Assembly (NCBI GenBank): GCA_013204605.1
Contig: JABMNI010000070.1
Span: 1 to 33,439 of the forward strand
Direction: 5' to 3'
DNA length: 33,439 nt
Source of the DNA: Ignavibacteria bacterium
GTDB lineage: Bacteria > Bacteroidota > Ignavibacteria > Kapaibacteriales > Kapaibacteriaceae
This document shows, piece after piece, positions 1-33,439 of the stretch (positions are counted from its first letter, which is position 1; each line of letters starts with the position of its first letter). Under the pieces are notes generated by a model, which searched no databases, was not told where the DNA came from, and worked only from the letters and a program-made list of their open reading frames with translations. The translations under genes were made by a program, and so were the position numbers.

Positions 1-1
1 G

Positions 2-3000
2 GCTCTTGGTCCGTTTACGGGTTTTGCCACTGAAACCGATTTCAACAATCCTGATAGAATACTATGGGGTTTTAACTGGGGAGGCACCAATAGTCGACTT
101 AACCGTTTACTAGGCTTCAACTATTTTCATGGTGGCGACAGCTTTTGTGATACTGCAAAGGGTGCGAATCTCTTACCAATGGATGCTGGAGGTATGCGGC
201 TTATTAGTACAGTTAATAATATTACATACGATAGAGAAGGTGACCAGATTTCTTGGGCTGATGGAGAATCTATGGAATGGCAACCCTGGTTGGAATGGGA
301 CACCACTTCTACTGGGGATTCGGCTATTTTAAACGTTAATGACACCACTGGTGGAGTGTTTGGATTTCGAACAATGAACTTCGGTGAGTTAAAAAGGGGA
401 ACCGACAGCCTTTACAGACTACATATTACTCGAACCATGCAGCAAGCAGACACTAATACCATCATTGCATTCGAAGCCCCTGAAAAGGACAACGCAATCA
501 TGAGGCAAACTAGGCTAAAAGACCTTTTTACAGGACCCGATGCAAAATATACTAAGTATGGTGACCAAAACACAAACCGAATGTTGTTGGCGGTGAATTT
601 GCGGCGTGATGGTGGGACGTATGCTAACGATTCAATACACGCCCCCGATGTGGTTCTGCGAATACGATTGCATTATGAACTGGGCGACTCGTCAACTTGG
701 AGCGCCGGCGACATAACGTTCAATAGAGTACCGGAACCAACGGACACGGCTGTGATGATTGTAAACAACGGGCTTGCACGAGGGTTGCGGCTCCGTGATT
801 CTATCGTGACTATACCCCGATTGGACTATTTTGACATCACGCGTGGTATGATTCCTGCGGGCAACGATGACGTTACTATTTATGCTGAATTCCTGTGCAA
901 CAGATTCATCAACCCAGACACAACTAAACTTTCGAATAATGGCGTTCAAAACAACCCACCGTTTCCAGATTTCATAGCGTCAGAACCGAATCAACCGAAT
1001 CGGATACGACACTTGAATATGTCTGTTGAATACATGGACGATCCAGACGCAGTAGGTGTTGAAGTTCGTTACTTGAGGTTAGAAACTCCTGCGGCTCGCG
1101 ATCTACTTTGGGGTGAACGTGATTCAGCAATAAACGTAGAAATCAACGCGTACCTTACTGCACTTCAAGAGTATAATAGACTTCACCATAGTCCAGATAA
1201 TACGATTATCAATATCAATACGGATTCATCCGCTCGGCTGCATAGAATATATGGCCGAGATGAAATTCATTTTCAGAACTGGCGTGCAATGCGGTACATG
1301 AACAGATTGTTACGAGAGAACAACAGCCTGCCAACTGGATTTGTTACAACTGAATGGAGTATACAAGAATATTGGAAGGCAAAACAGTGCCTGATGTTGC
1401 GTACGTTTTGGGAAGGCACAACGGTAAATTGGCATAACAAGAATGCTTCGCCCACTGTGAAGAAGGGCTATACAGGATTTGACTCCGAAGACTACGCTGG
1501 AATTGGAAGCGGCATTCTGCTCCATTCAAATTTCGAAACGATATCGTCGGTATTTTTTTCCGGCAGTTGGCATACCCCCAGTTCTTTACCAATAACTTCT
1601 GATTTAGAAGAGTTTATCTCGGTGTACGCAGTTGGTACACAGCCAACCTTGCAGTGGTATCTGGATCATGTGACAAAGAAAGAGTTGGGTTGTAGATATC
1701 TGTTCGACCCAGAAATTCATTGGACAGCCAATGTTTGGAATTATTCGCAGTCCTTCCCAAGTACAGATAGTTCTAATTATACTAGTGCACCCGGTGGACT
1801 TCCTCCTGTAGGTGAAAGATCAGTTGAATTTGCAAATGCGAGACCAAAAAGCGTTGGTGAGCTCAGGTTGCAATCTTGGCTTCCTATTGTGCTTGGAGCG
1901 AAGGGTCTGATTTACTATAATTCCAACACACACACATTCCCGAATGTAAATGATGTTGGCTATTGGAACGGCACGAAGACACTTTCGAAAGAAGGACGTG
2001 AATTTGGGTTTGCAAATGATGCCAGTGTGCCGTGGAACGTTTCGCCATTTAATGCCACTACACCTAGTGGCATCGATTCATCTTTTGAATCCGATGGAAT
2101 TGGCGGAGATTATGTAAAATCGGGTGACACGTCTAGATTTGATACCTATTGCCGAAATGGTATTGACTCAGTGGCCACAAAACTCAACGACGGTACGCCC
2201 AGTGATAGTATCTTCGTTGGAAGAAAAACCCAGCGACAAATTGCTCGAGAAGTTACATCAAGATTGATGCCGCATAGCGTGGAACTTGCCAACATTCACC
2301 TAGTAAGTTGGTTCAGCCGAGGCTATAGGGGTGCTCAAATGCAAGGCGATAGCTTGAGGTTTGATAGCCTGTTTAACGTGAGTAGGCTAGTAGTGTTCAA
2401 GCCCTACGAAGCTCCAATTACTATTACGACTCCGCCGTACATGGCACGGCAGGCTGAGAACAATGATTCTGTATTCTGTGATATAACCTTGTTTGCTCAT
2501 AAGACCAAACGTTACCCAGACACATTCTATGTGGGTGTTTGTAACCGAAGAACCGATACCCGCATAGCCCTTGATACTCCAACAACAGCGTATGATGAAT
2601 TTCGCACAACGGTGGATTCGTTTCCAGACCGGTTGTACACACAGCTAGGCAGTAGAAGTATTACAATACCGTTTTCGGTTACCAAGAATTATTCAGATTA
2701 TCGAATGCTCCGCGTAACCGAACTTTCAGCAGCAGAGACAGACACTACACGCTACGGATTGAAAACAGGAGTTGTCGATACCATTATCGGCCAAGACAAG
2801 GACTTACTCGTCACGTTGTTACCGGGTGAAGGGAAAATGTTTCGCGTAACCGTTATTGCGCCTGTACAAACCGAACCGATAGTTGGGTTTCTTGATCATA
2901 GTAATCAACGGAAACTCATTGCCTTTCCGGAGATTGCCACCGCAAGATCAAGAGTTTCGGACATTACTCCGGATTCATCTGTCGTCGAACATGAGATTCC

Positions 3001-5488
3001 AATGGTTGAAATGGGGTCTTGGACTCAATACATTCCTGACGACACCATGCGGTACCACATGGTGTATCACAGAGCCGTTGCAACAGATGGTAACAACCTG
3101 CACGTTTTTTACAGGCGAAGCTACCCTATGTTGTTTGACGGAACCGAGAACGATAGCGCAAATGTACCTCGGTCCATTCTTCGAAGCCCGAATGTGAAGT
3201 GGGAGCCGGAGATAGATCTTAATGTCAATATTCGAGTACGCACACCCATCGATTCGATTGGTTCGGCTGTAACGGGAATTAGTGGTTGCGCCTATCCATC
3301 GATTGTTGTGCGGCCGCAGCACGATGGAGACACCTCCACCTGGTCCGACGGTAACGCGCCTCCAGCCGGTAAGGACAATTATGTATATGTAACCTATACA
3401 TGCAAAGAATGCCCAAATTCTATATGGACGACAGATATTATTTATCGAAAGTTCCCCGCAGATCTGGATACGACCTTGCAAAGGGCATACATCAACAATA
3501 CGCTCAAAGGAGCTTGGGTAATTGACCGCTTCCCGATACCGCAGGCAAACATTCAAGTGCAATTGGACTCTGCGATGCACAAGTGGGGTACTCCAGTTAT
3601 CAACGCTAGTGCCAGTGGGAACTTTCTTGCTTGGTCGCACCCAACCTTGGGTATCCGTACCGTTCACTATGCCCCTACTCTTATTCAGCCAATGTTGTAT
3701 ACTAACGTCACGCAGGTAAAGGTAAGTGATGACCAAGACGTCGTTGCCACGCATCCTTCATTGAACACGTATTCGAGGCTGAATCTCGGTGAACGAGATG
3801 CTGGGTTAGTGTGGCAAGAGGGTCTTTCTTCAGAAACCGGAAATGCCATCTATTACACAAGATTGTTTTCAAACGGAGGTGTAGTTGATTATCGTCTTGC
3901 TGTAAACTTCGACGAGATCCAAGACTCCGTAAATGTGGCCCTTCCGAATGTTAAAGATGGCGCGGTGCTGCGTCTGACACAACTCACAGACCAAGTTAGC
4001 CACGACCCGGGTTTGGAAGTGTTCGGCAGAACTCATAGGTATCCAACAATCATGCGGCATCTTTCTGATTATGATATCGACAGCGCAAACAGCCGGTTTA
4101 TTATTGGACTAGTAAACACAAAAGCTGAACGCGTTTTTTGGGAGACAAAGGCCGTGTATGTGGAATATTCGGGAGAGCCACTGGTGGCGTATTACACCAC
4201 AGGTAAAAACGAGATAGCCCGAAAAGCGTTCGACATTGTTGACAAGGGTGCCCGATACCCTGATTCGATACCGGTAATATCAGGAAATGGCCCACATCTA
4301 CTCTGGTCCGAGAATCGCGGACTCTTCGGTCCAAACATAGCACAGGGCGAGTTGGTATCGGAGAATTACCCCGGAGTTGCAAATCCTACCGAATTTTGGT
4401 CGGAAGACTCTGTGAACGTACTAAACTTTTTCACCAGAACAGCAGCCCAGCCTGGAACAATATGGCAGCTTCCATTCGGGTATCACTACTACGGAAGCCT
4501 CGTACATCACGAAATGGAATACCTAGGGAAGCTTCAAGAGGTTAGTGCTTTAGGAACTTTCCCGCAACAGGCCGCACGCTTCTCTATGCATTTTCATCCG
4601 GGCTGGCAACGCAATAGAAGAATCCAAGAAGGCGATTCCCCACAGCGGGATACGGCTCTGCACTACACTCAGATTCCGTTCATCACCGCAAATGCACAGC
4701 ACTTCTACAAGAATTTTGATAACAACAATGTGGCTCTCATCGAGTACACCGGTTGGAGAGACCCCGAAGGTAGGAGCTTTAGAGTTAGTGGGTTCTTGCA
4801 GGATGGGTCGACCATGAAATTCACAGCGGCAAAAAAAGGAGAGGCTGCGGGAACAACTTTTTATACGGAGAAGAGCAGGAGTTTTTCAATAGAAGAGTTT
4901 GCTTTTTCCTCTCACGTGGATCCCGGCTTCACGGGAGCATCGTTGTCAGTCAAGCGAGCCTCGGATGGTATGGAAGTAGAAATTCAATTGGACAACTCTC
5001 AAAAAAACGGTCGCACAACGGATTACCTCATGAAGGCGATTTCTGCATCCGATGAGCAGTACATTTTTAAACTCTCAACAATTCGCGATGACATGCTTGA
5101 GATTCATGACCATCTAATGGAAGACCAAGGTGACGTGAAGTTCAAGCGCGAGTTTAGAGGCACTCTTGTGCGTGAGTTGATTTTAGACGGTAAGTCGATG
5201 CGGATTTTGAGCTCAGCGAATCCGGAACTATTGGTGTATCCAAATCCCGCCACCACCAGTATAACTATAAGCTGCGTGATACCATTCAAAGGTGGTTCAA
5301 AACAAATTCCAGAAGTTGAACTCTCACTACTTTCCCTGCAAGGCGAGCTGCTGATGAGAAGTACCGTTTCGAGTGTGTCAACCACCAACTTCGACGTCTC
5401 TAATCTGCCGCAAGGACTGTACTTGATAAAAGGCTCGTACTCACCTGCAATGGCACCTGTCGTGGCCACCTTTATCAAGCTGGACTAG
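2..5488 (+). CDS. Giant secreted T9SS cargo protein (5'-truncated by the window)
   Basis: The frame is open from the first bases, so the start lies upstream; 1828 residues are visible. An in-frame ATG at 179 is unlikely to be the start because coding continues above it without a stop. The last 86 residues (5228-5485) form a type-A T9SS sorting domain: a VYPNPATTS motif, a beta-rich stretch, then LPQGLYLIKG and a terminal FIKLD. The protein should therefore cross the outer membrane by the type IX system and be released or anchored. The stretch near 1859-1926 (SWLPIVLGAKGLIYY) resembles the late barrel strand of some glycoside-hydrolase-like TIM barrels. Nucleotides about 3250-4380 hold repeated Trp/Tyr-rich strands (AWSHP, LVWQEG, AIYYTRL, LLWSEN), suggesting a beta-propeller-like part. 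Both domain readings are inference; no enzymatic residues could be assigned. Secretion is well supported, function unknown. Confidence 0.85.
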   Translation, partial: ALGPFTGFATETDFNNPDRILWGFNWGGTNSRLNRLLGFNYFHGGDSFCDTAKGANLLPMDAGGMRLISTVNNITYDREGDQISWADGESMEWQPWLEWDTTSTGDSAILNVNDTTGGVFGFRTMNFGELKRGTDSLYRLHITRTMQQADTNTIIAFEAPEKDNAIMRQTRLKDLFTGPDAKYTKYGDQNTNRMLLAVNLRRDGGTYANDSIHAPDVVLRIRLHYELGDSSTWSAGDITFNRVPEPTDTAVMIVNNGLARGLRLRDSIVTIPRLDYFDITRGMIPAGNDDVTIYAEFLCNRFINPDTTKLSNNGVQNNPPFPDFIASEPNQPNRIRHLNMSVEYMDDPDAVGVEVRYLRLETPAARDLLWGERDSAINVEINAYLTALQEYNRLHHSPDNTIININTDSSARLHRIYGRDEIHFQNWRAMRYMNRLLRENNSLPTGFVTTEWSIQEYWKAKQCLMLRTFWEGTTVNWHNKNASPTVKKGYTGFDSEDYAGIGSGILLHSNFETISSVFFSGSWHTPSSLPITSDLEEFISVYAVGTQPTLQWYLDHVTKKELGCRYLFDPEIHWTANVWNYSQSFPSTDSSNYTSAPGGLPPVGERSVEFANARPKSVGELRLQSWLPIVLGAKGLIYYNSNTHTFPNVNDVGYWNGTKTLSKEGREFGFANDASVPWNVSPFNATTPSGIDSSFESDGIGGDYVKSGDTSRFDTYCRNGIDSVATKLNDGTPSDSIFVGRKTQRQIAREVTSRLMPHSVELANIHLVSWFSRGYRGAQMQGDSLRFDSLFNVSRLVVFKPYEAPITITTPPYMARQAENNDSVFCDITLFAHKTKRYPDTFYVGVCNRRTDTRIALDTPTTAYDEFRTTVDSFPDRLYTQLGSRSITIPFSVTKNYSDYRMLRVTELSAAETDTTRYGLKTGVVDTIIGQDKDLLVTLLPGEGKMFRVTVIAPVQTEPIVGFLDHSNQRKLIAFPEIATARSRVSDITPDSSVVEHEIPMVEMGSWTQYIPDDTMRYHMVYHRAVATDGNNLHVFYRRSYPMLFDGTENDSANVPRSILRSPNVKWEPEIDLNVNIRVRTPIDSIGSAVTGISGCAYPSIVVRPQHDGDTSTWSDGNAPPAGKDNYVYVTYTCKECPNSIWTTDIIYRKFPADLDTTLQRAYINNTLKGAWVIDRFPIPQANIQVQLDSAMHKWGTPVINASASGNFLAWSHPTLGIRTVHYAPTLIQPMLYTNVTQVKVSDDQDVVATHPSLNTYSRLNLGERDAGLVWQEGLSSETGNAIYYTRLFSNGGVVDYRLAVNFDEIQDSVNVALPNVKDGAVLRLTQLTDQVSHDPGLEVFGRTHRYPTIMRHLSDYDIDSANSRFIIGLVNTKAERVFWETKAVYVEYSGEPLVAYYTTGKNEIARKAFDIVDKGARYPDSIPVISGNGPHLLWSENRGLFGPNIAQGELVSENYPGVANPTEFWSEDSVNVLNFFTRTAAQPGTIWQLPFGYHYYGSLVHHEMEYLGKLQEVSALGTFPQQAARFSMHFHPGWQRNRRIQEGDSPQRDTALHYTQIPFITANAQHFYKNFDNNNVALIEYTGWRDPEGRSFRVSGFLQDGSTMKFTAAKKGEAAGTTFYTEKSRSFSIEEFAFSSHVDPGFTGASLSVKRASDGMEVEIQLDNSQKNGRTTDYLMKAISASDEQYIFKLSTIRDDMLEIHDHLMEDQGDVKFKREFRGTLVRELILDGKSMRILSSANPELLVYPNPATTSITISCVIPFKGGSKQIPEVELSLLSLQGELLMRSTVSSVSTTNFDVSNLPQGLYLIKGSYSPAMAPVVATFIKLD

Positions 5489-5625
5489 GAATTTTGAAAT
5501 AGCATTTACCTGCGCGTCCTCTGCTCATTTTGCTTAGGGACGCACACATGTGTGATTGCCAGTTAAAAGTTTCCAGACTAAGCGGCATAGACTCGCTTGA
5601 AGCAAAAGGAATGTCTAGAACACTA

Positions 5626-5641
5626 TTGTTGGCCCCAACAA
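5626..5641. repeat. Short inverted repeat in intergenic gap
   Basis: TTGTTGG and CCAACAA flank a CC spacer, giving a perfect 7-bp dyad. It could be an operator half-site pair or chance. No T-run follows, so it is not a terminator. Confidence 0.35.
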
Positions 5642-5989
5642 CCGCGCATAAACTTGCAAATTATCGTCATTATTCACCAAGCACCGTATTGTTGTGTATG
5701 ATTGTTCTCGATTTAGTGCTTATCAAACCTCATATTACAAGCCATCCAAACCAATCAAAATAACGATTTGAACCACTGTATCAGTCTGTACACTGGCGAA
5801 AATGTACAAGTTGAAGCTATTCAACCTACAGTTTGTTGAATGAAATGGGAGTATGTGTATAAACTGCTAATTCAATCTGAGCCCCCTAAACCAAAAGAAA
5901 ATCAGAATTCGTGGGCAAGCTAGGATTGGTTAATTGTGACTTTTTGTCAATAAACAACAACTTGTATGTCCTACCACCTAATGCTTTTG

Positions 5990-5997
5990 TAATTTTG
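5990..5997 (+). promoter_or_regulatory. Candidate -7 box for mreB
   Basis: TAATTTTG matches the Bacteroidota -7 consensus TAnnTTTG and sits 38 nt before the mreB ATG. No TTG lies at the expected 19-21 nt spacing; the nearest upstream TTG is at 5962-5964. Only half of the promoter is therefore supported. Confidence 0.4.
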
Positions 5998-6035
5998 CTA
6001 CATAGGTCGCTTCTAATCATACTAAACCGCAACTC

Positions 6036-7061
6036 ATGGCTCGCTTTGGACTATTCTCTAACGACGTAGGTATCGATCTTGGTACCGCTAACACTTTAAT
6101 CTGGCAAAAGGGTAAAGGGATAGTTCTGAATGAACCTTCCATTGTGGCGTTCGATAAGACTACTAAGGGCATTATTGCCATTGGATATGAAGCCCAGGAG
6201 ATGGTTGGCAGGACGCACCGAGAAATTCGAACTATACGACCGCTAAAAGACGGCGTGATAGCGGATTTTGAAATTGCCGAGGGTATGCTTCGGGCGTTTA
6301 TTCGTAAAATTTCGGCTAGTTGGCAACCAGCCCGACGCATGGTTATTTGTGTGCCAAGTGGAATTACTGAAGTTGAAAAAAGAGCCGTGCGCGATAGCGC
6401 TGAACATGCTGGTGCAAAAGAAGTGCATTTGATTGCCGAACCTATGGCGGCAGCAATTGGGGTTGGACTAAATGTCCACGAACCCAAGGGCAATATGATT
6501 GTCGACATTGGCGGCGGTACGACCGAGATTGCAGTGATTTCGTTGAGTGGTATTGCAGCTGAGGAGTCAATTCGAATTGCCGGCGATGAGTTAACTAGCT
6601 GCATTGTAAACTGGTTTAAGCGCCAACACAACATTTTAATCGGCGAACGAACTGCCGAGATTATTAAATGTAATGTGGGATCTGCTTGGCCCCTTGAACA
6701 AGAATTAGAGATTGAGGTAAAAGGCCGAGATATGATGAGCGGGATACCCAAAGCCATCGTTGTTTCGAGTGAAGAGATTCGCAATGCTCTGAATGAAAAT
6801 GTTGTGGTGATTGTCGAAGCTGTTTTGAATTTGCTGGATAAAACCCCGGCGGAATTGTCGGCGGATATTTATGACCGCGGAATCATTCTCACTGGTGGGG
6901 GAGCATTGTTAAAGGGACTGGACGAAAGACTCCGCCAGGAGACTTCGTTGCCGGTAATAGTTGCAGAGGATCCGCTAACCGCGGTTGTGAGAGGTACGGG
7001 AAAGGTCCTTGAGGATTTGACTGCATATAGTTCAGTCTTAATCAAGTCTAGACGTCACTGA
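6036..7061 (+). CDS. mreB: Rod shape-determining protein MreB
   Basis: Bacterial actin homologue (341 residues, normal length) that forms membrane-associated filaments and guides the elongation machinery for peptidoglycan. Actin-fold ATPase motifs are visible: phosphate-1 loop GIDLGTANTL (residues 12-21), phosphate-2 loop VDIGGGTTEI (from 156) and the adenosine motif LTGGGALLKG (about 285-294). The N-terminus MARFGLFSND resembles the short amphipathic membrane-binding start of MreB. The start ATG has no Shine-Dalgarno sequence. Its stop TGA shares its last base with the mreC ATG, so the two are translationally coupled. First gene of mreB-mreC-mreD; the PBP2 and RodA genes that often follow are not here. 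Confidence 0.97.
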   Translation: MARFGLFSNDVGIDLGTANTLIWQKGKGIVLNEPSIVAFDKTTKGIIAIGYEAQEMVGRTHREIRTIRPLKDGVIADFEIAEGMLRAFIRKISASWQPARRMVICVPSGITEVEKRAVRDSAEHAGAKEVHLIAEPMAAAIGVGLNVHEPKGNMIVDIGGGTTEIAVISLSGIAAEESIRIAGDELTSCIVNWFKRQHNILIGERTAEIIKCNVGSAWPLEQELEIEVKGRDMMSGIPKAIVVSSEEIRNALNENVVVIVEAVLNLLDKTPAELSADIYDRGIILTGGGALLKGLDERLRQETSLPVIVAEDPLTAVVRGTGKVLEDLTAYSSVLIKSRRH

Positions 7062-7912
7062 TGAGACGTTTTATAGAATTTGTTGTACGGTTCAAAAACT
7101 ACATTGCGCTGAGTGCGCTAGTGGTTATGAGCTTTGCACTCATGAGTTTTGGTAACCTTGCACAGCTTGGTGGGTTTCGCGCCGTGGTGGTTGGTTCGAT
7201 TGGTTGGATGCAGTCTTTGTTTGCGTGGATTCCAAATCCGGTGGCATTGAAAAGTGAAAACACTGCACTTCGTGAATTGAATCTTCAACTCTCTGTCGAA
7301 GCAGCCCGCACGCGTCAGGCCATGGTGGAAAATTCTACGCTTCGAACCTATTTAGAATTGCCGGAGAAAATTGATTACTCCCTAATTGCAGCCGATGTGA
7401 TTGGTAAGACAACAACTCAACTCAGAAATTATGCAACGTTAAACAAGGGAACCGCCGAAGGTGTCCACGAAGGAATGTGTTGCATTACTGATGCCGGTCT
7501 AGTTGGCGTTGTTATTGGCGCATCGCAACACTTTGCGGTCGTTCAACTTCTTTTAAATCGAGATACCAGAATTTCCTCGAAGGTTCACCGGTCAAGGGTG
7601 GACGGCATAATTCAGTGGGATGGTGAATCGTACCTTTCGTTAAAAAACGTTCCCCGAACATTCGATGTAAAACCAAATGATTTGATTGTGACTTCGGAGT
7701 ATAGCAGCAAATTTCCGCCACTTGTTGTGATAGGGAGGGTGCGTAGTGTGTCAGACGAAAACAACTCACTGTTTAAGAATGTTGTTGTCGATCCGGCCGT
7801 GAACTTCGTCACCTTGGAACAAGTCTTTGTTGTAAACTATATCCCGATTGACGAGAGAATAAGTTTGGAAAAAAAGACAAACGATGAGAACCGTGGTAAG
7901 AGTAATGAATAA
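7061..7912 (+). CDS. mreC: Rod shape-determining protein MreC
   Basis: Periplasmic scaffold of the elongasome (283 residues). The order expected for MreC is visible: a short cytoplasmic start, one transmembrane helix (about residues 13-36), a coiled coil (about 62-98, rich in Leu/Glu/Arg heptads) and a beta-rich domain (about 105-265). The beta domain includes GTAEGVHEGMCCITDAGLVG, typical of the family. The tail is lysine/glutamate-rich and probably disordered. It starts on the last base of the mreB stop and is followed 16 nt later by mreD. Confidence 0.95.
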   Translation: MRRFIEFVVRFKNYIALSALVVMSFALMSFGNLAQLGGFRAVVVGSIGWMQSLFAWIPNPVALKSENTALRELNLQLSVEAARTRQAMVENSTLRTYLELPEKIDYSLIAADVIGKTTTQLRNYATLNKGTAEGVHEGMCCITDAGLVGVVIGASQHFAVVQLLLNRDTRISSKVHRSRVDGIIQWDGESYLSLKNVPRTFDVKPNDLIVTSEYSSKFPPLVVIGRVRSVSDENNSLFKNVVVDPAVNFVTLEQVFVVNYIPIDERISLEKKTNDENRGKSNE

Positions 7913-7928
7913 ACAGCGTGCACGATAG

Positions 7929-8456
7929 ATGAGCCCCATACTCGACCGAGCCCAACTACAGTCGAACCCAGTTTTACGGGCTATGACCTACGTAATTGTA
8001 GCGCTAGTTTTTAGCGTTATTCACGTTGTGTTTCTGCGTTTCATTTCGGTCAGTTCCGTAACACCCGATCTCTTGTTAATTCTCACCGTTTGGATTGCGC
8101 TCACCGAAGGACAGTTTGTTGGCCTATTTGCGGGCTTTGCATGCGGACTGTTGTTCGATGTAGTATCGGCAGATGTCATTGGCACAAACGCCCTGGCAAA
8201 AACTGCGGCAGGTTTCGTTGCTGGGTACTTTTACCGCGAAAACAAAGCAATGATGTCCATTGGTAGTTATAGATTTCTACTCATTGTCACAGCCAGCGGC
8301 GTTGTTCACAATGTGCTGTACTTCTTTTTCTACGTTCGGCCCATGCAGGTCTCCTTCTGGTCATTCTTTTTGACCTACGGGGTTGCAACCACCCTATACA
8401 CAACGGTGGCAGCTGTATTTCCAATGCTGTACGTAAATCGTCAAAAAGACTGGTAG
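7929..8456 (+). CDS. mreD: Rod shape-determining protein MreD
   Basis: Small, very hydrophobic inner-membrane protein (175 residues) with about five predicted membrane segments, including VIVALVFSVIHVVFLRF near the N-terminus and a Phe-rich segment YFFFYVRP near residue 140. Sequence is weakly conserved in MreD, so the call rests on size, topology and position directly after mreBC. It has no Shine-Dalgarno sequence. The 132-nt stretch after its stop leads into smc without an obvious terminator. Confidence 0.88.
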   Translation: MSPILDRAQLQSNPVLRAMTYVIVALVFSVIHVVFLRFISVSSVTPDLLLILTVWIALTEGQFVGLFAGFACGLLFDVVSADVIGTNALAKTAAGFVAGYFYRENKAMMSIGSYRFLLIVTASGVVHNVLYFFFYVRPMQVSFWSFFLTYGVATTLYTTVAAVFPMLYVNRQKDW

Positions 8457-8588
8457 TCAACCGCCTTGCAACAACGAATTGTGGATAACTCTACTTCGCT
8501 TTTGAGCTTCGTTCCTTGCATTTTTGAACATATTCTGGGCACGGCAAAGGCCATTCCTGGACTTTTTACCCATCGACACCTGTAACAC

Positions 8589-11500
8589 ATGTATTTATCT
8601 CGACTAGAAATGGTTGGTTTTAAGAGTTTCGCTCAAAAAACTGACCTTACATTTAACGACGGCATCACATCCATTGTGGGTCCAAACGGCTGCGGAAAAA
8701 CCAACATCGTAGATGCTATCCGTTGGGTACTTGGTGAGCAAAAAACCTCGATGCTCCGTGCCGATTCAATGGAGCAAGTAATTTTTAATGGATCGAAAAC
8801 CAGAAAGCCCCTTGGCATGTCTGAAGTATCCATTACCATCGAAAACAACAAACGGATTCTTCCAACCGAGTATACTCAAGTTGTAATAACACGGCGTCTA
8901 TTTAGAAGTGGTGAGAGTCAATATCTGCTGAATAAAACGCAGTGCAGATTGCGAGATATTGTTGACCTGTTTATGGACACCGGAATGGGTGCCAACGCGT
9001 ACTCTGTAATTGAGCTTAAGATGATCGAAACCATTTTGAGTGATAAGGCAGATGAGAGACGGCACTTGTTTGAAGAGGCGGCAGGAGTTACAAAGTACAA
9101 GTCGAGGCGCAAAGAGGCACAACGAAAACTTGAATCGGCGCAGCGAGACATTGCACGCGTACAGGACATAGTTAGAGAAGTGCAAAAGACGGTTAATTCA
9201 CTTGGACGCCAGGCAGAAAAAGCACGGCAACATCAGGAACTTTCTGCTAAACTGCGTGAGTTAGATTCGATGCTATTCGCAATTGAATATGCTGAAGAAT
9301 TTTTGCGGATTAAAGCATTCGAAGCTGTAGTTGCCGAAACAAGAATTAGGCGCGAACTAGCTGAAAAGGGGCTTGCCACGCTAGACCAGAACGTGTTAGA
9401 AGTTGAGCAGCGACATTTGGCTAGCGAGTCGAAACTGCGCGAGGCCGTGTTGAATGAAGGGCAAGTAAAAGACGCATTGGCGGAGTTGAACCAGCAGAAA
9501 AGTATTGTTGAAGAAAGAATTATTTCGGCCGACAGATCGATTGCAAGATTATCGCAAGAACAAACAGATTCAGTTAATCAAAGATCTTCAACCGAGGCTG
9601 AACTCAGGAATGTACAAGAGCGGATAAACGTTTTGAGTTCTGAAACAAGTCAGGCCTTGTCTGATTTAGAAGAAAAAAAACGAGTTGTTGCTGATGCTCA
9701 AGAAGCTGTAAGTATGGCGCGTGGTGCGGTACAAACGCATCGCGAGGCTATGAATGCTACCAAGCAAAAATTGTCGGAATTTAGAGTCACGTCGGACCGG
9801 CTTCGTATAAACATAGAATCGGTTGGACGCAGAATCAACGAGAACTCCATGCAAATGGATTCACTTGGATCGCGCATTGCCGAGATTACTTCGCAGATAG
9901 AAAACGAGCAACATTATTTGCCTGAGTTAGAAGAAAATTTAGCCAAGGCAGAATCAGATTTACACACAGCCGAAGCCACGCAGAATTCACTTAGGGCTGA
10001 ACAAGAAGCATTGCAATCGGAGGCCGATACGTTTCGGTCTTCACTTGCGCATGCCTCAGCATCGATCGACTTTTTAACTGGTTTGGTAGATACTACTGAG
10101 TCGAGCAGATTTTTGTTAACAACAAATGAGTGGAATCCGAAAGGGGAAAAACTCACGTTAGCCGAAGTTATAAACGCTGCTGAGAATCACAGAGTGGCTA
10201 TCGAAGCCGCTTTGGGAGATGCTGCCCGATACTTTGTAGTTGCTAACAAGAGCGAAGCTCAGCAGGCCATACGTGCGTTGTCGTCGAATAACATTGGAAA
10301 GGCTACCTTCCTATGCCGCGACACTATTCCAAACTCCCCAGAGCCCCCTGCCATAGCGCAAACTGATGGCGTTGTTGGATGGGCGAGTGAGTTGGTATCG
10401 TGCGACCAACAATTGGTGGGTGCAGTTCGGAGTATTCTGGGAAACACCATTGTTGTTCACACGGTCGAGGATGCGTGGGCGGCGATTGCTAACTTCAAGG
10501 CCTACGCGGCAGTAACGTTGCAAGGTGAAATGGTGTACAGGGCAGGCGCGGTACGTGGCGGATCGGCAACCAAGACGGAGGGAGTAAGGGTTGGCCGCAA
10601 GGAACGCGTTGAGCAATTGAAGGTGGAGCGAGACGAGTTGCAGCAGAAGTTGAACCAGGCTGATGCACGATTGCAATCTATTAAGCATGAGCTTTCTGAG
10701 ATTGATCTCAGAGCCTTGGGAGAAGTTGTTAGAAGAGCTACGGTGGCAAGAAATGAGCGTCAGCAGCGAATCGAGGCTTTCAAAGGTCGAGCTGAAGATG
10801 TGGCATCGCAACTGGGCACACTGCAAAACGAAACTGTTGGATTTCAAACAGAGGTTGCTCAGAATACAGAACGATTGTATGAAGTAGAATTTGAAGTTGA
10901 AGGGGTGCAAAAGCTTGAGCGTGAATTGGAAGATGAAGGAATGGAATTACAGCGCAGCTTGTTGCAAGCCGAGGAAGTGTATAACAGACTAATTGCTGAG
11001 TTGAGAACAACGGAAATTCATGCAGTACGAATTCAAGGTGAACTTCAAAGCTTAGAGGCTGATTCATCCAGACTTGCTAATCAATCGTTGACGATTGAGC
11101 AGCGAAATGACCAGCGCGGTGCGGAGTTTCAGGAGTTAACAAATCAAGTTGCGAGCCTACGCGAACAACTTTCTGTGTTAAATGCGCAGAATGAAACCCA
11201 GGGGGCCGAGTTACTTTTAGTACGGAGCAACAGAGAAGAGATAGAAAAAAGTGTAATTGCAGAATCTGCTGCGCTACAATCCGCTGGCGAGGATGTACGA
11301 AAGCACCGGAAACTTACTGAGGCTATTGTGCAGGAATTGCACAATGCTGATTTGAAATTCAATGAGGTGCGTCTTAAGATTGAAACGATGGCTCAGCGGG
11401 CAACGGAAGAACTCGGGATCGAAGTTCCAACAGATCCGACGCTTCCTGAAACAGAAATTCCAGTTGAAACATTGCGGACTGACATACAGGAAAGCCGACG

Positions 11501-12140
11501 CCGACTAACAATGATGGGTAATGTAAATTTTCTTGCGCTCGAAGAGTTTCAGCGTGAGAGCGAGCGATTTGAATTTTTGTCGACGCAATTGGCCGATTTA
11601 GTTACCAGTGAACGGACGTTAAACGAAACCATTTTAGAGATAAATAACACAGCAAGAGAGAAGTTTACGTCGACGTTTAACAGCATAAGAGAAAACTTTA
11701 TTTCTTTATTCAAGTTGCTGTTTAGCGAAGATGATGAAGCCGATATGGTAATGGTAGAAACTGCCGACAATGATCCTTTGGAATGCACAATTGATATCAT
11801 AGCTAAGCCACGAGGAAAGCGTCCACACAGCATAGAATTGCTCTCGGGTGGAGAGAAGACTCTTACGGCAATTGCATTGCTGTTTGCCATATACATGGTT
11901 AAGCCAAGTCCATTTTGTATTCTGGATGAAGTTGATGCGCCATTAGATGATGCCAACATTGATCGGTATCTTAAGATCATCAGGAAATTTTCCGAAAACA
12001 CACAGTTTTTGATGATTACGCACAACAAACGCACGATGGAGGCCGCTGATACGTTGTATGGAGTGACCATGGAGGAGCCAGCGGTTTCGAAGGTGGTTAG
12101 TGTGCAGCTAGGCAGTGATAATCCAACAAAGGCTGCGTAA
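8589..12140 (+). CDS. smc: Chromosome segregation ATPase SMC
   Basis: Structural maintenance of chromosomes protein (1183 residues, normal length). It forms a dimeric ring with ScpA/ScpB that organises and segregates DNA. The N-terminal ATPase half carries Walker A GPNGCGKTN (31-39). Long Glu/Gln/Arg-rich coiled coils (about 165-490 and 670-1000) flank a globular hinge (about 496-667) containing the Gly-rich GAVRGGSATKTEG. The C-terminal half has the ABC signature LLSGGEKTL (1084-1092) and Walker B CILDEVDAPLDD (1110-1121). The ATG has no Shine-Dalgarno sequence. scpA and scpB are not in the window. Confidence 0.98.
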   Translation: MYLSRLEMVGFKSFAQKTDLTFNDGITSIVGPNGCGKTNIVDAIRWVLGEQKTSMLRADSMEQVIFNGSKTRKPLGMSEVSITIENNKRILPTEYTQVVITRRLFRSGESQYLLNKTQCRLRDIVDLFMDTGMGANAYSVIELKMIETILSDKADERRHLFEEAAGVTKYKSRRKEAQRKLESAQRDIARVQDIVREVQKTVNSLGRQAEKARQHQELSAKLRELDSMLFAIEYAEEFLRIKAFEAVVAETRIRRELAEKGLATLDQNVLEVEQRHLASESKLREAVLNEGQVKDALAELNQQKSIVEERIISADRSIARLSQEQTDSVNQRSSTEAELRNVQERINVLSSETSQALSDLEEKKRVVADAQEAVSMARGAVQTHREAMNATKQKLSEFRVTSDRLRINIESVGRRINENSMQMDSLGSRIAEITSQIENEQHYLPELEENLAKAESDLHTAEATQNSLRAEQEALQSEADTFRSSLAHASASIDFLTGLVDTTESSRFLLTTNEWNPKGEKLTLAEVINAAENHRVAIEAALGDAARYFVVANKSEAQQAIRALSSNNIGKATFLCRDTIPNSPEPPAIAQTDGVVGWASELVSCDQQLVGAVRSILGNTIVVHTVEDAWAAIANFKAYAAVTLQGEMVYRAGAVRGGSATKTEGVRVGRKERVEQLKVERDELQQKLNQADARLQSIKHELSEIDLRALGEVVRRATVARNERQQRIEAFKGRAEDVASQLGTLQNETVGFQTEVAQNTERLYEVEFEVEGVQKLERELEDEGMELQRSLLQAEEVYNRLIAELRTTEIHAVRIQGELQSLEADSSRLANQSLTIEQRNDQRGAEFQELTNQVASLREQLSVLNAQNETQGAELLLVRSNREEIEKSVIAESAALQSAGEDVRKHRKLTEAIVQELHNADLKFNEVRLKIETMAQRATEELGIEVPTDPTLPETEIPVETLRTDIQESRRRLTMMGNVNFLALEEFQRESERFEFLSTQLADLVTSERTLNETILEINNTAREKFTSTFNSIRENFISLFKLLFSEDDEADMVMVETADNDPLECTIDIIAKPRGKRPHSIELLSGGEKTLTAIALLFAIYMVKPSPFCILDEVDAPLDDANIDRYLKIIRKFSENTQFLMITHNKRTMEAADTLYGVTMEEPAVSKVVSVQLGSDNPTKAA

Positions 12141-12208
12141 TTAGGGCACACATAGTTACGGCACACGCAATTCGGGTACGGATATCAAATCGATAAAGGA
12201 GTTAACGC

Positions 12209-12736
12209 ATGAAATTAGTTTCGATCATGATTTGTTTTTTGGCAATCACGTTTGCCATACCTGCACAAGCAGGCGATGAGCCGGAGCAGTTGGTTTTACA
12301 AGAAACTGTACAGGCTTCATTTGGAAAAGCATGGGATGCAGTTAAGCAATGCATGACTAACTTTGGTTGTCCAAAACCACAGACCGAAAAGATTATTGAG
12401 CCCGACGATCCCACCGGATTCTACCGAGGAATATACGTTTCAGATTTTTGCATGATTGTTTTGGGCGAAGATTCCACTCGAGACAAAATGGAGGAGTATG
12501 GCGAGCTTCCTCGAGTAAGAGGCGGTATTTGGATAAGTGGCCGAATTCAATATAAAATTAATGTGAAGGAAGAGGGGATCCGCAATACCAAGATCACATT
12601 AAAAGCTGAGTTGAGTGGATTTGAAGAATTTATTACAAATCAAATATATTTTTGGGCCTCAAACGGGAAACTCGAGAAAGAAATGATGGCCAAAATTGTT
12701 GCCACGGTTCAACAACTCAACACGTCAGAAGATTGA
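12209..12736 (+). CDS. Small exported protein of unknown function
   Basis: A 175-residue protein with a clear Sec signal peptide: Lys3, a hydrophobic core (VSIMICFLAITFAIP) and a likely cleavage after AQA near residue 22. There is no lipobox Cys, so it is probably periplasmic. The mature part is mixed alpha/beta with three Cys (in QCMTNFGC and SDFCM). Its layout (FGKAWDAVKQCM, then a Gly-containing strand) is reminiscent of small envelope proteins in which an alpha-helix precedes a beta-sheet, but no family could be named. It starts 68 nt after smc behind an unusually good ribosome site (AAAGGAG, 12195-12201), so expression may be higher than that of its neighbours. Confidence 0.75.
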   Translation: MKLVSIMICFLAITFAIPAQAGDEPEQLVLQETVQASFGKAWDAVKQCMTNFGCPKPQTEKIIEPDDPTGFYRGIYVSDFCMIVLGEDSTRDKMEEYGELPRVRGGIWISGRIQYKINVKEEGIRNTKITLKAELSGFEEFITNQIYFWASNGKLEKEMMAKIVATVQQLNTSED

Positions 12737-12747
12737 TTTGATAGATT

Positions 12748-12773
12748 AACTACAGCTTTTCAAGTTTGTAGTT
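12748..12773. terminator. Inverted repeat between convergent genes (weak terminator)
   Basis: AACTACA (12748-12754) and TGTAGTT (12767-12773) form a 7-bp stem with a 12-nt loop, overlapping the stop of the minus-strand gene and lying 12 nt after the plus-strand stop at 12736. It lacks a long T-tract on either strand. It may end transcription from both sides, but support is modest. Confidence 0.4.
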
Positions 12774-12995
12774 TGCCACCTTGATATCGAATTCATTACC
12801 AACTGTGTAGTCAGCCGCCATAGCGCTGTAAAGCGGTTTGGTAACTCGTACAGTAGCCCAACAACCTCCGTGGAATTTCACCACTTCGGCCTCGTACAAT
12901 TCTTTTTCGTTCATCGAAACAACGTACTTTTCACCTGGTAGAAATTCTTCCACGGGAACTTTATCGTGAACTGGTTTTGACTTTTCGTTGTTCAT
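12750..12995 (-). CDS. 81-residue unknown protein coupled to aspartokinase
   Basis: A longer frame runs back to 13073, but the start at 12995 is chosen because its ATG overlaps the aspartokinase stop as ATGA, a standard coupling arrangement. The longer form would lie inside the aspartokinase gene. The protein begins MNNEKSKPVHDKVPVEEF and is soluble and mixed-charge. Short beta-like stretches (EKYVVSMNEKELYEAEVVKF, then CWATVRVTKPLY) suggest a small beta-barrel or SH3-like fold. No family was recognised. The tight coupling suggests equal production with the kinase, though a physical partnership is only a guess. Confidence 0.65.
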   Translation of the reverse strand: MNNEKSKPVHDKVPVEEFLPGEKYVVSMNEKELYEAEVVKFHGGCWATVRVTKPLYSAMAADYTVGNEFDIKVANYKLEKL

Positions 12996-14137
12996 TGTTT
13001 GCATAATTGTTGATGAAATAACTCTGAAATCGGCAACGTGAGCGATGATTCGAATTGAATTTTCGCAACACATTGTTTGGAATCAACGTTAACGATATAG
13101 TTGGGAGAACCTTGCCTTGGTAGCGAAGTTATTATAGTTTTCGCTGCATTCATCCATTCAGCCGTATCGCAAAATACCGTCGTAACTGTGCTTCCACCAC
13201 TCTCCACAGTTTGCTCAATAATTATCGGAAAAACGTCCGACTCCATGCCATCTATCATGGTACATTCACCATTAGGTAACGAAGCACTCGAAATGCGAAT
13301 TGGAATATTCATGGACTGCGCCGGTGCAATCATTGTAGGATACAAAAGTTTGAGCCCATTATGCGCCGCAATCGATGCCTGTCTATAGCTCAAATGTGCC
13401 CGGATCCTTGTGTTTTCGCAAACATGCGGATCGGCACTTCGAATTCCTTCTACGTCAGTGTAAATCACGATTTCTTCAGCGGTAAGCAATGCCCCTAAAA
13501 TCGATGCAGTCAAATTCGAACTCTCCTTACCCATGGTTGTCACTGCGCCTTGTTCAGTGGAACCAACGAACCCTTGAACTACAACTACTTTCGTCAATTC
13601 CAGAGCTGGAATCAAATGCCGATTAATCGAGTACCGAGATTTCTCTAAAAGGGGCTCAGCGGATCCGTGAGTTTCATTGGTAATTATCAACGACGTTGCA
13701 TCAACTGCTTGTACCTGTATTCCTGCCGCAGATAGCACAGCGGTTGCAATATGTAAAGCCAGCAACTCACCCATGGAGAGAATCTTATCTAAGGTTCGAG
13801 CTGTTAGCTGGCGAGTGACCGATACGGCTTCTACAACGGAGTAGAGTTCCTCACTTACAGTATTGAACGTCAGTAACAAAGAATCCCTGTTTGTCGTCTT
13901 TGGGATTAGAATTTTTACCAAATTTGCATGATCGTCAAGTAGCTGCTTTATGGCTTCCAGAGCCTCTTGCAACAGCCCTTTTTGAGCCAATTTGCCTATA
14001 AATTCGAGCTTTCGTGTAGTAGTGGAAAATGCACTCACTACCACCACGCCTTGAAATCCCGACGCAATGATCTCCGTCATTTGCCGAAAGCCTTCTGGGG
14101 TACTTAACACCGCTCCACCGAACTTTACTACCTTCAT
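12992..14137 (-). CDS. lysC: Aspartokinase, divergent and shortened
   Basis: Amino-acid kinase family. Aspartokinase phosphorylates aspartate in the first step towards lysine, threonine, methionine and diaminopimelate. Visible: the N-terminal KFGGAVLS (residues 5-12, usually KFGGTSV), SMGELLA (121-127), a GFVGSTEQG loop (189-197) and YTDVEGIRSADP (226-237). The loop usually reading GRGGSD or GREGSD is GKESSN (203-208), so the usual Asp is Asn and the first Gly is Glu. Length is 381 residues against 400-470 for typical single-domain enzymes, leaving about 100 residues for regulatory ACT domains, probably one complete or two reduced. Family assignment is strong; whether it is the main biosynthetic enzyme or a diverged paralogue is uncertain. 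No Shine-Dalgarno sequence. Confidence 0.85.
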   Translation of the reverse strand: MKVVKFGGAVLSTPEGFRQMTEIIASGFQGVVVVSAFSTTTRKLEFIGKLAQKGLLQEALEAIKQLLDDHANLVKILIPKTTNRDSLLLTFNTVSEELYSVVEAVSVTRQLTARTLDKILSMGELLALHIATAVLSAAGIQVQAVDATSLIITNETHGSAEPLLEKSRYSINRHLIPALELTKVVVVQGFVGSTEQGAVTTMGKESSNLTASILGALLTAEEIVIYTDVEGIRSADPHVCENTRIRAHLSYRQASIAAHNGLKLLYPTMIAPAQSMNIPIRISSASLPNGECTMIDGMESDVFPIIIEQTVESGGSTVTTVFCDTAEWMNAAKTIITSLPRQGSPNYIVNVDSKQCVAKIQFESSLTLPISELFHQQLCKQ

Positions 14138-14172
14138 TTAGCAAATCTACGGCTCGGATGCCAACCACAGCA

Positions 14173-14202
14173 TTGTATTTTAAATGTTTTGCCTTATCTT
14201 TG
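14173..14202 (+). promoter_or_regulatory. Bacteroidota-type promoter of the rpmE-rpsR cluster
   Basis: TTG (14173-14175), exactly 19 nt, then TATCTTTG (14195-14202), a full match to TTG-N19-TAnnTTTG. Transcription would start roughly 5-8 nt later, giving a leader of about 30 nt before the ATG at 14240. Confidence 0.7.
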
Positions 14203-14212
14203 TTGTTCCCAG

Positions 14213-14240
14213 CAAAACTAATAGACAAAAGGTGCCACAA
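14213..14240 (-). promoter_or_regulatory. Candidate divergent promoter for aspartokinase
   Basis: On the minus strand TAGTTTTG (14220 to 14213) fits the -7 consensus, with a TTG at 14240-14238. The spacing is 17 nt instead of 19, so it is weaker than the plus-strand promoter next to it. If used, the leader would be about 70 nt. Confidence 0.3.
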
Positions 14241-14413
14241 TGGCAAAAGCACAATCGTTTGGTGACAAAACAAAAAAGAAGGCAATCGACACAAAGATTG
14301 CCGTTAAAGTTATTAAAGGTTACCGATCTGAATCGGGGTCTGTTAAATTCATCGAGCGCCTTGTGAAGGTCGATGATATTAATCAGGTTGAAAAAATGGA
14401 TCTAACCAGGTAA
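14240..14413 (+). CDS. 57-residue basic protein, possible bL38/DUF4295-like ribosomal protein
   Basis: A small Lys-rich protein starting MAKAQSFGDKTKKKAIDTKI, behind AAAGGTG 5 nt upstream of the ATG, and 6 nt ahead of rpmE. The order KVIKGYRSESGSVKFIERLV (residues 23-42), then an acidic turn and a basic end, resembles my recollection of the DUF4295 family. That family is encoded beside ribosomal genes in Bacteroidota and was assigned as ribosomal protein bL38 in a Flavobacterium ribosome structure. The similarity is by pattern only and remains inference. Its place at the head of a bL31-bS18 operon under a strong promoter supports a ribosomal role. That it is a real gene is likely; its identity is moderate. 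Confidence 0.7.
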   Translation: MAKAQSFGDKTKKKAIDTKIAVKVIKGYRSESGSVKFIERLVKVDDINQVEKMDLTR

Positions 14414-14419
14414 TATAAA

Positions 14420-14656
14420 ATGAAAAAAGGCATACACCCAGCATACAAAACCATCGATATCGTTATGACAGACGGTACGATTTTTCAGACTCGTTCTTGC
14501 TACAAGGGCGATAGAATGGTTCTTGAAATTGATTCTAAATCTCATCCATTTTTCACTGGCAAGCAGATGTTGCTTGATACAGCTGGAAGAGTTGAGCGAT
14601 TCAAAAAGCGTTTCGAGAAAACACAAGCAATTAAAGACGCTAAAACAACTAAGTAA
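14420..14656 (+). CDS. rpmE: 50S ribosomal protein bL31, zinc-free form
   Basis: A 78-residue bL31 with the family landmarks KKGIHPAY (2-9) and SHPFFTGKQ (about 41-49), then a basic tail ([10 protein letters not shown]). bL31 sits at the central protuberance and contributes to an inter-subunit bridge. Zinc-binding forms carry CxC and CxxC; here the second motif is DSKS and the first is absent, leaving a single Cys (in TRSCYKG). This is therefore the zinc-independent (C-) type. Preceded by only a weak AGG ribosome site; second gene of the cluster. Confidence 0.95.
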
Positions 14657-14674
14657 TCTTGGACGGAGCATAAC

Positions 14675-14944
14675 GTGGCGGTACCAGTAAACCCCAATAC
14701 AATTAATTCGCCATTTCGTCAGAAAAAGGCACAACCCAAAAAGCGTAATAACCCGTTAAAGAAATCTCGCTTGATTGATTATTTGGACCCAAAATTTCTT
14801 GGGCGCTTTACAAATGATCAAGGTAAGATACTTCCTCGAAGAATTACCGGTGTAACAGCATTGCAGCAGAGACGTTTGTCTAAAGCAATCAAGTATGCTA
14901 GACACCTAGCTTTGTTACCTTTCGTTGCTCAAGATACGCGCTGA
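14675..14944 (+). CDS. rpsR: 30S ribosomal protein bS18
   Basis: An 89-residue bS18. Landmarks: [19 protein letters not shown] (about 29-47), [19 protein letters not shown] (about 49-67) and the closing ARHLALLPF. bS18 binds 16S rRNA at the platform with bS6. The start is GTG at 14675, supported by GGACGGAG (14661-14668) ahead of it, one of the few good ribosome sites in the window. It is paired here with rpmE, not with the rpsF/ssb/rplI group found in many bacteria. In Bacteroidota, bS18 with bS21 and bS6 helps hide the anti-Shine-Dalgarno end of 16S rRNA, so its strong site is notable. Confidence 0.95.
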
Positions 14945-15002
14945 TTAAGTGCTGAATTTAAATCCGGCAATATCGAATAGAATCCAACAAAGTCTAAGTA
15001 TT

Positions 15003-15051
15003 AAAAACCCTGTCCACAGTTACCGATTTCGGTGAAATGGAGAGGGTTTTT
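15003..15051. terminator. Bidirectional terminator between rpsR and the Fe-S protein gene
   Basis: AAAAACCCT (15003-15011) pairs with AGGGTTTTT (15043-15051). A small inner stem (ACCG/CGGT around 15022-15033) sits in the loop. Both strands end in a T-run, so it can stop the plus-strand ribosomal cluster and the minus-strand gene. It overlaps the 3' end of the minus-strand coding region (stop at 15020-15022). Confidence 0.65.
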
Positions 15052-16033
15052 CTCTTCGTATAATGCTGTAATCATGGATTCCATTATCACCGATTGGATC
15101 TACAGCTTCCGGTACATTACCGAAAGGAACAACGGGGAAGGAACCAACGCTACCGTCCGGCAACGTAGCCCACTTTTTATGTTGGTAAGCACACACTGCT
15201 AGACAGGCAGAACAATAGTTATTCGTAGCAAAGTATGGGAAGCACTTTCCAGTGTCCACTACATATCTGTCATTTCCAATTGGGTCGGTCCCTGCCGCAG
15301 CAGAACGCTCATCCGGAATAGCATCTGCCGGACAATATATTCTACACGCTTGGCACTTATCGCAGAACTTGCCGATTCCGATATCAAGTGGAGTGTCAGA
15401 TTGAAATTTGAAATTCGTTAACAGACATCCAACGCGAAACAATGGGCCCATAGTAGGATGAATTATGCTCCCATGTCTTCCCAGTTCACCAAACCCCGCT
15501 TTTAAAGCTAAGGGTACATGCATAACCGAACTGTCGCCAATAGGGTGCTCAACCTTGCATTGAATTCCGTGGCTACGCAGAAACTCGGCTAGCTTCAAAA
15601 TCGCCTCGCCCAGATCGTGATATATCCGTAAACATTCTATTGCTGCACTCTCAGATGGAACGGTTGTAAATGATTCGTACCGCATTTTTTTTCCCAGTAC
15701 GATAGCATGTTTTTCATGTACCTCTCGTGAGTGATAAACGTCACCTTCGTCAATTTCGCATACGCCAACCTCGTCAACTCCAAAGCTCCGTGCAGCCCCC
15801 TTCAACCAATCGGAAGCCTGAATTTCGTTGTCGAAAGAGATCGTGTTTGGAGCTACCGGACCATCAAATCGCAAAGACTGCTCTTGAATTTTCTGCAACC
15901 ACGCGTCTGCTTCGGGGATGGAGATTGTGCGACCGCCAACTGAACGGTACCATAACTCCCAGTTAAAGGCGTTAGGTCCGTCGGCTGCTCCGGATATCAC
16001 TGGCAATTCTATGTAGTCGAAGTTATCTGTCAT
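15020..16033 (-). CDS. Cytosolic RdhA/QueG-like protein with two 4Fe-4S clusters
   Basis: A 337-residue protein without signal peptide, twin-arginine motif or membrane segment. Two ferredoxin-like Cys sets are visible: C224-x2-C227-x2-C230-x3-C234-P and C264-x9-C274-x2-C277-x3-C281. Upstream lies GFGELGRHGSIIHPTMGPLF (180-199), close to the GELGRHG segment of reductive dehalogenases; QueG (epoxyqueuosine reductase) shares the general arrangement. Those families use cobalamin plus two 4Fe-4S clusters to cut carbon-halogen or carbon-oxygen bonds. Short length and no Tat signal argue against a respiratory dehalogenase. Substrate unknown; cobalamin use is inference. Monocistronic, divergent from tRNA-Gln, with no clear promoter or ribosome site. 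Confidence 0.75.
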   Translation of the reverse strand: MTDNFDYIELPVISGAADGPNAFNWELWYRSVGGRTISIPEADAWLQKIQEQSLRFDGPVAPNTISFDNEIQASDWLKGAARSFGVDEVGVCEIDEGDVYHSREVHEKHAIVLGKKMRYESFTTVPSESAAIECLRIYHDLGEAILKLAEFLRSHGIQCKVEHPIGDSSVMHVPLALKAGFGELGRHGSIIHPTMGPLFRVGCLLTNFKFQSDTPLDIGIGKFCDKCQACRIYCPADAIPDERSAAAGTDPIGNDRYVVDTGKCFPYFATNNYCSACLAVCAYQHKKWATLPDGSVGSFPVVPFGNVPEAVDPIGDNGIHDYSIIRREKPSPFHRNR

Positions 16034-16091
16034 TATAATCCAGTATCTATCATTTTATCCAGTTAATCAGACTCTTTGGGCGTGTTCATGC

Positions 16092-16122
16092 TTTGTAAGA
16101 AAGCAGAAACACCGTATATTTG
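16092..16122 (+). promoter_or_regulatory. Bacteroidota-type promoter of tRNA-Gln (and prs)
   Basis: TTTG (16092-16095), exactly 19 nt, then TATATTTG (16115-16122): a full match to the -33/-7 consensus. The tRNA begins 15 nt after the -7 box. With no terminator seen between the tRNA and prs, this promoter may serve both. Confidence 0.8.
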
Positions 16123-16136
16123 TGGCTCTATTTTAT

Positions 16137-16208
16137 TGGGGCGTCGCCAAGTGGTAAGGCAGCGGGTTTTGGGTCCGCCATTCGTAGGTTCGAATCCTGC
16201 CGCCCCAG
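16137..16208 (+). tRNA. tRNA-Gln (anticodon TTG)
   Basis: A full cloverleaf folds: acceptor TGGGGCG (16137-16143) with CGCCCCA (16201-16207), D stem GCC/GGC, anticodon stem GCGGG/TCCGC with loop TTTTGGG giving anticodon TTG, variable loop CATTC, and T stem GTAGG/CCTGC with loop TTCGAAT. The discriminator is G at 16208. The 3' CCA is not encoded (GCAT follows). prs starts 30 nt downstream. Confidence 0.97.
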
Positions 16209-16238
16209 CATAGTCGGGTCATTGATAGCAAGGTTTGA

Positions 16239-17186
16239 GTGAATTCGGAAATAAAAATCGTATCGGGAAGGTCGAATCCAGACTTTGCTAACAAGATTGC
16301 TAGCGCCATGCATCAGGACCTGTCCGAAGTAGCAATTCGCAATTTTAGCGATGGCGAATTGTGGGTAAAATATGAAGAAAATGTACGCGGTGTTGATTTG
16401 TACATAGTACAATCTACATTTGCACCGAGTGATAATTTGATGGAGCTGCTTTTGTTAATCGATGCAGCGCGCAGAGCATCGGCGAGTCGTATCACAGCGG
16501 TGATACCATATTTCGGATATGCTAGGCAGGACAGGAAGGATCAACCTAGAGTTGCTATCACTGCCAAGTTAGTTGCGAACTTGCTTTCGCAGGCCGGAGC
16601 TGACAGGGTAGTTACTATGGATTTGCACACTCCGCAGCTGCAGGGATTCTTTGACATTCCACTGGATCACCTTTACGCTTCTACGGTTACGGTTCGGAAT
16701 CTTTTGCAACTAGGGATGAACAATCTGGCAGTTGCAGCGCCTGACGTTGGTGGTGTAAAGACAGCCAGAGCATACGCAAGTATGTTGGGCAACGCCGATC
16801 TGGTAGTTGTGGACAAGCGACGACCAAAGCACAACGTTGCCGAGATTATGAATATAATCGGAGACGTTGATGGTAAAAACGTGATTATTGTTGATGATTT
16901 GATCGATACTGGCTCAACCTTCGTGAAATGTGCAGAGGCACTTAAAGAAGCCGGCGCAGAAACGATTGTCGGTTCTTGTACACATGCGGTTTTTAGTGGC
17001 GATGCGATAGACATGATTACAGCAAGTAACGCAATTTCAAAGTTGTATGTGACCGACACTATCCCGTTAAGAAAACAAAGTGAAAAAATTGAAGTTGTAA
17101 GTGTTGCCGGATTATTCTCAGAAGCAATAGTTCGTACGCACGAAAATCAATCCATTAGTTCGTTATTCGAAAAAGCACAATCCTAA
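16239..17186 (+). CDS. prs: Ribose-phosphate pyrophosphokinase
   Basis: Makes PRPP from ribose 5-phosphate and ATP, feeding purine, pyrimidine, NAD, histidine and tryptophan synthesis (315 residues, normal). Visible: the N-terminal SGRSNPDFANKIA, the active-site segment RVVTMDLHTPQLQGFFDIP (123-141, with H130), VVDKRRP, and the PRPP-binding loop VIIVDDLIDTGST (215-227). The start is GTG at 16239 with AAGG about 7 nt upstream. It follows tRNA-Gln by 30 nt and precedes rplY by 10 nt, so the three may be co-transcribed. Confidence 0.97.
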   Translation: MNSEIKIVSGRSNPDFANKIASAMHQDLSEVAIRNFSDGELWVKYEENVRGVDLYIVQSTFAPSDNLMELLLLIDAARRASASRITAVIPYFGYARQDRKDQPRVAITAKLVANLLSQAGADRVVTMDLHTPQLQGFFDIPLDHLYASTVTVRNLLQLGMNNLAVAAPDVGGVKTARAYASMLGNADLVVVDKRRPKHNVAEIMNIIGDVDGKNVIIVDDLIDTGSTFVKCAEALKEAGAETIVGSCTHAVFSGDAIDMITASNAISKLYVTDTIPLRKQSEKIEVVSVAGLFSEAIVRTHENQSISSLFEKAQS

Positions 17187-17196
17187 GTGAGTAATC

Positions 17197-17805
17197 ATGA
17201 GTGAAGTAATTTTAAAAGCAACAAAACGCGTTCCCGGTAAGGCAGCTGCCAAACTATTACGCAAAGAAGGTAATATTCCGGGTGTTTACTACACGAAAAA
17301 TCAGGATCCAATCCATTTTTCTGTGAACTCACTGGCAATTCGACCAGTTGTGTACACCGCCGAAGCTAAAATTGTAAGTCTACAAGTTGATGGTAGTAAG
17401 GGGCTAAATTGTATCCTTAAGGAAGTCAAGTTCGACCCAATTACGGACAAAATTGTCCACTTCGATTTACTCGGAGTTGCAGCTGGTGAAATGATCGTTG
17501 TAGACATTCCAATTCACTTGATTGGACAGTCGATAGGCGTTCGTGAAGGTGGCGTAATTGAGCACGTTATCCATAAGGTTCACGTAAAAGTAGACCCTTC
17601 TAAGATGCCAGAACACATCGATATTGATGTTACAAATATGAATATTGGCGATGCCGTTCATATCAGTGACATTAGTGTGGCGGGTGTAGAGTTTCTTGAT
17701 AAACCAGAAGCTGTAATCGCAACTATTATGCCTCCGAAGACGGCGGATGTTGCAGCGGACGCTGGTGAAGTGGTTGAGCCAAAACTGGTTGGCGAAGACG
17801 AATAA
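17197..17805 (+). CDS. rplY: 50S ribosomal protein bL25 (CTC/TL5 form)
   Basis: Binds 5S rRNA. At 202 residues it is the long form: an N-terminal bL25 domain (about 1-92, starting MSEVILKATKRVPGKAAAK) plus the C-terminal TL5 beta domain (about 95-185, with GVREGGVIEHVIHKVHVKVD). The tail is acidic. The prs-rplY pair is a common bacterial arrangement. The gene ends 56 nt before an intrinsic terminator. Confidence 0.95.
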   Translation: MSEVILKATKRVPGKAAAKLLRKEGNIPGVYYTKNQDPIHFSVNSLAIRPVVYTAEAKIVSLQVDGSKGLNCILKEVKFDPITDKIVHFDLLGVAAGEMIVVDIPIHLIGQSIGVREGGVIEHVIHKVHVKVDPSKMPEHIDIDVTNMNIGDAVHISDISVAGVEFLDKPEAVIATIMPPKTADVAADAGEVVEPKLVGEDE

Positions 17806-17857
17806 CTCAAGTCAGCGACGATTTCTCGTCAATTTCCTGATTGTAATTGAATTGTAA

Positions 17858-17885
17858 GAGTGGCTCGCTTGCGAGCCTCTTTTCG
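17858..17885 (+). terminator. Intrinsic terminator after rplY
   Basis: GGCTCG (17862-17867), loop CTTG, CGAGCC (17872-17877), followed by TCTTTTCGTTTCT. A flanking AGAG/CTCT pairing around a bulge extends the stem. Confidence 0.85.
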
Positions 17886-17990
17886 TTTCTAGCGGTCATT
17901 ATAACACGGGCTTTGGATATAAGAAAAGTGCCGTTGTTAAGTAGATGAGTCGGGCAGGATTTGAGGCGTGAGATGTTGCCATTAGGGCAT

Positions 17991-18020
17991 AAAAAAACCC
18001 GGAGTAATAGGGGCTCCAGG
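17991..18020 (-). terminator. Intrinsic terminator after ispG (minus strand)
   Basis: Read on the minus strand, CCTGGAG pairs with CTCCGGG (7 bp, one G-T pair) around a 9-nt loop and is followed by seven T. It lies 107 nt after the ispG stop and would end the long minus-strand run. Confidence 0.75.
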
Positions 18021-18127
18021 CATAAGCATCAAACGTGGTATTCAGGGGAGCGAACGCCACTCAACTCGCTTGCAATATAACGATTATCTACTTGAAATCA
18101 CAATACCTCGTTTCACACGTACCTGAT

Positions 18128-20071
18128 TTACAACGGTTCAATCCACCTGCTATCTTCTCGTATCAACGCAATGAGTTCCTCTACCGCGTTGGAAGTTGGA
18201 ACGTTTCGCTTCACTAACTCATGTCCACGATACAGCGAAATCTTTTCCGGACCCGATCCAACGTATCCGTAATCTGCGTCGGCCATTTCGCCAGGTCCAT
18301 TAACAATGCAACCCATAATACCAATCTTCAAACCCTTCAAATGATCCGTTTTGCTTCGTATGAGCGCGGTTGTCTCTTGCAAATCAAACAATGTTCTGCC
18401 GCACGATGGACAGCTTATGTATTCGGTTTTAGACATTCGCAATCGAGTAGCTTGAAGTACTCCAAACGACACTCGCACGAACGGCATCATAACACCATTT
18501 CCAAATCCATCTGCTAGTAATGCACCTAAATCTATACTCGAATGCAAAATGTCGGTTTCGTTTGTGCAAAGAATCACAGGTGGTGCGATCGCCACTCCTC
18601 GAGTCGTTTCTAAGAACTCTCGCATTACGTGGAAGTAGTCATTCGCATCCGCACCAACAAGAAAAACCGAAGTGGGGTCTTTCGCAATCAACGCAAAATC
18701 CAATGCATTTGCAGCACAAGCTTGAATTGAAACTACGTTCATCACAGGATGTTTTTCTTTTGCAGATTTGAATTCCTCTACCGTAAAATGGGGGACGCTG
18801 TAAAACTTATCTGCAAGCGTCTTCCACACTAGCACGTCCACCACCTGACGCGTTCCTGATGGTGCAGTGAATGGTAGGGGGCTTTCCCCGACATACAAGA
18901 ATTCGGCAGCTTGGTCGCGCATTGTCCATTTGTCCGTAATGGCATCATATTCATGACCGAATTCGGAGAGGTCGTCCATGTTCAGAATGGTACGACCGCT
19001 AACATCTGCAAACACGCGTGGGACATTGTCTCCGCCAATGGTTGCAACAGAGCAAGCGTGCACCCGGTCAATTTCTTGTCGGGCGTGTTGTCCTACGTAT
19101 TTATCAACTGACTCATCTGGGACGTCTTGATCAGCGTTTTGACTAACGTTTTGATTAGCGCTTTGACTAACGTTTTGATTAGCGTTTTGACTAACGTTTT
19201 GATTAGTGTTTTGTGTCTTCGTGTAATAACGATTTGCTAAGGCCTGGGCAACTGGAATTTCCGCTTCGGGTTCTTCGGTTAACGACACGCGTATGGTGTC
19301 GCCAATACCGTCCTCCAGCAACGTACCAATACCAATCGCACTCTTAATTCGCCCATCGTCGCCATCGCCGGCCTCCGTCACACCGAGATGAAGAGGATAG
19401 TTGCGTAATCGTTCTTCTCGTAACCGCTGAACCAATAAACGATACGCTTGAATCATCACCAATACATTGCTGCTTTTCATAGAAAGCACAATGTTAAAGT
19501 ATCCTTCATCTTCGGCAACCTTGATGAACTCAAGTGCCGACTCCACCATACCAAACGGAGTGTCGCCAAATCTGCTCATAATTCTGTCACTGAGCGATCC
19601 GTGGTTTGTACCTATCCTCATGGCTGTGCCATGTTCTTTGCAAATACGTACTAGAGGTGTGAAGCGGGTGCGAATTCTATCCAATTCGGCTGCATACTCA
19701 GAATCGGAATACTCAACAAAATTCCTCAGATTTTTGTCGGCATAATTGCCCGGATTAACACGAACCTTTTCAACCAACCTAGCGGCAATTTCAGCAGCAT
19801 TTGGGGTGAAGTGAATATCGGCAACCAGAGGCGTAGTATAGCCAGCATCACGAAGCCCCTTTCTAATCAATTCTAGATTTTTGGCTTCGCGAATAGATGG
19901 GGCAGTAATCCTAACAAGTTCACAGCCGGCCTCTATCATGCGAATGGATTGGGCAACTGTTGCCTGGGTGTCCATGGTATTGGTGGTAGTCATGGATTGT
20001 ACACGGATAGGGAAGGCCGACCCTATCTCCAAATCGCCTACATGAACGGTGTGCGTTGTTCTACGAAACAT
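18128..20071 (-). CDS. ispG: 4-hydroxy-3-methylbut-2-enyl-diphosphate synthase, long form
   Basis: Converts MEcPP to HMBPP in the methylerythritol phosphate route to isoprenoids, using a 4Fe-4S cluster. At 647 residues it is the three-domain type seen in Bacteroidota, Chlorobiota, Chlamydiae and plants, with an insert between the TIM barrel and the reductase domain. The barrel starts with the THTVHVGDLEIGS and RVQSMTTTNTMDTQATV segments. Cluster cysteines lie in SCPSCGRTLFD and MGCIVNGPGEMADADYGYVG near the C-terminus. Unusual: three copies of a 24-bp repeat (19134-19205) encode Asn/Gln-rich octapeptides (NQNVSQNA type) at the insert boundary. Last gene of the minus-strand run; starts 7 nt after the rhomboid stop with no Shine-Dalgarno sequence. 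Confidence 0.96.
   Translation of the reverse strand: MFRRTTHTVHVGDLEIGSAFPIRVQSMTTTNTMDTQATVAQSIRMIEAGCELVRITAPSIREAKNLELIRKGLRDAGYTTPLVADIHFTPNAAEIAARLVEKVRVNPGNYADKNLRNFVEYSDSEYAAELDRIRTRFTPLVRICKEHGTAMRIGTNHGSLSDRIMSRFGDTPFGMVESALEFIKVAEDEGYFNIVLSMKSSNVLVMIQAYRLLVQRLREERLRNYPLHLGVTEAGDGDDGRIKSAIGIGTLLEDGIGDTIRVSLTEEPEAEIPVAQALANRYYTKTQNTNQNVSQNANQNVSQSANQNVSQNADQDVPDESVDKYVGQHARQEIDRVHACSVATIGGDNVPRVFADVSGRTILNMDDLSEFGHEYDAITDKWTMRDQAAEFLYVGESPLPFTAPSGTRQVVDVLVWKTLADKFYSVPHFTVEEFKSAKEKHPVMNVVSIQACAANALDFALIAKDPTSVFLVGADANDYFHVMREFLETTRGVAIAPPVILCTNETDILHSSIDLGALLADGFGNGVMMPFVRVSFGVLQATRLRMSKTEYISCPSCGRTLFDLQETTALIRSKTDHLKGLKIGIMGCIVNGPGEMADADYGYVGSGPEKISLYRGHELVKRNVPTSNAVEELIALIREDSRWIEPL
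19134..19205. repeat. Three tandem 24-bp repeats inside ispG
   Basis: Copies 19134-19157, 19158-19181 and 19182-19205 are identical except one base (T versus C at the fourth position of the second copy). Each unit is itself two similar 12-bp halves. Decayed half-units flank both sides (about 19123-19133 and 19206-19213). The unit length of 24 keeps the reading frame, adding or removing eight residues per copy. Confidence 0.93.
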
Positions 20072-20078
20072 GGATTTG

Positions 20079-21014
20079 TTAGAGTTGCTTGCTTACTTCG
20101 TACAGTATCTTTTTTTCCTGCTCGGTGAGACTGTGGTAACCCGCCTGAGAAATTTTGTCCAAAATTTCATCAATAGATTCTTGGGTTACTCTATCACCGT
20201 CCACAATGAACTTGGTGGGCGTTTCGGTTTTCGCAGCAGGTACATACGTCACAGTTGGATAGACTGGTGTTGGTCGTGGTTCCGCCCTCCGTTGAGGGAT
20301 ACTAGGTTCTTCATCATCGTGCTGGTAAACAGAAGAATTTACAAACGGGGTTTGCCCTGGTTTGTCTACCAATCGCATAATAGATTCGCCATACTTCAAC
20401 AACAAATAGCCACCAAGTGCACCTCCTAGATGCGCAAAATGTGCTACACCATCACCAGGCCCCATTAATCCTAATACCAAGTCTAGTCCTGCATAAAGCA
20501 TCACGAAAATTCTGGCAGGAATTGGAAAGAAAATTGGGAACACCATAATCGGGCGTCGTGGAAATATCAATCCAAATGCTAAAAGTACGCCCATAATTGA
20601 TCCGGAGGCTCCAATGGTTGGACCAAGCCCTGCAGAAAACAAAGGGCCAATTGCTAATTGGGTGGCGCCTGCAAATATGCCGGCCAGCGTGTAATACAGT
20701 GCGAATCTCCTGGAACCCCACATGTTTTCTAGTTCCATTCCAAACATCCACAGCGCCAACATGTTAAAGAAGAGGTGGCCAAGACCGCCATGCATATACT
20801 GGTAACTCACAAGTTGCCACGGTAAAAACCCTGCATCGATAGGCCAAAGTGCAAACCACTGTGTAAATGTGTCTGCTACGGAAACACCGCCCCAAGTGAG
20901 TCCATCAAAAAACATTGATGTGGCTAAATACACAACAACGTTAAAAATCATCAAGAACTTGATGAAGGGTGGAAACATTGAGAAGGAACTACTTGAGTTG
21001 TTATATGCTGACAT
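20079..21014 (-). CDS. Rhomboid family intramembrane serine protease
   Basis: A 311-residue membrane protease with about six transmembrane segments. Catalytic Ser137 lies in GASG (135-138) and the His in AHFAHLGG (H195). The oxyanion-side pattern HxxxN is H80-N84 in MHGGLGHLFFN. The segment ENMWGSRRF (96-104) is the usual loop-1 region. After the last helix a Pro-rich cytosolic linker (about 225-270) leads to a short helical end (about 275-311) of the type attached to many Bacteroidota rhomboids. Substrate unknown. It starts 1 nt after the pgk stop, with no Shine-Dalgarno sequence, so it depends on its neighbours for expression. Confidence 0.93.
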   Translation of the reverse strand: MSAYNNSSSSFSMFPPFIKFLMIFNVVVYLATSMFFDGLTWGGVSVADTFTQWFALWPIDAGFLPWQLVSYQYMHGGLGHLFFNMLALWMFGMELENMWGSRRFALYYTLAGIFAGATQLAIGPLFSAGLGPTIGASGSIMGVLLAFGLIFPRRPIMVFPIFFPIPARIFVMLYAGLDLVLGLMGPGDGVAHFAHLGGALGGYLLLKYGESIMRLVDKPGQTPFVNSSVYQHDDEEPSIPQRRAEPRPTPVYPTVTYVPAAKTETPTKFIVDGDRVTQESIDEILDKISQAGYHSLTEQEKKILYEVSKQL

Positions 21015-21015
21015 A

Positions 21016-22209
21016 TTATTCTAAATTCAGTGCTGTAACACCCGGCAAGGATTTCCCCTCTAGGAACTCTAATGAAGCTCCTCCTCCGGTTGAAACATGG
21101 GTGACGTTCGTTTGGTGTCCGAATTGCGAAACTGCAGCGGCGGAGTCGCCCCCACCTACTATGGTTATGGTACCGGTAGTTGTTGCATCAACCATGGCCT
21201 GCGAAACGCTCCTAGTACCATGCGAGAAATTGCTAAACTCAAAAACGCCCATTGGACCGTTCCACACAACTGTGCCGGCATTTTTTATGACCTCAGAATA
21301 CAGTTTTGATGTCTCAGGACCGATGTCTAATCCCATCCACCCATCTTCTATTTCCGTAATCGAAACAATCTTGCTATCAGCATCATTTGAAAAGGAATTC
21401 GCTATCGATACATCGGTCGGCAATATCAGTTTAACATCCATAGTCTTTGCCTGGGTCAAGATTTCCGATGCAAGTTGAATCTTGTCTTCCTCAACGAGTG
21501 AAGATCCGGTTGAATATCCTAAGGCGCGTAAAAATGTAAACATCATTCCGCCGCCAATCAAGATAGAATCGCTGATTTTCATGAGTGAGGTTATCACATC
21601 TATCTTACCTGAAATTTTCGATCCGCCTACAATGATGACCAGCGGGCGCTTAGGATTCACGATGGCCTCGCCAAGATACTTCAACTCACGTTGCATCAGA
21701 AGACCAGCAAATTTCTCGTTGAAAAAGTGCGTTACACCAACTGTGCTAGAGTGTGCGCGGTGGGCGGTACCAAAGGCATCATTACAGTATATATCACCAA
21801 GCTCGGAAAGTTCCTTGCTGAAATACTCATCGTTCAATTCTTCTTCGGCATGGAATCGCAGATTCTCTAACAATAACACGTCGCCTGATTTCGATGCAGC
21901 TACCATTTGTCGTGCATCAGCACCTATGCAGTCAGGAACAAACTGCACATGTTCGTCGAGTAAAACGGAAAGCCTTTTTGCTACCACATCAAGCGAGTAT
22001 TTCGCATTTGGTTTACCTTTTGGTCGACCCATGTGCGACATTAACACGGCCACTCCGCCCCTTTCAATAATAGAAAGTATGGTTGGAATAGATTCGACTA
22101 TTCTTGTGTCATCGGCGATTGACCCGTCATCATTTAGGGGTACATTGAAGTCTACTCTGGTGAGTACCTTTTTTCCTGAAACATTGGCTTCGGAAATAGA
22201 CAATACCAT
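21016..22209 (-). CDS. pgk: Phosphoglycerate kinase
   Basis: Glycolytic enzyme transferring phosphate from 1,3-bisphosphoglycerate to ADP. The start at 22209 is chosen because its ATG shares its A with the gapA stop (TAATG); a longer frame to 22260 would run into gapA. That gives 397 residues, the family norm. Landmarks: TRVDFNVPL near the start, SHMGRPKGK, and the nucleotide-binding GGGDSAAAV near the C-terminus. Translationally coupled to gapA, which supplies its substrate. Confidence 0.97.
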   Translation of the reverse strand: MVLSISEANVSGKKVLTRVDFNVPLNDDGSIADDTRIVESIPTILSIIERGGVAVLMSHMGRPKGKPNAKYSLDVVAKRLSVLLDEHVQFVPDCIGADARQMVAASKSGDVLLLENLRFHAEEELNDEYFSKELSELGDIYCNDAFGTAHRAHSSTVGVTHFFNEKFAGLLMQRELKYLGEAIVNPKRPLVIIVGGSKISGKIDVITSLMKISDSILIGGGMMFTFLRALGYSTGSSLVEEDKIQLASEILTQAKTMDVKLILPTDVSIANSFSNDADSKIVSITEIEDGWMGLDIGPETSKLYSEVIKNAGTVVWNGPMGVFEFSNFSHGTRSVSQAMVDATTTGTITIVGGGDSAAAVSQFGHQTNVTHVSTGGGASLEFLEGKSLPGVTALNLE

Positions 22210-23198
22210 TACGAAGAAACCTTTAGCGCTAAATCTGCAATGCGATTGGAATAGCCCCATTCATTATCATACCAACCAACAACCTTTACCATGTTGCCCA
22301 TGGCCAAGGTGCTAAGTGAATCGAAAATGCATGAATGTGGATTGCCAATAATGTCGGAACTTACAAGTGGGTCGGTTGAATATTCAAGTATGCCGTTCAT
22401 TGCACCACCAGCGGCTGCGATAAACGCATCGTTGATTTCCTGCTTCGTAACGGTGCGAGTTAAAATGGCCGTAAGGTCTGTTACTGATCCGTCGGGTACA
22501 GGCACTCTAAACGCCATACCGTCAAGCCTACCCTTCATTTCAGGCATCACTTCCGAAACAGCTTTTGCAGCACCAGTTGTTGTAGGAATGATATTCACAG
22601 CTGCAGCTCGAGCTCTTCGCAAATCTTTGTGAGGTAGGTCCAAAATATTTTGATCGTTCGTATACGCGTGGACGGTGGTCATAAAGCCTTTTTCGATACC
22701 AAACGAATCGTGCAAAACTTTTACCATGGGAGCTAGACAGTTGGTTGTGCACGATGCATTCGAAAGAGTTTTTTCATTGCCGGTAATAATCTCATCGTTC
22801 ACGCCTAGCACTACGGTGGCGTCGAGAGCATCCTTGGCAGGTGCAGTTAATAAAACTTTTTTACTGTGCTTTAAATGCTTCTCTAGATCTGCACGACTGG
22901 TGAATACGCCGGTCGACTCGATTACTAAATCAAGGTTTGACCAAGGAAGATTTTCAATAGATCGCTCTGCGCTTATGGAAACAGGCTTGCCATTAACTAT
23001 TAAACTTGAACCTTCAACTGTTACAGTTCCTGCAAACTTTCCGTGAGAAGAATCGAACTTAAATAAATGACCGAGAGTTTTCGCGTCGGTCAAGTCATTG
23101 ATCCCCACAATATCCACGTCAACACCGCGCTGAATGAGTGCACGAAAAACTAATCTTCCAATTCTACCAAACCCATTGATGGCGATACGCACTGACAT
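22209..23198 (-). CDS. gapA: Glyceraldehyde-3-phosphate dehydrogenase
   Basis: Oxidises glyceraldehyde 3-phosphate to 1,3-bisphosphoglycerate with NAD (329 residues). Rossmann start [15 protein letters not shown] (6-20); the acidic residue after Asn34 (NDL) favours NAD over NADP. Catalytic Cys150 in SNASCTTNC, partner His177 in TTVHAYTND, and the closing [12 protein letters not shown] reasonable AGCAGGA ribosome site precedes the ATG. A 76-nt gap separates it from the antiporter gene; it holds a minus-strand TATTTTTG (23244 to 23237) that could be an internal -7 box. Confidence 0.98.
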
Positions 23199-23236
23199 AT
23201 TTTCCTGCTAGATTAATATGAAACAAAAACAGCTTT

Positions 23237-23244
23237 CAAAAATA
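23237..23244 (-). promoter_or_regulatory. Possible internal -7 box for gapA-pgk
   Basis: TATTTTTG on the minus strand, 38 nt ahead of the gapA ATG and identical to the recJ -7 box. The nearest TTG lies only 13 nt upstream, so spacing is poor. It may allow extra glycolytic expression within the long run. Confidence 0.3.
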
Positions 23245-23274
23245 CGGTTTATTTAATCAAGCTTTTGGTGAGCC

Positions 23275-24504
23275 CTACTCTACTGGAAAGGCGCGTAAAA
23301 ATTTATTAAACGACAACCCTTGGCCAAGCACCGATATTACCACAACTACATAGGTGAGCACCAGAATTATCATCCGCTCAGGACCTGCAGGGATGGAAAG
23401 CGCCAGCGCAACAGAAATTCCGCCACGTAAACCTCCCCAGGTTAAAACCTTGGCAGTATTTTTTGGAAACGTATCCGCCCTGTATATTCCCCAAAGCGGT
23501 ATCGACACGCTTACAAATCTAGAGATGAGTACAATAACTGTGCAACAAAATCCAGCGGCCAACAGTGCGAGCGAAAATGAAATCAGTAAAACCTCAAGAC
23601 CTATAATTACGAAAAGAACTGCATTTAAAATTTCGTCTGTGAGCAACCAAAACATGTCGATATGCTCACGTGTTTTATCACTCATTGCAAATGCCCGACC
23701 TTGATTTCCAATAAGAATTCCGGCAACCACCATAGCAATCGGACCCGATGTGTGAAGATGCGTTGCTAAACTGTACCCCCCGGTAACCAGCGCCAATGTA
23801 ATGAGGACTTCGGCCAGGTAATTGTCGATGCTCTTGAGCATGTAAAAAGCCGCTAACCCAAGTACTAGACCCAGCAGAATTCCACCAACTGCCTCTTGCC
23901 CAAATATCAATGCTACCGAAGAAAATTGTGGTGTACTACCGCTTGACAGTAAACCAAGGATAACCACAAATATCACTACGCCAACACCATCGTTGAACAA
24001 GGACTCACCGGCAATAGTAATGTGAAGTTTTCTTGGCGCATCAGAATGCTTCAATAGACTTAGAACGGCAATAGGATCTGTTGGAGATATCAGCGCACCG
24101 AACAGCATGCAGTATATAAAACCTACGTTCAGTCCAAATACGTGTAAAAGGTAATATGATGAAGTACCTACCAAAAACGTAGATAACAAAACTCCGAACG
24201 TAGCCAGAAGTCCAACAGATTTCCAGTTTTCCTTTAGCTCACTCAGCTTAACATGCTGTGCACCGGCAAACAGTAAAAACGCCAACATGCCATTCATCAG
24301 GGCTTCTTCGAAATCAATTTCTGTTAACAACCGTTGCACTTGATGCTCAAATGGCAAGCCAAGTGAATGCGTAGCGATTAAAAGCAACGAGAACAAAAGT
24401 GAAATTGCCATCAACCCAATTGTCGTAGGCAGTTTCAAGAATCGATGATTCAAATAGGCAAAAACCGCCGAAATCACTAAAAGCAATGCAATCAGATCTA
24501 ACAT
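23275..24504 (-). CDS. CPA1 family Na+(K+)/H+ antiporter (NhaP type)
   Basis: Inner-membrane cation/proton antiporter (409 residues) with about twelve hydrophobic segments. Family residues are visible: SPTDPIAVLSLLK with the conserved Asp, ESLFNDGVGVV with the Asn-Asp pair that carries cation or proton, and TWGGLRGGISVALALSIP near the end. It lacks the long cytosolic tail of some CPA1 members, leaving only the transport domain. It begins 28 nt after the ruvC stop without a Shine-Dalgarno sequence. The ion (Na+ or K+) cannot be told from sequence. Confidence 0.92.
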   Translation of the reverse strand: MLDLIALLLVISAVFAYLNHRFLKLPTTIGLMAISLLFSLLLIATHSLGLPFEHQVQRLLTEIDFEEALMNGMLAFLLFAGAQHVKLSELKENWKSVGLLATFGVLLSTFLVGTSSYYLLHVFGLNVGFIYCMLFGALISPTDPIAVLSLLKHSDAPRKLHITIAGESLFNDGVGVVIFVVILGLLSSGSTPQFSSVALIFGQEAVGGILLGLVLGLAAFYMLKSIDNYLAEVLITLALVTGGYSLATHLHTSGPIAMVVAGILIGNQGRAFAMSDKTREHIDMFWLLTDEILNAVLFVIIGLEVLLISFSLALLAAGFCCTVIVLISRFVSVSIPLWGIYRADTFPKNTAKVLTWGGLRGGISVALALSIPAGPERMIILVLTYVVVVISVLGQGLSFNKFLRAFPVE

Positions 24505-24532
24505 ATTATGGCAGCTTTCATTCTTTCATTTT

Positions 24533-25132
24533 TCACTTTAAAACTCTCGAAGGATTCGACTCGACGAAGTCCTTCCACGTTGGTTTCTTTTTACGGTCAG
24601 CAATAATTGGGGTAGGGGGCTTTCCATTTACCGCATGGCATATTGCAACAGCTAGCGCATCCGTAGCGTCAAAAAATTTATGCGTCTCATCGATCTGCAA
24701 CAATGCTCTTACCATGTGCTGTACCTGCTCCTTATTGGCGGTTCCGCGACCAGTGACGCTTCGTTTCACCTGCATTGGTGTGTATTCCATCGGACTCAAG
24801 TTCGCTTCGGCACATGCAAGTACTGCAACGCCCCTTGCATGAGAAAGCTGGACGACAGAAACTACGTTTTTTGCGTAGAATACTTTCTCCAGTGCGCATT
24901 CATCTGGTTTCGTACGCGCAATCACAGCCTGCAAACGCTGGTGGATTTCCAAGAGTCGTTTAGGAAAATCTGCTTTGTATTTCTTGACTGCGATCGCACC
25001 GTATTCAACCAAGGTGAGATGCGACCCACGTACATCAATTACACCATATCCACACACAACGCTGCCGGGATCGATTCCCAAAACTCGAACTACTTTTGGG
25101 GTGTTTTTCTTCTTAGATATTGATTCAGACAT
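24533..25132 (-). CDS. ruvC: Holliday junction resolvase RuvC
   Basis: Cuts Holliday junctions with RuvAB (199 residues). RNase-H-like acidic catalytic residues are visible: Asp21 in GIDPGS, Glu82 in CALEKVFY, and Asp155/Asp158 in DATDALAVA. The N-terminus has an 11-residue extension and the C-terminus a basic tail beyond the E. coli length. The ATG shares its A with the yebC stop (TAATG), and the yebC-ruvC neighbourhood is widespread in bacteria. ruvA and ruvB are not in the window. Confidence 0.96.
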   Translation of the reverse strand: MSESISKKKNTPKVVRVLGIDPGSVVCGYGVIDVRGSHLTLVEYGAIAVKKYKADFPKRLLEIHQRLQAVIARTKPDECALEKVFYAKNVVSVVQLSHARGVAVLACAEANLSPMEYTPMQVKRSVTGRGTANKEQVQHMVRALLQIDETHKFFDATDALAVAICHAVNGKPPTPIIADRKKKPTWKDFVESNPSRVLK

Positions 25133-25875
25133 TACAAACTGTCCAGTACGTCATCATCGATGTCGGCATTGTTAAAAACAACTTGAACGTCGTCGTTATC
25201 CTCCAATACGTCAAGTAGTTTTACAAGCACCCGTGCATGCTCACTATCGGTAATCTGCACATATACGTTTGGTTCGTAAATAAATCTAGATTCCTTGACG
25301 GAAATTTCTTTCGATGCGAAAAAGTTTTCACATGAACCTAGGTTGTCGAAACTACAATGAACTACGGCGCCGGATTCGATGATTTTTAAATTATCTGCTC
25401 CGCTGTCCATCGACATTTCAAGCAGATAATCTTCACTCACGTCCGACTCAATAACAAGCTCTCCCTTGTGTGAAAAATTCCAAGCCACAGAGTTGGTCTC
25501 GCCAAGGTTCCCACCATATTTGGCAAAGGCAGCGCGCACATCCTTGATTGTTCTAATTCTATTGTCAGTCGCACCAATAACTATCAGCGCAACTCCGCCG
25601 GGGCCATAGCCTTCATACATTACATCCTCAAATTGCTGACCCTCAACTCCTCCACTACCTCTTTCAATGGCTCTCTTAATATTGTCCGACGGCATGCTGA
25701 GTGATCTAGCTGTGCGTATGGCCAAACGCAAACGCGCATTGGAATCCGGATCTGGACCACCAATGCGCGAAGCAACAATGATTTCTTTTGAAAGTTTTGT
25801 GAACATCTTACCGCGACGAAAGTCGACGGTAGATTTTCGATGTTTTATGTTAGCCCATTTGCTGTGCCCGGCCAT
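25132..25875 (-). CDS. yebC: YebC/PmpR/TACO1 family regulator
   Basis: A 247-residue protein of normal length. The start MAGHSKWANIKHRKSTVDF and the middle EGYGPGGVALIV are family signatures, followed by the acidic C-terminal domain. Members have been described as DNA-binding regulators and, more recently, as translation factors that help ribosomes through difficult sequences such as proline runs. It begins 7 nt after the secreted dehydrogenase gene and is coupled to ruvC. Confidence 0.96.
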   Translation of the reverse strand: MAGHSKWANIKHRKSTVDFRRGKMFTKLSKEIIVASRIGGPDPDSNARLRLAIRTARSLSMPSDNIKRAIERGSGGVEGQQFEDVMYEGYGPGGVALIVIGATDNRIRTIKDVRAAFAKYGGNLGETNSVAWNFSHKGELVIESDVSEDYLLEMSMDSGADNLKIIESGAVVHCSFDNLGSCENFFASKEISVKESRFIYEPNVYVQITDSEHARVLVKLLDVLEDNDDVQVVFNNADIDDDVLDSL

Positions 25876-25882
25876 GTCGCTC

Positions 25883-27337
25883 TTACTTGATTAACGTAGA
25901 GCGCAACTTACCATTCTGAGAAGAAACAACAATTAGATACGCACCGCTCGACAATGCAGCAGTGTTCAATACAGCACTGATTTCATATTGCTCATGGCGC
26001 TGAATTTCAATGCTTCTGCCCATCACGTCTAAAAGTTCCAACGTCCATTCCGACGGCAATGCCGCATTAAGTTGCAACGTTACTTGTTCTCTAGCTGGGT
26101 TAGGACCAAACGTAAAACCGTTCCCGGCAACAATGTCTTCTGATACAGCAAGAGGGGAGTGGGCCAAAGGATTCTCCAAAGCCAGAATTCTGGTATTTGG
26201 TTTATCAACGCCACTAGTTACAATCATATACACTCTTCCGTCGTAGCTCACGGCTACCGATCTGATTCTCTCTAGAAACGAATCGTTCGTAAATGGAATC
26301 AAGTGGTCGGCATCCAATGCCATGGTGTTCTCACTCGATTGGGAAGGATCTGAATTAGAAATTTTTCCGCTGCCGTCCAACGCGGCAACCATTAACCCAT
26401 TGCCGTACAATGTTCCAATCAAAAGCGAATTAGTCCACTCAGGAATCGCCTTTGATGAATAAAAAGCTGCTTGCGAAGGAGCTTGAAAGTACGTAGATAA
26501 TGGGCATTGTATCGCATCCGTTCCCGTCTGGCAATAACCAGAAATTTTTCTCCAACCATAGTCTTTACCCGGTTCGATGTTATTGATTTCATCGTTCGCG
26601 ACTGGTCCCGCTTCAACAGCGTAAATCGCACCTGGGCGCGTTGCATGTGTTGCGGGAAGTTGTGTTATACCAGATACGTTTCTGTGCCCGTAGCTATATA
26701 TGTACCCCGCCAACGCAGTAGGATTATCCCACTTGTAAAACGGATTGTCCAGCGCAGCATTTCCATCTAAGGTCATTCTAATCAGCTTACCATTTAAAGA
26801 TGACAGCTCAGTTGGAGCCGGCGTATCAAATGAACCTACCGAAACTAAAATCGTATTATCTGAAAGAACCGTAATGGTTTGACCCAAATTGTGCGGCACG
26901 TTGTTTACAACCAAAAGAACTTTCGGATCAACCAACTGCCGTCCATTGTACCTATATCTAGCAACGGTTAATCTGTCATCCGCTGAGGTATATGTTACAA
27001 ACACATATGGCGTTCCATTGTCGATATCCGGATGTACAGCTATTCCAAAGAGTCCACCGGCAATAGTAGCATCATCGGAGTTTACAGTAAGCGGTAGGTC
27101 TAACACAACGTCTGACCAACCAAGCCCGGGGTGCACCCGAACAACCCTACCATTGTTGTGATCAGTACACCACAAATAACCGCTCGGATCTACGGTTAAC
27201 TGCCAAGCATTTGCAATCACTGCAGGCACGGTTCTCACATTTACAACCGTTCCTTTACTCAGTTGAATTGTTTCTTGAGCACTTATCGCAATTGTACCAA
27301 GCAGTAGTATTGTAACTACCATTCGTAACAAACGCAT
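25883..27337 (-). CDS. Secreted PQQ-type sugar dehydrogenase with T9SS sorting domain
   Basis: Signal peptide about 1-20 (RMVVTILLLGTIAISA). The main domain (about 35-390) is a six-bladed propeller of the glucose/sorbosone dehydrogenase family. Visible motifs: GGLFGIAVHPD (94-104), PHNLGQTIT (148-156; His149 is at the place of the usual catalytic His, where relatives have HNGG), LNGKLIRMTLDG (181-192), YSYGHRN (214-220) and DEINNIEPGKDYGW. Residues 408-484 are a T9SS sorting domain starting FTFGPNPARE and ending in a basic LRSTLIK. It should act outside the cell, oxidising sugars or related alcohols if PQQ is bound; the substrate is unknown and HNLG is an altered motif. First gene of the long minus-strand run, with AGAGGA 7 nt before the ATG. 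Confidence 0.88.
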   Translation of the reverse strand: MRLLRMVVTILLLGTIAISAQETIQLSKGTVVNVRTVPAVIANAWQLTVDPSGYLWCTDHNNGRVVRVHPGLGWSDVVLDLPLTVNSDDATIAGGLFGIAVHPDIDNGTPYVFVTYTSADDRLTVARYRYNGRQLVDPKVLLVVNNVPHNLGQTITVLSDNTILVSVGSFDTPAPTELSSLNGKLIRMTLDGNAALDNPFYKWDNPTALAGYIYSYGHRNVSGITQLPATHATRPGAIYAVEAGPVANDEINNIEPGKDYGWRKISGYCQTGTDAIQCPLSTYFQAPSQAAFYSSKAIPEWTNSLLIGTLYGNGLMVAALDGSGKISNSDPSQSSENTMALDADHLIPFTNDSFLERIRSVAVSYDGRVYMIVTSGVDKPNTRILALENPLAHSPLAVSEDIVAGNGFTFGPNPAREQVTLQLNAALPSEWTLELLDVMGRSIEIQRHEQYEISAVLNTAALSSGAYLIVVSSQNGKLRSTLIK

Positions 27338-27380
27338 AATGTAATCCTCTATAACTTGATGTGTTAACTAATCAGCATAG

Positions 27381-27409
27381 CAAAATACACAGAAATAGCT
27401 TGCAAACAA
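27381..27409 (-). promoter_or_regulatory. Promoter of the eight-gene minus-strand run
   Basis: Read on the minus strand: TTG (27409-27407, within CTTG), 19 nt, then TATTTTG (27387-27381). The -7 box is one base shorter than TAnnTTTG. The predicted leader is about 35-40 nt before the ATG at 27337. Confidence 0.55.
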
Positions 27410-27416
27410 GAACTTT

Positions 27417-27432
27417 TACGTATTAATACGTA
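27417..27432. promoter_or_regulatory. 16-bp perfect palindrome upstream of the promoter
   Basis: TACGTATTAATACGTA is a perfect dyad centred 8 bp upstream of the -33 TTG edge region. Position and symmetry suit a dimeric regulator site, activator-like because it lies upstream of the promoter. No regulator gene is adjacent. Confidence 0.5.
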
Positions 27433-27528
27433 CACTTTCTTTTGCAAGGGGCTTTTCGGTCCTTGTATGGACTGTATACGTTTCGGGTCTGACGACCAAT
27501 ATCTCGAGCCTGCCTGTCACTGAGTACA

Positions 27529-30462
27529 TCACTTTTTTGTGGATAAAAGGTCGATCGTCCGACGGTAAACACTTGATGTGGTAAGTATTTGCGAATTTCC
27601 GACCAAGACGAATTGCTTCTTAGCCCGGGTTATTGCTACGTTGAGTTTTCTATCTACAGTTTGACCGCCAGAAGTGGTTTCCGACCGTATCGACTCGAAT
27701 TCTGTTTGGTTGCTAACGGCAGTGCCAAATATTATAACATCTCTTTGAGACCCTTGAAATCGCTCAACGGTGTCGATTGTTATCTCGTCAGATAAGTGAA
27801 CGGGGAGTAATTCACTAATCAAATTATTCTGGGCTCGGAACGGGGTTATAACACCTAACGTGCTGCCAATTCTTTCAAAATCTAAAAACTGTACCAATGA
27901 CAGAATGAGGTTCACAATAACAGCTGCCTCATCCGCTTGTTGATCTTTTTCCGACGACAAAATTGGAATGAAGAATGCGCGAGATTGAATAACACTCCAC
28001 CACGGCGCTGACGTCGAATCTTGTTGCCACGGAAGAACAGTTTTCAGTTTGCCATTATATGCTAACGTCGATGCCACATGCATGATTTCATAATGCATTC
28101 TGCCTTGCTCTATCAGGGTTCCTATAGCATGGCCCCAACCATTTTTCTTGCACAACGCCCGCATGCGTTCAAAATACGATACAGCTGTATTCAGGTATCC
28201 CAGGTTGTGCAGAATTTCAGAATTAATTTGAAGTGCGGTGGGATCTTGTGTAACAACAGCAGGTAGCTGGCATTCATCACCAATCAATATCCATCGTTTT
28301 ACCCTGGGAAGTATTCCCGCAAGATGAGGTTCAAGAACCTGCGATGCTTCATCTATGATTAGCGTTGTAAAGTCACCAAATTCCCAAACCTCTGGCGATG
28401 ATAGTACACTTTGTACGGTTCCTACGATACAGTGTGCCGAGTTTATTCTCGCGGCTAAAGCTTCGGTGGAAAGGTGATGCGCAAGCACGGGAATCGAACG
28501 ATCGGCCGAACCTTCGCTTGCACCGTATTTGCTGCCATGGCGTAGGAAGTCAATGAACTGCGTGCTAGTTTCCAACGCGTCACAAATTTCATTGGCCGCC
28601 CTGTTTGTATAGGTTAAAACCAAGATGCGCTCTGCACTGTTCTGTACTAATTGGGCTACAATGTTTTTTAGGATGATCTGCGTTTTTCCGGTGCCCGGCG
28701 GACCCTGAATTAAAAAGTAGTCTGTACAATTAACCGCCCGTTCTATAATGTCCTTCTGGTGTTCGGTTATCTCTGGGTCTTCCAGATATAGATGTGCTGG
28801 CGTAACAGGTTTTCCTGGTGCATCAACTCCTATTATAATATTCTGGCGTGCAATTGGCGCTTGTAAAAAAGTAAAAACAGAGGCGTATAATTGTTTCAAA
28901 CCTGAGTCTGAAATATCCTGTTCAACAATCCATTTGTTATGTAACAATTCTTCGTGACTGAACTGTTTGTTTCGCAAAGAAACTAAAACTCGATTTGCAC
29001 GAACAGACTTTACCGACCCTTTTAAAATCTGATTTGCACACGGACTTGATGTTCCGTTTTCCGTAATCGCGTGAACAACAACATGATCCCCAATGCGAAT
29101 CGATGAGCTACCTATTTGTGCATCACGCTCAAACTGAATGTGCATTTGCTGAAAGTCGGACAAATCTGCATTAACAGTCAAGTCCGTTATCGCTTGCTTC
29201 TGATCGCGCTTTTCTTGGATTGTACTCCTCCACAACGATGCTTGCAATTCCGATGCACTAACTCTCGCCGTAGCAACAAAACTCATCCAAATCTGAGCAA
29301 TAGTGCGGTGAATATTCGCCGCAGAATTATAGGCATTCGAAAAGGTTGAAATAAATTGCGCCGCATACCCAGTATGATTATACTGTGCAGTGTCGGCTAT
29401 TTTCAAAACACCAAAATTTCGCATTTGCATAGCGCGCTCATAAAGCACTATCCCATTTCTCACCAATAAAATTCGCTGAATATAATCAGCCTCATTTGCA
29501 ACTATTCTGAATGGCTTTTCAGAAGCAGTCGAATACCAAACCTCGGCAGATTTCCTCTGGCCCGGATGAATCGCATCGTACAGTAACGCATACGCACATA
29601 CCTGAGCGGCATGGTTCGACCGAATAGAATTTCTATGAATCACACCTTTCTCTGAATAACTCAGGGAGGGGGCTTTCCCAGACTTCATTTCAATCAGCCG
29701 AACACCATCGGGTTCTTGAACAACAATGTCGAATCTTCCCTGCAGACCAAACACATTAGAAATTAACTGAGGTTCGACTGAGATTTTATCAGCTCCGAAC
29801 AATGTAATTATGCTTCTATATTTTGAAACCGATTCTCGAATTTCTTGAACGATGGAGTTAATCACCGACTCTCCCTCAGACTTAAACAGCGCCGCTAGTG
29901 CAAGTGGTCTACTTTGAACTACATTCTCAACAACCGATTCATCATCTAATTCAGGCAGTCCAACCAAAACATCAAAAACAGAATTCAACATTATACCGCG
30001 GACCATAGCAACACTATTCGTCCTCTTCTCAAACCGTTTAATGAAACCAATCATCGGTTCATCTCCCGTAGCATAAATACATTCCGCAATCTCTGTAACG
30101 TCGTACAATTTCTCCGGCTCCAGCACTAAAAATCGAGTACCAATTGAATCATCATGTGAGCCGATTGAATGACCACTTGAGTTGATTGACTCGCCAGTAG
30201 AACCGCATGAGTCAGAATTCAATCCGTTCGAATCGCTACGTGAGCTGAGCGTTTCGTTAGATGAGCTGACCGTTTCGTTTGCTGTGAGGTTAGGTTGGTG
30301 GTGAGTGATAACGGCAACGCTCATGCCGATGGACGTGTTGGGTAAGCCCCTTAACCAAATTGCAGGAAAGGGGACAATTTGGCGTTCACCTGTTTTGCTT
30401 TGAATTTCAATTTCCCCCTCGTTTGCGCGGACGCCAACTAATGTGCCCCTAAGCACTGCCAT
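27529..30462 (-). CDS. Dna2-like nuclease-helicase (PD-(D/E)XK plus superfamily 1 helicase)
   Basis: The ATG at 30462 is chosen because it follows the recJ stop by 1 nt; a frame open to 30543 would overlap recJ. This gives 977 residues. Residues about 150-300 resemble a Cas4/AddB/Dna2-type nuclease: RGIMLN (155-160), GRFDIVV (D245), IEMKSGK (E258, K260) and QVCAY (287-291). The C-terminal half is a UPF1/Dna2-like helicase: Walker A GPPGTGKTQ (about 585), motif II IIDEASQ (about 705), and motif VI VAITRAKKQF (about 957). The three clustered Cys that close the Fe-S cluster in Dna2 are absent, and the usual His of the first nuclease motif is Asn160. A Ser/Asn-rich repeat (61-109) interrupts the N-terminal region. 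Role in DNA end processing is inferred. Confidence 0.85.
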   Translation of the reverse strand: MAVLRGTLVGVRANEGEIEIQSKTGERQIVPFPAIWLRGLPNTSIGMSVAVITHHQPNLTANETVSSSNETLSSRSDSNGLNSDSCGSTGESINSSGHSIGSHDDSIGTRFLVLEPEKLYDVTEIAECIYATGDEPMIGFIKRFEKRTNSVAMVRGIMLNSVFDVLVGLPELDDESVVENVVQSRPLALAALFKSEGESVINSIVQEIRESVSKYRSIITLFGADKISVEPQLISNVFGLQGRFDIVVQEPDGVRLIEMKSGKAPSLSYSEKGVIHRNSIRSNHAAQVCAYALLYDAIHPGQRKSAEVWYSTASEKPFRIVANEADYIQRILLVRNGIVLYERAMQMRNFGVLKIADTAQYNHTGYAAQFISTFSNAYNSAANIHRTIAQIWMSFVATARVSASELQASLWRSTIQEKRDQKQAITDLTVNADLSDFQQMHIQFERDAQIGSSSIRIGDHVVVHAITENGTSSPCANQILKGSVKSVRANRVLVSLRNKQFSHEELLHNKWIVEQDISDSGLKQLYASVFTFLQAPIARQNIIIGVDAPGKPVTPAHLYLEDPEITEHQKDIIERAVNCTDYFLIQGPPGTGKTQIILKNIVAQLVQNSAERILVLTYTNRAANEICDALETSTQFIDFLRHGSKYGASEGSADRSIPVLAHHLSTEALAARINSAHCIVGTVQSVLSSPEVWEFGDFTTLIIDEASQVLEPHLAGILPRVKRWILIGDECQLPAVVTQDPTALQINSEILHNLGYLNTAVSYFERMRALCKKNGWGHAIGTLIEQGRMHYEIMHVASTLAYNGKLKTVLPWQQDSTSAPWWSVIQSRAFFIPILSSEKDQQADEAAVIVNLILSLVQFLDFERIGSTLGVITPFRAQNNLISELLPVHLSDEITIDTVERFQGSQRDVIIFGTAVSNQTEFESIRSETTSGGQTVDRKLNVAITRAKKQFVLVGNSQILTTSSVYRRTIDLLSTKK
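30136..30282. repeat. Seven degenerate 21-bp repeats inside the helicase gene
   Basis: Residues 61-109 read as seven 7-residue units: ANETVSS, SNETLSS, RSDSNGL, NSDSCGS, TGESINS, SGHSIGS, HDDSIGT. At DNA level two copies remain nearly identical (30241-30258 and 30262-30279, 17 of 18 bases, period 21). The rest have decayed. Confidence 0.75.
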
Positions 30463-30463
30463 G

Positions 30464-32161
30464 TTATTCAGGTTTGACGTCCTTAATGCGGATTTGAGGC
30501 GATGACTTCCCATTAAAAAGATTTTCTTCGATAGTGTATACAACGGAAAACGGTTTACCGTGGCTACACTCGGCTATTTTGTGACCCAGATTGAAACCAA
30601 TTGCATCGATTGCAAAGTTATTCTGAAGAGCACGAAACTTTAGGTGGTTGTTGCCAACAACTTTTACACCGTTTGCCGAAACTACATTTCTAGTTACAAA
30701 CACCGGCCGCAAATTGCCTTGACCAAACGGAGCAAATTTTGCCAGGTACTCTAAAAATTTTGGAGAGAGTTCAGTGAGCTGCAACTCTGCATCAACTTGA
30801 ATTTCAGGTGTCAACATATCGTCTGACATATGCAGTTTGGCAATTTCATTAAACCTTCGGCGGAGTTCGGGAACGTTCTCGATTTTAAGCGACAGGCCTG
30901 CAGCGTGCTTATGTCCACCGAATTCAATAATCAAATCCTCGCACTGCTTAAGCGCATTGTGAATATCAAAGTCCCGCACAGATCTGGCCGAACCTTTTGC
31001 CACGCCGTTCACAGTTGTCATGAGCACGGTAGGCACTCGATATTTCTCCACCAATCGCGAAGCTACAATTCCAATTACGCCGGCGTGCCACTCGCCCTGA
31101 TGCAAGATCAGAGATCTATTTGTAGTGTCGGCCAGAAATTTCTCAGCGCCAATGGAAGCGCTCTCGAAAGTTTCCTCATCAATTACACGTCGTTTTCGAT
31201 TGTCGTGTTCAAGTTCTTGAGCGATATTAAATGCTTTCCACTCATCTTCTTGAATCATCATTTCAACAGCTCGCGATGCATCGCCCAAACGTCCGGCAGC
31301 ATTTATTCGGGGGGCTAAACCAAAAACAACGCTTGCATTATTCAACTGGCCAACCGTCAGTCCGGCACAGTCAATCAGCCCCTTCAAACCTGGCCTAGGA
31401 GAACGGTTTAATTTCTGCAATCCGAAATAACTGAAAATGCGATTTTCACCCTCAATGGGCGCAATGTCTGCGGCCGAGGCGATGGCAACGAAATCTAGGT
31501 AGTCACTGCCACTCTTACCAATATCTAGACGCTCGCAAACGGCCTGAATCAACTTATAAGCCACGCCACAGGCGGCAAGATGCTTAAATGGGTATTGACA
31601 TCCAGGTTTAATTGGGTCAAGAATAGCAACAGCTTCGGGCAACTCTTCGGCTGCCTGATGATGGTCACAGATTATCACATCAATGCCGTAACTGGCGGCC
31701 AGAGAAACAGCTTTAACGGCTGTAATTCCAACGTCCACAGTAATAATTAGCTTAGCACCCGCCTCTTTAGCTAAGTTTACAGAGCCGGCAGTAAAGCCAA
31801 ACCCTTCATCGAGTCTGTTGGGAATATGGTATTGGGCAACTCCGCCAACACTTTTAATAAAGTGTAGCATCATAGCCGTACTCGTCGTGCCATCCACGTC
31901 ATAATCGCCGTGGACCCACATCATTTCCTTAGCTTCCAGTGCATCTACAATTCGATCAACTGCCAACTTCATCCCGTCCATCAACCAAGGAGAATGGATC
32001 TCAGATTTACTGGGCTTGAAAAAATCGTTGACAGCGTCTAAGGTTTGCAGGCCACGCCCTACTAAAACCCTAGCAATAGATGATGGAACGCTTAATTTAT
32101 CTGTAATTTCATGTACGGCTACTTCATCAATACTTTCCCGGTAAATCCACCGGTAATTCAA
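30464..32161 (-). CDS. recJ: Single-stranded-DNA exonuclease RecJ
   Basis: 5'-3' ssDNA exonuclease of the DHH family, for recombination and mismatch repair. A frame is open to 32257, but the start is placed at TTG 32161. AGGA lies 5 nt before it, the product then begins MNYRWIYRES like other RecJ N-termini, and a promoter sits in the 32191-32221 stretch that the longer form would use as coding. This gives 565 residues, the family norm. Catalytic motifs: HGDYDVDG (84-91), CDHHQ (DHH, 166-168), and DHHA1 GGHKHAAGLS (about 413-422). Followed after 1 nt by the Dna2-like gene. Confidence 0.93.
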   Translation of the reverse strand: MNYRWIYRESIDEVAVHEITDKLSVPSSIARVLVGRGLQTLDAVNDFFKPSKSEIHSPWLMDGMKLAVDRIVDALEAKEMMWVHGDYDVDGTTSTAMMLHFIKSVGGVAQYHIPNRLDEGFGFTAGSVNLAKEAGAKLIITVDVGITAVKAVSLAASYGIDVIICDHHQAAEELPEAVAILDPIKPGCQYPFKHLAACGVAYKLIQAVCERLDIGKSGSDYLDFVAIASAADIAPIEGENRIFSYFGLQKLNRSPRPGLKGLIDCAGLTVGQLNNASVVFGLAPRINAAGRLGDASRAVEMMIQEDEWKAFNIAQELEHDNRKRRVIDEETFESASIGAEKFLADTTNRSLILHQGEWHAGVIGIVASRLVEKYRVPTVLMTTVNGVAKGSARSVRDFDIHNALKQCEDLIIEFGGHKHAAGLSLKIENVPELRRRFNEIAKLHMSDDMLTPEIQVDAELQLTELSPKFLEYLAKFAPFGQGNLRPVFVTRNVVSANGVKVVGNNHLKFRALQNNFAIDAIGFNLGHKIAECSHGKPFSVVYTIEENLFNGKSSPQIRIKDVKPE

Positions 32162-32172
32162 AAGAATCCTGT

Positions 32173-32180
32173 TAATTTTG
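32173..32180 (+). promoter_or_regulatory. Possible -7 box for rsgA
   Basis: TAATTTTG matches TAnnTTTG on the plus strand, 71 nt before the rsgA start. No TTG is found at 19-21 nt upstream, so this is weak. If used, rsgA and recJ would be transcribed from overlapping divergent promoters. Confidence 0.25.
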
Positions 32181-32190
32181 ATAACTGAGA

Positions 32191-32221
32191 CAAAAATACA
32201 ATTCAGTTTGGCAACTGTCAA
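32191..32221 (-). promoter_or_regulatory. Promoter of recJ
   Basis: On the minus strand: TTG (32221-32219), 20 nt, then TATTTTTG (32198-32191). The predicted start of transcription is near 32184, about 20 nt before the TTG start codon at 32161. Confidence 0.6.
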
Positions 32222-32250
32222 CTTTATTTCACACCCAAGAAACCGCTTCA

Positions 32251-33336
32251 TTGCCAAAGAAACACATTAACGCACAGCCCGATTTAGTAGATGACGATGG
32301 CGTTCGGCTGTTCTTCAAGCCTGTACAAAAAAAGGCCGAAAAGACACGTACTAAGATCAAACGAAGTAAGTCGTTAGATAACAATGCTGTTAGTGGAATA
32401 GTAGTCTCGCCGGCAGGTCCAAAATGGTGGGTAAAGGGGCTAGATGCTAGTTTGCTATGCACGGTATCTGGTACGGTAGACTGTAGTCACACCTCAACCA
32501 TGGTTGCCGTGGGCGATAGGGTTTGGGTGGTACCACTCGTGGAGGACGAGGGCGCAGATGGCGAAGTCGTACACCAGAATGAAGCGATGATTGTAAAAGT
32601 TGAACCTCGTTCAACCTTGTTATCGAGGAAAGCTGCCGGAAAACAGGACAAAGAGCAGGTTTTAGTGGCTAACGTCAATCAGTTGTGCGTTGTGGTTTCT
32701 ACCGTGATGCCTACATACAATAAGAGGTTGATAGACCGATACTTGATTGCTGCAGACAAAGGTGACCTGCGGCCAATAATTGTAGTGAACAAGACCGATT
32801 TGCTGGCTGATGAGTTCCAGCAGGACGTTATCGATGATTTTGATGTTTATGCAAATAAACTCGGGATTCCCGTACTAATGGTAAGTGCAGCAAAAAACAC
32901 CGGCATCGAAGAACTCGAAGCGCACCTAACTGGAGCAGAGACTCTGTTCAGCGGTCCATCGGGTGTAGGGAAGTCTTCATTAATTAACCGACTAACCAAA
33001 TCCAACCTTCGAATAGGCGATATATCCGAGTACTATGAAAAGGGTACCCATACCACCACGGGTGCTTTACGGATTGAACTCCCATGTGGGGGTGCCATTG
33101 TAGACTCACCGGGTCTGCGGGAATTTGCGATCTGGGACCTCGATCCCCAAGAAGTGCAATTTTATTTTGAGGAGTTTATTCCCTACACCACCAAATGTAG
33201 GTTCACGTCGTGCACGCACACACACGAGCCCGACTGTGCCGTAAAAGAGGCGGTCGACAATGGCGAACTCGACGTTGAGCGGTACCTAAGTTACATGTAC
33301 ATTTTACATGGAAATGCAGACGAACACGAACGATAG
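32251..33336 (+). CDS. rsgA: Ribosome small-subunit GTPase RsgA
   Basis: Circularly permuted GTPase that checks late 30S assembly (361 residues). Order visible: a basic N-terminal extension (1-45), an OB-fold (about 46-130), G4 NKTD (180-183), P-loop GPSGVGKS (235-242), G2-like THTTTGA (266-272), G3 DSPG (285-288), and a zinc motif with C316, C321, H323 and C329 (KCRFTSCTHTHEPDC). The start is TTG at 32251; no in-frame ATG occurs before residue 84, inside the OB-fold, and the frame is open up to 32185. No good ribosome site precedes it, so the exact start is uncertain. Divergent from recJ. Confidence 0.95.
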   Translation: MPKKHINAQPDLVDDDGVRLFFKPVQKKAEKTRTKIKRSKSLDNNAVSGIVVSPAGPKWWVKGLDASLLCTVSGTVDCSHTSTMVAVGDRVWVVPLVEDEGADGEVVHQNEAMIVKVEPRSTLLSRKAAGKQDKEQVLVANVNQLCVVVSTVMPTYNKRLIDRYLIAADKGDLRPIIVVNKTDLLADEFQQDVIDDFDVYANKLGIPVLMVSAAKNTGIEELEAHLTGAETLFSGPSGVGKSSLINRLTKSNLRIGDISEYYEKGTHTTTGALRIELPCGGAIVDSPGLREFAIWDLDPQEVQFYFEEFIPYTTKCRFTSCTHTHEPDCAVKEAVDNGELDVERYLSYMYILHGNADEHER

Positions 33337-33337
33337 G

Positions 33338-33367
33338 TTGTCAGGCTAAATCTAATTCGTACTTTTG
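33338..33367 (+). promoter_or_regulatory. Bacteroidota-type promoter of tRNA-Ser
   Basis: TTG (33338-33340), exactly 19 nt, then TACTTTTG (33360-33367). It begins directly after the rsgA stop and lies 18 nt ahead of the tRNA. Confidence 0.8.
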
Positions 33368-33385
33368 TGGCCCAAAGTTCAACAC

Positions 33386-33439
33386 GGAGAGGTGCGAGAG
33401 TGGTTGAATCGGGCGGTCTCGAAAACCGCTATAAGAGCA
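33386..33439 (+). tRNA. tRNA-Ser (anticodon CGA), cut by the window end
   Basis: Begins GGAGAGG. The D region GCGAGAGTGGTTGAATCGGGC is followed by anticodon stem GCGGT/ACCGC with loop CTCGAAA, anticodon CGA. The start of the long variable arm (TATAAGAGCA) is visible, as expected for tRNA-Ser. The T arm and 3' acceptor half lie outside the window. Confidence 0.9.

Follow-up and report, generated by a model that had tools for sequence, protein, structure and literature searches.

The window analysed here (33,439 nucleotides, the whole of the analysed stretch of contig JABMNI010000070.1) comes from an Ignavibacteria bacterium of the order Kapaibacteriales, family Kapaibacteriaceae. It carries the recJ gene and, immediately behind it, a gene (dna2L) whose product is well identified, by its sequence and by its predicted structure, as a DNA2-superfamily enzyme that seems to do without the iron cluster. 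We infer, and consider rather probable, that this enzyme and RecJ make up a module for the processing of 5′ DNA ends.

Both genes lie on the minus strand. The recJ gene (30464..32161; TTG start at 32161, TAA stop at 30466-30464) encodes a 5′-3′ single-strand DNA exonuclease of 565 aa, which matches the RecJ model TIGR00644 (E 1e-157; 525.7 bits, cutoff 396.9), has the DHH, DHHA1 and RecJ_OB domains and contains the motifs HGDYDVDG (at residue 84) and CDHH (at residue 165). The dna2L gene (27529..30462; ATG start at 30462, stop at 27529) encodes a DNA2-like nuclease-helicase of 977 aa, identified by Pfam, NCBIfam, PDB profile and fold (5ean) matches, with a PDDEXK_1 domain in its N-terminal half (28.8 bits, cutoff 22) and an AAA_11/AAA_12 SF1 helicase in its C-terminal half. 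The initial annotation, made from the sequence alone, had described a RecJ gene 1 nt away from that of a Dna2-like PD-(D/E)XK/SF1 protein, and all of this was borne out by the TIGR00644, domain, profile and fold matches: a single base (C) separates the recJ stop codon from the dna2L ATG. The residue numbers that it gave for the nuclease (D245, E258, K260 and Q287-x3-Y291) are likewise correct for the 977-aa protein.

The same annotation placed the pair under one promoter. A possible promoter of the Bacteroidota type, for which the consensus is TTG-N20-TAnnTTTG, is present upstream of recJ (32191..32221, minus strand) as one weak match; at least one such match was also found in 44 of 100 shuffled windows, and sigma-70-type matches in the window were about as frequent as chance would give (14 against 14.5). 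A single promoter for the two genes is no more than plausible.

Several lines of evidence relate the dna2L protein to DNA2 over its whole architecture. When a profile of 16 members from the order was compared with the PDB sequences, the best match was mouse DNA2 (2.9e-77), far ahead of SMUBP-2 (the next family, 2.3e-45), SEN1 and UPF1 (these three at about 1e-45 to 1e-44). A structure model built from a 46-sequence alignment was confident (pLDDT 84.4, pTM 0.87), residues 1-110 being mostly below 50, and a Foldseek search with it placed three DNA2 entries (5EAN, 5EAW and 5EAX) on top (best 4.9e-44, TM 0.70/0.66). VIA-align superimposed DNA2 on the model over 844 residues (model residues 44-977; Z 25.3, rmsd 4.0), with about 20% identity over the structural alignment. 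The aligned stretch of the model before about residue 110 is of low confidence. Single-domain Ighmbp2 (Z 35.3), SETX, coronavirus nsp13, UPF1 and UvrD outscored DNA2 in Z, but the chains ranked above it cover at most 556 residues, against 844 for DNA2.

The nuclease domain (residues 105-365; 29368..30150, minus strand) is of the RecB/Dna2-type PD-(D/E)XK class without the iron-sulphur (Fe-S) cysteines. Modelled alone it reached a pLDDT of 87.3, and Foldseek retrieved DNA2 first (1.4e-7), followed by ACE1 (Cas4 family), a putative exonuclease, MGME1, Cas4 and AddAB; the PD-(D/E)XK fold, for which a structure prediction of this region had been proposed as a check, was thus predicted. A nuclease-only profile (17 rows, three of them Fe-S-bearing Chloroflexota) gave DNA2 as its only PDB match at E <0.01 (1.3e-13). 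The SF1B helicase core (about residues 565-977; 27532..28770, minus strand) is defined by AAA_11/AAA_12 and by conserved residues: GPPGTGKT with K593, D704-E705, R788, Q903 and R946 are identical across all 145 homologues. The protein therefore joins an N-terminal RecB-family nuclease to a C-terminal SF1B helicase, as in the DNA2 superfamily, and the profile, Foldseek, VIA-align and nuclease-only matches together give a predicted PD-(D/E)XK fold within a DNA2 architecture.

The active site was examined in 145 proteins of at least 600 aa, comprising 55 rows from the order and 90 others (among the latter are L089 and L166, both grouped with the order in the tree described below, and one genome counted twice, as L109 and L181). 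The metal ligands of mouse DNA2 are His164, Asp278 and Glu299, accompanied by Lys301 and Gln314 (PMC4716839). By homologue alignment, the corresponding minus-strand features of the dna2L gene are D245 (29728..29730; DNA2 Asp278), E258-M259-K260 (29683..29691; Glu299 and Lys301) and motif IV, Q287-x3-Y291 (29590..29604), so that all four active-site residues of the superfamily (Asp, Glu, Lys and Gln) are present. D245, E258, K260, Q287 and Y291 are invariant wherever a letter is present (53/53 rows from the order, two rows being gapped, and 90/90 others), which answers favourably the question of whether D245, E258 and K260 are conserved in relatives.

The exception is the His of the G-x3-H motif, a trait of the "iron-staple" class, which is absent from the dna2L protein; alignment with the DNA2 His places N160 (29983..29985, minus strand) at the position of His164. 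Within the order this position is occupied by N in 49 rows and by G in three (three are gapped), while the other rows have N (55), G (27), S (5) or H (3), all three H belonging to Ktedonobacterales. Since His164 is a metal ligand in DNA2 (PMC4716839), Asn160 could slow the nuclease.

An Fe-S cluster staples together the ends of the nuclease domain in DNA2 and AddB (PMC4716839), and the bacterial DNA2-like protein Bad is also described as having one (PMC7430649). The dna2L protein of the window has no Cys triplet after the nuclease core and does not show the four-cysteine Fe-S pattern, the first cysteine of which was judged by eye. Among the 144 homologues having that region, a triplet follows the R-N motif in only four: C-x2-C-x5-C in L163, L165 and L167 (Ktedonobacterales, labelled Chloroflexota) and C-x2-C-x7-C in L168 (Thermomicrobiaceae). 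The homologues that carry a Bacteroidota, Ignavibacteria or Cloacimonadota label all lack it. The three Chloroflexota relatives keep both the Fe-S cysteines and the His.

The initial annotation had noted both the missing triplet and an Asn for the usual His, correctly in each case, and had concluded that the protein was a variant or weakened nuclease. The variant state holds and is common to the Bacteroidota/Cloacimonadota branch, whereas a defect peculiar to this copy does not, D, E, K, Q and Y being kept throughout. Because the absence of the cysteines and the Asn (mostly Asn, else Gly or Ser) mark that whole branch, they are not local damage, and a damaged copy was ruled out as the source of the cysteine loss. 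C128 was rejected as a left-over Fe-S cysteine: it lies five residues after T123, compared with eight after the matching T in Ktedonobacterales and DNA2. R335-N336 was rejected as a replacement for the staple, as R-N is present at the same place in DNA2. With the Ktedonobacterales rows taken as the outgroup, one loss of the cluster would be the simplest reading of these sequences; the tree itself infers no root.

In this tree, calculated from the helicase core (81 rows), the order forms one group, which contains all but one of its 46 rows and also L089 and L166 (SH-aLRT 87, below the value of 95 that is starred). The remaining row of the order, L082, falls outside, and the order label needs four changes. 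As far as sequences can tell, this fits, rather than proves, a mostly vertical descent of dna2L within the order.

Among 60 genomes of the order, the window's own included, dna2L was found in 58 and recJ in 57. Six genomes did not enter the count of pairs, two with no dna2L match (G026 and G053) and four in which dna2L is cut by a contig end (G014, G018, G025 and G058). In the window's family (f1), recJ is found ahead of dna2L, in the same orientation, in all 21 assessable genomes, and across the order the genes are linked in 36 of 54. The linkage is frequent in f2 (5/6), f3 (5/6), f5 (3/3) and f6 (1/1) and rare or absent in f4 (0/2), f7 (0/6), f8 (0/3), f9 (1/5) and f10 (0/1). The linked class takes in the f1 genome G002, where one gene intervenes, and the f9 genome G030, where the genes are 782 bases apart and separated by a small ORF; some unlinked calls rest on short sequence (744 bases upstream in G036, 444 bases upstream in G038 and a 6.4-kb contig in L183).

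Outside the order the picture differs. Of 247 genomes drawn from the phylum, 32 carried dna2L, 20 of them from the order and 12 scattered outside it; absences may be over-counted here, because only the first three candidates per genome were scored. In the stretch read around dna2L in each of these 12 outside carriers recJ was never nearby (0/12), and among the 80 named loci the pair was seen in two, L089 and L166, at least four of the others being cut close upstream. In the carriers Saprospira grandis (L090) and Flammeovirga pacifica (L159), for example, dna2L does not adjoin recJ. The pair, the conservation of which had been named as a check on the original proposal, is thus characteristic of this order, most markedly of the family to which the window belongs; neither of the outcomes named as refuting that proposal, a pair not conserved or a fold without a PD-(D/E)XK core, was observed. 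That RecJ is no obligate partner follows from the absence of linkage in f4, f7, f8, f10, four of the five f9 genomes, the 12 outside carriers and 78 of the 80 named loci. The median identity of f1 proteins to those of the window is 37.6% for dna2L and 67.8% for recJ (19 proteins each); such far faster divergence of dna2L, judged from sequence, would be odd for a tight complex.

Three genes of the window follow dna2L on the same (minus) strand: (i) a gene for a secreted glucose/sorbosone-dehydrogenase-like protein (25883..27337; GSDH, Por_Secre_tail), which lies between dna2L and yebC and which we do not think part of the module, (ii) yebC (25132..25875; PF01709, PF20772), and (iii) ruvC, encoding the Holliday-junction resolvase (24533..25132; PF02075, 8e-50). 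In the 59 loci compared (window included), the GSDH-like cluster occurs in nine, the yebC cluster in 16 and the ruvC cluster in 23 (18/24 of f1 and 5/6 of f3). The common family order is rsgA (divergent), recJ, dna2L, sometimes the GSDH-like gene, yebC, ruvC, GAPDH and PGK; yebC and ruvC lie downstream of dna2L in most loci of the window's family, and in f3 ruvC is directly behind dna2L in 5/6 loci. This recJ/yebC/ruvC neighbourhood places dna2L among recombination genes. Outside the order there is no conserved neighbour, no gene cluster being present in more than five of the 80 named loci.

The genome of the window also encodes relatives of both AddAB subunits, on different contigs. An AddA-like protein of 1181 aa, in which helicase and nuclease motifs are present, matches the addA models (1.2e-82 and 2.5e-82, both under the curated cutoffs). 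An AddB-like protein of 942 aa matches PDDEXK_1 (6.3e-31) and, below cutoff, both the addB model (7.9e-12) and TIGR03623; its sequence shows the His, D, E/D-x-K and Q motifs together with four cysteines spaced as in the Fe-S pattern. The recJ-dna2L module is therefore no stand-in for a missing AddAB, and the earlier suggestion that it acts in place of RecBCD or AddAB is not supported in view of these two genes (the comparison covering the addA, addB, TIGR03623 and RecD2 models). Across the order, 52 of the 60 genomes contain a PDDEXK_1 match better than 1e-20 and stronger than that of dna2L itself, proteins being counted collectively. RecQ and RecF are present in the same genome, both above cutoff, and the RecD2 model gave weak matches only, in the dna2L protein itself and in a UvrD-like protein. 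The AddAB-like genes already offer end resection, which is a point against our best explanation.

SbcD gave no match in the genome of the window, while 13 of 14 control genomes gave one. It was above cutoff in 20 of the 60 genomes, and in none of the 23 of the window's family. Among the 54 assessable genomes, an above-cutoff SbcD was lacking in 32 of 36 linked and 6 of 18 unlinked genomes (Fisher p 5e-5); a relatedness-aware test of the same association (52 of the 54 genomes used) found only two supported pairs and had no power. The linked genomes G005, G032 and G039 have partial SbcD-like matches below cutoff. An idea formed after these data had been seen, and which we hold to be doubtful, is that the iron-free DNA2 is a core genome-maintenance enzyme of the order that forms with RecJ a dedicated 5′-strand machine, taking over the usual work of SbcCD.

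Bad is reported to be a single-strand DNA endonuclease that prefers 5′ overhangs and has a 5′→3′ motor (PMC7430649), and RecJ to carry out 5′-end resection in the RecF pathway and to bind the SSB tail (PMC4846377). We infer an accessory 5′-end processing module acting on gaps, flaps and forks, with RecJ as a putative partner; a DNA end-resection role of the pair is plausible. As AddAB-like proteins are present for double-strand ends, the module would most likely serve gaps, 5′ flaps, and forks that have stalled or reversed. The dna2L protein would thread onto a free single-stranded 5′ end, and its nuclease would clip the threaded strand while the SF1B motor moved 5′→3′ and opened the duplex. 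RecJ, made together with it, would trim the remaining short 5′ ends, so that a 3′ single strand could be passed to RecA via the RecF-pathway loaders; RecQ and RuvC may act in the same pathway.

The enzyme classes would also suit a pair that replaces RecBCD/AddAB as the main machine for resecting double-strand ends, given that RecJ is a 5′-end nuclease (PMC4846377) and that DNA2, like AddAB, has been implicated in double-strand-break resection (PMC7430649). With the AddA-like (1181-aa) and AddB-like (942-aa) proteins encoded in the same genome, and strong PDDEXK_1 matches in 52/60 genomes of the order, we consider this very unlikely. A degenerate nuclease domain, purely structural and leaving a 5′→3′ helicase beside RecJ, might be suspected from the replacement of the DNA2 metal-ligand His by Asn (or Gly/Ser), from the missing Fe-S cysteines and from the lability of Bad once its Fe-S cysteines are changed to Ala (PMC7430649). 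This is improbable, however, when D, E, K, Q and Y are retained in every homologue with a letter there, when the nuclease is modelled with confidence (pLDDT 87.3) and when RecB and lambda exonuclease are nucleases without a cluster (PMC4716839).

The dna2L protein could instead be an anti-phage helicase-nuclease, located in a core locus by chance. It resembles defence helicases (PADLOC MkoA, 2.2e-49; NCBIfam PLuB, 1.4e-51), it diverges fast, 12 of the 32 carriers in the phylum are scattered outside the order, and Bad adjoins a methyltransferase and has been proposed to belong to a restriction system (PMC7430649). Yet the MkoA match (166.6 bits, to a model without a stated cutoff) is on the helicase side, its best stretch being residues 673-963, PLuB reaches 175 bits against a cutoff of 999, and a general IGHMBP2-family helicase model scores equally well (9e-52). 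The presence of dna2L in 58/60 genomes of the order, mostly by apparent vertical descent and in a housekeeping neighbourhood, also speaks against a defence gene, as does the lack of any neighbour common to more than five of the 80 named loci, and we regard this explanation as unlikely. The reading that we prefer remains the accessory 5′-end processing module.

The known systems resemble this protein in part. It shares with mouse DNA2 (5EAN/5EAW/5EAX) the domain order, the 844-residue fold, the Asp/Glu/Lys/Gln active site, the R-N that follows and the SF1B helicase, and differs in lacking the Fe-S cysteine pattern, in having Asn for His164, in its low identity (about 20%) and in its linkage to recJ. 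Bad of Geobacillus is likewise bacterial and combines a RecB-type nuclease with an SF1B helicase; it is described with an Fe-S cluster, a central extra domain, a sporadic distribution and a position beside a methyltransferase gene in Geobacilli (PMC7430649). By that description it is set apart from the dna2L protein, which has no Fe-S pattern, occurs in 58/60 genomes of the order and is encoded beside recJ/yebC/ruvC. The Ktedonobacterales proteins L163, L165 and L167 have the same architecture and are the nearest relatives found with the iron-cluster pattern, but they keep G-x3-H and C...C-x2-C-x5-C. AddAB also has a RecB-type nuclease, iron-stapled in AddB (PMC7430649), but consists of separate subunits with a UvrD-type helicase, and relatives of both subunits are encoded elsewhere in this genome.

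Bacterial DNA2-like enzymes have been reported from Firmicutes, some Proteobacteria, and Mycobacteria and their relatives (PMC7430649); the word stem "bacteroid" is absent from the main text of that paper. Among the matches listed in a search of open-licence PMC papers, no title or abstract start named a Bacteroidota DNA2-like protein or a pairing with recJ. As far as these searches show, three things are new: a branch that has the Asn and is iron-free, the occurrence of this branch in almost every genome sampled from one order, and the linkage to recJ.

What bacterial DNA2-like proteins do in the cell is stated to be unknown (PMC7430649). The branch described here is large, probably of mostly vertical descent, and placed in a DNA-repair neighbourhood with RecJ as a named candidate partner, which makes the role of a bacterial DNA2-like protein directly testable. 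It also offers a natural experiment, in which a DNA-threading nuclease of the RecB type would manage without the iron cluster that staples DNA2 and AddB.

Within the family of the window's own genome (f1), the 977-aa DNA2-like nuclease-helicase encoded at 27529-30462 (minus strand) has diverged far faster than RecJ, the product of the gene 1 nt upstream (30464-32161, minus strand), the median identity to the window's proteins being 37.6% for the former and 67.8% for the latter (19 proteins each).

The length of the nuclease-helicase also varies among the loci that carry its gene (L031-L083): it is mostly 880-980 aa in family f1 and mostly about 1100 aa in other families of the order Kapaibacteriales, and the difference is located N-terminal of the nuclease domain. 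Residue C128 of this protein (codon at 30079-30081, minus strand) is the cysteine of an I-A-E-C motif, and occupies a position different from that of the Fe-S cysteine; it is conserved in 83 of 90 homologues from outside the order and in 33 of the 55 from within it.

Elsewhere in the window, the 1769-aa protein encoded at 179-5488 carries a type IX secretion sorting tail, apart from which a Pfam search at 1e-5 revealed nothing, and the same threshold gave no match for either the 337-aa ORF at 15020-16033 or the 175-aa ORF at 12209-12736. IspG (GcpE; 647 aa, 18128-20071) probably contains a long insert, since the match to its model is split into two stretches.

Elsewhere in this genome, AddA-like and AddB-like genes are present on separate contigs (loci L172 and L173). 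At its end, the AddB-like gene shares an overlap with the beginning of the ORF that follows, whose predicted product looks, from its sequence, like a Lon-type ATPase.

No SbcD match above the cutoff was detected in any of the 23 family f1 genomes (the window's own included), nor in the sampled genomes of families f2, f3 and f10; partial matches below the cutoff occur in some f1 and f2 genomes. SbcD was found above the cutoff in families f4-f7, and in part of f8 and of f9.
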